A stretch of 64,000 bases of DNA from Amphiplicatus metriothermophilus. GTDB taxonomy: Bacteria; Pseudomonadota; Alphaproteobacteria; Caulobacterales; Parvularculaceae. The translations under genes were made by a program, and so were the position numbers. Each line of letters starts with the position of its first letter. The first letter of the stretch is position 1. This document shows positions 1-64,000 of the stretch, piece by piece. The stretch is taken from NCBI RefSeq assembly GCF_900199215.1, contig NZ_FZQA01000003.1, forward strand, positions 1 through 64,000, given 5' to 3'. The notes under the pieces were generated by a model. It was not told the DNA's origin. It was given only the letters and a program-made list of their open reading frames with translations, and searched no databases.

Positions 1-12
1 GCGGGGGAGGCG

Positions 13-133
13 GTCCCGGGTCTGCATTGCACCGCTGCGCGCTGCGCCGCATCCGGGACGACGACGGAGCGGGCCGGGAGCGGTCCCGGGTCTGCGGCGC
101 GTCATTGCATGCCGCGCCGCGCCCGGGACGACG
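13..133. repeat. Two copies of a REP-like palindromic repeat
   Basis: Two 51-bp units at 13-63 and 83-133 repeat with a period of exactly 70 bp. Each begins GTCCCGGGTCTGC and ends CCGGGACGACG, so the two ends of each unit are complementary (GTCCCGGG against CCGGGAC) and flank a variable GC-rich middle. The shape matches the short intergenic palindromes common in GC-rich alphaproteobacteria. They sit just downstream of the minus-strand gene at 174-848. No gene is visible in 1-173. Confidence 0.65.
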
Positions 134-173
134 GGCGCGGATCGGCGCGGCGATGAGGCGAAGCGCTGCGCGC

Positions 174-848
174 CTAGGCGGCGGCCTGCTCCTGTGAGAG
201 GCGGGAGATCAGGAACTGCGCGTCGCGGCAATAGCCGGCCGCGGCGCGGTCGGCCTTCTTCACGGCCGAGTCGAGCTCTTCGAGCACGCGCGTGATCTCG
301 TCGAATGTGGCGAACGCCTCGCGGGGCGGGTCGAGTTCGAGCCCCTTGGGAGAAATGTCCAGGCGGACGGCGGACACGGAGTAATTCGCCTTGCCGCCGA
401 GCTTCACATCGAGATTGTGGGCGTTCCTGCCGATGAGGCGCGCGGCGCGCTCGTCGAGCTGTTCGATGATCCGGTTGATCGACAGCCTCAGCTCGTCATA
501 GCGCTCGGCGAGCAGAGCGCGCCCGCCCGCGTCCTCGACGTTCTGCGCCGAGAGAGCGACCTCATAGGCCTGTTCGATGACCTCGCGGATGGCGTCGATC
601 GAGTAAAGCGCGCATTCGATCGAGGCGAGCGCTTCGCGGATGGGCGCGTCGTCTTCATGCTGCGGCGCGTCGTCTTTCGGCGCGGTCTTGCGCAGCGCGC
701 GGTTGAGGCCGCCGACGACGTCCATCTGGGGAATATCGTCCGGCTCCTGATCGTTTTTGCGGCCGAGAAGCCCGGAAAACGGCCCTCTGCGCTCGGATTT
801 TTCCTTGGGCTTGCGATGGCCGTTCGAGCGGGTGAATGAAAACGCCAC
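174..848 (-). CDS. Flagellin-fold-like soluble protein (hypothetical)
   Basis: A 224-residue hydrophilic protein with no signal peptide or membrane segment. It starts at GTG, with AGGAG about 10 nt upstream. Residues 1-70 are basic then acidic and probably disordered. Residues about 75-220 look like the flagellin core: a long helix, the stretch RYDELRLSINRII, a short beta region (LDVKLGG, then LDISPKGLEL), and a closing helix (VLEELDSAVKKADRA) ending FLISRL. This order matches the D1 and C-terminal part of alphaproteobacterial flagellins. The usual N-terminal flagellin start and the terminal RxxI/Q motifs are absent. No flagellar genes lie nearby. The fold assignment is my inference by eye; the function is unknown. 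Confidence 0.6.
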   Translation of the reverse strand: MAFSFTRSNGHRKPKEKSERRGPFSGLLGRKNDQEPDDIPQMDVVGGLNRALRKTAPKDDAPQHEDDAPIREALASIECALYSIDAIREVIEQAYEVALSAQNVEDAGGRALLAERYDELRLSINRIIEQLDERAARLIGRNAHNLDVKLGGKANYSVSAVRLDISPKGLELDPPREAFATFDEITRVLEELDSAVKKADRAAAGYCRDAQFLISRLSQEQAAA

Positions 849-927
849 AGCCGCTGCTCCTGTCTTCCTGTCCGGATAGACGGTACGCCCCGGCTGTTTG
901 AAGCGTCGTTAAATCATTCGGTAAATT

Positions 928-3030
928 TTACGCGCTGAATCCCGCCCGCGGCCGGCGCCGGCCCGTGCGGCCTTCGAGAAGCCACGCGCCCAGCAGCGCC
1001 GCCGCGATGAGCGCGAGCCAGAACCAGGGCGGGGCGAGGGGCGCGTCGCGGGTCGCGTCGATCCGGTAGGCGCCGCGCTCGACCAGTCCGGCCCAGCCGG
1101 CGCCGGCGTAGGCCGCGGCCCCGGCGTTCGCCTTGCGCAGGGCGGGCAGCGCGATCCCGTCGCCGCGCCGGATCCGGAAGACGCCGCCGCGCGAGGCCTC
1201 CGCCGCCGGGGCGAGCGGGCGCGAATCGGCGACGACGTCGTCGAATTCCGGCGGCGCGGCGAGCCCGACGGCGCCGACGGCGAAAAGCTCGCCGGCGCGC
1301 GCCCGGTAAAGTCCGTGTTCGGCGTTCGCGAGCCGGGCCTCGAAACGGCCCGGCGCGGTCTCGTCGAGGGCGATCTCGCGCGTCTCGCCGGAGGGGAGGA
1401 CGAGGCTCACGGGACCCGGCTCGTCCGACATCGTCCGGCGCCGGATGACGAGGTCGTCGCCGGCGCCGGTCAGCGTAAGCCGCTCTTCCTCCAGTTCCGG
1501 CTCTTTCATCAGCCAGTGCGCGATGCGGCGAAGAAGCTCCGCATGCGGACCGCCGCCGTCGAAGCCGCGCGCCCACAGCCAGACGTGATCGGAGAGAAGC
1601 AGGCCGACCCGGCCTTCGCCCACGCGGTCGAGAATGAGCAGCGGCGCGCCGTCCGGTCCCGTCATCAGGGTGCGGCCCGATCGCTGCGCGGCCGGCATGA
1701 TGCGCAGCCACCGGCCCCAGAACTCCTGCTCGGGAAGGCCCGCGGTGACCGGATGGCGCGCGCCGTCCTCGCTGATCCGCGGCCGGAACGGGCCTTCGCG
1801 CGCCGCGCCCTCGGGAAGCGCCGGCAGGATGAAGGAGAAATTGCGCCGCGCAGCGAGGCTCAGCGCGCCGGCGTATTCCGGCCCTGACGCCACAAGCACC
1901 GCCCCGCCGTTCTCCACATAGCGCGCGATGTTGTCGAAGTGGAAGGCGTTGAGCACGCCGCGATAGGTGTAGCGGTCGAAGATCAGAAGATCGAAGGCCG
2001 ACAGCCGGTCGATGAACAGCTCGTCCTGCGGGAAGGGGATGAGCGCGAGCTCGCTTGCGAGCTCGCCGGGATTTCCCTTTTCGATCGGGCGCAGAATGGT
2101 GAAATGAACGAGATCCACGGCGGGGTCCGACTTCAGGAGATTGCGCCACACGCGCTCGCCGGCGTGCGGCTCGCCGGAGATCAGAAGCACGCGCAGCCGG
2201 TCGCGGATCGCCGTCACGTTCAGCACCGCGATGTTGTTGCGCGTCGTCAGCTCGCCGGGACGCTCTTCGGCTTCGAGCTCGAGAATGAGCGCGCCGGGAT
2301 GCTCGAGCGGGGCTTCGAAGGAGACCTCCGCGCCGAGCGGAACCGCCTGGCGCGCGACCTCGCGCCCGTTGACGCGCAACGCGACGACGGCGCTCCCCGT
2401 CCCCGCCGCCGCCCCCTCGGGGCCGACGTCGTCGACCCGGAAGGCGATGCGCGCGCTCTCGCGCACCAGCCCGTAGCGGGGCGCGCTGAGGAGCGTGATC
2501 TTGCGGTCGAATTCGTCGTCGCGGCCGGTGAGCAGCACATGAGCCGGCGCGTCGAGGGCGAGATCGCCGGCGCGCGCCGCATCGCTCGCCTGCCCGTCCG
2601 TGATCGCGAAGACGGCCGCGAGGCGCCCGCGCGGCGTATCCGCCGCTGCGCCGGCCAGAGCCTCGACGAGGCGGGTCTCGTTCTCGCCGCCGACCTCGCG
2701 GCGGACGACCTCGATCCCGCCGAGGGCGGCGAGGCGCGCGGCGAGCGCGTCGGCGGCCGCACGCGCGATCCCGTCGCGCCCGTCGAGCCGCTGGCTGGCG
2801 CTCTGATCGACGAGAATGACGGCGACGTCGTCGAGCGGCGTGCGCTCGCTCGTGCGCAGCTGCGGATTGGCGAGCAGGAGCGCGAGGGCGCCGGCGGCGA
2901 GCAGGCGCAAGGGCCCGCCGCGCGCGCCGCGCCAGATGCTCAGTACGGAAACGACGAGCGCGAGCGAAACGAGGGCGCCGAGCGCCCATGTCGGAACGAG
3001 CGGCTCGAAGGCGAGGGCGCTCGCCGTCAT
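928..3030 (-). CDS. Membrane protein with VWA-like and glutamine-amidotransferase-like regions
   Basis: A 700-residue protein with two N-terminal membrane helices (about residues 10-33 and 40-56) and one at the C-terminus (about 665-685). Between them, a VWA-like segment begins VILVDQSASQ, near residue 72. A second alpha/beta region begins RVLLISGEP and continues LLIFDRYTYRG, resembling the class I amidotransferase-like domain annotated in such proteins, but I see no catalytic Cys. Its start overlaps the stop of the upstream DUF4159 gene (ATGA), so it is translationally coupled as the last gene of the MoxR cluster. This looks like the usual large membrane partner of alphaproteobacterial Bat-type clusters. 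Biochemical role unknown. Confidence 0.75.
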   Translation of the reverse strand: MTASALAFEPLVPTWALGALVSLALVVSVLSIWRGARGGPLRLLAAGALALLLANPQLRTSERTPLDDVAVILVDQSASQRLDGRDGIARAAADALAARLAALGGIEVVRREVGGENETRLVEALAGAAADTPRGRLAAVFAITDGQASDAARAGDLALDAPAHVLLTGRDDEFDRKITLLSAPRYGLVRESARIAFRVDDVGPEGAAAGTGSAVVALRVNGREVARQAVPLGAEVSFEAPLEHPGALILELEAEERPGELTTRNNIAVLNVTAIRDRLRVLLISGEPHAGERVWRNLLKSDPAVDLVHFTILRPIEKGNPGELASELALIPFPQDELFIDRLSAFDLLIFDRYTYRGVLNAFHFDNIARYVENGGAVLVASGPEYAGALSLAARRNFSFILPALPEGAAREGPFRPRISEDGARHPVTAGLPEQEFWGRWLRIMPAAQRSGRTLMTGPDGAPLLILDRVGEGRVGLLLSDHVWLWARGFDGGGPHAELLRRIAHWLMKEPELEEERLTLTGAGDDLVIRRRTMSDEPGPVSLVLPSGETREIALDETAPGRFEARLANAEHGLYRARAGELFAVGAVGLAAPPEFDDVVADSRPLAPAAEASRGGVFRIRRGDGIALPALRKANAGAAAYAGAGWAGLVERGAYRIDATRDAPLAPPWFWLALIAAALLGAWLLEGRTGRRRPRAGFSA

Positions 3031-5771
3031 GGCCGCCCCCTTCCGAGCCGTTCGAGCAGGATGGGCGCGTGCACCTGATCAGACTTGTAATTGCCGGTAT
3101 AGGCCACCATCGCCATGTTGATCCCGGCGCGATAGGCGAGCTCGCGCGCGCGCTCGCCGCCGCGCGCCATCGGCCTCAGGGGCCGGCCGAAACGGTCGGT
3201 CGCCCAGGCGCCCGCCCAGTCGCGCCCGCCGATGATGACCGGGGTCACGCCGTCATTGGCTTCGCCCGCCGCGCTCGCCGGCGCCTGCACCCAGACGGGA
3301 TTGTTCCACATCCGGCCGTACAGCCGGTCGAGCAGGTAGAACGAGCGCGTCAGCACGTGATCGTCCGGCAGCGCGGCGAGCGGCGGCAGGTCGAGCTGGG
3401 CGAGGATCGCGCGCAGCGCCGCGCGCTCGGGCGTCTCCAGCCCGGCCACCGCCCGCTCGTCGTCGCGCGTGTCGAAGATGATGAGCCCGCCGAAGCGCAT
3501 GAAGTTCTCGATATTGGCGAGGCCCTGCTCGGAAGGCGGCCGGGCGCCGGCGGCGATCGGCCAGTACAGCAGCGGATAGACGGACAGATCGTCCGTCTCC
3601 GGATCGACGGCGACGGGCGGGGCGGGTTCGAGCGCCGTGCGCCGGTAGAGCTCGCGGCTGAGGGCGGCGAGGCCGAGCTCTGAGAGCCGGTCGATTTCCG
3701 GATCGCCCGTGCGCACATAGGCGAGCCGGGTCTGGAGCGCCGCCTCGACGGCCTTGGGGTCGAGCGCGGCGTCGAGCGGCTGGGCGCGCAGATCGCTCGC
3801 CGGCGCGCTCGCCGCGGCGAGAAGCGCGAGCGCGGCGAGGCGCAGCCGCCCGGCGAGCGCGAGCGCGACAAGCGCGTCGAGCAACAAAAGCGCGAGCGCC
3901 GCGGCGAAAAGCGGCGGGGCGAGGCGGGCCGGCGGCTCCTGCGCGTAGGCCGTCTCCGCCACGCCGGACAGCGCGAGCGGCTCAAGCGCGCCGTCCGGGC
4001 CGAGCGCGTTGACCGCGATCGGCGCCTCGGGCGCGCCGTAAAAGCCGGGCGGCCGGTCGGGCGCGGCTCCCGCGGCCGCCTCGGCGGCGGTGACGCCGGC
4101 GAGGTCCGGGTCGGGATCGCGGAACCGGCCGAAGCCGTCGAGCACCCGCAGGGGCGACAGGCGCGCGCCGGCGTCGGCCTCCTCCCGCGACGGTCCGAGC
4201 AGCGACAGAAATGTCAGCTTGCGAAGCATATCGACGAAGGTCGCCGAGAGCGGCAGGTCCGACCAGCCCGGCGTCGCCGGGACGTGGAAGAGCGCGATCG
4301 CGCCGTCGCCGCGGCGCGCGCCGGTGACGAGCGGCGTGCCGTCGGCGAGGAACGCCCAGGTGCGCGCGCTCGTCTCCCCGCCCGGCTCGGCGAGCACCTG
4401 GCGGCGCACGAACACGTCGTCCGGCGGCGGCATGTCCGCAAACGGACCATTCTTGGAGAATCCGGCGAGCGCCTGCGGCGTCTCCCAGGTGAGCGCGCCG
4501 CCGAAGGCGCGCCCGCCGCCGCGCAGAGGCGCGGGCAGCAGGGGCAGGTCTTCATCCTGCGCCGCGTCGGCGAGGCTCGGCCCGGCGAAGCGGATCAGCA
4601 CCCCGCCGCGCTCGACCCAGGCGGCGAGCGCCTCCGCGTCGCTTGCCCGCAGCCGGCCGACGTCGTGCAGGACGATGACGGAGACGTCCGCGCGGATGAG
4701 GCCGTCCAGCGCGTCGGTCAGAAATCCCGCATACGGCTCGAGCGCCTTGCGCACATAGCGCGTCCCCGACAGCAGCGGGTCTTGCTGCGCGTCCTCGCCC
4801 GCGACGAACCCGACGAGCGCGCGCCGGTCGCGCGCGTCGGCGAGCTGAATCGCGCCGGCCGAGCGCGCTCCCTCTATGGCGACCGCGGCGACCTCGTTGC
4901 GCAGCGCCAGCGGCAGGTCGACGGCGACGCGCGCCGTGCGTTCTCCGGCGGGAAGAACCGCCGGCGCGCGGGCGAGCTCGCGGCCGTCGCGGGCGGCGGC
5001 GACGAGCGCGCCCCGCCATTCCGGCCCGCCGCGCAGACGCTCCACGCGCCAGCGCGCCGGCGCGCCGGCCTGTCTATCGGGGCGCAGGACGACAAGCGGC
5101 GTTTCGCGGTCCGCATAGACCGTCAGCGCGCCGCGCGCGGCCAGCGCCTCGGCGAGCGCGTCATCACCCTCGCCCGCGAGCCCGTCGCTCAGCCAGCGGA
5201 TTTCCGCCGCGCCGCCGGCCCGGGCGAGCGCCGGGTCGAGCCGGCTCAGGCGCGCGGCCGCCCCCGCGCGGTCAGCGGCGAAGGGCTTCGGGGCGAGGGC
5301 GGCGAAAAGCTCGCGCGCAGCCTCGCCGGTCATCGGGCCCTGCGGCGGATCGCCCGCCGGATCGGCCGTCGTGAGAAGAAAGACGGGCCTGCCGGCCTGC
5401 GCGGCTTCCTCCGCGCCGGCGGCCAGCGCGTCGAGCCGCAGCCGCCAGCCGCCCGCGGCCGCCCAGGTGTCGTCGACTGCGAAAACGAGCGGTCCCGTCG
5501 TCTGCGCCGGCGTCGGCGCGTTGAGCACGGGCCCGGCCAGTCCGACGATGACGAGCCCCGCGATGACGAGGCGCAGCAGCAGCACCCACCAGGGCGTGCG
5601 GTCGGGCGTCTCCTCCTTCGTCGTCAGCCTGCGGAGGATGATGAAGGCCGGAAAGCGCACGCGCTTCGGCGCGGGCGGCGTCGCGCGCAGGACGAGCCAC
5701 AGCGCCGGCAGGCCGGCGAGCGCGAGCAGGATCCACGGAGCGGAAAAGGACAGGGCGCCCAGCGACAGCAT
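3027..5771 (-). CDS. BatA-like / DUF4159 domain membrane protein
   Basis: A 914-residue protein. Residues 1-85 form the aerotolerance (BatA N-terminal) module: two membrane helices around PWILLALAGLPALWLVL and a second near residues 60-82, with the basic loop between them. A long VWA-like and periplasmic middle follows. A helix near 625-665 precedes the C-terminal DUF4159 domain (about residues 690-914, including FMRFGGLIIFDTRDD). It starts at ATG with a GAGGCG ribosome site. It lies between the DUF58 gene and the amidotransferase-like gene, coupled to the latter by ATGA. The family is linked to the envelope and to MoxR chaperone systems, but its molecular function is not known. Confidence 0.85.
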   Translation of the reverse strand: MLSLGALSFSAPWILLALAGLPALWLVLRATPPAPKRVRFPAFIILRRLTTKEETPDRTPWWVLLLRLVIAGLVIVGLAGPVLNAPTPAQTTGPLVFAVDDTWAAAGGWRLRLDALAAGAEEAAQAGRPVFLLTTADPAGDPPQGPMTGEAARELFAALAPKPFAADRAGAAARLSRLDPALARAGGAAEIRWLSDGLAGEGDDALAEALAARGALTVYADRETPLVVLRPDRQAGAPARWRVERLRGGPEWRGALVAAARDGRELARAPAVLPAGERTARVAVDLPLALRNEVAAVAIEGARSAGAIQLADARDRRALVGFVAGEDAQQDPLLSGTRYVRKALEPYAGFLTDALDGLIRADVSVIVLHDVGRLRASDAEALAAWVERGGVLIRFAGPSLADAAQDEDLPLLPAPLRGGGRAFGGALTWETPQALAGFSKNGPFADMPPPDDVFVRRQVLAEPGGETSARTWAFLADGTPLVTGARRGDGAIALFHVPATPGWSDLPLSATFVDMLRKLTFLSLLGPSREEADAGARLSPLRVLDGFGRFRDPDPDLAGVTAAEAAAGAAPDRPPGFYGAPEAPIAVNALGPDGALEPLALSGVAETAYAQEPPARLAPPLFAAALALLLLDALVALALAGRLRLAALALLAAASAPASDLRAQPLDAALDPKAVEAALQTRLAYVRTGDPEIDRLSELGLAALSRELYRRTALEPAPPVAVDPETDDLSVYPLLYWPIAAGARPPSEQGLANIENFMRFGGLIIFDTRDDERAVAGLETPERAALRAILAQLDLPPLAALPDDHVLTRSFYLLDRLYGRMWNNPVWVQAPASAAGEANDGVTPVIIGGRDWAGAWATDRFGRPLRPMARGGERARELAYRAGINMAMVAYTGNYKSDQVHAPILLERLGRGRP

Positions 5772-5785
5772 GACTCAACGCCTCG

Positions 5786-6691
5786 TCATTTGAGCGTTCC
5801 CGGATCGCCCAGCGCCATGAAAAGCGCAAGCAGGGCGGTTTGCGCCGGCCGGTCGGTGCGGTGCGCGACGAAGGCCCATCCGTAGCGCCGACAGACGTCC
5901 TCCAGCGCGCGGCGATGAGCGGCGAAATGGGCCCGGTAGTCGCCGGCGAGCGCGCCGGTCTCGCCGAAAAGCAGCCGGTCCCGGCTTTCAAGATCCTCGA
6001 ACTCGGTGCGCCCGACGAACGGAAAATCCTCCTCGGCCGGATCGACGATCTGCGCGAGCGCGCCGCCGGCGCCCTGCGCCGCATAGCCGGCGACGGCGCG
6101 CGCCGTTTCGTCGGGCTCGGCGAAGAAATCGCTGAACAGAACGATGCGCGCGCCGGCGGCGATTTTAACCGGCGGCGGACGCGCGCCGGCATCGGCGAAG
6201 CTCTCGGCGGCCAGCGCTTCGAGAAACAGCGCCGGCGCGGCGCGGCCGTGAAACGGGCGCTCGCGCGCGCCCATCAGGCCGACGCGCTCGCCCGCCTGCG
6301 CGAGCAGGATCGCAAGCGCGGTCGCCAGCACGTCGGCGCGCCGGCGCTTGGTCGGCAGGTTCGGATCGGAGGCGTAATCGAGCGAGCGGGTCGGATCGCG
6401 CCAGAGCCAGGCGGCCGCGGCGGCCTCCCATTCGTTCTGGCGGACGTAAAGCCGGTCGGCCGCGCGCGCCGACTGGCGCCAGTCGATGGCGCTTACGGGA
6501 TCGCCGAACGCGTAGGCGCGGTGCTGCCAGAAGGTCTCGCCGGGCCCGGCGCGCCGGCGCCCGTGCAGGCCCGACGCGACCGCCTGCGCGACGCGCTCGG
6601 CCTCGATCATCAGCGCCGGGAAGGCCGCAGCGGCGTCTTCCGCCGCGCGGCGGATCTGTCCGGCGCTGGCTGAGGCGGAGCGATGGGTCAT
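5786..6691 (-). CDS. DUF58 domain protein of the MoxR cluster
   Basis: A 301-residue soluble protein. The DUF58 signature, reading YAFGDPVSAIDWRQSAR, is at about residues 60-76, followed by the VWA-like core (VLFSDFF near residue 170). I chose ATG at 6691; an in-frame TTG at 6715 would add eight residues, and neither has a strong ribosome site. It lies between moxR (24-48 bp upstream) and the DUF4159 gene (14 bp downstream). MoxR AAA ATPase, DUF58 and BatA-like membrane proteins recur together in bacteria. MoxR is thought to act as a chaperone for VWA-type proteins such as this one. Confidence 0.87.
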   Translation of the reverse strand: MTHRSASASAGQIRRAAEDAAAAFPALMIEAERVAQAVASGLHGRRRAGPGETFWQHRAYAFGDPVSAIDWRQSARAADRLYVRQNEWEAAAAAWLWRDPTRSLDYASDPNLPTKRRRADVLATALAILLAQAGERVGLMGARERPFHGRAAPALFLEALAAESFADAGARPPPVKIAAGARIVLFSDFFAEPDETARAVAGYAAQGAGGALAQIVDPAEEDFPFVGRTEFEDLESRDRLLFGETGALAGDYRAHFAAHRRALEDVCRRYGWAFVAHRTDRPAQTALLALFMALGDPGTLK

Positions 6692-6739
6692 CCGGTTCGC
6701 AAGGCTCGCACGCAATGAACGGCGGCGCGGCGGCGCAGG

Positions 6740-7723
6740 TCAGAACGCCTTCGCAAGCAGCTCGTCGATGAAATCATCCGTACTCAACCCTTCCGAGCGC
6801 GCGGAGAAATTGAGCGCCATGCGGTGGCGCAGCACCGGTTTGGCGAGGCGGCGCACGTCGTCGAGCGACGGCGCGAAGCGCCCGTCGATGAGCGCGAGCG
6901 CGCGGGCTGACAGCGACAGCGCCTGGCTTGCGCGCGGGCCAGGCCCCCAGGCGACGAGCGTCCTGATCCGTTCTTCGGCGTCCCCGGTCGGCCGCGCGCG
7001 GCGCACGAGCGAGAGAATCGCGTCGACGATCTGCTCGCCGATGGGCATCTCGCGCACGAGCCGCTGCGCGCGCTTCAAGTCGCCCGGCGTGAGCGCGGGC
7101 TCGACCGCCGCCGTCCTCGCGCCGGTGGTGGCCGCGAGCATCCGGCGCTCGGCGTCCTCGTCCGGGTAGCCGACATTGATCTGCAGAAGGAAGCGGTCGA
7201 GCTGGGCTTCGGGCAACGGGTAGGTCCCTTCCTGCTCGATGGGGTTCTGCGTCGCCAGCACGTGAAAGGGCGAGGGCAGGTCGTGCCGGGCGCCGGCGAC
7301 GGTGACGTGCAGCTCCTGCATCGCCTGGAGAAGCGCCGACTGGGTGCGCGGGCTCGCCCGGTTGATCTCGTCGGCCATCAGAAGCTGGCAGAAGATCGGG
7401 CCGGGAATGAAGCGGAATGCGCGCTTGCCGTCGGCGCTTTCCTCGAGCACCTCCGAGCCGAGCACGTCGCCCGGCATCAGATCCGGCGTGAACTGCACGC
7501 GTTTGGCCGACAGGCCCATCAGCTCGGCGACGGAGGTCACGAGCAGGGTCTTGGCGAGGCCCGGCGCGCCGACGAGAAGGCCGTGCCCGCCGGCCGCGAG
7601 AACGGCGAGGGTCAGCTCGATCACTTCCTCCTGGCCGAAAATGACCTTCTGAAGGCCGCTGCGGGCGTCGGCGAACCGGCTCGAAATCTCCTCGAACGCG
7701 CCGACGGGATCGAGATCGCTCAT
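6740..7723 (-). CDS. moxR: MoxR-family AAA+ ATPase
   Basis: A 327-residue AAA+ ATPase of the MoxR family. The Walker A motif GAPGLAKT is at 52-59 and Walker B LLMADEI at 114-120. The arm NRASPRTQSALLQAMQE follows, then the sensor 1 region (VLATQNPIEQEGTYPLPEAQ) and a C-terminal lid domain. The ATG at 7723 has GAAGGA seven bases upstream. Longer in-frame extensions lack a ribosome site and do not align with the family. It is the first gene of a minus-strand cluster with DUF58, DUF4159 and the amidotransferase-like gene. It probably remodels those VWA/DUF58 partners at the inner membrane; the substrates are not known. Confidence 0.95.
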   Translation of the reverse strand: MSDLDPVGAFEEISSRFADARSGLQKVIFGQEEVIELTLAVLAAGGHGLLVGAPGLAKTLLVTSVAELMGLSAKRVQFTPDLMPGDVLGSEVLEESADGKRAFRFIPGPIFCQLLMADEINRASPRTQSALLQAMQELHVTVAGARHDLPSPFHVLATQNPIEQEGTYPLPEAQLDRFLLQINVGYPDEDAERRMLAATTGARTAAVEPALTPGDLKRAQRLVREMPIGEQIVDAILSLVRRARPTGDAEERIRTLVAWGPGPRASQALSLSARALALIDGRFAPSLDDVRRLAKPVLRHRMALNFSARSEGLSTDDFIDELLAKAF

Positions 7724-8041
7724 GTCTTCCTTCGGTCCCTTCTCTGTTGCGGGCCCTCGCGCGAAAAGGGGCGCCGCGACGCCTGCGTCCGCCCCGCTCC
7801 CGCCCGCCATAGCACGCCCCGGGGCGGAATTCACATCCGCCGGGCGAGCGAAAAAGGCGGCCCGTCGCAGCGCGCCGCGACATCTCTTGGCCCCTTGCCC
7901 CCCGCGCGCCATTGTCCTTACGATGCCTCCGACGGCGGGCTGCAGCATTATTGCGGCGTTAATGCGGGGGCGTTAACGAATCATCGGGGCTTTCGCCGAT
8001 CCGGTCGCGGCCTTGGGCCGCAGGCAGAAAAGGGGTTGTTC
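7724..8041. other. Divergent intergenic region moxR / sppA
   Basis: 318 bp separate the divergent moxR and sppA starts. Open frames here have no ribosome site and look like shadows. I see a short direct repeat (GCGTTAATGCGGGGGCGTTAACG, split over 7958-7980) and no convincing -35/-10 pair. It must hold the promoters of both genes, but I cannot place them. Confidence 0.4.
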
Positions 8042-9946
8042 GTGCCTAGCGAAAATCAGGGTTTTTCCGTCTGGGGCTTCATCAAGGGCTTCGGCAAGCT
8101 GCTGATCGGTTTCCTGCTGTTGCTGCAGGGGATCATCGGCCTCGTGGTGATGCTGCTGATCGTCGGCGTCATCGTCAGCGTCAGCGACAACCTGGCCGGC
8201 GGCAAGGCCGCGCGCGTCGACGTCCCGAAAGGCGCCGCGCTGCTGCTCAATCCGCAGGGCGTGCTGGTCGAGCAGGCCGAGGAAGTCGATCCGTTCGAGA
8301 AGGCGCTCGAGGAAGCCTACGGCGTCGACGAGCCGGACCAGGTCGAGGCGCGCGACATCATCCGCGCGATCCGCAAGGCCAAGACCGACGAGCGCGTCGC
8401 CGGGCTCGTGCTCGATCTCGGCGGCCTTTACGCGCCCGCTTCAAGCGCCTCCAAGCTGCACGACATCGCCGCGGCGATCGAAGACTTCAAGACTTCTGAA
8501 AAGCCCGTCATCGCGGTCGGCGACTATTACAGCCAGGAGCAGTATCTCATCGCCTCGCGGGCCGACGAGATCCTCATGCACGGCTTCGGCAACGTCGTGC
8601 TTTACGGCTACGGCTCTTACGAAGCCTACATCAAGTCGCTGCTCGAAAAGCTGAAAGTCACAAGCCACATCTTCCGTGTCGGGACGTTCAAGTCGGCGGT
8701 GGAGCCCTTCATGCGCGACGACATGTCGCCGGAAGCCAAGGAGGCCAATCTCGCCTATCTGAGCGTGCTGTGGCGCGAATATGCGGCCTCCGTCGAAAAG
8801 GCGCGCGCCCTGCCGCAGGGCTCGGTGCAACGCTATGCGGACGAAATGCCGCCGCTGCTCGAGCAGGCGAACGGCGACTTCGCGAAGCTCGCCCAACGAT
8901 ACGGCCTCGTCGACGATCTCAAGTCGCGGCCGCAGCAGCTCGCCTATCTCAAGGAAAAATTCGGCGCCGACAAGGACGGCAAGTCCTTCAAGCACGTCGC
9001 CTTGTCGCGGTATCTCAAGGCGGTGGGCGAGGCCGAGCCGGACGGCGAGGCGCCTAACATCGCGCTCGTCACGGCGGCCGGCGTCATCGTCGACGGCGAG
9101 GCGCCGGCGGGGGTGGCGGCCGGCGGCGACACCATCGCCAAGCTTCTGAAAAAGGCGCATGACGACGAAAACGTGAAGGCGGTGGTGTTCCGCGTGGACA
9201 GCCCCGGCGGCTCGGCCTTCGCCTCGGAGATCATCCGCGAGCGGCTGCTCGAGCTCAAGGAGGCGGGCAAGCCCGTCGTGGTCTCCATGGGCTCGCTGGC
9301 CGCTTCGGGCGGGTACTGGATCTCCTCGCCCGCCGACGAGATCTGGGCCGCGCCGACGACCATCACCGGCTCGATCGGGATCTTCGGCCTCCTGACGACC
9401 TTCGAGAACACCGCCGCCGAAATCGGCGTCTATGTGGACGGCGTCGGCACGTCGCGGCTGTCTCCGCTCATCGCCACCGGCGTCGGCCCGCTGCCGGAGG
9501 TCGCCGCCGAGCTCATCCAGCAGTCCGTCGAGGAAGGCTATGAGCGCTTCCTGCGCGTCGTCAGCGAGGGCCGCGGCCTCGAGCGCGACTATATCGATTC
9601 CATCGGCCAGGGCCGGGTGTGGATCGGCGAGACCGCCCAGGGCCTGAAGCTGGTGGACAAGCTCGGCGATCTCGACGCCGCGGTCGCCGCCGCCGCCGAG
9701 CGCGCCGGCCTTGAAGAATACGACGTGGTCGAAATGGTCGAAAAGCTCACGCCCTTCCAGCGTATCTTCGGCGGCGCCGCGGCCCGGGCGATGAAGCTCG
9801 CCGGCCTCGACTTCGCCGAGGCCCGCGCCCATCAGTCCGCGCTCAGAAAGCTGTTCGCGCAGATCAAGGGCGAGATCGAGCTGCTCGACAGCTTCAACGA
9901 TCCGTCCGGGCTTTACGCCCGCTGTCTGAGCTGCGAGCTGCGCTGA
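8042..9946 (+). CDS. sppA: Signal peptide peptidase SppA, long (67K) type
   Basis: A 634-residue inner-membrane protease of family S49 that degrades leftover signal peptides. It has one N-terminal membrane helix (residues 19-46) and two tandem S49 domains, the long E. coli-type architecture (about 618 aa). The catalytic pair is visible: Lys217 in GTFKSAVEPF and Ser422 in GSLAASGGYW, equivalent to E. coli K209 and S409. The VDSPGGSAF motif precedes the second domain. It starts at GTG 8042, about 8 nt after an AGGGG ribosome site; the open frame continues upstream but without family similarity. It stands as a single gene, divergent from moxR and followed by a hairpin. Confidence 0.95.
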   Translation: MPSENQGFSVWGFIKGFGKLLIGFLLLLQGIIGLVVMLLIVGVIVSVSDNLAGGKAARVDVPKGAALLLNPQGVLVEQAEEVDPFEKALEEAYGVDEPDQVEARDIIRAIRKAKTDERVAGLVLDLGGLYAPASSASKLHDIAAAIEDFKTSEKPVIAVGDYYSQEQYLIASRADEILMHGFGNVVLYGYGSYEAYIKSLLEKLKVTSHIFRVGTFKSAVEPFMRDDMSPEAKEANLAYLSVLWREYAASVEKARALPQGSVQRYADEMPPLLEQANGDFAKLAQRYGLVDDLKSRPQQLAYLKEKFGADKDGKSFKHVALSRYLKAVGEAEPDGEAPNIALVTAAGVIVDGEAPAGVAAGGDTIAKLLKKAHDDENVKAVVFRVDSPGGSAFASEIIRERLLELKEAGKPVVVSMGSLAASGGYWISSPADEIWAAPTTITGSIGIFGLLTTFENTAAEIGVYVDGVGTSRLSPLIATGVGPLPEVAAELIQQSVEEGYERFLRVVSEGRGLERDYIDSIGQGRVWIGETAQGLKLVDKLGDLDAAVAAAAERAGLEEYDVVEMVEKLTPFQRIFGGAAARAMKLAGLDFAEARAHQSALRKLFAQIKGEIELLDSFNDPSGLYARCLSCELR

Positions 9947-9986
9947 CGCGCCGCCGCGCGCGGCGCGGGGTCGGTCTTTCATCTTG

Positions 9987-10019
9987 GGGCCGCGATCTGG
10001 CGAAATCCGATCGCGGCCC
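9987..10019 (+). terminator. Hairpin downstream of sppA
   Basis: Perfect 10-bp inverted repeat, GGGCCGCGAT against ATCGCGGCCC with a 13-nt loop, 40 bp after the sppA stop. TTACGTTTT follows rather than a clean T run, so it is a plausible but imperfect intrinsic terminator. Confidence 0.5.
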
Positions 10020-10047
10020 TTACGTTTTCGGGCAGGACCGTCCGCAA

Positions 10048-10084
10048 CCGAGGGACCGCCCCGAGGACCGCCCCGAGGACCGCC
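10048..10084 (+). repeat. Triplicated 12-bp unit carrying the ribosome site
   Basis: Three tandem copies of CCGAGGACCGCC (the first with one extra G) end one base before the ATG at 10086. The GAGGA in each copy is a Shine-Dalgarno core. Only the last is properly spaced, about 9 nt from the start. Confidence 0.7.
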
Positions 10085-10085
10085 G

Positions 10086-10676
10086 ATGAGCGATTTCATG
10101 AGCTACGCCGCCGCCCTCGAAGGCCGCGCTTGCGCGGGCGACCTGCCGCCGGTGGAGCGCTGGGATCCGCCCTATTGCGGCGAACTCGATCTCGTCATCA
10201 GGCGAGACGGGACCTGGGTTCACGAAGGAACGCCGATCGGGCGGGCCCGGCTGGTGCGGCTGTTCTCGACGATCCTGAAGCGCGAAGGCGGGCGCTATTT
10301 TCTGGTCACGCCGGTCGAAAAGCTCGCAATCGCGGTGGAGGACGCGCCCTTTCTGGCCGTGCTCATGCGCGCTGAAGGAGAGGGGAACGCGCGCCGTCTC
10401 GTCTTCACCACCAATGTCGGGGAGGAGATCGCCGCGGGCCCCGGTCACGAGATCGTTTTCCGTCCCAGCCCGGCGACCGGCGAGATCGCGCCCTATCTTC
10501 GCGTGCGGGACGATCTTTGGGCGCTTGTCGCGCGGGCGGTCTATTATGACCTCGTCGCGCTGAGCGAGACGCGCGATACGCCGGACGGGCCCGTCATGGG
10601 CGTCGCGAGCGGCGGCGCGTTCTTTCCCTTCGAGCCCGCCGGGGCCGATGTCGACGCAAGCAACGAGCGCGCGTGA
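10086..10676 (+). CDS. DUF1285 domain protein
   Basis: A 196-residue soluble protein of the DUF1285 family, conserved in alphaproteobacteria and of unknown function. Visible family features are the N-terminal PPYCGELDLVIRRDGTW segment, the motif GTPIGRARLVRLFSTIL, and the later YFLVTPVEKL. I chose ATG 10086 because the reading frame upstream is only the repeated ribosome-site units. It is the first gene of a tightly coupled operon: its TGA overlaps the ATG of the Nudix gene, which in turn overlaps cca. The same DUF1285-Nudix-cca order is common in this class. Confidence 0.88.
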   Translation: MSDFMSYAAALEGRACAGDLPPVERWDPPYCGELDLVIRRDGTWVHEGTPIGRARLVRLFSTILKREGGRYFLVTPVEKLAIAVEDAPFLAVLMRAEGEGNARRLVFTTNVGEEIAAGPGHEIVFRPSPATGEIAPYLRVRDDLWALVARAVYYDLVALSETRDTPDGPVMGVASGGAFFPFEPAGADVDASNERA

Positions 10677-11368
10677 TGAGCAGCGACGACATTTCGCGAA
10701 GACAGACCCCGGCGGCGGCCGGCGCGCCCGCCGATTGGCGCGCGCGCATCGCGGCCAATCTCCGGCGCGCTTCGGCGCAGCGCGTGCGCGCGCTGTTCGA
10801 AGAGATCAATCCCCACCTCGTCGGCGACAAGGCGTTCGAAGAGCGCTGGACCCGCGAGCGCCGGGACGCGGCGGTGCTCGTCCCGATTCTCGACCGGCCC
10901 GAAGGGGCGCGCGTGCTGCTGACCGTGCGCTCGCCCGACATGCCTTCGCACGCCGGTCAGATCAGCTTTCCAGGCGGGCGCGTCCATCCCGAAGATTCGG
11001 GGCCCGTCGCCGCGGCCCTGCGCGAGGCCGAGGAGGAGGTCAACATCAAGCCGCACGAGGTCGAGGTGATCGGCGCGCTCGGCGTGCATTACGGCGGACT
11101 CGGCTTCGCCGTCACGCCGGTTGTCGGAATCGTCGATCCGTCTGCGGACATAAAACCGTGTCCGCGCGAGGTGGCGGAAGTCTTCGAGGTCCCGCTCGAT
11201 TTCTTCGCCGACCTGTCCAATCACGCGCTGGAGGAGCGGCGCCATCAGGGCGTCAGCTATCGGATGTTCGCCGCGCCTTACGAGCGCTATCACATCTGGG
11301 GACTGACGGCGGGCATCCTGCGCACGCTCGCCGAAACCCTGCGGGACGAGGATCCGGCCGCGCCATGA
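10676..11368 (+). CDS. CoA pyrophosphatase-type Nudix hydrolase
   Basis: A 230-residue Nudix hydrolase of the NudL/YeaB (UPF0035) type, which cleaves coenzyme A to phosphopantetheine and 3',5'-ADP. The family motif LLTVRSPDMPSHAGQISF is at about residues 81-98. It runs straight into the Nudix box, GGRVHPED through REAEEEV at about 100-122, with the metal-binding Glu residues in place. The start overlaps the DUF1285 stop by one base (TGATG) and the stop overlaps the cca start (ATGA), so the three genes are translated as a unit. A GTG one codon earlier is possible. Confidence 0.92.
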   Translation: MSSDDISRRQTPAAAGAPADWRARIAANLRRASAQRVRALFEEINPHLVGDKAFEERWTRERRDAAVLVPILDRPEGARVLLTVRSPDMPSHAGQISFPGGRVHPEDSGPVAAALREAEEEVNIKPHEVEVIGALGVHYGGLGFAVTPVVGIVDPSADIKPCPREVAEVFEVPLDFFADLSNHALEERRHQGVSYRMFAAPYERYHIWGLTAGILRTLAETLRDEDPAAP

Positions 11369-12609
11369 GCGCAGAGGAAACGCTCCGTGCCCTGAGCGCG
11401 CAGGAGGCGCCGCATTTCGGCTGGGCGTCGTCGCCGCGGGTGCGCAAGGTCGTCGCTGCGCTTGAGGCCGCGCGGCCCGGCTCGGCGCGGTTCGTGGGCG
11501 GCTGCGTGCGCGACAGCATCATGGGGCTTGCGCCGAAGGACGTCGACGTCGCCACGACCCTGAAGCCGGACGAGGTCATCGCGGCGCTCGAAAAGGCGCG
11601 CCTGCGCTACGCCCCGACAGGGCTCGCGCACGGCACGGTGACGGCGATCTGCGAGCGCAAGCCGGTCGAGATCACGACGCTGCGCGCGGACGTCTCGACC
11701 GACGGGCGGCGCGCGACCGTGGCCTTCACCGAAGACTGGGGGGTCGACGCGCGCCGGCGCGACTTCCGCCTCAACGCGATTTATCTGACCACGGACGGAC
11801 GGCTTTTCGATCCGGTCGGAGGCTTGGCGGACGCGAAGGCGGGCAAGGTGCGCTTCATCGGCGATCCCCATGCGCGCATCCGCGAGGACTATCTGCGCAT
11901 CCTGCGGTTTTTCAGGTTCACGGCGCGCTTCGCCGAGGCGTTCGACGCGGAAGGGCTTGCGGCCTGCGAGGCCGAGCGGGCGGGGCTTGCGATCCTGTCG
12001 CGGGAGCGGGCGGGCGACGAGATGTCGAAGATTCTCGCCCTGCCGCGGGCCGCCTTCGCGGTCGAGGCGATGGCGAAGGCGGGCGTGCTGGCGGCGGTCT
12101 GGCCGGCGCCGGCCGACCTCGTCGCGCTCGCGGCGCTCAAGCGCCTTGCGCCGGACGCGCCGGCGCCGCTTGCGCTCGCCGCGTTGTGGGGCGAGGGCGG
12201 GGACGGGATCGACGCGGCCCTGCGGCTGTCCAACGCGGACGCGCGCCGGCGCAAGACCGCGCTCGCGGCGGCGCGCGCGATCACGCTCGACATGAGCGAA
12301 CGGAACGCGCGCGCCTGTCTTCACCGGTTCGGCGAAGCGGCGTTTCGCGCCGGCGCGCTGCTCGTCGCGGCGCGCGCCGGCGGCGGGGAGGAAGCCCGCC
12401 GGAGGCTCGACGCGTTTCTCGCGCTCAGGCCGCCGCCGGCCTTTCCCTTCACCGGAAAGGACGTCGTCAGGCGCGGCGTTCCGCCCGGCCCTGATGTCGC
12501 GAAAGTCCTGCGCGAAACCGAAGAGGCGTGGATCGCGGAAGATTTTCCGCCCAGGGAGCGTCTGGAGCGCATTCTCGCCGACAAGGCTGCGCAGGCGCGG
12601 GCCGGCTGA
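11365..12609 (+). CDS. cca: CCA tRNA nucleotidyltransferase
   Basis: A 414-residue class II tRNA nucleotidyltransferase that adds or repairs the 3' CCA end of tRNAs. The nucleotidyltransferase head shows FVGGCVRD (about 43-50) and the catalytic Asp pair of KDVDVAT (Asp59, Asp61). RRRDFRLNAIY, and later the ERA-type motif around REDYLRILRFFRF, complete the head and neck. The rest is the helical tail. It starts at an ATG overlapping the preceding Nudix stop. It is convergent with the TIGR02301 gene, with only 4 bp between them. The one tRNA in this window already encodes CCA, so Cca probably acts mainly in repair for it. Confidence 0.95.
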   Translation: MSAEETLRALSAQEAPHFGWASSPRVRKVVAALEAARPGSARFVGGCVRDSIMGLAPKDVDVATTLKPDEVIAALEKARLRYAPTGLAHGTVTAICERKPVEITTLRADVSTDGRRATVAFTEDWGVDARRRDFRLNAIYLTTDGRLFDPVGGLADAKAGKVRFIGDPHARIREDYLRILRFFRFTARFAEAFDAEGLAACEAERAGLAILSRERAGDEMSKILALPRAAFAVEAMAKAGVLAAVWPAPADLVALAALKRLAPDAPAPLALAALWGEGGDGIDAALRLSNADARRRKTALAAARAITLDMSERNARACLHRFGEAAFRAGALLVAARAGGGEEARRRLDAFLALRPPPAFPFTGKDVVRRGVPPGPDVAKVLRETEEAWIAEDFPPRERLERILADKAAQARAG

Positions 12610-12613
12610 TGGC

Positions 12614-13060
12614 TTATCGTCCGTCCTCGTCGCCCCGCCAGACCGTCGGCGCGGTCTCGGCGCGCGCCAGCGCTTCGTAAAGCGGGGCGGCGAGCCGCGC
12701 CGCGGTCGCGTCGGCCTGCGCGGCCAGGCCGGCCGCATGATCGCGCGCGTCGCGGTCGCAATAGGGAAAGGCCCGCTCGGCCTGCCGGAAGCCGCTGTTG
12801 AACGCGCGGATCATGTCCTCGCGCAGCGCCGGCGCGGGCTCTTCGAGCTCCAGCATCCGGCGCATCCGCTCGCGCCAGATCTCGGCTTCGGCGCGCGGCT
12901 CGCACAGACGGCGGATGTGATGCAGCTCGCCGAAGGCCTGCGACAGGAAGACGAGATCGCGGGCCCGCTCGCGATAGTCGATGGTCTGCGCCTGCGCCGC
13001 GGCGGCGAGGCAGACGAGGCCGGCGAGACTGGCGAGGGCTATCCGCATGACGGGGCGCAT
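12614..13060 (-). CDS. TIGR02301 family secreted protein
   Basis: A 148-residue protein with a cleavable signal peptide (MRIALASLAGLVCLAAAAQA, cleavage expected after AQA). The mature part is small and helical, with two Cys (in RRLCEPRAEAEIWRERM and AFPYCDRDA) that may form a disulfide in the periplasm. These features match the TIGR02301 family, which is restricted to alphaproteobacteria and has no known function. The ATG at 13048 is the likelier start because the signal peptide begins there; ATG 13060 adds four residues. It follows the Nudix gene 13070-13513 on the same strand. Confidence 0.8.
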   Translation of the reverse strand: MRPVMRIALASLAGLVCLAAAAQAQTIDYRERARDLVFLSQAFGELHHIRRLCEPRAEAEIWRERMRRMLELEEPAPALREDMIRAFNSGFRQAERAFPYCDRDARDHAAGLAAQADATAARLAAPLYEALARAETAPTVWRGDEDGR

Positions 13061-13069
13061 CGCGAAAAA

Positions 13070-13513
13070 TTATAGCGTTTTTGAGGCCTTCCGGCGAATG
13101 GCGATGGCCCGCGCCACGGCCTCGCGCGTCTTGTCCCAGGAAAGCCGCTTCAGGGCCTCCGCGACGGGGACGAACTGCGCCTCGGCCGCGTCGTCGCCGG
13201 GAACCGGCTCGCCGGCCCGCCACTCGGCGACGAAATCGACGAGCAGCATGTGCCGGCGCGCGGCCTCCTCGCCGCCTTCGCGCGGCAGGGCCTCGAAGAC
13301 GTCGATCAGATCGAGAATGCGGATCTCGACGCCGGTCTCCTCGCGGACCTCGCGGCGCACGGCCTCGTGCAGCGTTTCTCCATAGTCGAGAGCGCCGCCG
13401 GGGATCGACCAGGCGCCCGCTAAGGGCGGCTTCGCGCGGCGGATCAGCAGCACCTTTTCGCCGCGGAAGACGACCGCGCCGACGCCGACCAGAACGGCGG
13501 GATGTTCGCTCAT
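13070..13513 (-). CDS. Nudix hydrolase
   Basis: A 147-residue single-domain Nudix hydrolase. The box is complete at residues 40-62: GALDYGE, seven residues, then REVREETGV. Such enzymes act on nucleoside diphosphates linked to another moiety (ADP-ribose-like or oxidised nucleotides). The substrate cannot be read from the sequence. I chose ATG 13513 because AGGAG lies 6-10 bases upstream; the longer open frame overlaps the divergent DUF2093 gene. It lies directly upstream of the TIGR02301 gene, probably in the same transcript. Confidence 0.88.
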   Translation of the reverse strand: MSEHPAVLVGVGAVVFRGEKVLLIRRAKPPLAGAWSIPGGALDYGETLHEAVRREVREETGVEIRILDLIDVFEALPREGGEEAARRHMLLVDFVAEWRAGEPVPGDDAAEAQFVPVAEALKRLSWDKTREAVARAIAIRRKASKTL

Positions 13514-13631
13514 GGCTTCTCCTAAGCGGACGAAAGTCAAACGCAAAGGCCGCAGGCTTTGACGCGCGTCCCGCAACAGGGATAATGCGCCGGAGTCCGA
13601 CCCCGGAAACGCAGGCGGCGGCGAGGCTGTA

Positions 13632-13850
13632 ATGAATTTGCTCGAATCGTCAAACCGCGACGGCGAGGCGATCCTCGAATACCGCGACGCGGAGTTCGCG
13701 GTCCTCAAGCCCGGCGCCTTCGTGCGCTGCGCCGTGACGGGGGCGAAGATTCCGCTGAACGCGCTCAAATACTGGAACGTCGACAGGCAGGAGGCCTATG
13801 TCGACGCCGCCGCCGCGCTCAAGGGCTTCGGTCTGGAGAAAAGCGAATGA
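13632..13850 (+). CDS. DUF2093 domain protein
   Basis: A 72-residue small protein matching the DUF2093 family of alphaproteobacteria. It contains LKPGAFVRCAVTGAKIPL and LKYWNVDRQEAYVDA, with a single Cys. Function unknown. The stop overlaps the start of the M23 peptidase gene (ATGA), so the two are translationally coupled. Confidence 0.88.
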   Translation: MNLLESSNRDGEAILEYRDAEFAVLKPGAFVRCAVTGAKIPLNALKYWNVDRQEAYVDAAAALKGFGLEKSE

Positions 13851-14854
13851 CCTTTCTCGGATGGATCGCCGCCGGACTTGCGGCCGCCGGAGCGGCGCCG
13901 CCGGCGGCGCCCGGTCTTCCCATCGCGCCGCCCGCCCCGCGCGCGCCGGCCGCTGCCCCGATCCTCGCCCCGCCCCGTCACGCCGGCGCGCAAGACGCCC
14001 TCGCCCTGCAGGCCCGCTACGCCGAGGCGATGCAGCGCGTCGCCGAGCGCCAGCGGGTGTTTCCCAAATCCTCCGACGCGGCGGTCCTGTCGGGCCGCGC
14101 CGCCCAGGGCGGGCTCGTCTTCGGGCGGACCGTTCCGGGCGCGACGGCGCGCCTCGACGGCGAGACCGTGATGGTGGACGAGGACGGCCGGTTCCTGCTC
14201 GGTTTCGGCCGCGACAGCGCGCCGACCGCGCTCCTCGTCGTGACGCTGCCGGACGGCGCGGTCGAGCGGATCGCGATCGAGGTCGAGGACCGCGATTTCC
14301 CCGTCCAGCGCATCGACGGCCTCGACCAGTCGAAAGTGTCGGGCTTCACCGAAGCGCAGCTTGAAAAGATCGCCGCCGACAAGGCGAAGAAGGATGCGGC
14401 GCGCCTGGAGACGCACGCGCGCGCCGACTGGGCGGACGGCTTCGCCTGGCCGGTCGAGGGGCCGATCAGCGGCGTTTTCGGCTCCCAGCGGATTCTCAAC
14501 GGCGAGCCCAAACGGCCCCATTCCGGGCTCGACATCGCCGCGCCCGAAGGAACGCCGGTGCGCGCGCCGGCCGCCGGGATCGTCCGTCTCGCCGAGTCCG
14601 GCATGTATTTCGAAGGCGGCCTCGTCTTTCTCGACCATGGCCACTGGCTCGAAAGCGCCTTCATGCACCTGTCCCGGATCGACGTCGCGCCCGGCCAGCG
14701 GGTCGAGAAGGGCGACGTGATCGGGGCCGTCGGCGCGACCGGCCGGGCGACGGGCCCGCATCTGCACTGGAGCCTGAAATGGACCGACCGGCTGGTCGAT
14801 CCTCAGCTCGTGCTGCCGCCGCCGGCGGACAAGGCCGCCGCCGCGGCCGAATGA
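13847..14854 (+). CDS. M23 (LytM-like) metallopeptidase
   Basis: A 335-residue secreted peptidase. The N-terminal hydrophobic stretch (residues 3-17) acts as a signal peptide and is followed by an Ala/Pro-rich linker. Residues 85-165 form a beta-rich, IgG-like region. The C-terminal M23 domain (about 195-320) has its zinc ligands: His225 and Asp229 in HSGLD, and His305 and His307 in HLH, so it is probably an active endopeptidase acting on peptidoglycan cross-links in the periplasm. It is coupled to DUF2093. The acidic/Ala C-terminal tail is unremarkable. Confidence 0.9.
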   Translation: MTFLGWIAAGLAAAGAAPPAAPGLPIAPPAPRAPAAAPILAPPRHAGAQDALALQARYAEAMQRVAERQRVFPKSSDAAVLSGRAAQGGLVFGRTVPGATARLDGETVMVDEDGRFLLGFGRDSAPTALLVVTLPDGAVERIAIEVEDRDFPVQRIDGLDQSKVSGFTEAQLEKIAADKAKKDAARLETHARADWADGFAWPVEGPISGVFGSQRILNGEPKRPHSGLDIAAPEGTPVRAPAAGIVRLAESGMYFEGGLVFLDHGHWLESAFMHLSRIDVAPGQRVEKGDVIGAVGATGRATGPHLHWSLKWTDRLVDPQLVLPPPADKAAAAAE

Positions 14855-14890
14855 CGCCGAAGCGCGGCTGACGGCCTTGCCGCGCATTCA

Positions 14891-14909
14891 GCAATTGACA
14901 ATCATTCTT
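14891..14909 (+). promoter_or_regulatory. Fur-box-like operator upstream of bfd
   Basis: GCAATTGACAATCATTCTT matches 13 of 19 positions of the Fur consensus (GATAATGATAATCATTATC). The right half (AATCATT) is almost perfect. It contains a TTGACA at 14895-14900 that could be the -35 element, though I see no good -10. It lies 47 bp before the bfd start, consistent with iron-dependent repression by Fur or a relative. Confidence 0.5.
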
Positions 14910-14955
14910 ATGTAAAGCATGTAGCGGGAAGCCGCCGCCCGACGGGACCGCCTGC

Positions 14956-15150
14956 ATGTATGTGTGCATCTGCAACGCGCTGAACGACAGGGAGCTCGCC
15001 GACGCCGCCCGCGCCGAGGCGCGCTCCGTCGCCGACGTCTTCCGGCGCTGCGGCCGGCGTCCCCAATGCGGCAAGTGCCTGCCCGACATCGCCGAGATGA
15101 TCGAAGAAGCGCGCCGGCTCGAATCCGGTTCCGTCATCGCCGCCGAATAG
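14956..15150 (+). CDS. bfd: Bacterioferritin-associated ferredoxin
   Basis: A 64-residue [2Fe-2S] protein that docks on bacterioferritin and supplies electrons to release stored iron. The four cluster ligands Cys4, Cys6, Cys38 and Cys41 are at the same positions as in E. coli Bfd (MYVCIC and PQCGKC). The length is typical. A Fur-box-like sequence lies just upstream. bfr follows 197 bp downstream on the same strand with its own ribosome site, so the pair forms an iron storage and release module. Confidence 0.96.
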   Translation: MYVCICNALNDRELADAARAEARSVADVFRRCGRRPQCGKCLPDIAEMIEEARRLESGSVIAAE

Positions 15151-15347
15151 ACGCGCCGGCCGCGGGCATCGCTTTCCGTCCCGATGCGCATCCGAGCGCG
15201 ATTGCCAGCGACGTTCGAGCCGCGCGGTTCATGCTTCGCATTCGCTTCGAAAAAGCGCGCAAGTGATTTTCGCTCGCAAAGATAAGGCTTTAGGCCGCGC
15301 GCGGATGATGTAGTCTTGCGTCGAGCGACAGCAATGCGGAGCAAGAC

Positions 15348-15824
15348 GTGAAAGGCGACCCGAAGGTCATTGAATATCTCAACAAAGCGCTGAAGCTGGA
15401 GCTGACGACTGTCAACCAGTACTTCCTGCATGCGCGGATGTTTCGGAACTGGGGCTTCAAGCGTCTCGCCAAGAAAGAGTACGACGAATCGATCGACGAA
15501 ATGAAGCATGCGGACGAGCTGATCGAACGCATCCTCTTTCTCGAAGGTCTTCCCAATGTCCAGGATCTCGACAAGGTCTATATCGGCGAGTCGGTGAAGG
15601 AGTGTCTCGAATGCGACTTGCGCGCCGAGCAGCGCGCGCATCCGCTCTATGTGGAGGCGATCGCCTATTTCGAGAAGATCCAGGACTATGTCAGCCGGGA
15701 GCTCATGGCGCGCATTCTGGAGTCGGAGGAAGAACACATCGACTTCCTGGAGACGCAGCTAGAGCTGATCGGCAAGCTGGGCGAGCAGCTCTACATGCAG
15801 GCGCAGATGTCGGACGACGATTGA
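15348..15824 (+). CDS. bfr: Bacterioferritin
   Basis: A 158-residue haem-containing ferritin of the 24-mer iron store. All ferroxidase ligands are in place (Glu18, Glu51, His54, Glu94, Glu127, His130), as is the haem ligand Met52, matching E. coli numbering exactly. It starts at GTG, with GGAG about 8 bases upstream. It lies downstream of bfd. The 197-bp gap holds no gene and no Fur-box match as good as the one before bfd. Confidence 0.97.
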
Positions 15825-15838
15825 GCCGGGAGGCGAGC

Positions 15839-16183
15839 ATGGCGCGGGCGGCGGGGATGTTCGCCGCGGCGATGCTGGCCGCGGCCTGCGCGAGCGAAGG
15901 CGCGAAGGGCGGGGGCGACGCCGGCCCCGCGCCGGGCGAAAGCGGGGGCCTTTGCGGCGGAGTCGCGGGCCTCGCCTGCGTCGATCCGGCCGATTACTGC
16001 GCGACGCCGGCCGGCGAATGCGTCGATGTCGCGGACGCCGCCGGAATCTGCCGGAAGCGTCCTCAAATCTGCACGATGGAATATCGGCCGGTCTGCGGCT
16101 GCGACGGGCGGACCTATCCGAGCGCCTGCTCGGCGGCGTCGAAAGGCGTCAGCGTCGCGCATGAAGGCGAATGCGCCGGATAA
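15839..16183 (+). CDS. Secreted Kazal-domain protein, possible lipoprotein
   Basis: A 114-residue exported protein. The N-terminus is a short hydrophobic signal ending LAAAC; Cys17 could be lipidated, but the lipobox is weak. A Gly/Ala linker and a second Cys-rich stretch (residues about 40-75) precede a C-terminal Kazal domain with the canonical VCGCDGRTYPSAC core and a final Cys (EGEC). Kazal domains inhibit serine proteases. In bacteria they often occur in small envelope proteins of unproven inhibitor function. The start lies 14 bp after the bfr stop with a GGGAGG ribosome site, so it may be co-transcribed with bfr. Confidence 0.82.
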   Translation: MARAAGMFAAAMLAAACASEGAKGGGDAGPAPGESGGLCGGVAGLACVDPADYCATPAGECVDVADAAGICRKRPQICTMEYRPVCGCDGRTYPSACSAASKGVSVAHEGECAG

Positions 16184-16196
16184 ATCGCTCGGCGCC

Positions 16197-17156
16197 TTAA
16201 GCGGGCGCGCCGTCATCTTTCGGCCAGCGCCGGTGCAGCCACAGCCATTGCTCGGGCCGGGCGCGGATGCGCGCCTCCAGCGCCTCGTTGATAAGGATGG
16301 TCAGCGAACGGACGTCTTCGGCGAGATCGCCGGTCGGCGCATGGGCGATCGGGTCGTAAACCGTCAGCCTGAAACGCGCCCCGGCGAGCCGTTCGATGCC
16401 CATGGGAATGACGGGCGCGCCGAATTTCAGCGCCAGCCGCGCCGGCGCGGGCGTCGTCATCGCCGGCCGGCCCATGAAGGGAACGGCGATTCCGTCGTTG
16501 AGCTTCTGATCGACCAGCATCGCCAATGATCGTCCCGCGCGCAGCGCTTCGACCAGGGCGCGCGCGCCGCGCTTGCCTTTCGGAATCTGATGGCGCGACA
16601 TGACGCGCGCGCGGGTCTCGATGATGAGCGCGTCGACCAGCGGATTGTTGGCGGCGCGATAGACGACCGCGTAATCGACGCCGGCCGCTTTCAGCGCCAC
16701 TGACATGACCTCCCAGTTGGCGAAATGTCCCGAGACGAAAATCGCGGGGCCGGCCCCCGCGGCGACTGCGCGCAGCCGCTCCGCGCCGACGATCTCCACC
16801 CGGCTGTCGGGCGCGAAGGGATCGAACCTGTCGAGATGGGCGAACTCCGCCGCGGTGCGGCCGAGATTCTCCCACACGCCCGCGACGGCGCGGCGCACGG
16901 CGTTCTCGCTCCAGTCGGGAAACGCCCGGCGCAGGTTCTCTTCGCCGCGCGCCGAGATGCGGCGCAGCTTCGGCCCGACGAAGCGCGTGAAGCCGCCGGC
17001 GAGGGCGGAGGCGCGATCGACCCCGATCAGCCCGAACAGGAAGAACAGGAATCGGGTCGCGGCGTATTCGATGCGATGGCCGATCGTCGCCGGCCGGTTC
17101 GACCGCGGCGCCGGCAGGGGCGTTTCTTCGGCGACATCGAGCGAAGACCGGGTCAT
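16197..17156 (-). CDS. lpxL: Lipid A biosynthesis acyltransferase (LpxL/HtrB family)
   Basis: A 319-residue inner-membrane acyltransferase that adds a secondary acyl chain to Kdo-lipid A. One N-terminal membrane helix (about residues 30-46) precedes the catalytic HX4E motif, His144 to Glu149 in GHFANWE. The family C-terminal signature PEQWLWLHRRWP is present. It is the last gene of a minus-strand lipid A cluster. Its ATG overlaps the lpxK stop by four bases, so it is coupled. Which acyl chain and position it handles cannot be judged from sequence. Confidence 0.93.
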   Translation of the reverse strand: MTRSSLDVAEETPLPAPRSNRPATIGHRIEYAATRFLFFLFGLIGVDRASALAGGFTRFVGPKLRRISARGEENLRRAFPDWSENAVRRAVAGVWENLGRTAAEFAHLDRFDPFAPDSRVEIVGAERLRAVAAGAGPAIFVSGHFANWEVMSVALKAAGVDYAVVYRAANNPLVDALIIETRARVMSRHQIPKGKRGARALVEALRAGRSLAMLVDQKLNDGIAVPFMGRPAMTTPAPARLALKFGAPVIPMGIERLAGARFRLTVYDPIAHAPTGDLAEDVRSLTILINEALEARIRARPEQWLWLHRRWPKDDGAPA

Positions 17157-18163
17157 GCTTTCTCCGTATCCGGCGCATGAAAGGCCGCAAGAGCTTTTTT
17201 CGCCAGGCGCTCAAGGCCCGCCGGATCGTCGATCCGCATCGCGACCGGCAGGACGGCGACGTCCTCCCGCCAGGCCGGGGGCAGACGGACGAAATCCTTT
17301 TCCGTCGTGACGAGCGCGGCGCCGAGCCGCTTCGCTTCGCGCCGCAGCGCGCCGATCTCGGCTTCGGTGAAAGGATGATGGTCCGGAAACGGCCGGCGCG
17401 CGGCGAGCTCGAAGCCCTGCGTTTCGAGGAGGGCGAAGAACCGCTCCGGCCGGCCGACGCCGCAGAACGCCAGCGCGCGTCGCGGCGCGGGGCGCTCGCG
17501 CGGCTCCAGCCGGACGCGGAAGCGCGGCTTGCCTTCGCCGTCCGAAATCGACGGGCCGGCCCCGTCCGGCTCGACGCCGGCGATGACGATCGCGTCGGCG
17601 CGCGCCGCCGCCCGGGCGAGCGGCTCGCGCAAGGGACCGGCCGGGAAAATCCGGCCGTTTCCCGCGGGGTCGGCCGCATCGACGATAAGGAAGGAGAGCG
17701 TCTTTTCGAGGGACGGATTTTGAAAGCCGTCGTCCATGACGAGCGCGCTCGCGCCGGCGAGGAACGCTGCGGCGGCTCCCCTGGGGCGCGCGCGAGCGAT
17801 CCAGACAGGCGCGGCGCGCGCCAGCAGCAGCGCCTCGTCGCCGACGGCGCGCGCATCGTGTACGGAGGGATCCACCTGCAGCGGCCCGGCCCGCCCGCCG
17901 CCATAGCCGCGCGTCAGGAAATGCGGCCGCTCGCCGAGCCGCTTCAGGGTTTCCGCAAGCAGCAGCGCGAAAGGCGTCTTGCCGACGCCGCCGAGGGTCG
18001 CCGCGCCGACGCAGAAGACGGGAAGCGGAGGCTTTGCGGGCCGCGCGCGCGCCGCGCGCAGACGCTGGCCGGCGTCGTACAGCGCGGCCGCTGGCGCAAG
18101 AAGGCCGGCCGCAGCGCGCGCCGCGAGGGTGCGCTCGCGCCAGAACCACGGCTCCCGCATCAT
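17153..18163 (-). CDS. lpxK: Tetraacyldisaccharide 4'-kinase
   Basis: A 336-residue kinase that phosphorylates the 4' position of the lipid A disaccharide at the inner face of the inner membrane. The Walker A motif GAATLGGVGKTP (residues 53-64) has the family's extended form. RGYGGG follows near residue 86, and ALVMDDGFQNPSLEK carries the conserved DDGFQ. The N-terminal helix (about 10-30) anchors it. A second Met codon follows the first, so the start may be one codon later. It overlaps waaA upstream and lpxL downstream by 4 bp each. Confidence 0.95.
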   Translation of the reverse strand: MMREPWFWRERTLAARAAAGLLAPAAALYDAGQRLRAARARPAKPPLPVFCVGAATLGGVGKTPFALLLAETLKRLGERPHFLTRGYGGGRAGPLQVDPSVHDARAVGDEALLLARAAPVWIARARPRGAAAAFLAGASALVMDDGFQNPSLEKTLSFLIVDAADPAGNGRIFPAGPLREPLARAAARADAIVIAGVEPDGAGPSISDGEGKPRFRVRLEPRERPAPRRALAFCGVGRPERFFALLETQGFELAARRPFPDHHPFTEAEIGALRREAKRLGAALVTTEKDFVRLPPAWREDVAVLPVAMRIDDPAGLERLAKKALAAFHAPDTEKA

Positions 18164-19485
18164 GCCGCGAGCTTCGCCGCGCGCTCGAACCGGTCGAGGA
18201 TGAGGCCGCTGATTTCGGCCAGAATCCTCTCCGCGCTCGCTTCGGACGCGCGCCGCGCGGCGTCGGCCATCGCATGGCGCGTTTTCTCGTCGCAGAGCAG
18301 ACGGCGCACCGCCGTCGCCAGCTCCCGGTCGTTGCGCACGAGCGCGGCCGCGCCCGCCGCGCGCATGTCGCCATAGGTCTCGACGAAGTTGAAAATGTGC
18401 GGCCCGTGCAGGACGGCGCCGCCGAGCCGCGCCGGTTCGAGCGGGTTGTGCCCGCCTTTCGGGGTCAGGCTGCCGCCGACGAAGGCGATCTCGCTGAGCC
18501 GGTAGAACAGGCCGAGCTCGCCGAGCGTGTCGGCGACGTAAACGTCCGTATCCCGCTCGATGGGCTGGTTTTTCGACCGCCGGCTCGCCCGCAGGCCGTT
18601 TTCGGCGCCCAGCGCGGCGATTTCCGCGCCGCGCTCGGGATGGCGCGGCGCGAGCAGGGTCAACAGGTCAGGGAAGGACTCCCTCAACAATCCGTGCGCG
18701 TTGTAAATCGCCGATTCCTCGCCCGGATGGGTGCTGGCGGCGAGCCAGACCGCGCGCGCGCCGATCATGGCGCGCAGCGCCGCGAGATCCGCCTCCGCGC
18801 CCGGCAAGGGAGGCGCGGCGTGCTTGAGATTGCCGAGCGTCGGCGTATCGCGGCCCGACAGCAGGCTGAGCCGCTCCGCGTTCTGACGATCCTGCGCGAT
18901 CATCAGGTCGAAGGCGGCGAGCAGGTATCGGATGGTCTGCGGCTTGCGTCGCCACTGCTCGAAAGACTTCGGCGACACCCGCCCGTTGACGAGCGCCATG
19001 AAGCCGACCCGCTCGCGCGCGGCGAGGATGAGGTTCGGCCAGAACTCGGATTCGACGAAGAGCGCGGCCTGCGGCCGCCAGTGGTCGAGAAACGCCTCGA
19101 CATAGCGCGGATGGTCGAGCGGGGCGTACTGATGAAAGGCGCCCGGCGGCAGCCGCTCGGCCATCAGCCGCGCCGAGGTCACGGTGCCCGTCGTGACCAG
19201 AAAGCCGAGGTCCGGGCGAAGCGATTGAAGACGGCTCACGAGAGGAAGCACGGAAAGCGATTCGCCGACGCTCGCGCCGTGAATCCAGACGAGCGCGCCG
19301 TCCGGCCGAGGGCGTCCGGCAAGGCCGCGCCGCTCGCTCAGGCGCGCGGCGTCCTCCTTGCCGGCCGCGAGGCGCCGGCTGAGCGCGAAGGCGGCGAGCG
19401 GGCCGGCGAGCCGGCTCGCCGCCTGATAGAGGCGGAGGCCGAAGGGCTTGGGCGGGGCGTCTTGCATCAGGGCCATGCCTGCCAT
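18160..19485 (-). CDS. waaA: Kdo transferase (3-deoxy-D-manno-octulosonic acid transferase)
   Basis: A 441-residue GT-B glycosyltransferase that transfers Kdo to lipid IVA. The N-domain has the HGASVGE motif (69-75), whose Glu is the proposed general base. FVESEFWPNLI follows, with TLGNLKH as part of the family core. The C-domain has KGGHNPLEPA, the CMP-Kdo-binding signature. The first Met is used here; Met4 or Met7 would also fit. It begins one base after the DUF374 acyltransferase stop and overlaps lpxK. All four lipid A genes therefore look like one transcript. Confidence 0.95.
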   Translation of the reverse strand: MAGMALMQDAPPKPFGLRLYQAASRLAGPLAAFALSRRLAAGKEDAARLSERRGLAGRPRPDGALVWIHGASVGESLSVLPLVSRLQSLRPDLGFLVTTGTVTSARLMAERLPPGAFHQYAPLDHPRYVEAFLDHWRPQAALFVESEFWPNLILAARERVGFMALVNGRVSPKSFEQWRRKPQTIRYLLAAFDLMIAQDRQNAERLSLLSGRDTPTLGNLKHAAPPLPGAEADLAALRAMIGARAVWLAASTHPGEESAIYNAHGLLRESFPDLLTLLAPRHPERGAEIAALGAENGLRASRRSKNQPIERDTDVYVADTLGELGLFYRLSEIAFVGGSLTPKGGHNPLEPARLGGAVLHGPHIFNFVETYGDMRAAGAAALVRNDRELATAVRRLLCDEKTRHAMADAARRASEASAERILAEISGLILDRFERAAKLAA

Positions 19486-19486
19486 C

Positions 19487-20221
19487 CTAACCGATCCGAT
19501 CCGCGCCGCGAGCCCGGCCCGCCGCGGCGTCGGCGAGCCGCGTCGCCTCCTTGAGCGCCTCCTCCAGCGCGCGCCGGCGCGTCTCGATCGCCTCGGGCGA
19601 GCCGTCCGTCGGCGGGTCGATCGGCGCGCCGGCGACGAAATAGCCGCGCGAGAACGGCGCGGGCAGGAAAAAACGGTCCCACGTATTGAGAAACCGCCCG
19701 CGGCTCGTCGACCATGCGCCCGGCAGGATCGGCGCGCCGGCGTAATGGGCGAGGCGAATGACGCCGGCCTGGACCTGTTCGGCCGGCCCGCGCGGCCCGT
19801 CCGGCGTGACCCCGACGACGGCGCCGTCCTTCAGCGCGGCGATCATCTGCGCGAGGGCGGCTGCGCCGCCCTTGTTCTTGTCGGGCTTTTTGGGGTTGGC
19901 GGTCGAGCCGCAGATGAACTCGACCCCGAAGGGCCGCGCCGCCTCGGCCATGATCTGCGCGTCGCGGTGGCGGGAGATCAGCATGAACACCCGCTTGGGC
20001 GTCTGGCGCCGGACGACGGGCGTCATCAGCAGCCGGTTGTGCCAGAAGGCCAGGATGAAGCCCTCGCGGCGGGCGTTGAGCGCCTCGACATGCTCGCGGC
20101 CCAGGAACTCCCAACGCGACGCGCGATGAACGAGCCGGATATAGCCGGCCGCGAGCGCCGCGCCGAGGCGCGCCGCGAAGCGCGAGCGGAGAATCGCCCT
20201 GGACAGTCGGCGCAGCGGCAT
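19487..20221 (-). CDS. DUF374 lysophospholipid acyltransferase-like protein
   Basis: A 244-residue protein of the DUF374 branch of the PlsC/LPLAT fold. The acyltransferase motif is HNRLLMTP, and GVTPDGPRGP is the second conserved block. It probably transfers an acyl group to a lipid or lipid A precursor at the inner membrane, but the substrate is unknown. I chose ATG 20221; the open frame reaches 20320 without family similarity, and the ribosome site at either start is weak. It is the first gene of the lipid A cluster and is divergent from the MsbA-like exporter, with 141 bp between the starts. Confidence 0.83.
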   Translation of the reverse strand: MPLRRLSRAILRSRFAARLGAALAAGYIRLVHRASRWEFLGREHVEALNARREGFILAFWHNRLLMTPVVRRQTPKRVFMLISRHRDAQIMAEAARPFGVEFICGSTANPKKPDKNKGGAAALAQMIAALKDGAVVGVTPDGPRGPAEQVQAGVIRLAHYAGAPILPGAWSTSRGRFLNTWDRFFLPAPFSRGYFVAGAPIDPPTDGSPEAIETRRRALEEALKEATRLADAAAGRARGADRIG

Positions 20222-20362
20222 CGGGCTTTCAATCGGCGGTTCTTCGGGCGAAATCAGGCGGTTGCAGCAATCCGTAACGTTTGGCGTCAACGGCGGCCAA
20301 TGATAGATCGGCGGGACCAAGGGCGTCGCCCGCGCGCCCCAGCGTGAGAGGGTTTTTCAAAC

Positions 20363-22153
20363 TTGCCGCGCCCGCATCCCCTAGCCGAACCGGTTCCGAC
20401 CGTAAAGCTCGCCGCCCGCCTGTGGCGCGATTATCTCGGCCGGTACTGGCCGATGCTGGCGTTCTCGCTTCTCGCGATGGCGGTCTACGCCGCTTCGGCG
20501 AGCGTCATTCCGCTGGGCGTGGAATGGATCAATTCCGCCTTCATGGGCGGCTCCGGGCGGTTCTCGGCGCGCGCCGAGGACGTCATCCTGCTCGGGCCGA
20601 TGCTCATTCTGGCGCTCGGGGCGATCAACGCCGGCGCGCAATATCTGCAGGCGCGGTTCAGCCTGTCGGCGGCGCTGTCGGCGCTGCGCGATCTGCAGCG
20701 CGCCATGTTCGCCCGCTTCGTCGGGCTCGACTTCGCGCAGATGCGCGCCGAAGCCTCGGGCCAGATCATTTCGCGCTTCTCCAACGACGCCCTCGTCCTG
20801 CGCGAGACCTTGACGCGCGCCGCGACGGCCGTGCGCGACGCGCTCACCTTGGTCGGCCTGTGCGCGATGATGATCTATTACGACTGGCTGCTTTTTCTGA
20901 TCGTGGCCGTCGCCTATCCCGCGCTCGGCTGGCCGGTGGCGCGCATCGGGAAATATCTTCGCCGTCAGTCGGGCGAAGCCCAGACCCAGGCCGGCGAGAT
21001 CGCCGCGCTCGTCGGCGAGGCGGTTGCCGGCGCGCGCACGGTGAAGACCTATCAGCTCGAAGACTATGAGCGCGCGCGCGCCGATGCGGCGTTCGAAACG
21101 AGGCTGCGTCTGCTCAAGGGGCTCGCCTTCGCGCGCGCCGCCAACGAGCCGTTCATCTTTCTCGTGGGCTCCGTCGCGCTGGCGGTCGTCGTCGCCGCCG
21201 TCGCCTGGCGGATTTCCGAGGGCGCGCTCGACGGGCCGCAATTCGTCTCCTTCATCATCGCGCTGCTGCTTGTGTCCCAGCCGGCGCGCGGGCTCGGCAC
21301 GCTCAGCGCGGTCGTGCAGGAAGGCGTCGCCGCTTTCGAGCGGATGCTCCATCTGATCGACGCCGAACCGTCCGTGGTCGATCGTCCCGGCGCGCGCCCG
21401 CTCGCCGTCGCCGCGGGCGCGATCTCCTTCCGCGACGTGCGCTTTTCTTACCGGGCCGGGGCGCCGGCGCTCGACGGCTTTTCGCTGGAGGTTCCGCCCG
21501 GCGCGACCGTGGCGCTCGTCGGCGAGTCGGGCGCGGGCAAGTCGACGGTCTTCAATCTGCTGCCGCGGCTTTACGACGTCGAGGCCGGCGAGATCCTGAT
21601 CGACGGACAGAACATCGCTGAAACGACGCTCGCCTCGCTGCGCGCGGCGATCGCCGTCGTCAGCCAGGACGCGCATCTGTTCGACGACACGATCCGCGCC
21701 AATATCGCGATCGGCCGGCCCGGCGCGCGCGAGGAGGAGATCGTCGCCGCCGCGCAGGCCGCCGCGGCCGACGAATTCATCCGCGCCCTGCCGGACGGTT
21801 ACGACGCGCGCGTCGGCGAGCACGGCGCGAAGCTTTCCGGCGGCCAGCGCCAGCGCGTCGCGCTCGCCCGGGCGTTTCTCAAGAACGCGCCGATCCTTCT
21901 GCTCGACGAGCCGACATCGGCGCTCGACGCCGAATCCGAGGCGAAGATTCAGGCCGCGCTCGCCCGCCTGACGAAGGGACGTACGACATTGGTCATCGCG
22001 CACCGGCTCGCGACCATCCGCGCGGCGGACCTGATCGCGGTGATGGAGAAGGGCAGGGTCGTCGAGCGCGGGACCCACGACGCGCTGATGGCCCGCGGCG
22101 GCGTCTATGCGCGGCTGGCGGCGCTGCAGCTCGCCGCGCCGGCGGAGGCGTAA
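20363..22153 (+). CDS. MsbA-like ABC exporter (fused membrane and ATPase domains)
   Basis: A 596-residue half-transporter: six membrane helices in residues about 25-320 and an ATPase domain at 345-590. The motifs are Walker A GESGAGKST (387-395), signature LSGGQRQRVALARAF (from 491) and Walker B ILLLDEP (511-517), with the switch His in VIAHRLATI. Divergent placement beside lpxL-lpxK-waaA suggests it flips lipid A-core like MsbA. That is inference, since drug exporters share the architecture. It starts at TTG 20363, about 11 nt after GAGAGG; no upstream ATG is in frame. Confidence 0.9.
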   Translation: MPRPHPLAEPVPTVKLAARLWRDYLGRYWPMLAFSLLAMAVYAASASVIPLGVEWINSAFMGGSGRFSARAEDVILLGPMLILALGAINAGAQYLQARFSLSAALSALRDLQRAMFARFVGLDFAQMRAEASGQIISRFSNDALVLRETLTRAATAVRDALTLVGLCAMMIYYDWLLFLIVAVAYPALGWPVARIGKYLRRQSGEAQTQAGEIAALVGEAVAGARTVKTYQLEDYERARADAAFETRLRLLKGLAFARAANEPFIFLVGSVALAVVVAAVAWRISEGALDGPQFVSFIIALLLVSQPARGLGTLSAVVQEGVAAFERMLHLIDAEPSVVDRPGARPLAVAAGAISFRDVRFSYRAGAPALDGFSLEVPPGATVALVGESGAGKSTVFNLLPRLYDVEAGEILIDGQNIAETTLASLRAAIAVVSQDAHLFDDTIRANIAIGRPGAREEEIVAAAQAAAADEFIRALPDGYDARVGEHGAKLSGGQRQRVALARAFLKNAPILLLDEPTSALDAESEAKIQAALARLTKGRTTLVIAHRLATIRAADLIAVMEKGRVVERGTHDALMARGGVYARLAALQLAAPAEA

Positions 22154-22156
22154 GGC

Positions 22157-22852
22157 CTATTCCCGCCGCAGCACGCGCTCGGTGAGCAGGTTCCCCCACC
22201 AGGAGCCCATGAAGGCCGCCTTGACCCGCGCGGGGTCGTAGACGCCGTCCACCCATTCGAAAAAATCGTCTACGGACGAAAGGCTTTTGCCCGCGCGCCG
22301 GGCGTAGTCGATATAGTCCTCGAAGGCGCGGTCGATGACGCCGGTCTTGCCGTGGCGGATATGGCCGTAACGCCAGGAAAGCTGCCTCATGGCGGCGTCG
22401 AGCGGGACGCCTTCATGCAGGAACAGGAAAAGCGTCGCCATCAGCCCGACCCTGTCCGCGCCCGATTTGCAGTGCATGAGGGCGGGGTACTCGATCTCGT
22501 CGAACAGGCGGCGCGCGCCGTGAAGAATTTCCCTCGACGGCGCTTCGCGGGAAAACACGCGAAAGGTGACGAGCCTGAGACCGAGCCGCCGGCAGGCGTC
22601 TTCTTCGAGAAAATAAAACCCGCTCGGCTTGTCGCCGCGCAGATTGACGACGGTCTTCACGCCCCGCTCGCGCCAGCGGCGAAGCTGCCCCGGCGAAGGC
22701 TGATAGCTGCGCCACATTCGGCCCGGCGCGATCTCGTGGACGTTGCGGTAGAACAGCCGAAGCGCGCCGTGATCGGCGAACATCAGCTCGCGCCACGCCC
22801 GCCGGCGGCCGGCGGGCGTGGCGAACTCTTCGCGGGTGACGGGATCGGCCAT
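22157..22852 (-). CDS. Tyrosine/dual-specificity protein phosphatase
   Basis: A 231-residue soluble phosphatase of the Cys-dependent class. The CX5R loop is HCKSGADRVG, with Cys128 and Arg134. An upstream LRGDKPSGFYFLEEDACRRLG segment is typical of the bacterial PTP-like group found beside lipid A genes. It may act on a phospho-sugar or phospholipid rather than a protein. Its stop is 3 bp from the exporter stop (convergent), and DUF4170 and pmbA lie upstream on the same strand. Substrate unknown. Confidence 0.85.
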   Translation of the reverse strand: MADPVTREEFATPAGRRRAWRELMFADHGALRLFYRNVHEIAPGRMWRSYQPSPGQLRRWRERGVKTVVNLRGDKPSGFYFLEEDACRRLGLRLVTFRVFSREAPSREILHGARRLFDEIEYPALMHCKSGADRVGLMATLFLFLHEGVPLDAAMRQLSWRYGHIRHGKTGVIDRAFEDYIDYARRAGKSLSSVDDFFEWVDGVYDPARVKAAFMGSWWGNLLTERVLRRE

Positions 22853-22861
22853 CCGCGCGGA

Positions 22862-23092
22862 TCAGAACCTGCCGTCCCCGTCGGGATCGAGCAGGCGGTG
22901 CAGATGCACGATAAAATAGCGCATATGCGCGTTGTCGACGGTGGCCTGCGCCTTGGCGCGCCAGGCTTTCTCCGCCTCCGCATAGTTCGGGAAAATGCCG
23001 ACGATGTCGAGCGTGTCGAGGTCGCGGAAACGGACCTCTTCGAGATTTTCAAGCTCGCCGCCGAAGACGAGATGCAACAGCTGCTTTTCCAT
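22862..23092 (-). CDS. DUF4170 domain protein
   Basis: A 76-residue small soluble protein of the DUF4170 family (found in alphaproteobacteria, function unknown). Characteristic stretches are LHLVFGGEL, FPNYAEAEKAWRAKAQ and MRYFIVHLHRLLDP. It lies 9 bp before the phosphatase gene and 26 bp after pmbA on the same strand, so the three are probably co-transcribed. Confidence 0.88.
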   Translation of the reverse strand: MEKQLLHLVFGGELENLEEVRFRDLDTLDIVGIFPNYAEAEKAWRAKAQATVDNAHMRYFIVHLHRLLDPDGDGRF

Positions 23093-23118
23093 CGGAACGC
23101 TCCGCTAGAGATGACTCG

Positions 23119-24462
23119 CTAGTTTCCGGCGATGGTCATTTCGCCGACGAGGACGCTCGGGGCGTTGATCGCGCCGATGAACTCCAGATCGTCGGCGGCG
23201 ACGATCGCGGCGAACATGGACGGAAGATCGCCTGCGATGGTTATCTCGCTCGCCGGATAGGCGATCTCGCCGTTTTCGAACCAGAAGCCTGAGCAGCCGA
23301 CGGAATAGTCGCCGGTATTGGCGTTGATCTGCGGACTGAACTTGTCCGTGACGATGAAGCCCGCGCCGGCGTCCGTCATCAGATCGCGCAGGCTGCGCGC
23401 GCCGGGCTCGAGATAGAGATTGGTCGCGCCCGCGCCCGGCGGGCCGTTGGGTCCGCGAACGGCGCGCCCGTTGGTCTCAAGGCCAAGCTGGCGCGCCTGC
23501 GCGCTGTTCATCAGCCAGTCGGTCAGCACGCCGTCGTCGATGATCTTGAGCCGCTCGCCGGCGACGCCTTCCCCGTCGAAGGGGCGCGAGGCGTGGCCGC
23601 GCCGGATGAGCGGGTCGTCGATCACGTTGACGCCGGCGGGAAAGATGCGCGCGCCCTTCTTGTCCTTGAGGAAGCTGACCCCCCGCGCGATCGCGCCGCC
23701 GTTGATCGCGCCGGCGAGGTGCGCCAGCAGCGAGCCCGACAGGCGCTTGTCGAAGATCACCGGCGCCGTCCGGCTTTTCAGCTTGCGCGGGGACAGGCGC
23801 GCGACGGCGCGCTCGCCGGCCCGACGGCCGACGTCTTCCGGCGCGCGCATGTCGATCAGATGCGTTTTCGAATCGTAGTCGTAATCGCGCTCCATGCCGG
23901 CGGCGTCCTGGGCGATGACGCTGACCGACACGGAATGATGCGCCCCGCCCGAGGCGCCGAAGAAGCCCTCGCTGGTGGCGAACCATTTGCGCCCTTCGCC
24001 ATAGCCGGCGCCGGCGCCGCTGGAATTGACGACGCCTTTCACCGCCAGCGCGGCTTCCTCGCAGGCCGCGGCGCGCGCCTTGAGGGTTTCCGTATCGGGC
24101 TCGGCGAAGTCGCCGAGATCGAGGTCGGGAAAGGGGGGCCGGGCGAGCCGCTCCTTCGGCGCGAGTCCGCAATACGGGTCTTCCGGCGCCGCCTTCGCCA
24201 TCGCCGCGCAGCGCGCGACGAGCTCTTTAAGGCCGGCGCGGGAGAAGTCCGTCGTCGAAACGCTCGCCTGGCGCCGGCCGATGAGGATGCGCAGGCCGAG
24301 ATCGCGTCCTTCCGAGCGCTCGACGTCCTCCAGCTTGCCGAGCCGCCAGGAAACGCCCGAAGAGACGACGGAATGGATGAGCGCGTCGGCCGCGTCGGCG
24401 CCCGCGCGCCGCGCGTCGTCGATGAGGCTTTCGAGGATGGCTTGCGCTTCTGCGTCGTTCAT
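23119..24462 (-). CDS. pmbA: TldD/PmbA family metalloprotease-like protein
   Basis: A 447-residue protein of the PmbA (TldE) branch. In E. coli, PmbA pairs with TldD to form a protease that matures microcin B17 and degrades unstructured peptides. Features are the N-terminal ALIHSVVSSGVSWRLGKLE and EGRDLGLRILIGRRQASVST, and the C-terminal FSPQINANTGDYSVGCSGFW. PmbA subunits lack the HEXXH zinc motif that TldD carries, and I see none here. No tldD is in the window. I chose ATG 24462; the frame upstream to 24603 has no family similarity. Confidence 0.9.
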   Translation of the reverse strand: MNDAEAQAILESLIDDARRAGADAADALIHSVVSSGVSWRLGKLEDVERSEGRDLGLRILIGRRQASVSTTDFSRAGLKELVARCAAMAKAAPEDPYCGLAPKERLARPPFPDLDLGDFAEPDTETLKARAAACEEAALAVKGVVNSSGAGAGYGEGRKWFATSEGFFGASGGAHHSVSVSVIAQDAAGMERDYDYDSKTHLIDMRAPEDVGRRAGERAVARLSPRKLKSRTAPVIFDKRLSGSLLAHLAGAINGGAIARGVSFLKDKKGARIFPAGVNVIDDPLIRRGHASRPFDGEGVAGERLKIIDDGVLTDWLMNSAQARQLGLETNGRAVRGPNGPPGAGATNLYLEPGARSLRDLMTDAGAGFIVTDKFSPQINANTGDYSVGCSGFWFENGEIAYPASEITIAGDLPSMFAAIVAADDLEFIGAINAPSVLVGEMTIAGN

Positions 24463-24511
24463 GGGCGCGGGAATAGAGGCTCCCCGCCCGGGGCGCAACC
24501 GGCGGGACGGT

Positions 24512-25156
24512 TCATGGCGAGCCGGCGACTTCCGCCTTCGCCGCCTCGCCCCATTCGCGCATGGCCGGCAGGTCGAAGATCGCGCGGGCGTAATCGGCCG
24601 CAAGCGGCGGCAGCTCGACGGGTCCGTAAGTCATGAAGCGCGAGACCACCGGCGCGTACATGGCGTCGGCGATGGAGAAGGCCCCGAACAGGAACGGCCC
24701 GGCGTCTGCGTGCTTTTCGCGGCATTCGGTCCAGATCGCGGCGATGCGGTCGATGTCCCGGCGAACCGGCGGCGGGCAGAGATGGCGCATGTCGCGGCGG
24801 GCGAAGTTCATCGGCCAGAACCGCCTGAGCTCGGCGAAGCCCGAATGCATCTCCGCCGAAACCGCGCGGGCCAGCGCCCGCGCGGCGCGGTCCGCCGGCC
24901 AAAGCGCCTTTTCCGGAAACAGCTCGTTCGCGTATTCCGCGATGGCGAGGGAGTCCCAGATGCGAACGTCGCCGTGCGCGAGACAGGGCGCGAGCCCCGA
25001 CGGGGAGACCCGGCGCAGGGCGTCGCGCGTGTCCGGCCGGTCGAGGCGCATCACCTGTTCGCGGAACGCCGCGCCGGCCTGTTTCAGCACGAGCCAGGCC
25101 CGCAGCGACCAGGACGACAGGTTCCTGTCGCCGATATAGAGCGTCATCTCCGTCAT
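24512..25156 (-). CDS. Glutathione S-transferase family protein
   Basis: A 214-residue GST. The N-terminal thioredoxin-like domain (residues 2-78) has NLSSWSLRAW in place of the Cys/Ser catalytic turn, then the cis-Pro region SGLAPCL and IWDSLAIAEY for glutathione binding. The helical C-terminal domain contains FSIADAMYAPVVSRF with its conserved Asp. It resembles the zeta-like and YfcF-like bacterial GSTs; the substrate is unknown. It is flanked by pmbA and a glutamine-amidotransferase gene on the same strand. An alternative Met at residue 4 is possible. Confidence 0.88.
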   Translation of the reverse strand: MTEMTLYIGDRNLSSWSLRAWLVLKQAGAAFREQVMRLDRPDTRDALRRVSPSGLAPCLAHGDVRIWDSLAIAEYANELFPEKALWPADRAARALARAVSAEMHSGFAELRRFWPMNFARRDMRHLCPPPVRRDIDRIAAIWTECREKHADAGPFLFGAFSIADAMYAPVVSRFMTYGPVELPPLAADYARAIFDLPAMREWGEAAKAEVAGSP

Positions 25157-25169
25157 GGCCGTCTTCTCC

Positions 25170-25877
25170 TCAGGCCGATTGAAAGAAAGCGGCGATCCAC
25201 TGGGCGATCCGCATGCGGTCGGTCTCGCGCTGAAGGCTCGCCAGCGCCTCGTCGGCGAGGGCGGCGGGAATCCGCTCGCGCCGGGCGCGGATGAGATCCG
25301 CGGCGAACGCGTGGTCGAACTCCGGATGCATCTGGAACGAAACGGCCGGCGCGCCCGGATATTCCAGCGCGCCGTTGGGGCAGAAGTCCGAGCCCGCCAG
25401 GCGAACCGCGCCCGGCGGGAGCTGCGTCACCTGGTCCTGATGGGAGACGGCGCAGGCGATGCGCCGCGCGAAAGGCCGCATCCAGTCCCGCGGCGCGAAG
25501 ACGTCGTAGCTATGCGCGCCGACGCCCCAGCCCTTGTCGGACTTCTCAACGCGTCCGCCGAACGCCTGCGCCATCAGCTGATGACCGAAGCAGACGCCGA
25601 CCTGCGGCTTGCCCGCGCGCGCCGCGTCGCGGACGAGCGCTTCGAGCGGCGCGATCCAGGCGTGTGGTTCATAGACGCCGGCGGGCGAGCCGGTGAGAAG
25701 AAGGCCGTCGAAGGCGGCGAGGGGCGGCGGCGGCGCGCCCTCGAATACGGAAAAAACCGGAAACGAAGCGCCGGGCAGGAACGGCGCGAGAAGCCGCTCC
25801 AGCATTTGCGGATAGCCGCCGTGGCGGCGTTTGAGCGCGGGCGGCGGCGCGCCGGTCTCGACGATGGCGATGCGCAT
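25170..25877 (-). CDS. Class I glutamine amidotransferase (GMP synthase-like)
   Basis: A 235-residue stand-alone amidotransferase domain. The nucleophile is Cys96 in GVCFGHQLMA and the partner His184-Pro-Glu186 is in FQMHPEFD, so the triad is complete. A LLTGSPAGVYE oxyanion region precedes it. Such orphan GATase1 proteins are often called GMP synthase-like, or relatives of gamma-glutamyl hydrolases such as PuuD. The ammonia acceptor is unknown. I chose ATG 25877 because the protein begins MRIAIVETG there, and the longer frame adds 20 Arg/Lys-rich residues without similarity. Confidence 0.87.
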   Translation of the reverse strand: MRIAIVETGAPPPALKRRHGGYPQMLERLLAPFLPGASFPVFSVFEGAPPPPLAAFDGLLLTGSPAGVYEPHAWIAPLEALVRDAARAGKPQVGVCFGHQLMAQAFGGRVEKSDKGWGVGAHSYDVFAPRDWMRPFARRIACAVSHQDQVTQLPPGAVRLAGSDFCPNGALEYPGAPAVSFQMHPEFDHAFAADLIRARRERIPAALADEALASLQRETDRMRIAQWIAAFFQSA

Positions 25878-25982
25878 GACGGCGGCTTTCGGGCGAGCGC
25901 GGACGAAGGCGGGCGTTTTGCCGCAGCCGCGCGACATGCGTCAAGGCGAGGCCAGGCCAGGCGCGACGCCTGGCGGGCTCTC

Positions 25983-26279
25983 CTATTCGGCGGGGGGCGT
26001 TTGCGGGCAGGTCTTGTCGATGGTGGCGCGGATGACCGGCGGAAACCGGTCGCGGTTGCGGCGCAGGGAGCGGTCGATATTCGGCCATCTGCGCCGAATG
26101 GCGCGCACCAGCCGTTGCACCGGCGGCATGTAGGGCGCGAGCAGCGCCAGACCGATAGTGAGAAGGATGAGGCCGATGGGAACGGGCGTGGGCGTCAGAA
26201 TGGCGCCGGTGACTACGAAGACGCTTCCAACCAACTGATGCACTATCGGCAGCATGCCGAACGCCGCTCCCAAGAACAT
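25983..26279 (-). CDS. Small membrane protein, PGPGW-like
   Basis: A 98-residue protein with a hydrophobic pair around residues 8-50 (MLPIVHQLVGSVFVVTGAIL, then IGLILLTIGLALLAPYMP) joined by the turn TPTPVPIG, and a basic C-terminal tail. The turn and second helix recall the PGPGW family of small transmembrane proteins. Function unknown. It is a stand-alone minus-strand gene, 204 bp from the divergent ubiD start; that gap shows no gene. Confidence 0.65.
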   Translation of the reverse strand: MFLGAAFGMLPIVHQLVGSVFVVTGAILTPTPVPIGLILLTIGLALLAPYMPPVQRLVRAIRRRWPNIDRSLRRNRDRFPPVIRATIDKTCPQTPPAE

Positions 26280-26483
26280 GCGCGCTTTAAGGCGCTAAAC
26301 GCAATCCGCGCAGCCAAGCCCCCGATCGCGTCAGAAATAGGGCTTGCATGCGCCATCGTAAAGGCGGAGTCGGTAATCCGCGCTTAAAATTCCCTTCACA
26401 AATGATTAAGCCGCATGGCGGCGGGACGCAAGCGAACGCGGGGGGATAATCTCGCGCCGCGCCGCCCGATGAGGGAAAATTCC

Positions 26484-28013
26484 ATGGCTTACAAATCCTT
26501 GCGCGAGTTTCTGGAGAAGCTGGAGGCCGCCGGCGAGCTTGCGCGCGTGACCGAGCCGGTCTCGACCGTCCTTGAGATGACCGAAATTCAGACCCGGCTT
26601 CTGGCCGAGGGCGGCCCGGCCGTGCTGTTCGAGAAGCCGGTGAAGGCCGACGGTTCGATCTCGTCGATCCCGGTGCTGGTCAATCTCTTCGGAACGGTCC
26701 GGCGCGTCGCCATGGGCGTGACCCTGGGCGGGGAGGATCGCGCCGACGCGGCTGCGCTGCGGGCGGCGGGCGAGACGCTCGCCTTTCTGCGCCAGCCCGA
26801 GCCGCCGGGCGGGCTGAAGGAGGCGATGGGGCTTTTGCCCCTCGCCAAGACGGTGCTCGCCATGAAGCCGTCGGCGCGGGACTGGGGCGCGCCCTGTCAG
26901 GAGGTCGTGCTCGAAGGCGCCGCGGTCGATCTCGATCTGCTGCCGATCCAGACCTGTTGGCCGGGCGAGCCGGCGCCGCTCATCACCTGGCCGCTCGTGG
27001 TCACGAAGGGGCCGGGCGCGGGGCGCGAAGACGACTTCAATCTCGGCATCTACCGTATGCAGAAGATCGGCCGAAACCGGACGATCATGCGCTGGCTCGC
27101 CCATCGCGGCGGCGCGCAGCAGCACGCCCGATGGAAGCAGGAAAGACGCGAGCCGCTGCCCGCCGCGGCGGTGATCGGCGCCGATCCCGGGATCATTCTC
27201 GCAGCCGTCACGCCCGTGCCGGACACGTTGTCGGAATATCATTTCGCGGGGCTCCTGCGCGGGCGCAAGGCGGAGCTCGTCGATTGCAGAACCGTGCCGC
27301 TGAAGGTTCCGGCCGAGGCCGAGATCGTGCTCGAAGGCCATGTTTCGCTCGACGAGTACGCCGACGAAGGTCCCTATGGCGACCATACGGGCTACTACAA
27401 CGCCGTCGAGAAGTTTCCGGTGTTCACCGTCTCGGCGATCACCATGCGGAAGAATCCGATCTATCTCTCCACCTTCACGGGCCGCCCGCCGGACGAGCCG
27501 AGCGTGCTCGGCGAAGCGCTGAACGAGGTGTTCATTCCGCTCCTGCGCCAGCAGTTTCCCGAGATCGTCGATTTCTGGCTGCCGCCCGAGGGGTGCAGCT
27601 ACCGCATCGCCGTCATCTCGATGAAGAAGGCTTATCCGGGCCACGCAAAGCGGGTGATGATGGGCGCGTGGTCCTATTTGCGCCAGTTCATGTACGCCAA
27701 GTGGATCATCGTCGTGGACGACGACATCGACGCGCGCGACTGGAGGGACGTGATGTGGGCGATCGCGACGCGGATGGATCCGGCGCGCGACATCACGGTG
27801 ATCGAGAACACGCCGATCGACTATCTCGATTTCGCCTCGCCGGAGTCCGGGCTCGGCTCGAAGATCGGCCTCGACGCCACCAACAAATGGCCGCCCGAGA
27901 CGAAGCGGGAATGGGGCGAGAAAATCCGGATGAGCGAGGAGGTGATCCGCCGCGTCGACGCGCTGTGGCCCGCGCTCGGCCTGCCCGGCTCCGGCCGGTC
28001 GATCTGGAAATGA
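26484..28013 (+). CDS. ubiD: UbiD family decarboxylase
   Basis: A 509-residue prenylated-FMN-dependent decarboxylase. The length and the motifs [28 protein letters not shown] and [15 protein letters not shown] fit the UbiD family; the last contains the catalytic Glu-Asp region. In ubiquinone synthesis it removes the carboxyl group of 3-polyprenyl-4-hydroxybenzoate. UbiX, which makes its cofactor, is not in this window, but UbiG of the same pathway is at 52.7 kb. I chose ATG 26484 with GAGGG upstream. Since UbiD relatives use other aromatic acids, the exact substrate is inferred. Confidence 0.92.
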
Positions 28014-28022
28014 CGCCGCGGC

Positions 28023-28601
28023 TCAGGCCGTCAAACGCTCCGGCGCGTCCTCGCCTTTCGCGAAGCGGATGGCGAAGCCGGCGGCGGTGTGGCGACAGAC
28101 CCGCCCCTGCAGGGCCCCGATCTTCACCTCTTCGCCGAGCGCGGGGCGGATGTCCGATTTGATCCCCGCGCCCTCCGCCGAAAGGTCGAGGACCTCGCAG
28201 GCGAAGGTCTCGCTCGTCGCCGTCAGAAAGGCGGTCGCCGGCAGATTGAGCTTCACCCGGTCGCCGGCGCGCCGCTCGAGCAGGCGCAGATAGGGCGCGC
28301 CGGTCTTGGCCGCCAGAATGCGCTTGGCCAGATGGGCGCGCTGGATGTCGCTCAAGGTCAGCGCCATCGCGAAGCCGCCTTCGAAGACCCGCACCACCTT
28401 GCCGGCGAGCCGCCCGAGCCCATCGGGATAGGCGAGGGCTTCCTCGCCGACCGCGGCCGTTTTGTCGGTCGCGATCGCAAGGCCGCCCTCGGAAATGTTG
28501 ACGAGCCGGCCCGTCGCTTCAGGCCCGTCGGCGATCGTGAAGCGCACGGCGCAGTCGATAACCGTCCGTTCGTGCTTGCGCCGTTCCTTTCCGTGTTTCA
28601 T
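28023..28601 (-). CDS. Protein with two PilZ domains
   Basis: A 192-residue protein that looks like two PilZ domains in a row. Each half has the two c-di-GMP contact motifs: RRKHER with NISEGG in the first (residues about 7-42), and RRAGDR with DLSAEG in the second (about 110-150). Both RxxxR and D/NxSxxG are intact, so both copies could bind c-di-GMP. There is no output domain. It is convergent with ubiD (9 bp apart) and shares its strand with the LuxR-type regulator upstream. Role in motility, envelope or cell-cycle control is inference. Confidence 0.87.
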   Translation of the reverse strand: MKHGKERRKHERTVIDCAVRFTIADGPEATGRLVNISEGGLAIATDKTAAVGEEALAYPDGLGRLAGKVVRVFEGGFAMALTLSDIQRAHLAKRILAAKTGAPYLRLLERRAGDRVKLNLPATAFLTATSETFACEVLDLSAEGAGIKSDIRPALGEEVKIGALQGRVCRHTAAGFAIRFAKGEDAPERLTA

Positions 28602-28656
28602 GTCAGACTCCGCGCTGGCCGGTCCCTTGGACGGCGAAATAATTGCTCCGTATACG

Positions 28657-29604
28657 TCATGCTCCGGCGAGCAGGGCGAGGCGGACGAGGTCCGCCGGCC
28701 GCGCCGCGCCGGTCTTGTCGAAGGCGGTTCTCATATGCGCGCGCGCCGCCGCGACCGACAGGCCCGCCGCGCCGGCGGCCTGGCCGATATCCATGCCGAG
28801 CGCGAGGCCATGCACGACGCGCGCTTCCGGCTCGCCGATATTGAGCGCCGCGCCGATGCTCGCCGGCGACGGCCCGCCCTTGCGCTCGGGATCGGCGATC
28901 AGGAGCTTCAGTCCCTCGCCGGCGCCCGCCGCGCAAAGCGAAACGGGCGCGCGTCCGGGCCCGCGCGAGAGCCTGAAGGCGCGCGGCGCGCCGCGTCCCC
29001 TGCTGACGACGGCCAGGCGCAGAAAGGCGCGAAAGGCCGGCGCCTGGGCCGGGTCGGCCGCGATCAGCGTCTCGTCCGTATCCAGCGCGAAAGTCGCGCC
29101 GTCCTGCATGAGATCGGCCGCTTCGTCGTTGGCGTAGATCACGCGCAGGGCCGAATCGAGCAGCATCACCGGCGTGCGGGTGTGTCCGCTCGCAGCAAGA
29201 TCGCCGCCCGCCGCGCGCTGCAGATCGCGCAAGGCGAGGGCGGCGAGGGCTTCCGCGAGCGCGCCGCGCAGATCGTCCGCGTCCGCCGGCTGCGGCGTCA
29301 GACGGAAGACGGCGCCGCCGACCGCCGCAAGCAAGGCGTCGAGCTCGACCGGACCGGACAAAACAAGACACAGCGTCTGCGGCGAAGCGGCGTGAATCTC
29401 GGCGACGAGGGCGAGCGCCTCGGCGGTCTCTCCGCCGAGAATCGCGACGTCCGCCGGCGCGGTCCGCTGCGCGGCGGCGAGGGCGCCGGGCGCGTCGAAA
29501 TAGCGGGCGGCGACGGCTTCGTTTTCATCGATGACTCGATGCAGCTTTTCGAGCGTGCACGGATCATCCTCGAAACAATAAACCCGGCGAGGGTTTCCAG
29601 ACAT
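28657..29604 (-). CDS. LuxR-type regulator with degenerate receiver and PAS-like middle
   Basis: A 315-residue predicted transcription factor. Residues 5-125 look like a response-regulator receiver, with acidic E12-D13-D14 near the start. The phosphoacceptor position reads ADVAILGG, with Gly57 where Asp is expected, and the conserved Lys is replaced in RLTPQP. It is therefore probably a pseudo-receiver. Residues about 145-235 (VMLLDSALRVIYANDEAADLM) resemble a PAS domain. Residues 250-315 form a LuxR helix-turn-helix (LNIGEPEARVVHGLALG with SVAAARAHMRTAFDKTGA). It is a single gene beside tRNA-Val; targets unknown. Confidence 0.8.
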   Translation of the reverse strand: MSGNPRRVYCFEDDPCTLEKLHRVIDENEAVAARYFDAPGALAAAQRTAPADVAILGGETAEALALVAEIHAASPQTLCLVLSGPVELDALLAAVGGAVFRLTPQPADADDLRGALAEALAALALRDLQRAAGGDLAASGHTRTPVMLLDSALRVIYANDEAADLMQDGATFALDTDETLIAADPAQAPAFRAFLRLAVVSRGRGAPRAFRLSRGPGRAPVSLCAAGAGEGLKLLIADPERKGGPSPASIGAALNIGEPEARVVHGLALGMDIGQAAGAAGLSVAAARAHMRTAFDKTGAARPADLVRLALLAGA

Positions 29605-29760
29605 CGACCGCTCCGCTTCCGCGATTGCGGCGAGCCTAGGGGCGGGCCGTTTAATTAAGCGCTAATTTGAATGAACCAATCTTAAAGCCGGCGCCCGGCG
29701 CGCGCATCAAAGCGTCTCGCCAAGGAGGCCGCGCGCCATTATGCGCCATTAGGCGAAAAA

Positions 29761-29835
29761 TGGTGGGCGCGGCTGGGTTCGAACCAGCGACCCCTACGGT
29801 GTGAACGTAGTGCTCTCCCGCTGAGCTACGCGCCC
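29761..29835 (-). tRNA. tRNA-Val (anticodon CAC)
   Basis: 75 nt on the minus strand with a full cloverleaf: acceptor GGGCGCG/CGCGCCC, D arm GCTC..GAGC, anticodon stem CTACG/CGTAG with loop TTCACAC (anticodon CAC, reads GUG valine), T arm GCTGG/CCAGC with loop TTCGAAC. The 3' CCA is encoded. A run of five T on the transcribed strand follows directly, and a short CGCC/GGCG hairpin lies beyond it. Confidence 0.97.
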
Positions 29836-29885
29836 TTGATCGTTCAAGGTCTCCGGCGGGCGCGGCGCCGCGCCGGAAGCAGGCA

Positions 29886-29913
29886 GTCATAAAGGCGCGG
29901 CGGCCGGCGTCAA
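29886..29913 (-). promoter_or_regulatory. Candidate promoter for tRNA-Val
   Basis: On the minus strand, TTGACG (29913-29908) and TATGAC (29891-29886) are separated by 16 bp, about 50 bp upstream of the tRNA 5' end. The -35 box overlaps the stop codon of the kinase gene 29910-31112. Five of six and four of six matches to consensus. Confidence 0.5.
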
Positions 29914-31112
29914 GCCGGGCCGCCGGACAAACGCGCTTTCGCCAATCGAGCCTGGCCGGCGCCGCCGGCGCGGCGCACGCGCGCGGCCGGCAGCGCGATG
30001 AGCGCGGTCGTCCCGCCCTTCGGCGGGGACTCGATGCGCAAGCGTCCGCCATGGGCGGCGGCGACCGCCCGGGCGAGCGGCAGGCCGAGGCCGAGTCCTT
30101 CCTCGGCGCGGCGCGGGCTGAGGTCGGCCGGCGCGAGCGGCTTGGCGAGCGCGGCGAGCCGCTCGGGCGCGACGCCGGGCCCTTCGTCCTTCACCACGAA
30201 GACGAGGCCGCCCTGGCGGGGCGAAGCGGCGCCGACCACCACGCGCGCGCCGCGGGGGGAGAACTTGATCGCATTGTCGACAAGCTTGGCGAGGGCCCGC
30301 GCCAGCAGCGCGCGATCGGCGAAGAGCGTCAGGTCCGGCGCTTCGAGCGCGACCGACAGGCGCGCCTGGGCGAGCGAGGCCTGGCCGGCGACTTCGGCGC
30401 AGGCCGTCTCGACGATCTCGCGCGCCGTGCAGTCCGCTTCCGCGATCGCGATCGGGCCCGAGCGCGCGTCCGAAACCAGAAGAATGTCGGACACGGCGTC
30501 GAGCAGGCGCTTGCCGCTGTCGATGATGTACTCCGCATATTCACGATGCAGATGATCGCGCTCGGCGTCGAACTGCTCGCGCAGGATCTGGCCGAAGCCG
30601 ATGATGGCGTTGAGCGGCGTTCTGAGCTCGTGGCTCATCACCGAGAGCAGGCTGTCCTTGAAGCGCGCGCCGGCCTCGGCCTGATCGCGCGCCTCGCGCA
30701 GCGCGCGCTGGTCGCGGCTCGCCTTCAGCACGAACATGACCGACTGGTTGAACAGCGTCCAGTTGATGGGCTTGGCGAGAAAGGAGGTGGCTCCCGCCGC
30801 GAAGGCCGCCTCGACGGCGCTCGCATGGTCGCTGCCGGTGACCACGATGACCGGGATCTCGGCCAGATGCGGCGCGGCCCGGATGCGGCGGGTAAGCTCG
30901 AACCCGTCCATCGCCGGCATGTCGAGATCGGAGATGACGAGCTCCGCGCCGTTCCCTTCAACAAGCGCGAGCGCGGTCTCGCCGTCCTCGGCCGTCATGA
31001 CGTCGTGGCCGGCCTCGACGAGCCGCGCCGCAGCGAGCTCCAGCATGATCGGATCGTCGTCGGCGAACAGGATGCGCGCCGGCGCGATAGCGGTCTGACT
31101 GCTCCCGGTCAC
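29910..31112 (-). CDS. Receiver-histidine kinase hybrid
   Basis: A 400-residue cytoplasmic protein. The receiver at 12-128 has its acidic pocket (FADDD), phosphoacceptor Asp62 in SDLDMP, Thr92 in VVTG and Lys114 in AKP, so it should be active. A coiled linker leads to HisKA with His161 in SVMSHELRTP, and the HATPase domain (VDNAIKFSPRG as N box, DEGPGV, then GLGLGL) completes the kinase. It has no membrane segment, so it should take phosphate from, or respond to, another kinase. It is divergent from the hybrid kinase at 31252 (139 bp apart). It starts at GTG. Confidence 0.92.
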   Translation of the reverse strand: MTGSSQTAIAPARILFADDDPIMLELAAARLVEAGHDVMTAEDGETALALVEGNGAELVISDLDMPAMDGFELTRRIRAAPHLAEIPVIVVTGSDHASAVEAAFAAGATSFLAKPINWTLFNQSVMFVLKASRDQRALREARDQAEAGARFKDSLLSVMSHELRTPLNAIIGFGQILREQFDAERDHLHREYAEYIIDSGKRLLDAVSDILLVSDARSGPIAIAEADCTAREIVETACAEVAGQASLAQARLSVALEAPDLTLFADRALLARALAKLVDNAIKFSPRGARVVVGAASPRQGGLVFVVKDEGPGVAPERLAALAKPLAPADLSPRRAEEGLGLGLPLARAVAAAHGGRLRIESPPKGGTTALIALPAARVRRAGGAGQARLAKARLSGGPA

Positions 31113-31251
31113 GGCGGCCAGAGTCTCCCAAGGGCCTGCGCCGACCGTTTCAAAATATTCTTAAGGACTGCTTTCCATGCGGCCGAGGCAAGCAATTCGC
31201 AATTAATTAACGGCATGGTCGAAAGGAATTTTTACAAGGGGCGCCATCGGT

Positions 31252-34017
31252 TTGCGCGTAAAACGGCACAATCCGACCCTGCGCGGCCGGCTGGCGACGC
31301 TTGTCGTCGCCGCCGTCTTCGGCGCCGTCGCCATATTCACGGCGTTCACGGTATGGCGCGAAATCGCGCGCTACGGCGCGGACAGGACGGCGGAGCTGGC
31401 GACGACGGCGAGCATGCTGGCCGCGCTCGCGGCCGAGCCGCTCGCGGCCGGCGACCGACAGACGGCGAGCGCCGCGATAAAGGGCGCGCTGGACAATCCG
31501 ACGATCGATTTCGTCCGCGTGGAGACGGCGCAAGGCGAGGTCTTCGCCGAATTCGGCCTCGCGCCGCCGGACGGCGCGCTCGTTCGCGGGCCCGATCTGC
31601 GGCCGGCTTTCGCCAGGGCGCTGGCGATGCTGCGCGAAGGGTCGACCGTGGTCGCCGCGCCGGTGCGCCGCGACGGCGAGACGATCGGGCGGGTGTGGGT
31701 TTACGCCGATGCGTCGGCGCTCGCCCGGCGCATCGGCGCGCTGCTGTGGGACGCCCTCGCGGCCGCCGTCTATGCGGCGAGCATCGGCCTGCTGATCGCG
31801 TTGCGCCTGCAACGGGCGGCGATGCGTCCGATCGTGTCGCTCGCGCGCGTCATGGGCGCGATCCGCGAGACCGGCGATTTCAGCCGGCGCGCGGTCCGGC
31901 GGACCGATGACGAAATCGGGGCGCTCGTCGATTCCTTCAACGCCATGCTGGACGAGATCGAGGCCCGCGACGCGCAGCTCCTCGCCCATCAGCGCAATCT
32001 GAAGAAGATGGTGCGAAGACGCACCCGCCAGCTCGAACGCGCGAAGGAGGCGGCCGAAGCGGCCAATATGGCGAAGTCGGAGTTCCTGGCCGCCATGAGC
32101 CATGAAATCCGCACCCCGATGAACGGCATGCTGGTCATGGCGGAGCTGTTGAGCCGGGCGGATCTCGCGCCGCGCCAGAAGCGCTACGCCGACGTGATCG
32201 TCAAGTCCGGCCGCAGCCTGCTTGCGATCATCAACGACATTCTCGACCTGTCGAAGATCGAAGCCGGCCGGCTCGAGCTCGAACGCATTTCGGTCAGGCC
32301 GGTCGACGTCATCAACGACGTGGTCGGCCTGTTCTGGGAGCGCGCCTCGGCCAAGGGCGTCGATCTGGCCGCCTATGTCGGCCCCGACGTGCCGGAAACC
32401 GTGCGCGGCGATCCGGTGCGCCTCAACCAGATCCTGTCGAATCTCATCAACAACGCGCTGAAGTTCACCGAAAAGGGCGCCGTCGTCGTCTCGGCCAGGC
32501 GCGTGCCCGCGCCGGACGGCGCATGCCGGATCGAATTCTCCGTATCCGACACCGGCGTCGGCATCTCGAATGATAAGCTCGCCGATATTTTCGAGGCGTT
32601 CTCGCAGGCCGACCAGACGACGACGCGCAAGTTCGGCGGCACGGGTCTGGGGCTCGCCATCTGCCGCCGGCTCGTCGAGGCGATGGACGGAGAGATCGGC
32701 GTGTCCAGCGTGGAAGGCAAAGGCTCGCGTTTTCATTTCGTCATCCCGACCGAAGCGGTCGACGCGCCGCGACCGATGCGCGAAGCGCCGCGCGACATGC
32801 GCGCCGTGATCGCCGTTTCGGGGCCGGCGACTGCGCGCACCCTCGCGCGCTATCTCGAGGAAGCGGGAATCGCCGCGCAGATCCTCGACGAAGAGACGTC
32901 CATCGCCGCGCATATGGCGTATGCGGATGTCATCTTCGCCTCGCCCCGTTTTCTCGACGCTCTTCATGAGAGCGCGCCAGGCGGCCCGGAGCAGTGGGTG
33001 CCCGCGCGGGTATGCGTCAGCGAGCTGGGCGAAGCGGACGCCGACAGGCTGCTCGAGTCGGGGGTGGCGGAGGATCTGCTCATCAAGCCGCTGTCGCGCC
33101 ATGAGGTGACGGATCAGATCGAGCGCGTCCTCGACGGTCGTCTGCGCGGACGCGAGGCCGCGCGCCGCGCCGCGCCGGCGCGGGTCGATCTGCCCTCTTT
33201 CGACGGCGCGCAGGTTCTCGTGGCCGACGACAGCGCGGTCAACCGCGAAGTGGTGCGCGAGGCGCTGGCGCGGCTCGGCGTCGAGGCGACGCTCGTCGAA
33301 GACGGCCGCGCGGCGGTCGAGGCCGCGGCGGCGGCGGATTTCGACCTTATCCTGATGGACTGCTCGATGCCCGGCATGGACGGCTTCGAGGCGACCCGCG
33401 CCATCCGCCGGCGCGAAGCCGAAGCGGGCGCCGCGCCGGTCCCGATCATCGCGCTCACCGCGCATGTGGCCGGCGCGGAGCGCGAATGGCGGCCGGCCGG
33501 CATGAACGACTATATCGCCAAACCGTTCAACATCGAGCGGCTGGCCGCCGCGCTGGGCGCCTTTTTGCGGCCGGCCGACACGGACGGCGTCGTTCTGCAA
33601 ACGGATGAAGAGCTCGAAGGCGCGCCGCCGGCGGGCGGCGCGGACGAGGCCGAGGCGTTCGACCCCGTCGCGCTCGAAGAGCTCGCGCGGATGCAGGCCG
33701 CCTCCGGCGATCTCGTCGCGCGCGCCGTCGCCTTGTTCGAAACCCACGCGCCGCCGGCCTTCGCGCGGCTCGCCCGCGCAGTCAGGAGTGCCGACCGCGC
33801 GGAGATCAAGAAGGCCGCGCATGCGCTCAAGTCCATGTGTCTCAATGTCGGCGCGCAGAAGCTCGCGACGCTCTGCCGCGAGATCGAGGCCGCCGCTCAT
33901 GAGGGCGGCGACGGGGAGACTTTCGCCGCCCTTCTCGCCGCGGCGCGCAAGGCTTTCTCGGAGGCGCGCCGCGCCGCGCCGCGGGTCAAGGCGCGCTATT
34001 CGAAACACGCGGCGTGA
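31252..34017 (+). CDS. Membrane hybrid histidine kinase with REC and HPt domains
   Basis: A 921-residue BarA-like kinase. Membrane helices at about 13-34 and 164-186 bracket a periplasmic sensor domain. HAMP (about 187-240) and a coiled coil follow. HisKA has His284 in [13 protein letters not shown]. The HATPase domain shows [17 protein letters not shown] and GTGLGLAI. Residues about 515-625 look like a degenerate receiver without a clear phosphoacceptor. A full receiver has Asp703 in [10 protein letters not shown], and the C-terminal HPt domain has His857 in AAHALKSM. It starts at TTG 31252 after AAGGGG. Its response regulator is not in the window; the divergent 29910-31112 gene is the obvious partner. 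Confidence 0.92.
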
Positions 34018-34048
34018 TCAGGAAAACGATCTTTATCAGGATTATCGC

Positions 34049-34708
34049 CTAATGGATGCGGATGGAAACCCGCGCGCAGCCGATGATCTTTGGATCATGG
34101 TCGAGCATGATGGTTTTGTGCGCGGGGTCGCTCGATTGCGGCTCCAGGCGCGGCGGGCTCTCCCGCCAGCGGCGCAGGATCGGAAAATTGAACGGCGCGG
34201 CCAGGCAAAAAGCGCCGTCCGTAGGCCGACGATCCATGTAGTCGATGACGACGAGCGTGTCCTTGGGGAAGGCGAGATCGACCGCCTCGTCGGAGATGAA
34301 CAGCGCGAAAGCCTTGTGAATGGCGGTGGTGACGGGGATGTAGTCTTCGGCCATCGAATGCGGGTCGGGGCTCGTGTCGTCGATGAAGCGCGCTGCGTCG
34401 CGGAAGCTGATGACCGGCGTGTGATGGATCGGCCGGCGCAAATAGGCCGCAGCCGGGTGCGTGTCGCGTTCATGGGTTGAGCGCGCGCCGCCGGCGAGCC
34501 AGTCGAGCGGCACGGCGAGCGCTTCGGCCAGGCGCGCCAGCATCAGCCGCCGCGGGTCGTGCACGCCGCTCTCCCAGTTGGCGACCGCCGGCTGCGTCAC
34601 GCCGATGCGCTCGGCGAGGGCGGCCTGGTTGAGGCCCGAGGCCTTGCGCGCGAGCCGGATGCGCTCGCCGATGGTGGCGGGGGAGTCGAACGTCAGGAAA
34701 TCACGCAT
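34049..34708 (-). CDS. XRE-type regulator with LexA/S24-like C-terminal domain
   Basis: A 219-residue repressor-like protein. The helix-turn-helix of the Cro/C1 type spans about 12-70 (IRLARKASGLNQAALAERIG, then VTQPAVANWESG). The C-terminal half (about 120-215) follows the S24 fold. Where peptidases have GDSM it reads ISDEAV, with Glu141 at the serine position, so it should not self-cleave. The region IDYMDRRPTDG matches the Lys-side motif only loosely. A strong promoter overlapped by a palindrome lies upstream, suggesting autoregulation. It may respond to a ligand or partner rather than to RecA. Confidence 0.82.
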   Translation of the reverse strand: MRDFLTFDSPATIGERIRLARKASGLNQAALAERIGVTQPAVANWESGVHDPRRLMLARLAEALAVPLDWLAGGARSTHERDTHPAAAYLRRPIHHTPVISFRDAARFIDDTSPDPHSMAEDYIPVTTAIHKAFALFISDEAVDLAFPKDTLVVIDYMDRRPTDGAFCLAAPFNFPILRRWRESPPRLEPQSSDPAHKTIMLDHDPKIIGCARVSIRIH

Positions 34709-34725
34709 GGCGCAGCTCCACTCTC

Positions 34726-34740
34726 ATAAGTAAAACTTAT
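34726..34740. promoter_or_regulatory. Palindromic operator candidate
   Basis: ATAAGT and ACTTAT are separated by three A, 18 bp before the regulator's ATG, and overlap its -10 box. A related AATATAAG(C/T)T sequence on the minus strand recurs at about 34863-34872, in front of the small gene at 34910. This is a plausible binding site for the regulator itself. Confidence 0.5.
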
Positions 34741-34763
34741 ATTACTGGAGACGATTCTGTCAA
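34736..34763 (-). promoter_or_regulatory. Promoter of the XRE/S24-like regulator
   Basis: Minus strand: consensus TTGACA (34763-34758), 16-bp spacer, TATAAG (34741-34736), about 28 bp from the ATG. It lies in a locally AT-rich stretch (34709-34909) unlike the GC-rich surroundings. Confidence 0.7.
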
Positions 34764-34909
34764 ATTTTTTGCGATGCAGCATAGAAGCTATTGATATGCC
34801 AACGTTTGGAGTAAACTAGCCGGTGCATTTCTCGCTGATACCCTCTTGATAAAATCAGCATAGCTTATATTCTGCCCGGGTAAACGGCTGTATGCATCAG
34901 AGGTAATCG

Positions 34910-35107
34910 ATGTCTGATTACTGCACTCGGGACGGCGCCGCGCGGCTCGCGGCCCAGATCAAGGAGTTCTGGCGCAAGCGCGGGTTCGAGGTGGATATCG
35001 AGACGCGCGACGAGGGCTTCGTGGCGGCCATGCGCTCGGCGCGCACGGATGTGCGCAGCGACATGGTCAACGGCATGCCCAGACGGCCGCTTCCGCAAGC
35101 GAGCTGA
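34910..35107 (+). CDS. Small hypothetical protein (65 aa)
   Basis: A 65-residue soluble protein with no signal or membrane segment. It contains a helical, basic segment (AAQIKEFWRKRGFEVDIETRD), then SARTDVRSDMVNGMPRRPLP. ATG 34910 has AGAGGT upstream. It is divergent from the XRE/S24-like regulator across 201 AT-rich bases that contain two related motifs, so it is a candidate target of that regulator. I recognise no domain. Short proteins of this look exist in related genomes, but I cannot name the family. Confidence 0.7.
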   Translation: MSDYCTRDGAARLAAQIKEFWRKRGFEVDIETRDEGFVAAMRSARTDVRSDMVNGMPRRPLPQAS

Positions 35108-35112
35108 GGGGT

Positions 35113-35787
35113 TCAGGCGAGAACGGTCCGCACCAGCGCCGGCAGCGCCCGGTAATCGTCGAAGAGCGCCCGGGCCTCGCCGGCGCGCGCGAGCGGGCCG
35201 TAGCCGAACGACGCCGCCAGACAGGGCAGGCCGGCGGCGGCCGCCGCGGCGATGTCCGTGTCGCTGTCCCCGACGAAGACGCCCCGGCGCGCGCCCGTCG
35301 CTTCAAGGCACAGGCGTACCGGCGCCGCGTCCGGTTTGGGCGCGCCCGCCGTGTCGCCGCCGACGATCGCGTCGAACAGGCCGGTCAGGCCGAGCGCGTC
35401 GATCAGCCGGCGGGCCGGCGCCTCGCGCTTGTTGGTGCAGATGGCGGTCTTCGCGCCCGCCGCCCGCAGCGCCTCGACCGTCTCCGCCGCATGAGGGAAG
35501 GGGCGCGAGCGGTCGGCGATATGGGCGAGATAGTAGTCGAGAAAGGCGGCGAGATGCGCCTCCATCGCCGCCGGGTCGGGCGCCGGCGCGCCCGCCCGCT
35601 CAAAGCCGCCCGCCAGCATGGCCCGCGCCCCATGGCCGACGAGATGGCGCACGTCCCCGGCCGGAACCGGCTTCAGCCCGGCGCGCGCCAGCGCGTGATT
35701 CATGGCGGCGGCGAGATCGTCTGCGGTGTCTATGAGCGTGCCGTCGAGGTCGAAAATCGCCGTCACGCCGTCGAGATCGCTGCGCAT
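35113..35787 (-). CDS. gph: Phosphoglycolate phosphatase (HAD family)
   Basis: A 224-residue HAD hydrolase. Motif I is DLDGTLID with Asp13 and Asp15, motif II is ICTNK (CTN near residue 116), motif III Lys is in GAPKPD, and motif IV is FVGDSDTD. The cap domain between motifs I and II, and the overall length, fit Gph, which removes 2-phosphoglycolate produced by DNA repair. Related HAD phosphatases such as Gph and pyrophosphatases are hard to tell apart by sequence. It is convergent with the 34910 gene and divergent from glmU across a 152-bp gap that shows no gene. Confidence 0.87.
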   Translation of the reverse strand: MRSDLDGVTAIFDLDGTLIDTADDLAAAMNHALARAGLKPVPAGDVRHLVGHGARAMLAGGFERAGAPAPDPAAMEAHLAAFLDYYLAHIADRSRPFPHAAETVEALRAAGAKTAICTNKREAPARRLIDALGLTGLFDAIVGGDTAGAPKPDAAPVRLCLEATGARRGVFVGDSDTDIAAAAAAGLPCLAASFGYGPLARAGEARALFDDYRALPALVRTVLA

Positions 35788-35939
35788 TTACATCTCCGCC
35801 CGGGAAAGCCACAAAAGCCGGCGCGGCCGCCGCGCGCGGCCAGCGAATCGCGCAAAGGCTCCCGATTAAAGGCATCCGTCGATTCTGGCGAGCCGCGCGA
35901 AGCAACAAAGAGTCGTCGCAGGGCGACAGGCGAGGAACG

Positions 35940-37289
35940 ATGAGCGAACAGGCGATCGCCGCGGTGATTCTGGCGGCGGGGCGAGGCGAGCGGATGCGCT
36001 CGGCCAAACCCAAGGTGCTGCATGAAGTCGCAGGCCGGTCGATGCTCGCCCATGCGATGGCGTCCGCCGGCGCGCTCTGCCCGCAGCGTCTCGTCGTCGT
36101 GATCGGAGACCAGGCGCCCGAGGTGGGGGAGGCTGCGCGGGCCTTGCGGCCCGACGCGGCGATCGCGGTCCAGGCGCCGCCGCGCGGCACCGGCGACGCG
36201 GTCGCCAGGGCGCTTCCCGCGCTCGAAGGCTTCGACGGCGTCGTGCTCATTCTCTACGCCGACACGCCGCTCGCGCGCCCCGAGACGCTGTCCCGCCTCG
36301 TCGCGCGCGCTCAAGGAGAGGCCGGCGCGGTCCTCGGCTTCCGCACGGACAGTCCCGGCGCCTATGGCCGGCTCGTGCGCGACGGCGACGGCGCGCTCGC
36401 CGCGATCATCGAAGCGAAGGACGCCTCGGCGGAAGAGCGCGCGATCACCCTGTGCAACGCCGGCCTGATGGCCGTCGACGCGGCGTTTCTGCGCGAAGCG
36501 CTGCCGCGGCTCACGAACGACAACGCCAAGGGGGAGTATTATCTCACCGACGTCGTGGCGACGGCGCGCGCTTCGGGGCGGCGCTTCGCCGTCGTCGAGG
36601 GCGAGCAGAGCGAAGCGCTCGGCGTCAACGCCCGCGCCGAGCTCGCCGCCGTCGAGGCGATCTTCCAGGCGCGCCTGCGCGAAGCGGCGATGGCGGCGGG
36701 CGCGACGCTCATCGATCCGCAGACGGTGTATTTCTCCTGGGACACGAAGGTCGGACGCGACGTCGTGATCGAGCCGGGCGTCTTTTTCGGCCCCGGCGTG
36801 GAGATCGCCGACGGCGCGACGGTGCGGGCCTTTTCTCACATCGAGGGCGCGCGCATCGCGCCGGGCGCCGTCGTCGGGCCCTTCGCGCGCCTGCGTCCGG
36901 GCGCCGAGATCGGCGCCGGCGCGCGCGTCGGCAATTTCGTCGAGGTCAAGAAGGCGCAGATCGGCGAGGGCGCCAAGGTCAATCATCTGGCCTATGTGGG
37001 CGACGCCGAAGTCGGGGCGCGCGCCAATATCGGCGCGGGAGCCATCACCTGCAATTACGACGGGTTCCGCAAGCACCGCACCGAGATCGGCGAGGGCGCC
37101 TTCATCGGCTCGAATTCGGCGCTGGTCGCGCCGGTCTCGATCGGGCGCGGCGCCTATGTCGGCTCCGGATCTGTCATTACACGGAACGTCGAGGAGGATG
37201 CGCTCGCCGTCGCCCGCGGCCGGCAGGCGGAGATCAAAGGCTGGGCCGCGCGCTTCCGCCGCGCCAACAGCCGGGAGGAGAAGGAGTGA
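35940..37289 (+). CDS. glmU: Bifunctional GlcNAc-1-P uridyltransferase/GlcN-1-P acetyltransferase
   Basis: A 449-residue enzyme making UDP-GlcNAc for peptidoglycan and lipid A. The N-terminal uridyltransferase domain has the signature LAAGRGERMRSAKPKVLHEV (from residue 10), GTGDAV near 80 and LYADTPL. The C-terminal part is a left-handed beta-helix with repeated hexapeptides (for example VGPFARLRPGAEIG), and GAITCNYDG carries the acetyltransferase core. The ATG at 35940 has GAGGAA upstream. It precedes rpiA on the same strand, 34 bp apart. Confidence 0.96.
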   Translation: MSEQAIAAVILAAGRGERMRSAKPKVLHEVAGRSMLAHAMASAGALCPQRLVVVIGDQAPEVGEAARALRPDAAIAVQAPPRGTGDAVARALPALEGFDGVVLILYADTPLARPETLSRLVARAQGEAGAVLGFRTDSPGAYGRLVRDGDGALAAIIEAKDASAEERAITLCNAGLMAVDAAFLREALPRLTNDNAKGEYYLTDVVATARASGRRFAVVEGEQSEALGVNARAELAAVEAIFQARLREAAMAAGATLIDPQTVYFSWDTKVGRDVVIEPGVFFGPGVEIADGATVRAFSHIEGARIAPGAVVGPFARLRPGAEIGAGARVGNFVEVKKAQIGEGAKVNHLAYVGDAEVGARANIGAGAITCNYDGFRKHRTEIGEGAFIGSNSALVAPVSIGRGAYVGSGSVITRNVEEDALAVARGRQAEIKGWAARFRRANSREEKE

Positions 37290-37323
37290 GCGCGCGAACG
37301 ACCTCAGAAAAGCGGGTCGCCGC

Positions 37324-38028
37324 ATGAGCGCAGACGCCATGAAGCGCCGCGCCGCCGCCGAGGCGATGACGCTCGTCGCGGACGGCATGACCCTCGGTCT
37401 CGGCACCGGCTCGACGGCGGCGCATTTCATCGATCTGCTGGGCGAGGCGGTCCGCAACGGACTCTCGGTCAAAGGCGTTCCGACCTCGGAGGATACCAGC
37501 CGGCGCGCCGAAGCCGCGGGGGTCGAACTGATCGAACCGGATGAGACGACCGTGATCGACCTTGCGGTGGACGGCGCCGACGAGGTCGACGCGCGCGGCG
37601 ATCTCATCAAGGGCGGCGGCGGGGCGCTCCTGCGCGAGAAGATCGTCGCCGCGGTCGCGAAGCGATTCGTCGTCATCGCGGACGCTTCGAAAAAGGTCGC
37701 GGAGCTCGGCGCCTTTCCCCTGCCGGTGGAGATCGACCGCTTCGCCTACGGGCTCACGGCGCGGCGTATCCGCGAAGCGCTCGTCGCGCAGGGCCTGCCC
37801 GGCGATATCGCGCTGCGCCATCGCCCGGACGGCGCGGCCTTCGTCACGGACGGCGGCAATCTCGTCGTCGATTGCCGCGCGCGGCGCATTCACGAACCGG
37901 CGCTGCTCGACGGCGCGCTGAAAAGCATTCCGGGCGTGGTCGAGACCGGGCTCTTCCTGCGCATGGCCGAGCGGGTCATTTTCGGAACGGCGGACGGCGT
38001 CGAAGTCCTGAGGCCGCCTGCGCGCTGA
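37324..38028 (+). CDS. rpiA: Ribose-5-phosphate isomerase A
   Basis: A 234-residue RpiA that interconverts ribose-5-P and ribulose-5-P. The motifs are GLGTGSTAAHFI near residue 25, VDGADEVD (catalytic Asp pair near 80), and KGGGGALLREKI with the conserved Lys and Glu. The open frame extends far upstream inside glmU and is not real. ATG 37324 is the second or third codon of a short run of Arg codons, and a ribosome site is not strong. It lies 34 bp after glmU, probably co-transcribed. Confidence 0.95.
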   Translation: MSADAMKRRAAAEAMTLVADGMTLGLGTGSTAAHFIDLLGEAVRNGLSVKGVPTSEDTSRRAEAAGVELIEPDETTVIDLAVDGADEVDARGDLIKGGGGALLREKIVAAVAKRFVVIADASKKVAELGAFPLPVEIDRFAYGLTARRIREALVAQGLPGDIALRHRPDGAAFVTDGGNLVVDCRARRIHEPALLDGALKSIPGVVETGLFLRMAERVIFGTADGVEVLRPPAR

Positions 38029-38068
38029 GTCGTCCGGCGCGGCTTCGCGTCCCTAAATGGAGAGCGCC

Positions 38069-38581
38069 ATGGCTGAGACGAAATATGAGGAGCTCAAGCG
38101 CGCCATCAGCGCCTATGGCGAGGCGGCGTTCCAGAACCTTCTGCGCTGCAAGGCGCTGGGCGAGGCGGTGATCGACGGCTTCCACGCCTGGCTCGGCTGC
38201 GAGCGGCGCTGCGTGGCGGGCGTGCCGCCCGAAGGCCCTTTCGATCCGCGCCGGGATTACGGCGACGAGGCCTTCAGCTTTTCGAAACGTCCCGTCGTCA
38301 TTCTCGAGCCCGTGCGTTTCGGCGTGTCGCTGATTGTCGGCAATGCGGAGGATTCGGGCGCTTTGTGGCTGCGCGCGGCCGTCGTCGCCGAGGTCGTCGG
38401 CGACAGTTTCGACGTCTTCGTGGCGAGCCAGCCGCGCATCCGGACGCCGCTCGCCTTCGACGGCGCGCTCGATCCGATCTTCGAGGCGATCCACCGCGAG
38501 TTTCTCGACACCTTCCGGATCGAGGTGATGGAGTTCAACGACGCGCGGTTCCGCGACGGCATCGGTTTCCTGCCGATGTGA
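38069..38581 (+). CDS. Conserved hypothetical protein (170 aa)
   Basis: A 170-residue soluble protein with mixed alpha/beta prediction. I recognise no domain. Notable stretches are AISAYGEAAFQNLLRCKALG at the start, LGCERRCVAGVPPEGPFDPR with a Cys pair, and FRDGIGFLPM at the end. I chose ATG 38069 because GGAGAG lies 6-11 bp upstream, itself part of an earlier ATG (38057) that would add four residues. It follows rpiA by 40 bp on the same strand and is convergent with the GNAT gene. Its context, between rpiA and gor, does not suggest a role. Confidence 0.72.
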   Translation: MAETKYEELKRAISAYGEAAFQNLLRCKALGEAVIDGFHAWLGCERRCVAGVPPEGPFDPRRDYGDEAFSFSKRPVVILEPVRFGVSLIVGNAEDSGALWLRAAVVAEVVGDSFDVFVASQPRIRTPLAFDGALDPIFEAIHREFLDTFRIEVMEFNDARFRDGIGFLPM

Positions 38582-38587
38582 AGGCGA

Positions 38588-39097
38588 TCAGTCGGCGAGC
38601 GGCTTGCCGAAGACCTTCGATGCGGGCCGGTAGTCCAGGTTCTCGAAAAACCGATGCGCCGCCGCGTTTCGCAGGCCGCTTTCGAGCCACATCCACCGCG
38701 CGCCGCGCCGCCGGGCGCGGGCTTCGGCTTCGGCGACGAGGCTGCGCCCGAGGCCGGAACCGCGCGCCTCGGGCGCGACGGCGATGTCCTCGATCACGCC
38801 GAAAGGCCCCGCGCCCTCGTCGCGCAGGGCGAGCAGCGCGAAGCCTGCAAGAGCCCCGTTCGCGTCTCGCGCGAGGAGAACATCCGTGTCAGGATCGTCT
38901 ATGGCGGCGGCGAACTCGGCGGCGAGCCGCGCTTCGAGATCGTCGGCCCAGCGCGCGCCGTCCGGACTGCGTCCGCCTTGAACCTCGCCGTGGGAAATGT
39001 AATCCGGCTGCTTCTTCAAAAGCGCGGCGGCGAAACGCGCCGCCGCCTCGGCTTCGGCGCGCGCGGACAGGACCGTAATGTCGTGGCGGTCAGGCAT
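38588..39097 (-). CDS. GNAT family N-acetyltransferase
   Basis: A 169-residue GNAT acetyltransferase. The acetyl-CoA binding motif A is at VIEDIAVAPEARGSGLGRSL (Q/RxxGxG/A variant RGSGLG). MWLESGLRNAAAHRFFENL forms motif B. The substrate is unknown. I chose ATG 39097; an earlier frame start at 39130 adds 11 residues and lies inside the upstream gene. Its start overlaps the end of the neighbouring hypothetical gene by 8 bp, so the two may be coupled. Confidence 0.85.
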   Translation of the reverse strand: MPDRHDITVLSARAEAEAAARFAAALLKKQPDYISHGEVQGGRSPDGARWADDLEARLAAEFAAAIDDPDTDVLLARDANGALAGFALLALRDEGAGPFGVIEDIAVAPEARGSGLGRSLVAEAEARARRRGARWMWLESGLRNAAAHRFFENLDYRPASKVFGKPLAD

Positions 39098-39665
39098 GGC
39101 GGCTCCCGCGCCCCGGACGTTTTTCGTCAAGCCAGTCGCGGATGATTCGACATTTCAGGACTTTCGCCACATGGGCGAAAAATGCGCGCCGTCTGGGCCC
39201 GTCATCGGCTTTCTCATCGAAGGTTGCGACCGGGTCGTCGAAAATCGCGCGCAGCTCCGGCGTGTAATGCAGACGCAGATCCGGCCACAACTCCCTGAAA
39301 TGCCAGCTCGTCAGCACTTCGTAATACCACGCGACCCAGCTTCCGAAGACGGACTTTTCCATGACGCCATTCTTGCGAAAGCGGACGGAGACCTCGAACA
39401 GGTTCAGCTGCTGAAGGTAAAAATTCTCTGCTATCAGATCGCATTCCGGCGAGCGGGCGAGGGCGGGGCAGGATGCGGCGTGATAGGGCGCCAGAATCGC
39501 CGCCTTGTCGGCTTCGAAACGGAAAATCTCGTTGGAGCTCAGCTCAAGTTTCATATAAGTGTCGCGGACCGCCGCAACGTGCACGGCGTGCTGTCGCACG
39601 GTGAACACGATGAGCGTTATGATGAGGCCCGCGATCGCGGCGATCGATTCCACCTGTTGTTCCAT
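39090..39665 (-). CDS. Hypothetical single-pass membrane protein
   Basis: A 191-residue protein with one N-terminal membrane helix (AAIAGLIITLIVFTV, about residues 9-23). A charged helical region (residues 25-55) and a soluble part ending in a basic tail follow. ATG 39665 has the strong ribosome site GAGGGGGG 5-12 bases upstream. I recognise no family, although a short DUF4760-like layout (helix plus cytoplasmic YYEVL/WYYE segment) is possible. It overlaps the GNAT gene by 8 bp. Divergent from gor with 63 bp between starts. Confidence 0.72.
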   Translation of the reverse strand: MEQQVESIAAIAGLIITLIVFTVRQHAVHVAAVRDTYMKLELSSNEIFRFEADKAAILAPYHAASCPALARSPECDLIAENFYLQQLNLFEVSVRFRKNGVMEKSVFGSWVAWYYEVLTSWHFRELWPDLRLHYTPELRAIFDDPVATFDEKADDGPRRRAFFAHVAKVLKCRIIRDWLDEKRPGRGSRHA

Positions 39666-39728
39666 CTGTCCCCCCTCAAGCGTCGGGCGGATGCTAGCAT
39701 GAGGCGGGACGCATCCGAAAGGACGAGC

Positions 39729-41114
39729 ATGAGCGCATACGACTACGACCTCTTCACCATCGGCGCGGGCTCGGGCGGCGTGCGCGCCTCGCGCATGGCG
39801 GCGATGGCCGGCGCGCGGGTCGGGATCGCGGAGGAATATCGGGTCGGCGGGACCTGCGTCATTCGCGGCTGCGTGCCCAAGAAGCTCCTCGTCTATGCGG
39901 CCGAGTTCGGCCACGCCTTCCACGAGGCGAAGGGCTATGGCTGGACGGCGCAGAACGTGTCCTTCGACTGGACGAAGCTGATCGAGAACAAGGATGAAGA
40001 AATCGACCGCCTCAACGGAATTTACATCCGTAACCTGAAAAACGCCGGCGTCGATATTTTCGAGACCCGCGCGGTCGTGAAAGGCCCGCATACGGTTCAT
40101 CTGGTCAAGGAGGGCCGCGATGTCACGGCGGAGAGAATTCTCATCGCCGCGGGCGGCGCGCCCTGGGTGGACGAGTCCGTCCCCGGCCATGAGCTCGCAA
40201 TCACCTCCAATGAGGCGTTTCATCTGGAGCGCCTGCCGAAGCATGTGATCATCGCCGGCGGCGGCTATATCGCGGTGGAGTTCGCCTGCATCTTCCGCGG
40301 GCTCGGGGCGGAAGTCTGCCTCGTCTATCGCGGCGAGGACATCCTGCGCTATTTCGACCGCGACATCTCCGTCCAGGTCCATGAAGAGCTGAAGCGCCTC
40401 GGCGTGCGCGTCGTCACTCAGGCGGTGTTCGAGAAGATCGAGAAGCTCTCAGGCGACGAAAAGCGCGCGTATCTGTCGAACGGCCATCACATCGACGCCG
40501 ATCTTATTTTCTGGGCGGTGGGCCGCCGGCCGAACACCGCCGGCCTCGGGCTCGAAGAAGCGGGCGTCGCGCTCGGCCGGAACGGCGCGGTGAAGGTCGA
40601 CGAATGGTCGCGCTCTTCCGTTCCGAGCATCTTCGCCATCGGCGACGTCACCGACCGGGTGAACCTCACTCCCGTCGCGATCCGCGAGGGCGCGGCCTTC
40701 GCCGAGACCGAGTTCATGGGCCGCCCGACGAAGATGGATTACGACTTCATTCCGAAGGCGGTGTTCTCGACTCCGCCGGTCGGCTCCGTCGGCTATCCCG
40801 AGCATGAAGCGCGCAAGCGTTTCGCTTCCGTCGATATATACAAAACCGATTTCCGGCCGATGAAGAACACGCTGTCGGGCGCCGAGCATCGCACGCTGAT
40901 GAAGTTGGTCGTCGACGGCGAGAGCGACCGCGTCGTCGGCGTTCACATCGTCGGCGAAGGCGCGCCGGAGATGATCCAGTGCCTGGCGATCGCGGTGAAG
41001 GCCGGCGTGACCAAGCGTCAGTTCGACGAGACCTGCGCGCTGCATCCGACCTCAGCAGAGGAGCTGGTCCTGATGCGTGAGAAGTTCGTCCCCGAGATGA
41101 AAATAGCGCCGTAG
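39729..41114 (+). CDS. gor: Glutathione-disulfide reductase
   Basis: A 461-residue FAD/NADPH enzyme that reduces glutathione disulfide. FAD binding is at IGAGSGG (11-17), and the redox-active disulfide is GTCVIRGCVP with Cys43 and Cys48. A second Rossmann motif (GGGYIAVEFACIF) is followed by VYRGEDILR, whose Arg residues suit NADPH. The C-terminal His439-Pro and Glu444 in ALHPTSAEEL complete the active site of the partner subunit. I chose ATG 39729; the upstream frame is unrelated. Together with grxC at 47.4 kb it serves the glutathione system. Confidence 0.96.
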   Translation: MSAYDYDLFTIGAGSGGVRASRMAAMAGARVGIAEEYRVGGTCVIRGCVPKKLLVYAAEFGHAFHEAKGYGWTAQNVSFDWTKLIENKDEEIDRLNGIYIRNLKNAGVDIFETRAVVKGPHTVHLVKEGRDVTAERILIAAGGAPWVDESVPGHELAITSNEAFHLERLPKHVIIAGGGYIAVEFACIFRGLGAEVCLVYRGEDILRYFDRDISVQVHEELKRLGVRVVTQAVFEKIEKLSGDEKRAYLSNGHHIDADLIFWAVGRRPNTAGLGLEEAGVALGRNGAVKVDEWSRSSVPSIFAIGDVTDRVNLTPVAIREGAAFAETEFMGRPTKMDYDFIPKAVFSTPPVGSVGYPEHEARKRFASVDIYKTDFRPMKNTLSGAEHRTLMKLVVDGESDRVVGVHIVGEGAPEMIQCLAIAVKAGVTKRQFDETCALHPTSAEELVLMREKFVPEMKIAP

Positions 41115-41160
41115 ACGCAGCCCTCTCCGCGAGGCGTTATCCGTCCGTAAACGACTTACG

Positions 41161-41181
41161 CGCGCGGCCGCGAGCCGCGCG
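41161..41181. terminator. Hairpin between convergent gor and dapD
   Basis: CGCGCGGC and GCCGCGCG are a perfect 8-bp stem with a 5-nt loop, in the 75-bp gap between the gor and dapD stops. There is no T run on either side, so termination may depend on Rho or on the hairpin only. Confidence 0.42.
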
Positions 41182-41189
41182 GAAGGGGA

Positions 41190-42032
41190 TTATCCCCGCA
41201 AGAGCTCGTTGACGCTGGTTTTCGCGCGGGTTTTTTCGTCGACCCGCTTGACGATGACGGCGCAGTAAAGGCTGGGCCCGCCCTTGTCGGAGGGGAGCGT
41301 TCCAGGCACGACGACCGAATAGGGCGGAATTTCCCCGTAAAGAACGTCGCCCGTCGCCCGGTCGACGATCTTCGTCGAGGCGCCGAGATAGACGCCCATC
41401 GACAGCACCGCGCCCTCGCGCACGATCACGCCTTCGGCCACTTCCGAGCGCGCGCCGATGAAGACGTGATCCTCGATGATCACCGGATTCGCCTGCAGGG
41501 GCTCCAGGACGCCGCCGATGCCGACGCCGCCGGATATGTGGCAGTTCGCGCCCACCTGCGCGCAGGAGCCGACCGTCGCCCAGGTGTCGATCATCGCCCC
41601 CTCGCCGACATGGGCGCCGATATTGACGTAGCACGGCATCAGCACCGCGCTCGGCGCGATATAGGCCCCGCGCCGCACGGTCGCCGGCGGCACGGCGCGG
41701 AATCCGGCCTTGCGAAAGTTTTCCTCCGTCCACGAAGCGAATTTCGTCGGAACCTTGTCCCACCACGGGCCCGGCGCGCCGTCGACGAGACGGTTGTCGT
41801 TGAGCCGGAACGACAGAAGGACGGCCTTCTTCAGCCACTGATTGACGCGCCAGTCGCGCCGGTTCGCGCCGCCGGTCTCGACCGGTTCGGCCACGCGCGC
41901 CGCGCCGCTGTCGAGCAGGCCGAGCGCGGCTTCGACGGCGTCGCGGACTTCGCCCTTGGCGTCGAAGCCTATATCGGCGCGTTTTTCCCAGGCGGAGTCG
42001 ATGATGCGGGCAAGGTCGGTCGTGTCGGTCAT
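41190..42032 (-). CDS. dapD: Tetrahydrodipicolinate N-succinyltransferase
   Basis: A 280-residue trimeric acyltransferase of the lysine/diaminopimelate pathway that succinylates tetrahydrodipicolinate. It shows a helical N-domain, then a left-handed beta-helix with hexapeptide repeats ([20 protein letters not shown]), and the family's [20 protein letters not shown] and [21 protein letters not shown] chose ATG 42032 because the longer frame lacks similarity. The start overlaps the stop of the nucleotidase gene by ATGA. LysC, the first enzyme of this pathway, is also in the window at 53.7 kb. Confidence 0.96.
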
Positions 42033-42745
42033 CGAAGGGCTTCTTTTCTGCTGGAATTCGCGGCGATTCGGGCGAGGAATCCCGCAAGGTCGTCCGTAAC
42101 ATGATGGACATGGGGATGCGAGTCGCCCGGCCGGGCGGGGCGCTTGTCCGCCGGCTCGTCGGCGACCCAGTCGGCCGAGGAGCACACGAGCACGGTCGTT
42201 ATGCCGAGCGCCGACGGCGTTTCGAGATTATGCGCCAGGTCCTCGAACATCGCCGCGCGGGACGGCTCGACGGCGAAGGCGGCGATGAACCGCTCATAGG
42301 TCTCGCGACGGGGCTTGGGCGCGTAGCCGGCGGCCTTGATGTCGAAAATCCCGTCGAAGGCGCCGGCGAGGCCGAGTTTCTCCGTCACGCGCTCGGCGTG
42401 CCGCGCCGATCCGTTGGTGAAGATGTATTTGCGCCCCGGCAGGGCGGCGATTCCGGCGGCGAGTTCGGGATGCGGCGCGACCGGCGCGAGGTCGATGTCA
42501 TGCACGAAATCGAGAAAATCGTCCGGCTCGACGGCGTGTTCGCGCATCAGCCCAGCCATGGTCGCGCCGTAGCGGACGTAATAGCGTTTCTGCAGCCGGC
42601 GCGCCTCCTCGGCCGGCAGTCCCAGCCGCGCGCGGATGAATTCCGCCATGCGCGCGTCGATCTGCCGGAACAGATGACAGTCGGCCGGGTATAGAGTGTT
42701 GTCGAGGTCGAACACCCAGCGGTCGATATGGGCGAGGTCGGACAT
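42029..42745 (-). CDS. HAD pyrimidine 5'-nucleotidase-like phosphatase
   Basis: A 238-residue HAD phosphatase. The nucleophile motif is [12 protein letters not shown] with Asp13 and Asp15, motif II is FTNGS, and motifs III and IV read [11 protein letters not shown] and MFEDLAHNL. The DNTLYP variant is typical of the SDT1/PHM8-like pyrimidine 5'-nucleotidases. Substrate not proven. It lies directly upstream of dapD with an ATGA overlap, so it shares its transcript. The ribosome site is weak. The open frame reaches 42916 but the family begins at ATG 42745. Confidence 0.87.
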
Positions 42746-42818
42746 GAGAAACTGAAAACCAGAGGCCGGAAACGTCGAATCCGGACATCTGGTCGCCGGA
42801 TTCGGGGTTCTTTCCTTC

Positions 42819-43832
42819 TCACTGCGCCGGCGGGGCGACGAACATGTCCTCGACGAAATCGAAAGTGGCCGAAGGGGCGGCGCCGATCTCGAAGCGGCGG
42901 AAGACGGCTTCGTCATATTCCTGATCGGCGCATGCCGCTTCGCTCGATATGGCGAATTTGACGGCGTTGACGCAGAACGTCCTGTCGCCGCCGGCGAGGC
43001 GACGCTCTGCGCGGCCTTCCTCGATCACGCCGTAGACGTAGAAATGATCGTGCGCGAGCGCGCCCTTGATGACCTTCGCGCAGTCGCCGGGCTCGATCTT
43101 CCACCAGCCTTTGGAGACGTAGACGCCGTCCTTTTCCGGCTCGGCGATGGCGGACCAGACCGGCGCGCTGGCCTTGTTGCAATAAAAGAAGCCGAGCTTC
43201 GCCTCGCGCGCGTTGGCGTCCTCGATGAGCGCGTCGATCACCGCGTCGTCGATGACCGCGCCTTCGCTGAGTCCCTTTTCGGCGCGATAGGCCGCGAGCG
43301 CGCGCTGGGTGTCGCGCCCGAGCGCGCCGTCGATCGCCCCCACTTCCTTGCCGAGGTCCCTGAGAAGGCGCTGAACGCCCGCGACCTCGGCGCTGTAGAC
43401 GGTGTAATTCGACGCTTCGGCGAAGTCTGTCTGCCAGGTTCCGCCCGCCTCCGGCGTCACCTCGACGTCGAAGAAGCTGCGCTGGCGCGTCGGGTCGTCG
43501 CGGCAGACTTCCTGATTGCGCAGGTTGAAGAAGCCGGCGTTCTCCACGCAAAGCGGCGTTTCGCCCGACCACGACCGCAGGGGGCCGCGATGGCCCGGAA
43601 TCGCCTCGGCGTAGACGAAATACCGGCCCGGATTGGCGGGCTCGGTCAGCACCACCTTGCACTGGCCCGGCCGCAGACGCCACCAGCCGCGGGTGGCGAG
43701 CCGATCGCCGTCCACATAGCCGATCGCCGCCGACAGCGCGTAGCTCGTCTTGTTGCACAGACTGTACTTGGCCTGCGCCGGCGCGGCGGCCATGGCGAGC
43801 GAGGCGGCGAAAGCGGCGAGAAGAAAACGCAT
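42819..43832 (-). CDS. Secreted protein with two DUF1036 domains and a peptidoglycan-binding-like middle
   Basis: A 337-residue exported protein. The signal peptide ends at about residue 21 (MAAAPAQA). The mature part has DUF1036 twice. Copy 1 spans about 23-125, starting YSLCNKTSYALSAAIGY and including RGWWRLRPGQCKVV. Copy 2 spans about 213-320, with FFYCNKASAPVWSAIAEP and KGWWKIEPGDCAKV. Between them, residues 150-200 (VQRLLRDLGKEVGAIDGALG) resemble a peptidoglycan-binding-1 module. Cys pairs in each copy suggest disulfides. Function unknown; probably periplasmic. It is divergent from priA with 114 bp between starts. Confidence 0.88.
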   Translation of the reverse strand: MRFLLAAFAASLAMAAAPAQAKYSLCNKTSYALSAAIGYVDGDRLATRGWWRLRPGQCKVVLTEPANPGRYFVYAEAIPGHRGPLRSWSGETPLCVENAGFFNLRNQEVCRDDPTRQRSFFDVEVTPEAGGTWQTDFAEASNYTVYSAEVAGVQRLLRDLGKEVGAIDGALGRDTQRALAAYRAEKGLSEGAVIDDAVIDALIEDANAREAKLGFFYCNKASAPVWSAIAEPEKDGVYVSKGWWKIEPGDCAKVIKGALAHDHFYVYGVIEEGRAERRLAGGDRTFCVNAVKFAISSEAACADQEYDEAVFRRFEIGAAPSATFDFVEDMFVAPPAQ

Positions 43833-43946
43833 TGCGATGGGTCCGCCATTACGCGAAAAGGAGCGCCGGCGCGCAGCCGCCGAAAGCGCGCGCTAATTCA
43901 GCCGAATCCGGCGGCCGGATCAAGCGTGAGGGCGAACGCGGAAACG

Positions 43947-46160
43947 ATGCGTGACACGAGGACCGCCGCCGACGCGCCGGCGCCGCGCGACGGCGGGCGC
44001 GTCAAGGTGCTGTTTCCGCTGCCGCTCTACAAAGCCTACGACTATCTCGCCGAAACCTCGGCGGGGCTCGCGCCGGGCGTCTGGGTGCGCGCGCGCTTCG
44101 GGCCCAACCGCCTCGTCGGCGTCGTCTGGCCCGCCCGCGAGGACGAGGAGCCTGCGGTCGAGCCGGCGAAGCTGAAGCCGATCGAGGCTGCACTCGACGC
44201 CCCGCCGCTCGCGCCGGCGGTCATGGATTTCGTCGACTGGGTCGCGGCCTACACCATGTTTCCGCGCGGGTCCGTGCTGCGTCTGGTCATGCGGTCCGGC
44301 GACGCGCTCGCGCCGCCCGAGGGGCTGGTCGGCTATCGCCCCGCGGGCGCGCGCCCCGCGCGAATGACGCCGCAGCGCGAAGCGGTTCTGGCCGCGGCGG
44401 AAGGAGGCGTTCTGTCCGCGCGCGCGCTCGCCGCGAAGGCCGGGGCGAGCGAGAGCGTCGTGCGCGCTTTGGCCGCGGCCGGCGCGCTCGCGCCGGAGCC
44501 GATCGATCCGGACCCGCCCTTTCCCGCCCCCGATCCGGACCGGCCGGGCAAGGCTCTCTCGCCGGAGCAGCAGGCGGCCGCGCGCCGGCTCATCGACCTC
44601 ATCGCGCGCGAGAAGCCGCGCCCCGTGCTTCTCGACGGGGTGACCGGCGCGGGCAAGACCGAGGTCTATCTCGAAGCGGTCGCGGCGGCCCTGCGCGCCG
44701 CCCCGGACGCGCAGGCCCTCGTCATGCTGCCCGAGATCGCGCTCACCCTGCCTTTTCTCAAACGGATCGCGGAACGCTTCGGCGCCGAGCCGGCGGCCTG
44801 GCATTCCGACCTCGGCGCCGCCCAGCGCCGGCGCGTGTGGCGACGCGTTCTCGACGGGAGCGCGCGGCTCGTGGTCGGCGCGCGCTCGGCGCTTTTTCTT
44901 CCGTACAGGAACCTTCGCCTGATCGTCGTGGACGAGGAGCACGAGGCCGCCTACAAGCAGGAGGACGGCGTCATCTATCAGGCGCGCGACATGGCGGTGG
45001 CGCGCGGCGCGCTGGGACGGTTTCCGGTCGTTCTCGCTTCGGCGACGCCTTCGCTCGAAACGGTCGTCAATGTCGATCAGGGCCGTTACGAAATGGCGCG
45101 GCTCGAAGCGCGCTACGGCGGGGCGCGCCTGCCTGACATCGCCCTTGTCGACATGCGCCGCGAGCCGCCGGAGCCGGGGCGCTGGCTCTCCCCCCCGCTC
45201 GCGCAGGGCGTCGACGAGGCGCTTGCGGCCGGCGGACAGGCGCTGCTCTTCCTCAACCGGCGCGGCTATGCGCCGCTCACCATCTGCCGGCGCTGCGGGT
45301 CCCGGATGAAGGCGCCGGATTCCGACACCTGGCTCGTCGAGCATCGCTTCGAGAACAGGCTGGTCTGCCATCACACGGGCTTTTCGATGCCGAAGCCGGA
45401 AGCCTGCCCGGTCTGCAACGCCGTCGGCGCGCTCGTCGCCTGCGGGCCCGGCGTGGAGCGCGTGGCGGAGGAGGCCGCCGAGCGCTGGCCCCAGGCGCGC
45501 CGCGCCGTGCTTTCCTCGGACGCGGCGGGCCCGGCGCAGATCCGCGCGATCCTCGACGCCATGCGCGACGGCGAGATCGACATTCTGATCGCCACGCAGC
45601 TCGTCGCCAAAGGCCATCATTTCCCGAATCTCGTTTTCGTCGGGGTCGTCGACGCGGACATGGGCCTTGCGGGCGGGGATCTGCGCGCGGCGGAGCGGAC
45701 CTATCAGCTTCTCTCCCAGGTGGCGGGCCGGGCCGGGCGCGCCGAAAGGCCCGGCCGGGCGCTGTTGCAGAGCTTCTCGCCGGACGCGCCGGTGCTGCAG
45801 GCGCTGGCGAGCGGGGATCGCGACCTGTTTCTCGCCGCCGAGGCCGAAAGCCGTCGCCTGACGGGCTCGCCGCCTTACGGCCGGTTCGCCGCGATTTTGC
45901 TCCGTTCACGGAATGAGGCGCTGCTGAAGGAGGCCGCCGAGCGCCATCGCGCCGCCGTCCCGCGCGCGGACGGGGCCGAGGTCTGGGGCCCGGCGCCGGC
46001 GCCGATCTACCGGCTGCGGGGCGAGACGCGGATGCGCTTTCTCGTGAAGACCCGCCGCGACATCGACATCCAGGCTTACGTCCGTACATGGCTGAAGCGC
46101 GCGCGCCTTCCCGGCGCCGTGCGGCGCGTCGTCGATATCGATCCGTACACGTTCCTGTGA
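43947..46160 (+). CDS. priA: Primosomal protein N' (PriA) with a reduced zinc site
   Basis: A 737-residue replication-restart helicase. The N-terminal DNA-binding domain is followed by the helicase core: Walker A GVTGAGKTE (231-239), DEEH box (329-332), FLNRRGYAPLTIC and later VAGRAGRAERPG. Zinc site 1 is intact (Cys447/450 and Cys487/490). The second site is mostly lost: KAPDSDTW stands where CPxC is expected (Ala456, Ser459), and CHHT has Thr477 in place of the last Cys. The form recurs, from memory, in related alphaproteobacteria. I chose ATG 43947; GTG 43926 is possible. Confidence 0.93.
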   Translation: MRDTRTAADAPAPRDGGRVKVLFPLPLYKAYDYLAETSAGLAPGVWVRARFGPNRLVGVVWPAREDEEPAVEPAKLKPIEAALDAPPLAPAVMDFVDWVAAYTMFPRGSVLRLVMRSGDALAPPEGLVGYRPAGARPARMTPQREAVLAAAEGGVLSARALAAKAGASESVVRALAAAGALAPEPIDPDPPFPAPDPDRPGKALSPEQQAAARRLIDLIAREKPRPVLLDGVTGAGKTEVYLEAVAAALRAAPDAQALVMLPEIALTLPFLKRIAERFGAEPAAWHSDLGAAQRRRVWRRVLDGSARLVVGARSALFLPYRNLRLIVVDEEHEAAYKQEDGVIYQARDMAVARGALGRFPVVLASATPSLETVVNVDQGRYEMARLEARYGGARLPDIALVDMRREPPEPGRWLSPPLAQGVDEALAAGGQALLFLNRRGYAPLTICRRCGSRMKAPDSDTWLVEHRFENRLVCHHTGFSMPKPEACPVCNAVGALVACGPGVERVAEEAAERWPQARRAVLSSDAAGPAQIRAILDAMRDGEIDILIATQLVAKGHHFPNLVFVGVVDADMGLAGGDLRAAERTYQLLSQVAGRAGRAERPGRALLQSFSPDAPVLQALASGDRDLFLAAEAESRRLTGSPPYGRFAAILLRSRNEALLKEAAERHRAAVPRADGAEVWGPAPAPIYRLRGETRMRFLVKTRRDIDIQAYVRTWLKRARLPGAVRRVVDIDPYTFL

Positions 46161-46165
46161 CGGGC

Positions 46166-46492
46166 TCAGGCGGCGCGCGGGGCGAGCGCGATGATCGCCG
46201 CGCCGAGAAGACACACGCCGGCGCCCGCGAGATCCCAGCGGTCAGGCGCCTGCCTCTCCACGGCCCAGAGCCAGAACAGCGACGCGGCGATGTAGACCCC
46301 GTCATAGGCCGCATAGGCGCGCCCCGCGAAGGCGGGCTCGGCGCGGGCGAGGACGGCGGCGAAGGCTGCAAGGCTCAAAAGCCCCGGCAGGACCCATAGC
46401 GGCGAGCGGTCGAGCCGAAGCCAGGCCCAGAAAGCGAAACAGCCGGCGATCTCGAACAGCGCGGCGAAGAGATAGGCCAGGAAGGTTTTCAT
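46166..46492 (-). CDS. YnfA family small membrane protein
   Basis: A 108-residue protein of the YnfA/UPF0060 family, with four predicted membrane helices (the first is [20 protein letters not shown]). The family motif [18 protein letters not shown] and the closing helix [13 protein letters not shown] are present. YnfA relatives resemble small multidrug resistance proteins and have been linked to efflux, but the physiological substrate is uncertain. I chose ATG 46492; the longer frame has no similarity. It is convergent with priA (5 bp apart) and divergent from comF. Confidence 0.88.
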
Positions 46493-46574
46493 GCGCTCGT
46501 TCTTACAGGGGTTCGTCGGCGCATGCGACCCGGCGGGCGATTGCCGGCGCGCGCGGGCGTTGTAAGCTGACGGG

Positions 46575-47348
46575 ATGGAATCGGGCCTGCTCCGCCAGTC
46601 GTTGCGCCGGGGACGGATGCTGGCGAGCCGCCTGCTCGACCTTCTCCTGCCGCCGCAATGTCCGATCACCGGCGAGCGGGTGGCCGCGCCGGGCCTTTTG
46701 AGCGCGAAGGGATGGGCGCGGCTCAAATTCATCGACGATCCGGTCTGCGCGCGCTGCGGGATTCCGTTCGCCCATGACTACGGGCCGGGCGCGCTGTGCG
46801 CGGCCTGCATCGCCGCCCCGCCGGCCTTCGATTCGGCTCGCGCGGCGGTGGTCTATGACGACGCCAGCCACAGGCTCGTCGTCGGTTTCAAGCATTCGGA
46901 CCGGACCGAGCTTGCGCCCCTGTTCGCGCGCTGGCTCGCCCGCGCCGGCGCGCCCCTGATCCGTACGGGAACGATCCTCGTCCCGACGCCGCTGCACCCG
47001 CGCCGGCTGCTGGCGCGGCGCTACAATCAGGCGGGACTGCTCGCGGCGGGCCTCGCCCGGGCGACGGGGGCGGCCTATGCGCCGGAAATGCTGCGCCGCA
47101 TACGCGCCACGCCGCCGCAGAAGACCCTGTCCGCGGAGGGGCGCCGGCGCAACGTGCAGGGCGCCTTCGTCGCGCCGGAGGCGCATCGGGCGGCGCTCGC
47201 CGGCGCGCACGTCGTCGTGATCGACGACGTGCTGACCACCGGAGCGACCCTGTCGGCCTGCGCCCGCGCCCTGAAGCGGGCGGGCGCGGCGCGCGTCGAC
47301 GCGCTCGTGCTGGCCAGGGTTGTCAGGGCGGGAAAAGACGCCATATAG
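46575..47348 (+). CDS. ComF family phosphoribosyltransferase-like protein
   Basis: A 257-residue member of the ComF/amidophosphoribosyltransferase-like family. The N-terminal part has four Cys in two pairs (CPITGER region plus CARCG, then CAACI) that can bind zinc. The phosphoribosyl-binding loop [15 protein letters not shown] lies near residue 215, and [10 protein letters not shown] precedes it. In naturally competent bacteria ComF is needed for DNA uptake. Here it lies upstream of grxC with 27 bp between them, so the role may be unrelated to competence. Confidence 0.9.
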
Positions 47349-47375
47349 CCACGCTGTTCGCTGGAAAGGCCTTTC

Positions 47376-47636
47376 ATGAAGCCGGTCACCGTCTACACCA
47401 AGCCGCTGTGCCCCTATTGCGTGCGCGCGCTGGCGCTTCTGAAGAAGAAGGGGGCGCCCGTGACCGAGATTTCGGCGGCTTTCGACCGGGAAAAGCGGGC
47501 GGAAATGCTTCAGCGCGCGAAAGGGCGCGCGACCTACCCGCAGATTTTCATCGGCGATACGCATATCGGCGGCTGCGACGAGCTGTTCGCGCTCGATCGC
47601 GCGGGCGAGCTCGACGCGCTGCTCGAGGCGGCGTGA
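47376..47636 (+). CDS. grxC: Glutaredoxin 3
   Basis: An 86-residue class I glutaredoxin with the active site CPYC (Cys12, Cys15), then TYPQIFIGDTHIGGCDEL for glutathione binding (TVP-like cis-Pro reads TYPQ). It reduces protein-glutathione mixed disulfides and works with Gor. It lies between comF and the nitrilase-family gene. The stop overlaps a potential GTG of the next gene, so the two are tightly linked. Confidence 0.94.
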   Translation: MKPVTVYTKPLCPYCVRALALLKKKGAPVTEISAAFDREKRAEMLQRAKGRATYPQIFIGDTHIGGCDELFALDRAGELDALLEAA

Positions 47637-47641
47637 CGGCG

Positions 47642-48499
47642 ATGGCGGCGCGCGAACCCTTTCTGGCGGCCTGCGTCCAGATGCGCGCCGGCCTGTCGCG
47701 CCGGCGCAATGTCGAGGACGCCTGCGCGCTCATCGCCGAGGCCGCGGGTCGCGGCGCGCGCCTCATCGCCACCCCGGAGATGACCAACGTTCTCGACCGC
47801 GACCCGGACCGGATGTTCGCCGATCTGCCGGAAGAGAAGGACCTCGAAGAAATCGAAACCTTCGCCGAGGCCGCCCGCCGGCATGGCGCGTGGCTCCTGA
47901 TCGGCTCGATGGCCGTGCGGATCGGCGCGCGGCGCGCGGCCAATCGCGGCTTTCTCTATGCGCCGGACGGGTCGATCGCCGCGCGCTACGACAAGATCCA
48001 CATGTTCGACGTTCAGCTGTCGGACGGCGAGACCTGGCGCGAGTCGAACGTCTATGCGCCGGGCGAGGAGGCGGTGGTCGTCGAAACGCCGCTCGCCGTT
48101 TTCGGCCTGACGATCTGCTATGACGTGCGCTTCGCGCGCCTTTACCGCACGCTCGCCCAGGCCGGCGCGCAGGTTCTGTGCGTTCCGGCGGCTTTCACCC
48201 GGCAGACAGGCGAGGCGCACTGGCATGCGCTTTTGCGCGCGCGCGCCATCGAGAACGGGGCGTTCGTCGTCGCGCCCGCCCAGGGCGGAAAGCACGAAGA
48301 CGGACGGGCGACCTTCGGCCATTCGCTCATCGTCGACCCCTGGGGGAAGATTCTCGCAGAGGCCGAAGGCGACGCGCCCGGCGTGATTCTGGGCGAGATC
48401 GACCCGCAGAAATCGCGCGAGGCGCGAGAAAGAATTCCGAATCTCGGCCTTGAACGGGCCATGAAACTGCGCACGATCAGGCATGGCGAGCCGATTTGA
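47642..48499 (+). CDS. Nitrilase-superfamily amidase (Nit2-like)
   Basis: A 285-residue carbon-nitrogen hydrolase. The catalytic triad is Glu46 (TPEMTNV), Lys118 (YDKIHMFDV) and Cys159 (TICYDVRF). The DKIHMFDV and CYDVRFARLYR motifs are those of the Nit2/omega-amidase group, which hydrolyses alpha-ketoglutaramate or deaminated glutathione. Next to grxC the latter is attractive but unproven. I chose ATG 47642; GTG 47633, overlapping the grxC stop, is an alternative. It overlaps the next gene by 17 bp. Confidence 0.88.
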   Translation: MAAREPFLAACVQMRAGLSRRRNVEDACALIAEAAGRGARLIATPEMTNVLDRDPDRMFADLPEEKDLEEIETFAEAARRHGAWLLIGSMAVRIGARRAANRGFLYAPDGSIAARYDKIHMFDVQLSDGETWRESNVYAPGEEAVVVETPLAVFGLTICYDVRFARLYRTLAQAGAQVLCVPAAFTRQTGEAHWHALLRARAIENGAFVVAPAQGGKHEDGRATFGHSLIVDPWGKILAEAEGDAPGVILGEIDPQKSREARERIPNLGLERAMKLRTIRHGEPI

Positions 48500-49505
48500 C
48501 CATCTACTGGCCGGCCTGGCCGGCGATATCGAAATTTATCCGCATCAGTTCGATCTGATCACGGATCGCGTTCTGCTTACGCGGATTCCGGCGAGCGCGC
48601 AGTCGGCCGCGGGCTTCCTCGACCAGCGCGCGCTTGCGCCGGATACGGAAGGCGCATGGTTCCCGTGGCGGGCGTTCGCGTCCGCCGCGGCGTCGATCTC
48701 CGACGGTCCGCTCGGATACATCTTCCATCTCGGCCATTGCGGTTCGACCCTTATTTCACGGCTGGTCGAAGCGGCTTCAGGCCGGCGCGCCCTGCGCGAA
48801 CCCTTGCCGTTGCGGGTTTTCGCGTTCGAGGCGGCCGACTCGGCGGACGGCGCCGCGCTGTTGTCAGAGAACGAGCTTGACGGCAGGCTGGCCGACTTTG
48901 AGAAGGTCTGGTCGCGCGGCGGCGCGATTGTGAAGGCGACCAGCATCTGCAACGACCTGCTCGACCGTCGCCGCGACGATGCGCCCGCTGTCTTCATTTA
49001 CATTGCGCCCTCCGTCTATCTCGCCGCCCTGTTGAGCGGCGCCAATTCGCAGACGGATCTTCGCGGGTTCGCGCAAATGCGTCACCGCCGGCTGAAGCGC
49101 CGCCATGCGGGTCTGGCGCCCCTTTCGACGCTGCGGCCGGGGGAGCTGGCGGCGATGTGCTGGCTCGCCGAGACGGCCGCGGCCGTTTCCGCCAGGAGGA
49201 TGAGCCGCGTCGTCGATTTCGACGAATTTCTCAAGGAGCCTGCGCGGTCCCTGGCGGAGATCTGCAGAGCGCTGGATCTGTCCGTGGACGATGCGGCCGC
49301 GCAGGCGGCCGCAACAGGTCCGGCGATGAGCCGCTACGCCAAGGCGCAAGAACATCCCTATGACGCGACCCTGCGCGCCCGACTGCTGAATGACGCGCGG
49401 ACGCGCTTCAGGAAGGAAATCGACGCGGGCCTGCGGTGGCTGGATCGAGAGGCGAAGGCGTTCCCAGAAGGCGAAGCGGCGATGCGGCGTTTCGCCGCCG
49501 GTTAG
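48483..49505 (+). CDS. Sulfotransferase-like P-loop protein
   Basis: A 340-residue protein. The stretch IFHLGHCGSTLISRL at residues 80-94 resembles the 5'-phosphosulfate-binding loop of sulfotransferases (FxxGxxxSGTT-like, here GHCGSTL). A later helix (LVASRRM, FDEFLKEPARSL) fits the 3'-phosphate-binding part of that fold. Sulfotransferases use PAPS; the acceptor is unknown and the match is loose, so treat the function as inferred. Its start overlaps the nitrilase gene and its stop overlaps the convergent dioxygenase gene by 4 bp. Confidence 0.65.
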   Translation: MASRFDHLLAGLAGDIEIYPHQFDLITDRVLLTRIPASAQSAAGFLDQRALAPDTEGAWFPWRAFASAAASISDGPLGYIFHLGHCGSTLISRLVEAASGRRALREPLPLRVFAFEAADSADGAALLSENELDGRLADFEKVWSRGGAIVKATSICNDLLDRRRDDAPAVFIYIAPSVYLAALLSGANSQTDLRGFAQMRHRRLKRRHAGLAPLSTLRPGELAAMCWLAETAAAVSARRMSRVVDFDEFLKEPARSLAEICRALDLSVDDAAAQAAATGPAMSRYAKAQEHPYDATLRARLLNDARTRFRKEIDAGLRWLDREAKAFPEGEAAMRRFAAG

Positions 49506-50164
49506 GTCGACCACATGCGATGGAGACTATGGCGTACGTGCTCGAGGCGCACGCGATTTTCCCAATCCATGTTCAGCCCTTCGAGCGCGGCGACTTCATT
49601 GAGCGTGTATAGAAGTTCGCGCCGGCGCTCGTCGACGATCTGGCTTTCGATGAAAGTGATCGCGACGAAACGCTCCCCGCTCGTCACCGGCTCCACCTCG
49701 TGAATGGTCGTGGACGGATAGACGATCGCCGAGCCGGACGGCCCCTTGATGCTGATGGGCTTGCTGCCGAGATGGATGACGAGCGCGCCGCCCTCATACT
49801 CGCCCGGATCGTTCAGGAAGATGGTGGCGGACACGTCCGAGCGCAGAGGTTCGGGCCGCATCGGCAGGAAGGCTGCGTCAGGGTGGCGGCCGTAGCGCAT
49901 GCCGGGCTGATAACGGCACAACAGCGGGGGGCCTATCCGTCGCGGAAACGTGAAGTTTCTGAAGGTCTCGCTGCGCCAGAGCGCCTGGACAAGAATCTGG
50001 GAGGAATCGCGAAAGGCGGGGTCGTTATGGTCGACCTGAAGATTGTTCTTCGTCTGGTTGTGCGGGTTGCTGATCCTCCCGTCGAGGAAAGTCGCTCCCG
50101 CCGCGATTTTCTTGACGCGGGCGATCTCTTCCGGAGAAAGAACGTCTGGGATTTCGAGAAACAT
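49502..50164 (-). CDS. 2OG-Fe(II) dioxygenase, PKHD hydroxylase (PiuC/YbiX-like)
   Basis: A 220-residue non-haem iron dioxygenase. The iron ligands are His94 and Asp96 in RYGRHPDAAF and His155 in TTIHEVEPV, with Arg165 for 2-oxoglutarate in SGERFVAI. Length and the YQPGMRYGRH signature match the PKHD family, often linked to iron uptake regulation, with no proven substrate. I chose ATG 50164; upstream frame has no similarity. It is convergent with the sulfotransferase-like gene and lies 154 bp from the divergent DUF1178 start. Confidence 0.89.
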   Translation of the reverse strand: MFLEIPDVLSPEEIARVKKIAAGATFLDGRISNPHNQTKNNLQVDHNDPAFRDSSQILVQALWRSETFRNFTFPRRIGPPLLCRYQPGMRYGRHPDAAFLPMRPEPLRSDVSATIFLNDPGEYEGGALVIHLGSKPISIKGPSGSAIVYPSTTIHEVEPVTSGERFVAITFIESQIVDERRRELLYTLNEVAALEGLNMDWENRVRLEHVRHSLHRMWST

Positions 50165-50318
50165 GGCTTTTGCGCGCTCCAACGAGGCGGTTTTTGAGGC
50201 ATGAACGGCGCGCTTATGCAAGCCGGCATAACCGCGCAAGGCCGCGCCGGCTCCGCTGCAGCGCAAGGAGCGATCCTAGCGGCTTGAAATATCGCGGCAA
50301 ACCATCAACATAGCGGCC

Positions 50319-50795
50319 ATGATCAAATATCAGCTGCGGTGCGACGCAGAGCATGAGTTCGAAGGCTGGTTCCGGTCGAGCGCCGATTACGACGCGCAGG
50401 CCGAGCGCAGCCTGCTGGAATGCCCCGCTTGCGGTTCGAGCGCCGTCAGCAAGGCGATCATGGCGCCCGCCGTCGTTTCGGGCGGCGAGAAAGGCGCGGC
50501 CGAGGCCCGCCGCCGCGTCGCCGACGCGGTCAGGCGCGCGCGCGACTATGTCGAAAGGAATTTCGATTACGTCGGCGAGAAGTTCCCCGAAGAAGCCCGC
50601 AAGATCCACTATGGCGAGGCGGAGGAGCGCCGCATCTACGGCGAGGCCAGCGGAAAGGAAGTCCGCGCGCTGATCGAGGAGGGCGTGCCCGTCGCGCCGC
50701 TGCCCGCCGGGATCGCGCCGACTGCGGCCGCGCGCATGGATCGGGCCGGCGCGCCCGTCCCGCAGCGCAAGGCCGGCAAGAAGCCGCTCAACTGA
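50319..50795 (+). CDS. DUF1178 domain protein
   Basis: A 158-residue protein of the DUF1178 family. The N-terminal YQLRCDAEHEFEGWFRSSAD has Cys8 and His12, and ECPACGSSAVSKAIMAPAV has Cys35 and Cys38, so a small zinc site is likely. A charged helical region and an Ala/Pro tail follow. Function unknown; common in alphaproteobacteria and betaproteobacteria. It is upstream of the patatin-like gene with 86 bp between. Confidence 0.9.
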   Translation: MIKYQLRCDAEHEFEGWFRSSADYDAQAERSLLECPACGSSAVSKAIMAPAVVSGGEKGAAEARRRVADAVRRARDYVERNFDYVGEKFPEEARKIHYGEAEERRIYGEASGKEVRALIEEGVPVAPLPAGIAPTAAARMDRAGAPVPQRKAGKKPLN

Positions 50796-50881
50796 CGGCG
50801 TCCGCTTTTCCATTGGACCGCTGACGGTCGCCCGGCGCAGCCGGGTTGCGCGCGCCCGCGACGCAGCGCTACCTCTAGGCG

Positions 50882-52624
50882 ATGACCTCTCCGCCGCTCG
50901 CGCGCCTGAAGGAACTGGCGTTCTTTCGCGATCTCGACGACGACACGACGGCCGAAATCGCCCGCCGCGGCCTGTGGTTTTCGCTCGCCGGCGGCTGGGA
51001 GCTGTTCCGCCAGGAGGCGCGCTCGCGGACGCTTTTCATCGTGCTTTCAGGGCGCCTGATCGTGGTGCGCGCCGGGGAGGCGGGCGAGGAGGTCGTCGGC
51101 TATGTGCGCGCCGGAGAGCCCGTGGGCGAGATGTCGCTGCTCGCCGACGAGCCGCATTCGGCCTCGGTCTACGCCCTGCGGGATACGGAGATCCTGGCGC
51201 TGGCGCGCGCCGATTTCGACGCGCTGCTCGACGCGCGCGCCGACTTCGCGCGCGCCCTCGCGCGCTCGGTTCTCCTCCGCGCGCGCCGTCCGCAATCGAG
51301 CTTCCGGCGGGCCGCGCCGCGGGTGTTCGCCTTCGTCGCCTCCTCGCCGTCGATCGACGTCGAGGCGCGCGCCCGCGCCGTCGCGCGCGCGCTCGAACGC
51401 TACGCCCTCAAGGCTTGCTGGCTCGGCGAGGAGCGGGCGGACGAGGCCTATCGCGGCTTCGAGGCGATGGAGTCGGGACACGACGTCGTCATCCTCGCCG
51501 CGCGCATCGCCGACACGTCCTGGTACAAGTTCGTTCTTCGGCATGCGGATCGGTTTCTGGTGCTCGCCCGCCGCGACGCCCGGCCCGCGCGCCCGTTTCC
51601 GCTAAGCCCGGACGAATCCTCGCCCGCGCGCAAGTTCCGCCTCGTCGATCTCGTGATGATCCATGAAGGCCTCGTCGCGTCGAGCCCCAGCGAATGGGCC
51701 GAGGCGATCGAGGCCAATCGCATCTTCCACTGGAGGGGGCCGGACACCGTTCACCGGCTCGCGCGCATCATCGGGGGAAAGTCCGTAGGCCTCGTTCTGT
51801 CCGGCGGCGGCGCGCGCGCCTACGCGCATATCGGCGCGGTCAAGGCGCTGCGCGAGCGCGGGGTGCCCATCGACTTCGTCAGCGGCGCGTCCATGGGCGC
51901 GATCATCGCGGCCTGCGTCGCGATGGGCTGGGGCGAGGAGGAGACGGACGCGCGCATCCGCGACGCTTTCGTCAGGTCGAATCCGCTGGGCGATCACGTG
52001 CTTCCCGTAGTGGCGCTCACCCGCGGCGCGCGGGTCGATGAGCGCCTTGAGAAGCATTTCGGCGACGCGATGATCGAGGATCTCGAAATCCCGTTCTTCT
52101 GCATCTCGTCCGATTTGACGAAAGGCGAAGCGCATGTGCATCGGCGGGGTCTTTTGCGCGCGGCGCTGCGCGCCTCGGTGGCGCTGCCGGGCATCCTGCC
52201 GCCGGTGGTGACGGACGGCGCGCTGCTGGTCGACGGGGCGGTGGTCAACAATTTTCCCGCCGACATGATGGCCGCGGCCCATCGCGGGATCACCATCGGG
52301 ATCGACGTCGCGCAGGAAGCGACGATCCGCGTGGAGGACTTTCGCGACCCGCCGGGCTTTCTCGCCTGGGTGTGGCGCAACGGCTTTTCGAATCCGCCGC
52401 CGATCGTCAGTCTGCTGATGCGCGCGGCGAGCGCCCGCCAGGAGCGCGCCCGCGCTCTCCAGCCCGCCGACATCACCGTCGCGCCCGACGTGCCCGGCGT
52501 CGAGCTCAGGGACTGGAAGAAATACGACGTCGCCGTCGCCGACGGCTATCGCGCCGCCGCGCAGAAGCTGGAAGCCTGCTGGGCCCATCTCGCCCCCATC
52601 GTCGATGCGGCGAAGGAGGCTTGA
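50882..52624 (+). CDS. Patatin-like phospholipase with cyclic-nucleotide-binding domain (NTE family)
   Basis: A 580-residue protein of the neuropathy-target-esterase type. Residues 1-125 form a cNMP-binding fold (LFIVLSGRLIVVRAG, PVGEMSLLADEPHSASVYAL). A middle region (about 140-290) has the family's HADRFLVLARRD. The patatin domain has the oxyanion GGGARAYAHIG, nucleophile Ser337 in GASMG (335-339) and Asp451 in LVDGA, so the dyad is complete. It likely hydrolyses lysophospholipids at the membrane. Cyclic nucleotide binding is not assured from sequence. Confidence 0.92.
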   Translation: MTSPPLARLKELAFFRDLDDDTTAEIARRGLWFSLAGGWELFRQEARSRTLFIVLSGRLIVVRAGEAGEEVVGYVRAGEPVGEMSLLADEPHSASVYALRDTEILALARADFDALLDARADFARALARSVLLRARRPQSSFRRAAPRVFAFVASSPSIDVEARARAVARALERYALKACWLGEERADEAYRGFEAMESGHDVVILAARIADTSWYKFVLRHADRFLVLARRDARPARPFPLSPDESSPARKFRLVDLVMIHEGLVASSPSEWAEAIEANRIFHWRGPDTVHRLARIIGGKSVGLVLSGGGARAYAHIGAVKALRERGVPIDFVSGASMGAIIAACVAMGWGEEETDARIRDAFVRSNPLGDHVLPVVALTRGARVDERLEKHFGDAMIEDLEIPFFCISSDLTKGEAHVHRRGLLRAALRASVALPGILPPVVTDGALLVDGAVVNNFPADMMAAAHRGITIGIDVAQEATIRVEDFRDPPGFLAWVWRNGFSNPPPIVSLLMRAASARQERARALQPADITVAPDVPGVELRDWKKYDVAVADGYRAAAQKLEACWAHLAPIVDAAKEA

Positions 52625-52710
52625 CGACTGCGAGGTCGATTCTGCTCAGCCAGCCGGCGCGATGCGCTTCGAAGCTGACTTGGCCTCGATCGGCGCAACG
52701 CTTGCTTGGC

Positions 52711-53484
52711 TCAAATGCGTTCGCTTCTCTTCACGGCCGTCACCATGTAGTTCACGTCCGTATCTTCGGTGACGCGCCACAGGTCGAGCAGCGGCTGATA
52801 GGAAACGCCCGCGGTCGCCGTGACGGTCATGCCGGCTTCGGCGAGCGGCGCCTTGACCTCCTCCGGCTTCAGAAACTTCCGCGGATCGTGCGTGCCGCGC
52901 GGCAGCCAGCGCAGGATGTATTCCGCGCCGATCTTGGCCAGCGCGAAAGCCTTCAGGGTGCGGTTGATCGTGGCGACGATCATGAGGCCGCCCGGCTTCA
53001 CGAGCGCGGCCGAGTCCTTCAGGAACGCCGCCGGATCGGCGACATGCTCGACGACCTCGAGATTGAGCACGATGTCGAAAGGCGGCTCGCCGGCTTCGAG
53101 GAGGGCCTCAAGCGTCGCCGCGCGATAGTCGATGTCGAGCCCGGCCTCGGCCGCGTGCAGCTTCGCGACCTCGATATTGGCCGGCGCGGCGTCGATTCCG
53201 ACGACTGTCGCGCCGAGCCGGCTCATGGGCTCGCAGACGAGCCCGCCGCCGCAGCCCACGTCGAGCAGCCGCAGCCCTTCAAGCGGACGCCGCGCGCGCC
53301 GGTCCCGCCGGAAATGGGCGCAGGCCGCGTCGCGGATATAGCCGAGCCGAATGGGGTTGAACTTGTGCAGCGGCCTGAACTTGCCGAACGGGTCCCACCA
53401 TTCGGCGGCCATTTTCGAGAATTTCTCGATCTCGGCCGGATCGACGCTTGATCGCTGCGGGGTGGTTTCGGCGTCGGCTGGCAT
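52711..53484 (-). CDS. ubiG: Ubiquinone biosynthesis O-methyltransferase
   Basis: A 257-residue SAM methyltransferase for the two O-methylation steps of ubiquinone. The SAM site [20 protein letters not shown] spans about 73-92. [20 protein letters not shown] at the N-terminus is the family signature, and [12 protein letters not shown] is the third motif. I chose ATG 53484, where GAGGAG lies 7-12 bases upstream; the frame begins 17 codons earlier. It is convergent with the patatin gene (86 bp apart, nothing seen there) and divergent from lysC across 239 bp without a gene. Confidence 0.95.
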
Positions 53485-53723
53485 GATCTGCTCCTCTCGG
53501 CGCGGTCCGGGGCGCGGGTCGATAGTTTTCTTCACGCCTCGCTCAGGAAAATTCTCTTGCGCAGGCGCGCGGTCGATGCATTTAACGCGCGGGGCTCCCC
53601 TTTTCTGCGGAATTCTCTACAGAGATCGCCGCATTATACGTCCGAACGGCGGCGCGCGATCCGCGGCGAAGGCGCGCGTCCGGCCCGAAAGCAGGTTCTT
53701 CGCCCGGAATTCCGACGCAAGCC

Positions 53724-54983
53724 ATGGCCCGCATCGTGATGAAATTCGGCGGCACCTCGGTCGCGGATCTCGAGCGGATCCGCAACGTGGCGCGCTTCGT
53801 GCGCCGCGAGGCGGAGGCGGGCAACGCCGTCATCGTGGTGGTCTCGGCCATGGCGGGCGAGACCAACAGGCTCGTCGCGCTGTGCAAGGAGGCGGGCGAG
53901 CCCGCGCCGGGGCTCGGCGCGCACGGGGTCGAATATGACGCGGTGGTCTCCTCCGGCGAGCAGGTGACCTCCGGCCTGCTCGCGCTGGTCCTGCAGAATC
54001 AGGGCCTGCGCGCCCGTTCCTGGCAGGGCTGGCAGATCCCGCTCGAAACCGATCTCGCGCACGGCAAGGCGCGCATCGCCGACATCGATCCCGAGGCGAT
54101 CGGCGCGGCGATCGACGGCGGCGAAATCGCGGTGGTCGCGGGCTTTCAGGGCGTCGCCCCGGACGGGCGCATCGCGACGCTCGGGCGCGGCGGGTCGGAC
54201 ACCACGGCCGTGGCGCTCGCAGCGGCGGTCGGCGCGGCGCGCTGCGACATCTACACCGACGTCGACGGGGTCTACACCACCGACCCGCGCATCCATAAGC
54301 TCGCCCGGCGCATCGACCGCATCTCCTACGAGGAGATGCTGGAGATGGCCTCGGTCGGCGCGAAGGTCCTTCAGACCCGTTCGGTCGAACTCGCGATGGC
54401 CTATCATGTGCGCGTGCGCGTGCTGTCGAGCTTCGACCCGCCGGAGGCGCCCGGGCCCGGCACCATCATCTGCGACGAGGAAGACATCGTGGAAAAGAAA
54501 ATCGTCAGCGGCATCACGCCCTCCCATGACGAGGCGAAGATCAGCCTGCTCGCCGTGCCCGACGAACCGGGCCGGGCCGCGGCGATCTTCACCCTGCTTG
54601 CGGACGCCAACATCAATGTCGACATGATCGTGCAGAGCCCGTCGCGCGCGCCGGGCCACGCCAACATCTCCTTCACGATTCCAGAGGCCGATCTCGACCG
54701 CGCCGTCGCGCTCCTCAGGGACGCGAAGGAGGCTCTCGGCTATTCTGCGCTGCAGAGCGACCGCAGCGTGGTCAAGATCTCGGTGATCGGCGTCGGGATG
54801 AAAAGCCACGCCGGCGTCGCCTCGGTGATGTTCAAGACCCTCGCTGACCGCGGCATCAACATCCAGAACATCTCGACCTCCGAGATCAAGATCAGCGTGC
54901 TGATCGATTCGCAATACGCCGAGCTCGCCGTGCGCGCGCTGCACCAGGCTTACGGCCTCGACCGCACGCCCGGCGCGCCCTGA
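53724..54983 (+). CDS. lysC: Aspartate kinase
   Basis: A 419-residue kinase for the first step of the aspartate family (lysine, threonine, methionine, diaminopimelate). The kinase domain has KFGGTSVA at 7-14, VVVSAMAGETN, and GGSDTTAVALAA. Two ACT domains at about 265-419 (SLLAVPDEPGRAAAIFTLLA, then ISVIGVGMKSHAGVASVMF) confer feedback control, probably by lysine and threonine. The length matches the LysC type with no fused dehydrogenase. It precedes ptsP on the same strand, an arrangement common in alphaproteobacteria. Confidence 0.96.
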   Translation: MARIVMKFGGTSVADLERIRNVARFVRREAEAGNAVIVVVSAMAGETNRLVALCKEAGEPAPGLGAHGVEYDAVVSSGEQVTSGLLALVLQNQGLRARSWQGWQIPLETDLAHGKARIADIDPEAIGAAIDGGEIAVVAGFQGVAPDGRIATLGRGGSDTTAVALAAAVGAARCDIYTDVDGVYTTDPRIHKLARRIDRISYEEMLEMASVGAKVLQTRSVELAMAYHVRVRVLSSFDPPEAPGPGTIICDEEDIVEKKIVSGITPSHDEAKISLLAVPDEPGRAAAIFTLLADANINVDMIVQSPSRAPGHANISFTIPEADLDRAVALLRDAKEALGYSALQSDRSVVKISVIGVGMKSHAGVASVMFKTLADRGINIQNISTSEIKISVLIDSQYAELAVRALHQAYGLDRTPGAP

Positions 54984-55091
54984 CGCGCGATGAAAGGGCG
55001 CGCCCTGCGCGCCGTTTCGAAGGCGGTCCGAAGGGCGCGGCGCGCGGCCGTCTCGCGCCAGGCGCGAACGCGCCGCCGCAATGACGCGGCG

Positions 55092-55118
55092 GCGGGGAAA
55101 ACGAGACGCTTTCCCCGC
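55092..55118 (+). promoter_or_regulatory. Perfect hairpin in the ptsP leader
   Basis: GCGGGGAAA and TTTCCCCGC form a 9-bp stem with a 9-nt loop, ending 27 bases before the ptsP ATG. It could end lysC transcripts or control ptsP translation. There is no T run after it. A GGGCGCGCCC palindrome lies nearby at about 54996-55005. Confidence 0.45.
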
Positions 55119-55145
55119 GCGCTGCGTCGTTTATATGAGAGAGCC

Positions 55146-57452
55146 ATGAGCCTCGAATACACACGGCCGCCCTATGGCGGGCATGGCGAGCGCGGCATCA
55201 CCGTGCTGCTGCGCCGCATGCACGACGCCGTGGCGGAAGAAGCGACCGCGCAGGAGCGCCTCGACAAGCTCACGCGCATCATCGCCAGCCACATCGTCGC
55301 CGACGTGTGCTCGATCTATCTGCGCCGGCCCGACGACAGGCTCGAACTCTATTCGACGGAAGGACTCAACCGCGCGGCCGTTCACCAGACCGTGCTCGGC
55401 TGGGGCGAGGGCCTCGTCGGCCTGGTCGCCGCGACCCAGCGCCCGCTGGTGACGGCCGAAGCCCCGCTGCATCCGGCCTTCGCCTACCGGCCGGAGACCG
55501 GCGAGGACCCGCTTCACTCCTTCCTGGGCGTGCCGCTCATCCGTTCGGGCAAGGTGCTCGGCGTGCTCGTTCTGCAGAACAAGGCGAGCCGGCGCTACAC
55601 CGACGACGAGGTGGAGGCCGCCCAGGCGCTGGCGATCCTGCTCGCGGAAGTGGCCGCCTCGGGCGAGCTCCTCGGCAAGGAGGAGACCGCCGCCGTCGGC
55701 GAGATGCTCCACCAGCCCGACCGGCTGCAGGGCGTCGGCGTGGCGCCGGGCGTGGCCATGGGCAAGGCGGCGTTCCACGAGCCGCCGCCGGCCCAGCACA
55801 AGGTCTTCGCGACCGACGTGGCGCGCGAGGCCCAGCGTCTCGAAGACGGGCTCGCCGCGCTCAGGGCCTCGGTGGACGGAATGCTGGCCGACGAATCGCT
55901 CGCCGGCGTCTCGCGCGAGGTGTTGGAAACCTACCGACTGTTCGCCTACGACCGCGGCTGGAAGGAGCGCCTGCGCGCCGCCGTCTTCTCCGGCCTGACC
56001 GCCGAGGCCGCGGTCGAGCAGGTCAAGGCGGAGAACCGCGCGCGGCTCAGCCAGGCGCGTGATCCCTATCTGCGCGAGCGCCTGCACGATCTCGATGATC
56101 TCGCCCACCGGCTGCTGCGGCATCTTTCGGGCGGCGGCGCGAACGGCCGCCGGCCCATTCCCGACCAGGCGATCGTCATCGCCCGCGCCATGGGCCCGGC
56201 CGATCTGCTCGAATACGACCGCGCGAAGCTCAAGGGCCTCGTGCTCGCCGAGGCGTCGGAGACCTCGCATGTGGCGATCGTCGCGCGGGCGCTCGAAATT
56301 CCGCTGGTGGCCGGCGTCGACGACGCGCTCGAGCGCGCCTTCGAGGGCGACGACGTCGTCATCGACGGCGAGACGGGCGAGGTGCATATCCGTCCGGGCC
56401 CGGACGTCGTGCAGAGCCTGCGCGAGAAGCAGGAGCTCCAGTCCGAGCGTCAGGCGGCGTTCGCCCAGGAGCGCGCGCTGCCCGGCGAGACCCGCGACGG
56501 CGTGCGGATCGAGATTTTCATGAACGCCGGCCTCGCGCTCGACATGCCGCATCTCGACGCGACCGGCGCGGCCGGAGTCGGGCTCTTCCGCACCGAGCTT
56601 CAGTTTCTCATCGGCTCGCAGCTTCCCAAGGTCGAGGCGCAGGAACGTCTGTACCGGGACGTTCTCGAACGCGCCGGCGGCAAGCCTGTCGTTTTCCGCA
56701 CCGCCGATCTCGGCGGCGACAAGGCGGCCGCCTATATGAAGCGCCGCGTCGAGGGCAATCCGGCGATGGGCTGGCGCGGCCTCAGGATGGCGGTCGACCG
56801 GCCGGGTATCCTGCGCCCGCAGCTGCGCGCGCTGCTGGCGGCGGCGGCCGGGCGGGAGCTTTTCGTGATGTTCCCGATGGTCACCCTGCCTGCCGAGATC
56901 GACGCCGCGCGCGCGCTGCTCGATCGCGAGATCGCGCGCCGGGAAAGGCGCGGCAAGCCCTTGCCCGCCTCGATCCGGATCGGCGCCATGATCGAGACGC
57001 CGGCCGCGGCCTGGCGGCTGGAGGAGATCGCCGAAAAGGTCGATTTTCTCTCCGTCGGCGGCAACGATCTGGCGCAGTTCTATTTCGCCGCCGACCGCGA
57101 TTCCGACATGGTGCAAGAGCGCTTCGATCCGCTCGAGCCGGGTTTTCTCACCTTTCTGCGGATGGTGATCGACAAGGCGTATCGCGCCGGCAAGCCGCTG
57201 TCCTATTGCGGCGAGCAGGCGGCCGACCCGCTGATGGCGGCGGCGCTGATCGGCCTCGGCGTCAGGCGTTTTTCGATCCCGGCCACGTCCGTCGGCCCTT
57301 TCCGGCGGCTGGTGCGCGCGATCGAGGCGGGCGCCGTGGCGGGCTGGCTGAAGGACCGTCTGGAAGGCGGCGCGCCGGACGGCGTCTCGCTGCGGGACGG
57401 GCTCGCCGCGCTTCTGGCCGATCAGGGCGTGCAGATTCAGCGCGCGCGCTAA
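55146..57452 (+). CDS. ptsP: Phosphoenolpyruvate-protein phosphotransferase of the nitrogen PTS
   Basis: A 768-residue EI-Ntr. An N-terminal GAF domain (about 23-175) may bind glutamine or another small signal. The PEP-utiliser part follows: the phosphohistidine is His375 in SETSHVAIVAR, and the C-terminal PEP-binding barrel has IGAMIETPAAAW, VGGNDLAQFYFAADRD and Cys688 in SYCGEQA. It phosphorylates NPr (PtsO) to link carbon and nitrogen status. PtsO and PtsN are not in this window. I chose ATG 55146; the upstream frame is Arg-rich without similarity. A hairpin lies just upstream. Confidence 0.95.
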   Translation: MSLEYTRPPYGGHGERGITVLLRRMHDAVAEEATAQERLDKLTRIIASHIVADVCSIYLRRPDDRLELYSTEGLNRAAVHQTVLGWGEGLVGLVAATQRPLVTAEAPLHPAFAYRPETGEDPLHSFLGVPLIRSGKVLGVLVLQNKASRRYTDDEVEAAQALAILLAEVAASGELLGKEETAAVGEMLHQPDRLQGVGVAPGVAMGKAAFHEPPPAQHKVFATDVAREAQRLEDGLAALRASVDGMLADESLAGVSREVLETYRLFAYDRGWKERLRAAVFSGLTAEAAVEQVKAENRARLSQARDPYLRERLHDLDDLAHRLLRHLSGGGANGRRPIPDQAIVIARAMGPADLLEYDRAKLKGLVLAEASETSHVAIVARALEIPLVAGVDDALERAFEGDDVVIDGETGEVHIRPGPDVVQSLREKQELQSERQAAFAQERALPGETRDGVRIEIFMNAGLALDMPHLDATGAAGVGLFRTELQFLIGSQLPKVEAQERLYRDVLERAGGKPVVFRTADLGGDKAAAYMKRRVEGNPAMGWRGLRMAVDRPGILRPQLRALLAAAAGRELFVMFPMVTLPAEIDAARALLDREIARRERRGKPLPASIRIGAMIETPAAAWRLEEIAEKVDFLSVGGNDLAQFYFAADRDSDMVQERFDPLEPGFLTFLRMVIDKAYRAGKPLSYCGEQAADPLMAAALIGLGVRRFSIPATSVGPFRRLVRAIEAGAVAGWLKDRLEGGAPDGVSLRDGLAALLADQGVQIQRAR

Positions 57453-57585
57453 CCAAGAATTGGCGCCCTTGATGCTAAAGTGAATCGCGGGCCTCGCGGT
57501 TCCTTGCGAAAACGCGGCTGGCCGGTGTCAATTCGCGCCCGGTTGCGATAGCCTTTTCCGACCGGGCGGGCGTAAGGGCGTTGAC

Positions 57586-58425
57586 GTGGTGTCGAACAAC
57601 GGTTCCGCTGAAATCGTTAATATGGAGGCCGCGCGCGCGCGCCGCCGCGCCAGCGAGCTTCGCGCCGAGGACTTCGAATCGATCGGCGCCTATCTCAGGG
57701 CCGCGCGCGAGGCCTGCGGCCTTTCGCTCGAAGAGCTCTCGGCGCGCACGCATATCAAGACCGCCTTCCTCGACGCGATCGAGGAGATGGCCGTGCGCCG
57801 GCTGCCCTCGCGGCCTTTCGCCATCGGCTTCGTGAAGGTTTACGCCGAAACGCTGGAGCTCGATCCCGGCCCCGTCGTCGCCCGCTTCAAGGAAGAGGCG
57901 GGCTACGCCGGGCCCATCGATCCCGCGGCGGAGGCGATAGAGCGGCCCCGCCGCGCCGAGGTCGCGCCCGAGCGGCCGCAGATGTCGCTGATCGCGGTCT
58001 TTCTGGTGATTCTCTTCATCCTGTGGTGCGCCTGGCAGATCACGCGCCCCCGCCCGGCGACGACGCCGTTCAACATGCAGGGGGCTGCGAGCGAAGCCGT
58101 CCGGCCGGCGGACGCCGCCGACGATCCGATCGTTCCGGCCGCCCCGGCCGCCTTCGAGGCGCGGCTGGTCGAGCGAGTCGAGCCGGTCTATCCCCGACGC
58201 TGCGAGGCGGCCGCGGCGGACGTGGAATCGGTGGAGGTCGCCTTCAACGTGACCGCCCGCGGCGCGGTCACGGGCGCGCGCGTGGCCAGATCGAGCAACA
58301 GCTGCTTCAACGCGGCGGCCCTGAACGCCGCCCGCCGTTGGCGCTTCGAGCCGCGCAACGTGGACGGCGCGCCGCGTCCGGCCTACGATCTGCGCTACGT
58401 CTTCCGCTTCGAGCGGCCTCTCTAG
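57586..58425 (+). CDS. RodZ-like helix-turn-helix protein fused to a TonB C-terminal domain
   Basis: A 279-residue single-pass inner-membrane protein. Residues about 31-100 form the RodZ-type cytoplasmic helix-turn-helix (GAYLRAAREACGLSLEELSA, RTHIKTAFLDAIEEM, PSRPFAIGFVKVYAETLEL). One membrane helix (133-150) and a Pro/Ala linker follow. Residues about 195-279 look like a TonB C-terminal domain: VEPVYPRRC, VEVAFNVTARGAVTGARVAR, and ALNAARRWRFEPR. RodZ normally ends in a different periplasmic domain. It starts at GTG 57586. It lies between ptsP and ispG, so both cell-shape and energy-transfer roles are conceivable. Confidence 0.85.
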   Translation: MVSNNGSAEIVNMEAARARRRASELRAEDFESIGAYLRAAREACGLSLEELSARTHIKTAFLDAIEEMAVRRLPSRPFAIGFVKVYAETLELDPGPVVARFKEEAGYAGPIDPAAEAIERPRRAEVAPERPQMSLIAVFLVILFILWCAWQITRPRPATTPFNMQGAASEAVRPADAADDPIVPAAPAAFEARLVERVEPVYPRRCEAAAADVESVEVAFNVTARGAVTGARVARSSNSCFNAAALNAARRWRFEPRNVDGAPRPAYDLRYVFRFERPL

Positions 58426-58519
58426 CGCGGGCGCGTCGCGCAGCCGCTTTCCGCAGCGGGGCTTGACATCTCGGCGGGCGCCGTAATCTTGGCGCGCAGC
58501 CGGTAAAAGGCCGAATTCC

Positions 58520-59650
58520 ATGTCCGTACGCCCCTGGCGCGATATCGAGCGCCGCAAATGCCGCCAGATCATGGTCGGGACCGTGCCCGTCGGCGGGGAC
58601 GCGCCCATCGCCGTGCAATCGATGACGAACACCGTCACCTCCGACGTGCAGGCCACCATCCGGCAGGTCAACGAACTCGCCGAGGCGGGCGCCGACATCG
58701 TGCGCGTGTCCTGCCCCGACCCGGAGTCGACTGCGGCGCTGAAGGAAATCGTGAAGCATTCGCCGGTTCCGATCGTCGCCGACATCCACTTCCACTACAA
58801 GCGCGGGATCGAAGCGGCCGAGGCCGGCGCGGCGTGCCTGCGGATCAATCCCGGCAATATCGGCTCGGAAGCGCGCGTGCGCGAGGTCATCAAGGCCGCG
58901 AAGGATCACGGCTGCTCCATGCGCATCGGCGTCAACGGCGGCTCGCTGGAGAAGGACCTGCTCGAAAAATACGGCGAGCCCTGCCCCGAAGCGATGGTCG
59001 AGAGCGCGCTCGATCACGCGCGCATTCTTCAGGACAATGACTTTCACGAATTCAAGATTTCGGTGAAGGCGTCCGACGTGTTCCTCACCGTCGCGGCCTA
59101 TCACGCCCTCGCCGAGGCGATCGACTGCCCGCTGCATCTGGGCGTGACCGAGGCGGGGGGCCTGAGGACCGGCGCGGTGAAATCCGCCATCGGGCTCGGC
59201 AGCCTCCTGTGGGCCGGCATCGGCGACACCATCCGCGTGTCGCTGTCGGCCGATCCGGTCGAGGAGGTGAAGGTCGGCTACGACATCCTGAAGTCGCTGG
59301 GGCTCAGGCATCGCGGGGTCAACGTCATTTCCTGCCCGTCCTGCGCGCGGCAAGGGTTCAACGTCATCGAGACGGTCGAAAAACTTGAAAAGCGCCTTGC
59401 GCATGTGACGACGCCCATGACTCTGTCGGTGATCGGCTGCGTGGTGAACGGGCCGGGCGAGGCGCGCGAGACCGATATCGGCTTCACCGGCGGCGGCGCC
59501 GGCAAGGAGCACGGCATGGTCTACATAAACGGCAGCCCGGATCACCGGCTCGACAACGACAGGCTCGTCGATCATCTCGTCGAGCTCGTCGAGAAGCGCG
59601 CCGCCGAGATCAAGGCGGAAGAGGAGAGGGCGGCGGTCGCGGCGGAGTAG
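58520..59650 (+). CDS. ispG: (E)-4-hydroxy-3-methylbut-2-enyl-diphosphate synthase
   Basis: A 376-residue iron-sulfur enzyme of the MEP pathway, one step before IspH. The [4Fe-4S] ligands are Cys272, Cys275 (SCPSCARQ), Cys307 (GCVVNGPGE) and Glu314, the same set as in E. coli Isp[21 protein letters not shown] and IRINPGNIG-like [12 protein letters not shown] match the substrate barrel. The short length and single cluster indicate the flavodoxin- or ferredoxin-dependent form. It follows the RodZ-TonB hybrid by 94 bp and precedes prfA. Confidence 0.96.
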
Positions 59651-59769
59651 CGAGCTTGAGGCCGCAGGCGCGCGCCGGAGTCGCCGCCCTGGCGCGCGTG
59701 CGCGTATCAGGGCCGGAGAAAGCGCGGCGACCGCGAGGCGAACGACCGCCTACTGAAAGATCAGCCTAG

Positions 59770-60843
59770 ATGATACCCCAGGAAAAGCTCGACGCGCTCG
59801 TCCGCAAATTCGAGAGCATCGAAGCGAAAATGTCGACGGCGACAAAGCCGGAAGAAATCGTGCGTCTCTCGAAGGAGCACGGCGAGCTGAAGCCCGTCGT
59901 GGAGAAAGCCCGCGCGCTCACCGACGCGCGCCGGCAGATCGAGGAGCTCAAGGAGCTCGCCGAAAGCGACGATGCGGAGATGGCCAGGCTCGCCTATGAC
60001 GAGCTGGTCGAGGTCAAGGAGCGCGCGCCGAAGCTCGAATATGATTTGCAGCTCATGCTGCTGCCGAAGGACAAGGCCGACGATTCGAGCGTCATCCTCG
60101 AAGTGCGCGCCGGCACGGGCGGAGACGAGGCGGCGCTGTTCGCCGGCGACCTTTTCCGCATGTATCAGCGCTATGCGCAGCTTCAGGGCTGGCGCGTCGA
60201 GGTTCTTTCCGCCTCCGAAGCGGAGATGGGCGGGTACAAGGAGATCCAGGCGAGCATTTCCGGCGACGGCGTCTACGCCAAGATGAAGTTCGAATCGGGC
60301 GTGCATCGCGTGCAGCGCGTGCCGGAGACGGAGACGCAGGGGCGCATCCACACCTCCGCCGCGACCGTCGCGGTTCTACCCGAGCCGGAGGAAGTAGATG
60401 TCGAGATCAAGGAGTCCGACCTGCGCATCGACGTCTTCCGCGCCTCCGGCCCCGGCGGTCAGTCGGTGAACACCACGGACTCCGCAGTGCGCGTCACCCA
60501 TTTGCCGACCGGGATCGTCGTCAGCCAGCAGGACGAGAAGTCCCAGCACAAGAACCGCGCGAAGGCGATGAAAATCCTCCGCGCCCGGCTCTATGAGATG
60601 GAACGCGCGCGCGCCGAGGCCGAGCGCGCCGCCGCGCGCAAGGGCATGGTCGGCTCCGGCGACCGATCGGAGCGCATCCGCACCTACAACTTTCCGCAAA
60701 GCCGGGTGACCGACCACCGGATCAACCTGACCGTGCACAATCTCGACGAGATCCTGCGCGGCGACGGTCTCGGCCAGATCATCGACGAGCTGATCGCCCA
60801 GGACCGCGCCGACCGGCTCGCCGCGATGCAGGCGGAGGGATAA
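59770..60843 (+). CDS. prfA: Peptide chain release factor 1
   Basis: A 357-residue release factor for UAG and UAA stops. The GGQ motif (GPGGQSVN, residues 229-231) is the target of PrmC methylation. The anticodon-like PVT-type motif is in the middle domain (about residue 187, near [14 protein letters not shown]), and [14 protein letters not shown] follows. The stop TAA is itself part of a strong Shine-Dalgarno sequence (TAAGGAGG), which should belong to prmC but is separated from it by a repeat element. Together with prmC this is a functional pair. Confidence 0.97.
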
Positions 60844-60851
60844 GGAGGATT

Positions 60852-60970
60852 CAGGGCTTAGGCTTTAGGAATTAGCGTAAGGGCGTCAAATCCTGATGCG
60901 GATGAATTGCGCGTCACAACGATCAAGAAAACCCTAGCCCTTAAACCTAACGCCTAAAACCTAAGCCCTG
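60852..60970. repeat. Long imperfect inverted repeat between prfA and prmC
   Basis: The left arm (60852-60883) and right arm (60938-60970) are complementary over about 27 of 33 positions; the outer 11 bp (CAGGGCTTAGG) are perfect. The loop is 54 bp. The arms use a TTAGG/CCTAA-rich sequence unlike the surrounding coding DNA. The element lies entirely between the Shine-Dalgarno at 60842-60849 and the prmC ATG at 60992. Confidence 0.75.
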
Positions 60971-60991
60971 CCCCCTGACGCCTGAAACCTG

Positions 60992-61837
60992 ATGACGCCG
61001 ACGCTCGACCAATATACCCGCGCCGCCGCGGCGCGTCTCGGCGGTTCAGACACGCCGCAGCTCGACGCGCGCGTCATCGTCAAGCATGCGTTCGGGCTTG
61101 ACGACGCGGGCCTCATTCTCGAAGCGGGACGCGAATTGACGGCGGAGGAAGTCGCAAGACTCGACGCGCTCGTCGCCCGCCGCGCCGCCGGCGAGCCGGT
61201 CGCCTATATCGTCGGCGAGAAGGAGTTCTGGGGGCTGAGCTTCCGCGTCGCGTCCGGCGTTCTCGTTCCGCGCCCGGATTCAGAGACGCTGATCGAGGCC
61301 GCCGCGCGGCGCCGTCCGCCGGAGGCGGCCTTGCGCATTCTCGATCTTGGGACGGGGACGGGGTGTCTCGTCTGCGCGCTGCTTCGCGCTTTCCCCAACG
61401 CGACCGGGATCGCCCTCGATCGCAGCGAAACCGCCGCGCGGCTCGCGCGCGCGAACGCCCGGAGGCTCGGGCTCGCCGCCCGGCTGACGGCGGTCTGCGG
61501 CGACTGGGGCGCGCCGATCGCGGGCCGCTTCGACCTCGTCGTCTCGAATCCGCCCTACATTCCCGAAGGCGACAGGGAAAAGCTGGCGGCGGGCGTGCGC
61601 GATCATGAAGACCCCGCCGCGCTGTTCGCCGGCCCCGACGGGCTCGACGCCTACCGCCGGATTCTGGGCGCCGCGCCCGACCTGCTCGCGGACGGCGGGT
61701 TAATGATTCTTGAACTGGGCGAAAGGCAGGATGGTCCCGTGGCCGCTCTGGCGCGGGGGGCGCTCCCGCAGGGGCGGATCGCGATCGAGGCCGACCTCGC
61801 CGGCCGCCCGCGCGCGCTTGTCATCGATCTGGCGTGA
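60992..61837 (+). CDS. prmC: Release factor glutamine N5-methyltransferase
   Basis: A 281-residue methyltransferase that modifies the Gln of the GGQ motif of release factors. The N-terminal helical domain is followed by the SAM site LDLGTGTGCLVCALL, and the catalytic SNPPYIPE (NPPY at 186-189). Both are diagnostic. ATG 60992 has no ribosome site nearby; the obvious one overlaps the prfA stop, about 142 bases upstream, with an inverted repeat in between. Followed by a promoter-like sequence for the next gene. Confidence 0.96.
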   Translation: MTPTLDQYTRAAAARLGGSDTPQLDARVIVKHAFGLDDAGLILEAGRELTAEEVARLDALVARRAAGEPVAYIVGEKEFWGLSFRVASGVLVPRPDSETLIEAAARRRPPEAALRILDLGTGTGCLVCALLRAFPNATGIALDRSETAARLARANARRLGLAARLTAVCGDWGAPIAGRFDLVVSNPPYIPEGDREKLAAGVRDHEDPAALFAGPDGLDAYRRILGAAPDLLADGGLMILELGERQDGPVAALARGALPQGRIAIEADLAGRPRALVIDLA

Positions 61838-61859
61838 TTTTCCGCGGACAAAAAAGTGT

Positions 61860-61887
61860 TTGAAATGCCATCCGGCCCCGTTATGAT
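61860..61887 (+). promoter_or_regulatory. Promoter for the DUF4167 leader
   Basis: TTGAAA (61860-61865) and TATGAT (61882-61887) with a 16-bp spacer, just after the prmC stop. Both boxes match five of six consensus bases. It would start a transcript near 61894, with a leader of roughly 276 nt before the DUF4167 ATG. Confidence 0.6.
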
Positions 61888-61893
61888 GCCCTC

Positions 61894-62169
61894 AAGACGA
61901 GCGAACGCGCCGATGGCGTCTTGCAGTTCCGACGCCGTTTCGCTTCGATGTCTTACTCCACGTAGGTCTGACTCGCCGGGCGCAGCGAAAGCTGCGGGGC
62001 GTGAAGCCCAAGCGCCGCAGGCGGACCGAACGGAATGTCGCCGAGGACGGGAAGTCTGCGGAAGACAGGGTTGCGCCGCGTCGCGGAGAACGCGCGGCGC
62101 AGGCGCGGAGCGGCGCTCCGCCCGCAGGGGATAACGCGCACTTTGAATGACGACAGATAGGAAAGTTCC
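61894..62169 (+). other. Hairpin-rich leader upstream of DUF4167 (candidate structured RNA)
   Basis: A 332-bp gap follows prmC; most of it would be transcribed from the promoter at 61860. It holds several perfect stems: CGCAGC/GCTGCG with a GAAA tetraloop (61981-61996), GTCT/AGAC (62054-62066), GCGCCGCG/CGCGGCGC (62073-62100) and GCGGAGC/GCTCCGC (62105-62121). No open frame here has a ribosome site. It does not look like tmRNA, RNase P, SRP or 6S RNA to me. Confidence 0.45.
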
Positions 62170-62727
62170 ATGAAGCGTGGCCGCAACCAACGCCGCCGGC
62201 AGGGCATGAATATTAACCGGGCCTTCGATTCGAACGGACCCGACGTTCGAATCCGCGGCACGGCGAATCAGATCTACGACAAATATCTCGCGCTGGCGCG
62301 CGACGCCTCGTCGGCCGGCGATCGCGTCAAGGCGGAAAACTATCTTCAGCACGCCGAGCATTATTTCCGGGTGCTGCGCGCCATGCAGCCCTCCGCGCCG
62401 ACGCCGGCCGACCAGCCCGAGGACGACGGCGAGCAGCCGACGATCGGCGAGCCGCAGGAGCGCCAGCGCCCCGCCCCGCATCGTCAGAACGAGCCGGCCG
62501 CCGCAAATGCCGAGAAGAGCGCCGGATCGGGATCGGGGAATGGCGAGGCGCCCTCGGAGGGCTCGCGCGAGACTGCGGCCGAAGACGGGGAGGCCGCCGC
62601 CCGCCAGAACGGCGAAAGCGAAACGCGCCGCCGCCGCCGCCGGCCGCGCCGTCAGGGCGCCGCCGGCGCGGAGGAATCAGAGGCCGGCGAGCGCGAGGAA
62701 GAGGCCGCCCCGGCCGCGGCTTCCTGA
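62170..62727 (+). CDS. DUF4167 domain protein
   Basis: A 185-residue protein. The N-terminal 75 residues carry the DUF4167 motif: basic start (MKRGRNQRRRQG), then GPDVRIRGTANQIYDKYLAL and AENYLQHAEHYFRVLRAM. The remainder is low-complexity and acidic, with Arg-rich runs near 155. The family is alphaproteobacterial with no proven function. The basic head suggests nucleic-acid or ribosome contact. It has a hairpin-rich leader and its own promoter candidate. The ATG at 62170 follows AGGAAAG. Confidence 0.92.
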   Translation: MKRGRNQRRRQGMNINRAFDSNGPDVRIRGTANQIYDKYLALARDASSAGDRVKAENYLQHAEHYFRVLRAMQPSAPTPADQPEDDGEQPTIGEPQERQRPAPHRQNEPAAANAEKSAGSGSGNGEAPSEGSRETAAEDGEAAARQNGESETRRRRRRPRRQGAAGAEESEAGEREEEAAPAAAS

Positions 62728-62849
62728 CGCCGGCGGCGAGGGCGGGCTGAGGGCGACCCCGGCCGATGGACTCCATCCCACGGGTCGGAATAAACGCGGG
62801 GGGCTTTTCGTCGTCCCGGAGCGAAGAGCTCTCGAATGAAAGGTCGCCT

Positions 62850-63869
62850 ATGTCGGCGTCGTCGCGGCTTCTGCCTGGCGTTCCGCTCGTCGAGTCGCCC
62901 TTGTTCTCGTCGGCCCTCGACGAGATGAACCTGACCGAAAGCGAACGCGACATCGCCGTGCAGCTGAATGCGCGCGGCTACGCCGTATTCGACTTCCCTG
63001 ATGACGAGCTCGATGCGCGCATCGAGCGCATCAAGGCGGCCCTGTCCGCGCATTTTCAGATCGACTTCGCGGACCCGCGAGCCGTCCGCGAGATCAAGGG
63101 CGGCCTGCGCATCCAGGACGCGTGGAAGCAGAACGAGGACGTGCGGGCGATCGCCTGCAACAGCCGCGTCATCGCGCTTTTGAGCAAGCTCTATGGCCGG
63201 CGGGCGTTTCCTTTCCAGACGCTGAACTTCCCCGTCGGCACGCAGCAGCACATGCACAGCGACTCCGTGCACTTCTCGAGCATCCCGGAACGCTTCATGT
63301 GCGGCGTATGGCTCGCCATGGAGGATGTGAGCCCCGACGCCGGCCCGCTCGTCTATTATCCGGGCTCGCATAAATGGCCGATCCTGACCAATGACGCGCT
63401 GAACCTGCGCCGGCTGCCCGAGCCGAGCCAGTCTGCGCAGAAGCCCTACGAGCCCGTCTGGCGCGCCATGACGGAGGAAGCCGGCCTCGCGCCCGAGCGC
63501 TTTTGCGCGCGCAAGGGCCAGGCGCTGATCTGGGCGGCCAATCTGCTGCATGGCGGCGACCGTCGAAACGATCTTGCGCTCACCCGCTGGTCCCAAGTGA
63601 CGCATTATTATTTCCACGGCTGCGCCTATTACACGCCGGCCTATTCCAATCCCGCCATCGGCCGCCTCTGGCTGCGCGAGATCGAGGACGCGGCGACCGG
63701 CGCGCGCGTCGAGAACGTCTATATCGACGCGCCGATCCGCAGCCAGCTCCGTCATGCGGAGCCGACGCCTTCGCCGGGAGCAAGGCCTCTGTGGCGCCGA
63801 CTGCTCGCGATGGGCGGCCGGCTCGCGCGCAAGGCCCGCGCCGCGCAGCCGCCGCCGCGGCGAAACTGA
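62850..63869 (+). CDS. Phytanoyl-CoA dioxygenase-like 2OG-Fe(II) oxygenase
   Basis: A 339-residue PhyH-family oxygenase. His136 and Asp138 in QQHMHSDSVHF are iron ligands, and His234 in NLLHGGDRRND is the likely third ligand, with the following Arg for 2-oxoglutarate. A second His174 (PGSHKWP) is also conserved-looking. Members hydroxylate diverse acyl or small-molecule substrates. Substrate unknown. I chose ATG 62850 with AAAGGT upstream; an earlier frame start (62766) has no ribosome site. It is the last complete gene of the window. Confidence 0.85.
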   Translation: MSASSRLLPGVPLVESPLFSSALDEMNLTESERDIAVQLNARGYAVFDFPDDELDARIERIKAALSAHFQIDFADPRAVREIKGGLRIQDAWKQNEDVRAIACNSRVIALLSKLYGRRAFPFQTLNFPVGTQQHMHSDSVHFSSIPERFMCGVWLAMEDVSPDAGPLVYYPGSHKWPILTNDALNLRRLPEPSQSAQKPYEPVWRAMTEEAGLAPERFCARKGQALIWAANLLHGGDRRNDLALTRWSQVTHYYFHGCAYYTPAYSNPAIGRLWLREIEDAATGARVENVYIDAPIRSQLRHAEPTPSPGARPLWRRLLAMGGRLARKARAAQPPPRRN

Positions 63870-64000
63870 TCGCCCGCCGCTTCGGCCCGCCGGCGGACGG
63901 GTTGTCGAACGCGGCTTCGTACCTATCTGTTAGAGCGAGGGCGCGTCGCCGAACCTCGGGGCGCGCCATGTTTTGACGCTCCGAAGAGGTCGAAGGGATG
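63870..64000. other. End of window, no gene seen
   Basis: 131 bp after the PhyH-type gene. I see no ribosome site with a start, no hairpin with a T run, and no repeat. An open frame on either strand here looks like a shadow of GC-rich sequence. Confidence 0.4.

Follow-up and report, generated by a model that had tools for sequence, protein, structure and literature searches.

Upstream of the DUF4167 gene of Amphiplicatus metriothermophilus lies what is very probably a conserved, structured leader for which Rfam has no family, extending from position 61894 to position 62169 of the window, that is, the whole 64,000-nt stretch of DNA analyzed here. The leader likely exerts control over DUF4167 in cis, and its best reading is that of a new, fast-diverging cis-acting element. 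The sequence-only reading of the locus had suggested that the leader is either autoregulatory or an sRNA in its own right. A conserved structured leader is supported by covariation among the leaders of a sister genus (g2), by the architecture that the window shares with its nearest relative (L003), and by a widely kept promoter, whereas an independent sRNA is disfavored because the leader contains no terminator-like site and because 26 of 27 and 19 of 21 matches to two leader models abut DUF4167.

A promoter and a long leader between prmC and DUF4167

In the Pfam domain search of the window, the gene upstream of DUF4167 was identified as prmC (PrmC_N, E = 2.6e-19), ending at 61837. The promoter that the sequence-only reading had placed after prmC is present (Table 1) and is the sole consensus promoter on either strand of the 61600-62900 region, where 0.1 sites are expected per shuffle. 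Transcription is predicted to start at about 61894, and the leader from there to the base before the DUF4167 gene is 276 nt long, the length originally claimed. Judging from Caulobacter, in which 57% of the 5' UTRs span 15 to 60 nt and those of 286 mRNAs exceed 100 nt (PMC4117421), a leader of such length is uncommon. The terminator-like sites in the same region, at 61679-61701 on the forward strand and 62303-62288 on the reverse strand, both lie outside the leader, and its own promoter together with the terminator-free run to the start codon marks it, by motif only, as a cis leader. The leader sequence is single-copy at the DNA level in its own genome, which is 98% complete. A 92-aa ORF at 61856-62134 matches no Pfam family at E 0.001. 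Directly downstream of DUF4167, the window carries a phytanoyl-CoA dioxygenase family gene (PF05721; 62766-63869).

Table 1. Features of the prmC-DUF4167 locus in the window
Feature	Coordinates	Strand	Description
Sigma70-type promoter	61860..61887	+	TTGAAA-N16-TATGAT; -35 at 61860-61865, -10 at 61882-61887; directly 3' of prmC
P1	61894..61954	+	5' stem enclosing the hairpin 61915-61936; stops one base short of the 5' arm of P0
P0, 5' arm	61956..61959	+	CUCC, junction-closing helix; pairs with 62127-62130 in the two-sequence consensus
P2	61965..62027	+	Arms GGUC (61965-61968) and GACC (62024-62027), enclosing P3; two-sequence consensus
P3	61981..61996	+	Hairpin CGCAGC-GAAA-GCUGCG; no part of the family alignments is better conserved than its counterpart
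P4'	62072..62101	+	9-bp perfect hairpin; absent as a hairpin from the window-L003 consensus
P5	62105..62121	+	Hairpin before the P0 3' arm; two-sequence consensus
P0, 3' arm	62127..62130	+	GGGG, 39 nt upstream of the start codon; two-sequence consensus
Likely Shine-Dalgarno sequence	62159..62165	+	AGGAAAG, from sequence; sister-genus alignment has an AGG-containing site close to AUG (by eye)
DUF4167 gene	62170..62727	+	185 aa; PF13763, E = 2.6e-32, 111.3 bits against a curated cut-off of 25 bits

The arrangement is common among relatives. prmC was recognized upstream of DUF4167 in 148 of 169 loci, a count in which several genomes are present twice and identical regions are not collapsed, and the gap between the two genes ranges from 149 to 676 nt, with a median of 271. 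When identical regions are counted once, a sigma70-like promoter (a TTG-type -35 plus a TANNNT or CTA-type -10) lies 3' of prmC in 118 of the 153 distinct loci, which overlap in ancestry; shuffles predict 5.7, an expectation that is optimistic because the pattern was composed after many of the same sequences had been inspected. The leaders defined by these promoters have a median length of 249 nt (112-464). In five same-genus relatives (L013, L014, L015, L020, and L021), the DUF4167 start codon lies 18 nt further upstream, and the -10 element, as judged by eye, is mostly of the CTAGA type instead of TATNAT.

The leader had reminded the sequence-only reading of no Rfam family, and none of the Rfam 15 families reaches its gathering threshold there. 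At E values up to 10, the best match (17.5 bits) falls outside the leader, and RsmY inside it scores 12.3 bits against a threshold of 57. Searched at gathering thresholds, the whole window yields only a tRNA, a gene on the reverse strand at 29764-29835. Likewise, the DUF4167 leaders of 40 loci from relatives have no Rfam match (20 searched at E up to 1 and 20 at gathering thresholds). The one hit at gathering thresholds, to the CrfA sRNA in Asticcacaulis (L124:5719-5840; 53.1 bits, cut-off 38), is on the same locus but located outside the DUF4167 leader.

Hairpins and folding of the window leader

Counting non-overlapping perfect hairpins with a stem of at least 6 bp and a loop of 3-12 nt gives exactly four in the leader, in agreement with the earlier claim of at least four, one of them GAAA-looped: P4', P5, P3 (with the GAAA loop), and the inner hairpin of P1. 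Dinucleotide shuffles contain 1.08 such hairpins on average, and 9 of 1000 reach four; when stems of at least 5 bp are counted, four is an ordinary number, reached in 372 of 1000 shuffles. The total folding energy is also unremarkable (-126.8 versus -122.3 kcal/mol, z = -0.86, with 38 of 200 shuffles as good), and total fold energy was discarded as an uninformative test of structure.

When the leader is folded alone, the outer pairs of P1 have probabilities of 0.78-0.99 and the inner pairs of P3 at least 0.98. P2 reaches 0.93, falling to 0.52 when coding sequence is added, P5 0.48-0.66, and P4' at most 0.34, its 3' arm being paired elsewhere in the consensus with L003. The P1 segment was additionally folded for 15 of 33 sequences, 14 of which were scored, as L016 lacks the UCC; the z-scores range from -2.36 in the window to +0.78, so this test locates the stem rather than establishing its significance. 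The junction-closing P0 has a probability of 0.07-0.08 in the window leader alone, and forcing it costs 1.2 kcal/mol (-118.7 versus -119.9). In the leader-only minimum fold, UCC at 61957-61959 instead pairs with GGA at 62160-62162 inside the Shine-Dalgarno sequence, which is weak evidence because nearly every Shine-Dalgarno sequence could pair with UCC. When 11 coding bases are included, 61958-61963 pairs with the coding start instead.

Comparison with the nearest relative brings out a common architecture. Although 118 of the 272 aligned bases differ between the window and L003, the two leaders share one consensus consisting of P1, the CUCC-GGGG helix, P2, P3, and P5. The consensus energy is -225.2 compared with -190.9 (sd 8.4) for column shuffles, which preserve conservation and gaps, not dinucleotides, and none of 200 shuffles is as low. 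A compensatory change supports P2 (columns 81/139), but the 11 double changes between the two sequences do not exceed those of column shuffles (mean 14.4; 189 of 200 reach 11).

Covariation in the sister genus

For the family, 58 leaders were listed, three duplicates were dropped, and L182 and L183 are truncated; 31 leaders entered alignment A2, and 22 sister-genus leaders entered alignment A3, which excludes the genus of the window, L009, and L187. The structural tests within the family were confined to the genus of the window and g2. RNAalifold found only three pairs in A2, in which the 5' stems vary in length and misalign, and for this reason the A3 subset was used. With RIBOSUM scoring, RNAalifold folds the 22 leaders into P1 followed by a UCC-GGG helix (P0) that closes a junction containing P2 to P5, the GGG arm of P0 being positioned about 20 nt before the AUG.

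The two-sided changes that had been named as the test of the stems in relatives were found in these 22 leaders, in which base pairs are kept through such changes. Paired cells amount to 82.5%, against 77.7 (sd 0.7) in shuffles; 18 pairs show double changes (13.0, sd 1.9; reached in 2 of 500 shuffles); and both the 58 double-change cells (29.0, sd 4.6) and the covariation score of 0.215 (0.143, sd 0.010) exceed all 500 shuffles. When the 3' arms are slid, no more than 42.7% of cells are paired, and the maxima are 41 double-change cells, a score of 0.107, and 15 double-change pairs; as A3 itself was the source of the structure, this control favors it. Of the 58 double-change cells, 44 fall in P1 and P4, and the P1 homologue (helices 1 and 2) covaries. 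P0 (helix 3) is 97% paired and its sequence hardly varies, so its support comes from pairing, not covariation; the P3 counterpart (helix 6) is 97.7% paired.

By eye, many rows of A3 display a direct repeat, AGUCxGGCU, present twice (columns 83-92 and 131-140) and flanking a small P2 loop; the repeat could represent a doubled binding site. A conserved upstream ORF was considered as well, since AUGA around GCAUGA recurs, but was rejected because the frames end differently (by eye).

Model R1, built from A3 minus L178 and L181, barely recognizes the window. With default filters there is no match at E 1; with filters off on 301 bases, the best match scores 6.6 bits, compared with 5.6 bits for a match on the opposite strand, and although it begins at the right UCC and spans P3, it places the GGG arm at 62068-62070. 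Accordingly, the link between the genus of the window and g2 is one of layout, not of model score: both have a P1 ending next to UCC, a GCAGC hairpin, and a hairpin before GGGG. In L009, which belongs to another genus, R1 matches at the right place (12.7 bits, E = 0.0032).

Caulobacteraceae leaders

Among 38 aligned Caulobacteraceae leaders, 19 were picked by eye, and 17 remained in alignment A5 after L073 and L082 were dropped. In these, 96% of cells are paired between a 5' GUCUCC-x-CCC and GGGC-GGAxGAC, which closes a junction in a manner resembling the Parvularculaceae leaders. Covariation over the whole structure does not exceed that of shuffles (0.180 versus 0.173; 128 of 500). Nor do its 12 pairs and 23 cells with double changes outnumber those of slid versions (up to 16 pairs and 26 cells), although in the latter at most 54.5% of cells are paired. 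The GGAxGAC strand has an alternative partner, a downstream GUCUUC, with which it forms at least 5 bp in 13 of 17 leaders (composition shuffles: mean 6.1, maximum 11); its pairing with the 5' GUCUCC is bulged, at least 5 bp being bulge-free in 6 of 17. A choice of GGAxGAC between GUCUCC and GUCUUC is a possible switch in Caulobacteraceae.

In the aligned Caulobacterales loci, the start of DUF4167 (AUGAGAGAUUUCAAGGG-AUG, MRDFKGM) is near-invariant at the nucleotide level too, as if the leader element extended into the coding sequence or translation had a second start.

Distribution of the leaders

R1 matches occur in 26 of 62 family genomes, all of genus g2, in which they cover 26 of 28 genomes; both remaining g2 genomes lack a DUF4167 match. 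Of the 26, 20 belong to leaders that went into the model and six are in genomes outside it. All but one of the 27 R1 matches lie directly before DUF4167, the remaining one being weak (E = 4.6e-4). Model R2, representing the Caulobacteraceae leaders, has matches in 21 of the 200 genomes of the order, each a member of family f3; some of these matches may be model members. Nineteen of the 21 precede DUF4167, and the two weakest (E = 8.7e-5 and 9.9e-4) are located on other contigs. For both models, the figure of one match per genome holds among the best first-look candidates scored per genome (44 for R1 and 14 for R2), and further weak copies may exist. Across the strong matches to either model, DUF4167 is the constant downstream gene, as befits a cis leader.

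Neither model bridges families. Tried on 99 loci as a bridge to other families, R1 found only L081:691-731 (E = 0.0018) and L101 (E = 0.74), and R2 was rejected as a bridge across the order, with no match outside family f3 among the 200 genomes. The L081 match, to the part of R1 comprising AAAAC-GCAUGA plus a hairpin, lies away from the DUF4167 leader.

The DUF4167 protein

A DUF4167 match is present in 59 of 62 family genomes and in 322 of the 385 alphaproteobacterial genomes sampled. A literature search returned no functional study of DUF4167, only passing single mentions, and no text with PF13763. The N-terminus of the protein is basic, with a conserved KR-R, and its charge prompts the guess that DUF4167 may bind RNA. 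The predicted fold (mean pLDDT 76) combines a beta hairpin with a helical hairpin. Comparison with solved structures yielded no relative (best E 0.56), and a Foldseek search with the predicted fold gave no significant match (best E 0.9). The top Foldseek match of the helical hairpin is a variant of Rop/Rom, itself an RNA-binding helical hairpin; at E 0.9 and with so generic a fold, it is not evidence of kinship.

Proposed mechanism and alternatives

Our best single guess, offered tentatively and by analogy, is autoregulation, in which the structured leader would act through a UCC-arm switch with the DUF4167 protein itself as the trigger. The DUF4167 mRNA would start from its own promoter just 3' of prmC, and the CUCC that follows P1 would pair either with the downstream GGGG as P0, closing the multi-hairpin junction, or with the GGA within the Shine-Dalgarno sequence. 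This choice would free or mask the ribosome site and so set DUF4167 translation, with the binding of a factor favoring one of the two states. The likeliest factor may be DUF4167 on its own leader, in the manner of ribosomal protein leaders; self-binding is the first candidate because the protein is small and basic and because of the analogy with S15.

In the case of S15, different RNA structures serve one RNA-binding protein in different phyla (PMC4137082). The alphaproteobacterial rpsO leader resembles the DUF4167 leader in being a structured 5' leader that includes the ribosome-binding region and, as here, leader structures for one protein are unrelated across lineages; the DUF4167 case differs in that RNA binding by the protein is only putative and its leader has no Rfam match. 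The ffh and rpsB motifs of Alphaproteobacteria are likewise conserved RNAs before one gene, found by comparative genomics, and some orders lack the ffh motif (PMC2704228). These motifs precede other genes, and the text of that report mentions neither prmC nor hemK. The alphaproteobacterial intergenic RNA ar45 (RF02347) adjoins the speF leader (PMC7717549); it was considered as a neighbor of the prmC-DUF4167 locus and rejected, given that its neighbor is speF instead and that it has no match in the leader or its genome; a search for the family matched 4 of 142 genomes.

An extension of autoregulation to the whole class appears doubtful: RNA-binding DUF4167 would be served everywhere by an autoregulatory leader whose sequence and helix layout are rebuilt in each family, while the device of the UCC-rich arm stays constant. 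Within such a scheme, this 5' arm would either close a junction with a G-rich arm or be diverted, to the Shine-Dalgarno sequence in the window, and, in Caulobacteraceae, by a downstream arm taking its partner strand.

Alternatively, and rather improbably, the leader might sense a signal other than DUF4167, be it a metabolite (as a riboswitch), a ribosomal protein, RNase E, or temperature, with the UCC rearrangement still setting translation. The conserved unpaired stretches after P3 in the sister genus (GGAAC, GCAUGA) and the switch-like GGAxGAC alternative in Caulobacteraceae would suit such a sensor, but among the few candidates scored per genome the strong matches precede DUF4167 alone, a gene of unknown function. 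Moreover, riboswitch cores typically stay fixed, and the single-genus model finds no other genus of the family. In the window, 28 nt separate the G-rich P0 arm from the Shine-Dalgarno site downstream of it, and the distance is shorter in the sister genus; an arm so placed would also fit a constitutive mRNA stability element or a ribosome standby site operating without a regulator; such an element, which has no obvious need for helices conserved by covariation (a weak objection), is improbable. Slightly more improbable still is that the leader is the source of an sRNA that is released by processing or early stop and acts elsewhere, as its own promoter and the stable P1 at the extreme 5' end might suggest; the lack of a terminator-like site, the joining of the strong matches to DUF4167, and the closeness of P0 to the start codon (about 20 to 40 nt) all argue against it. 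Functionless chance hairpins in GC-rich DNA, compatible with the ordinary fold energy, the frequency of hairpins of at least 5 bp in shuffles, and the meager R1 score of the window, are very improbable in view of the g2 covariation, which beats both the shuffle and the slid controls, the window-L003 consensus energy, the count of hairpins of at least 6 bp, and the promoter conserved in relatives.

The conserved leader offers a direct handle on a widespread, unstudied protein: if DUF4167 binds its own leader, Caulobacter would allow the RNA target and the role of the protein to be tested. The leader would also exemplify a regulatory RNA whose divergence is too rapid for a single covariance model to cover a family.

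A possible repeat upstream of prmC

Between prmC and an ORF ending at 60843, which we take to be prfA-like, the window contains what to the eye resembles a long inverted repeat of TTAGG/CCTAA-like words (60845-60991). This gap occurs in one full copy in the genome, and a 28-nt piece of it (93%) is present on another contig.
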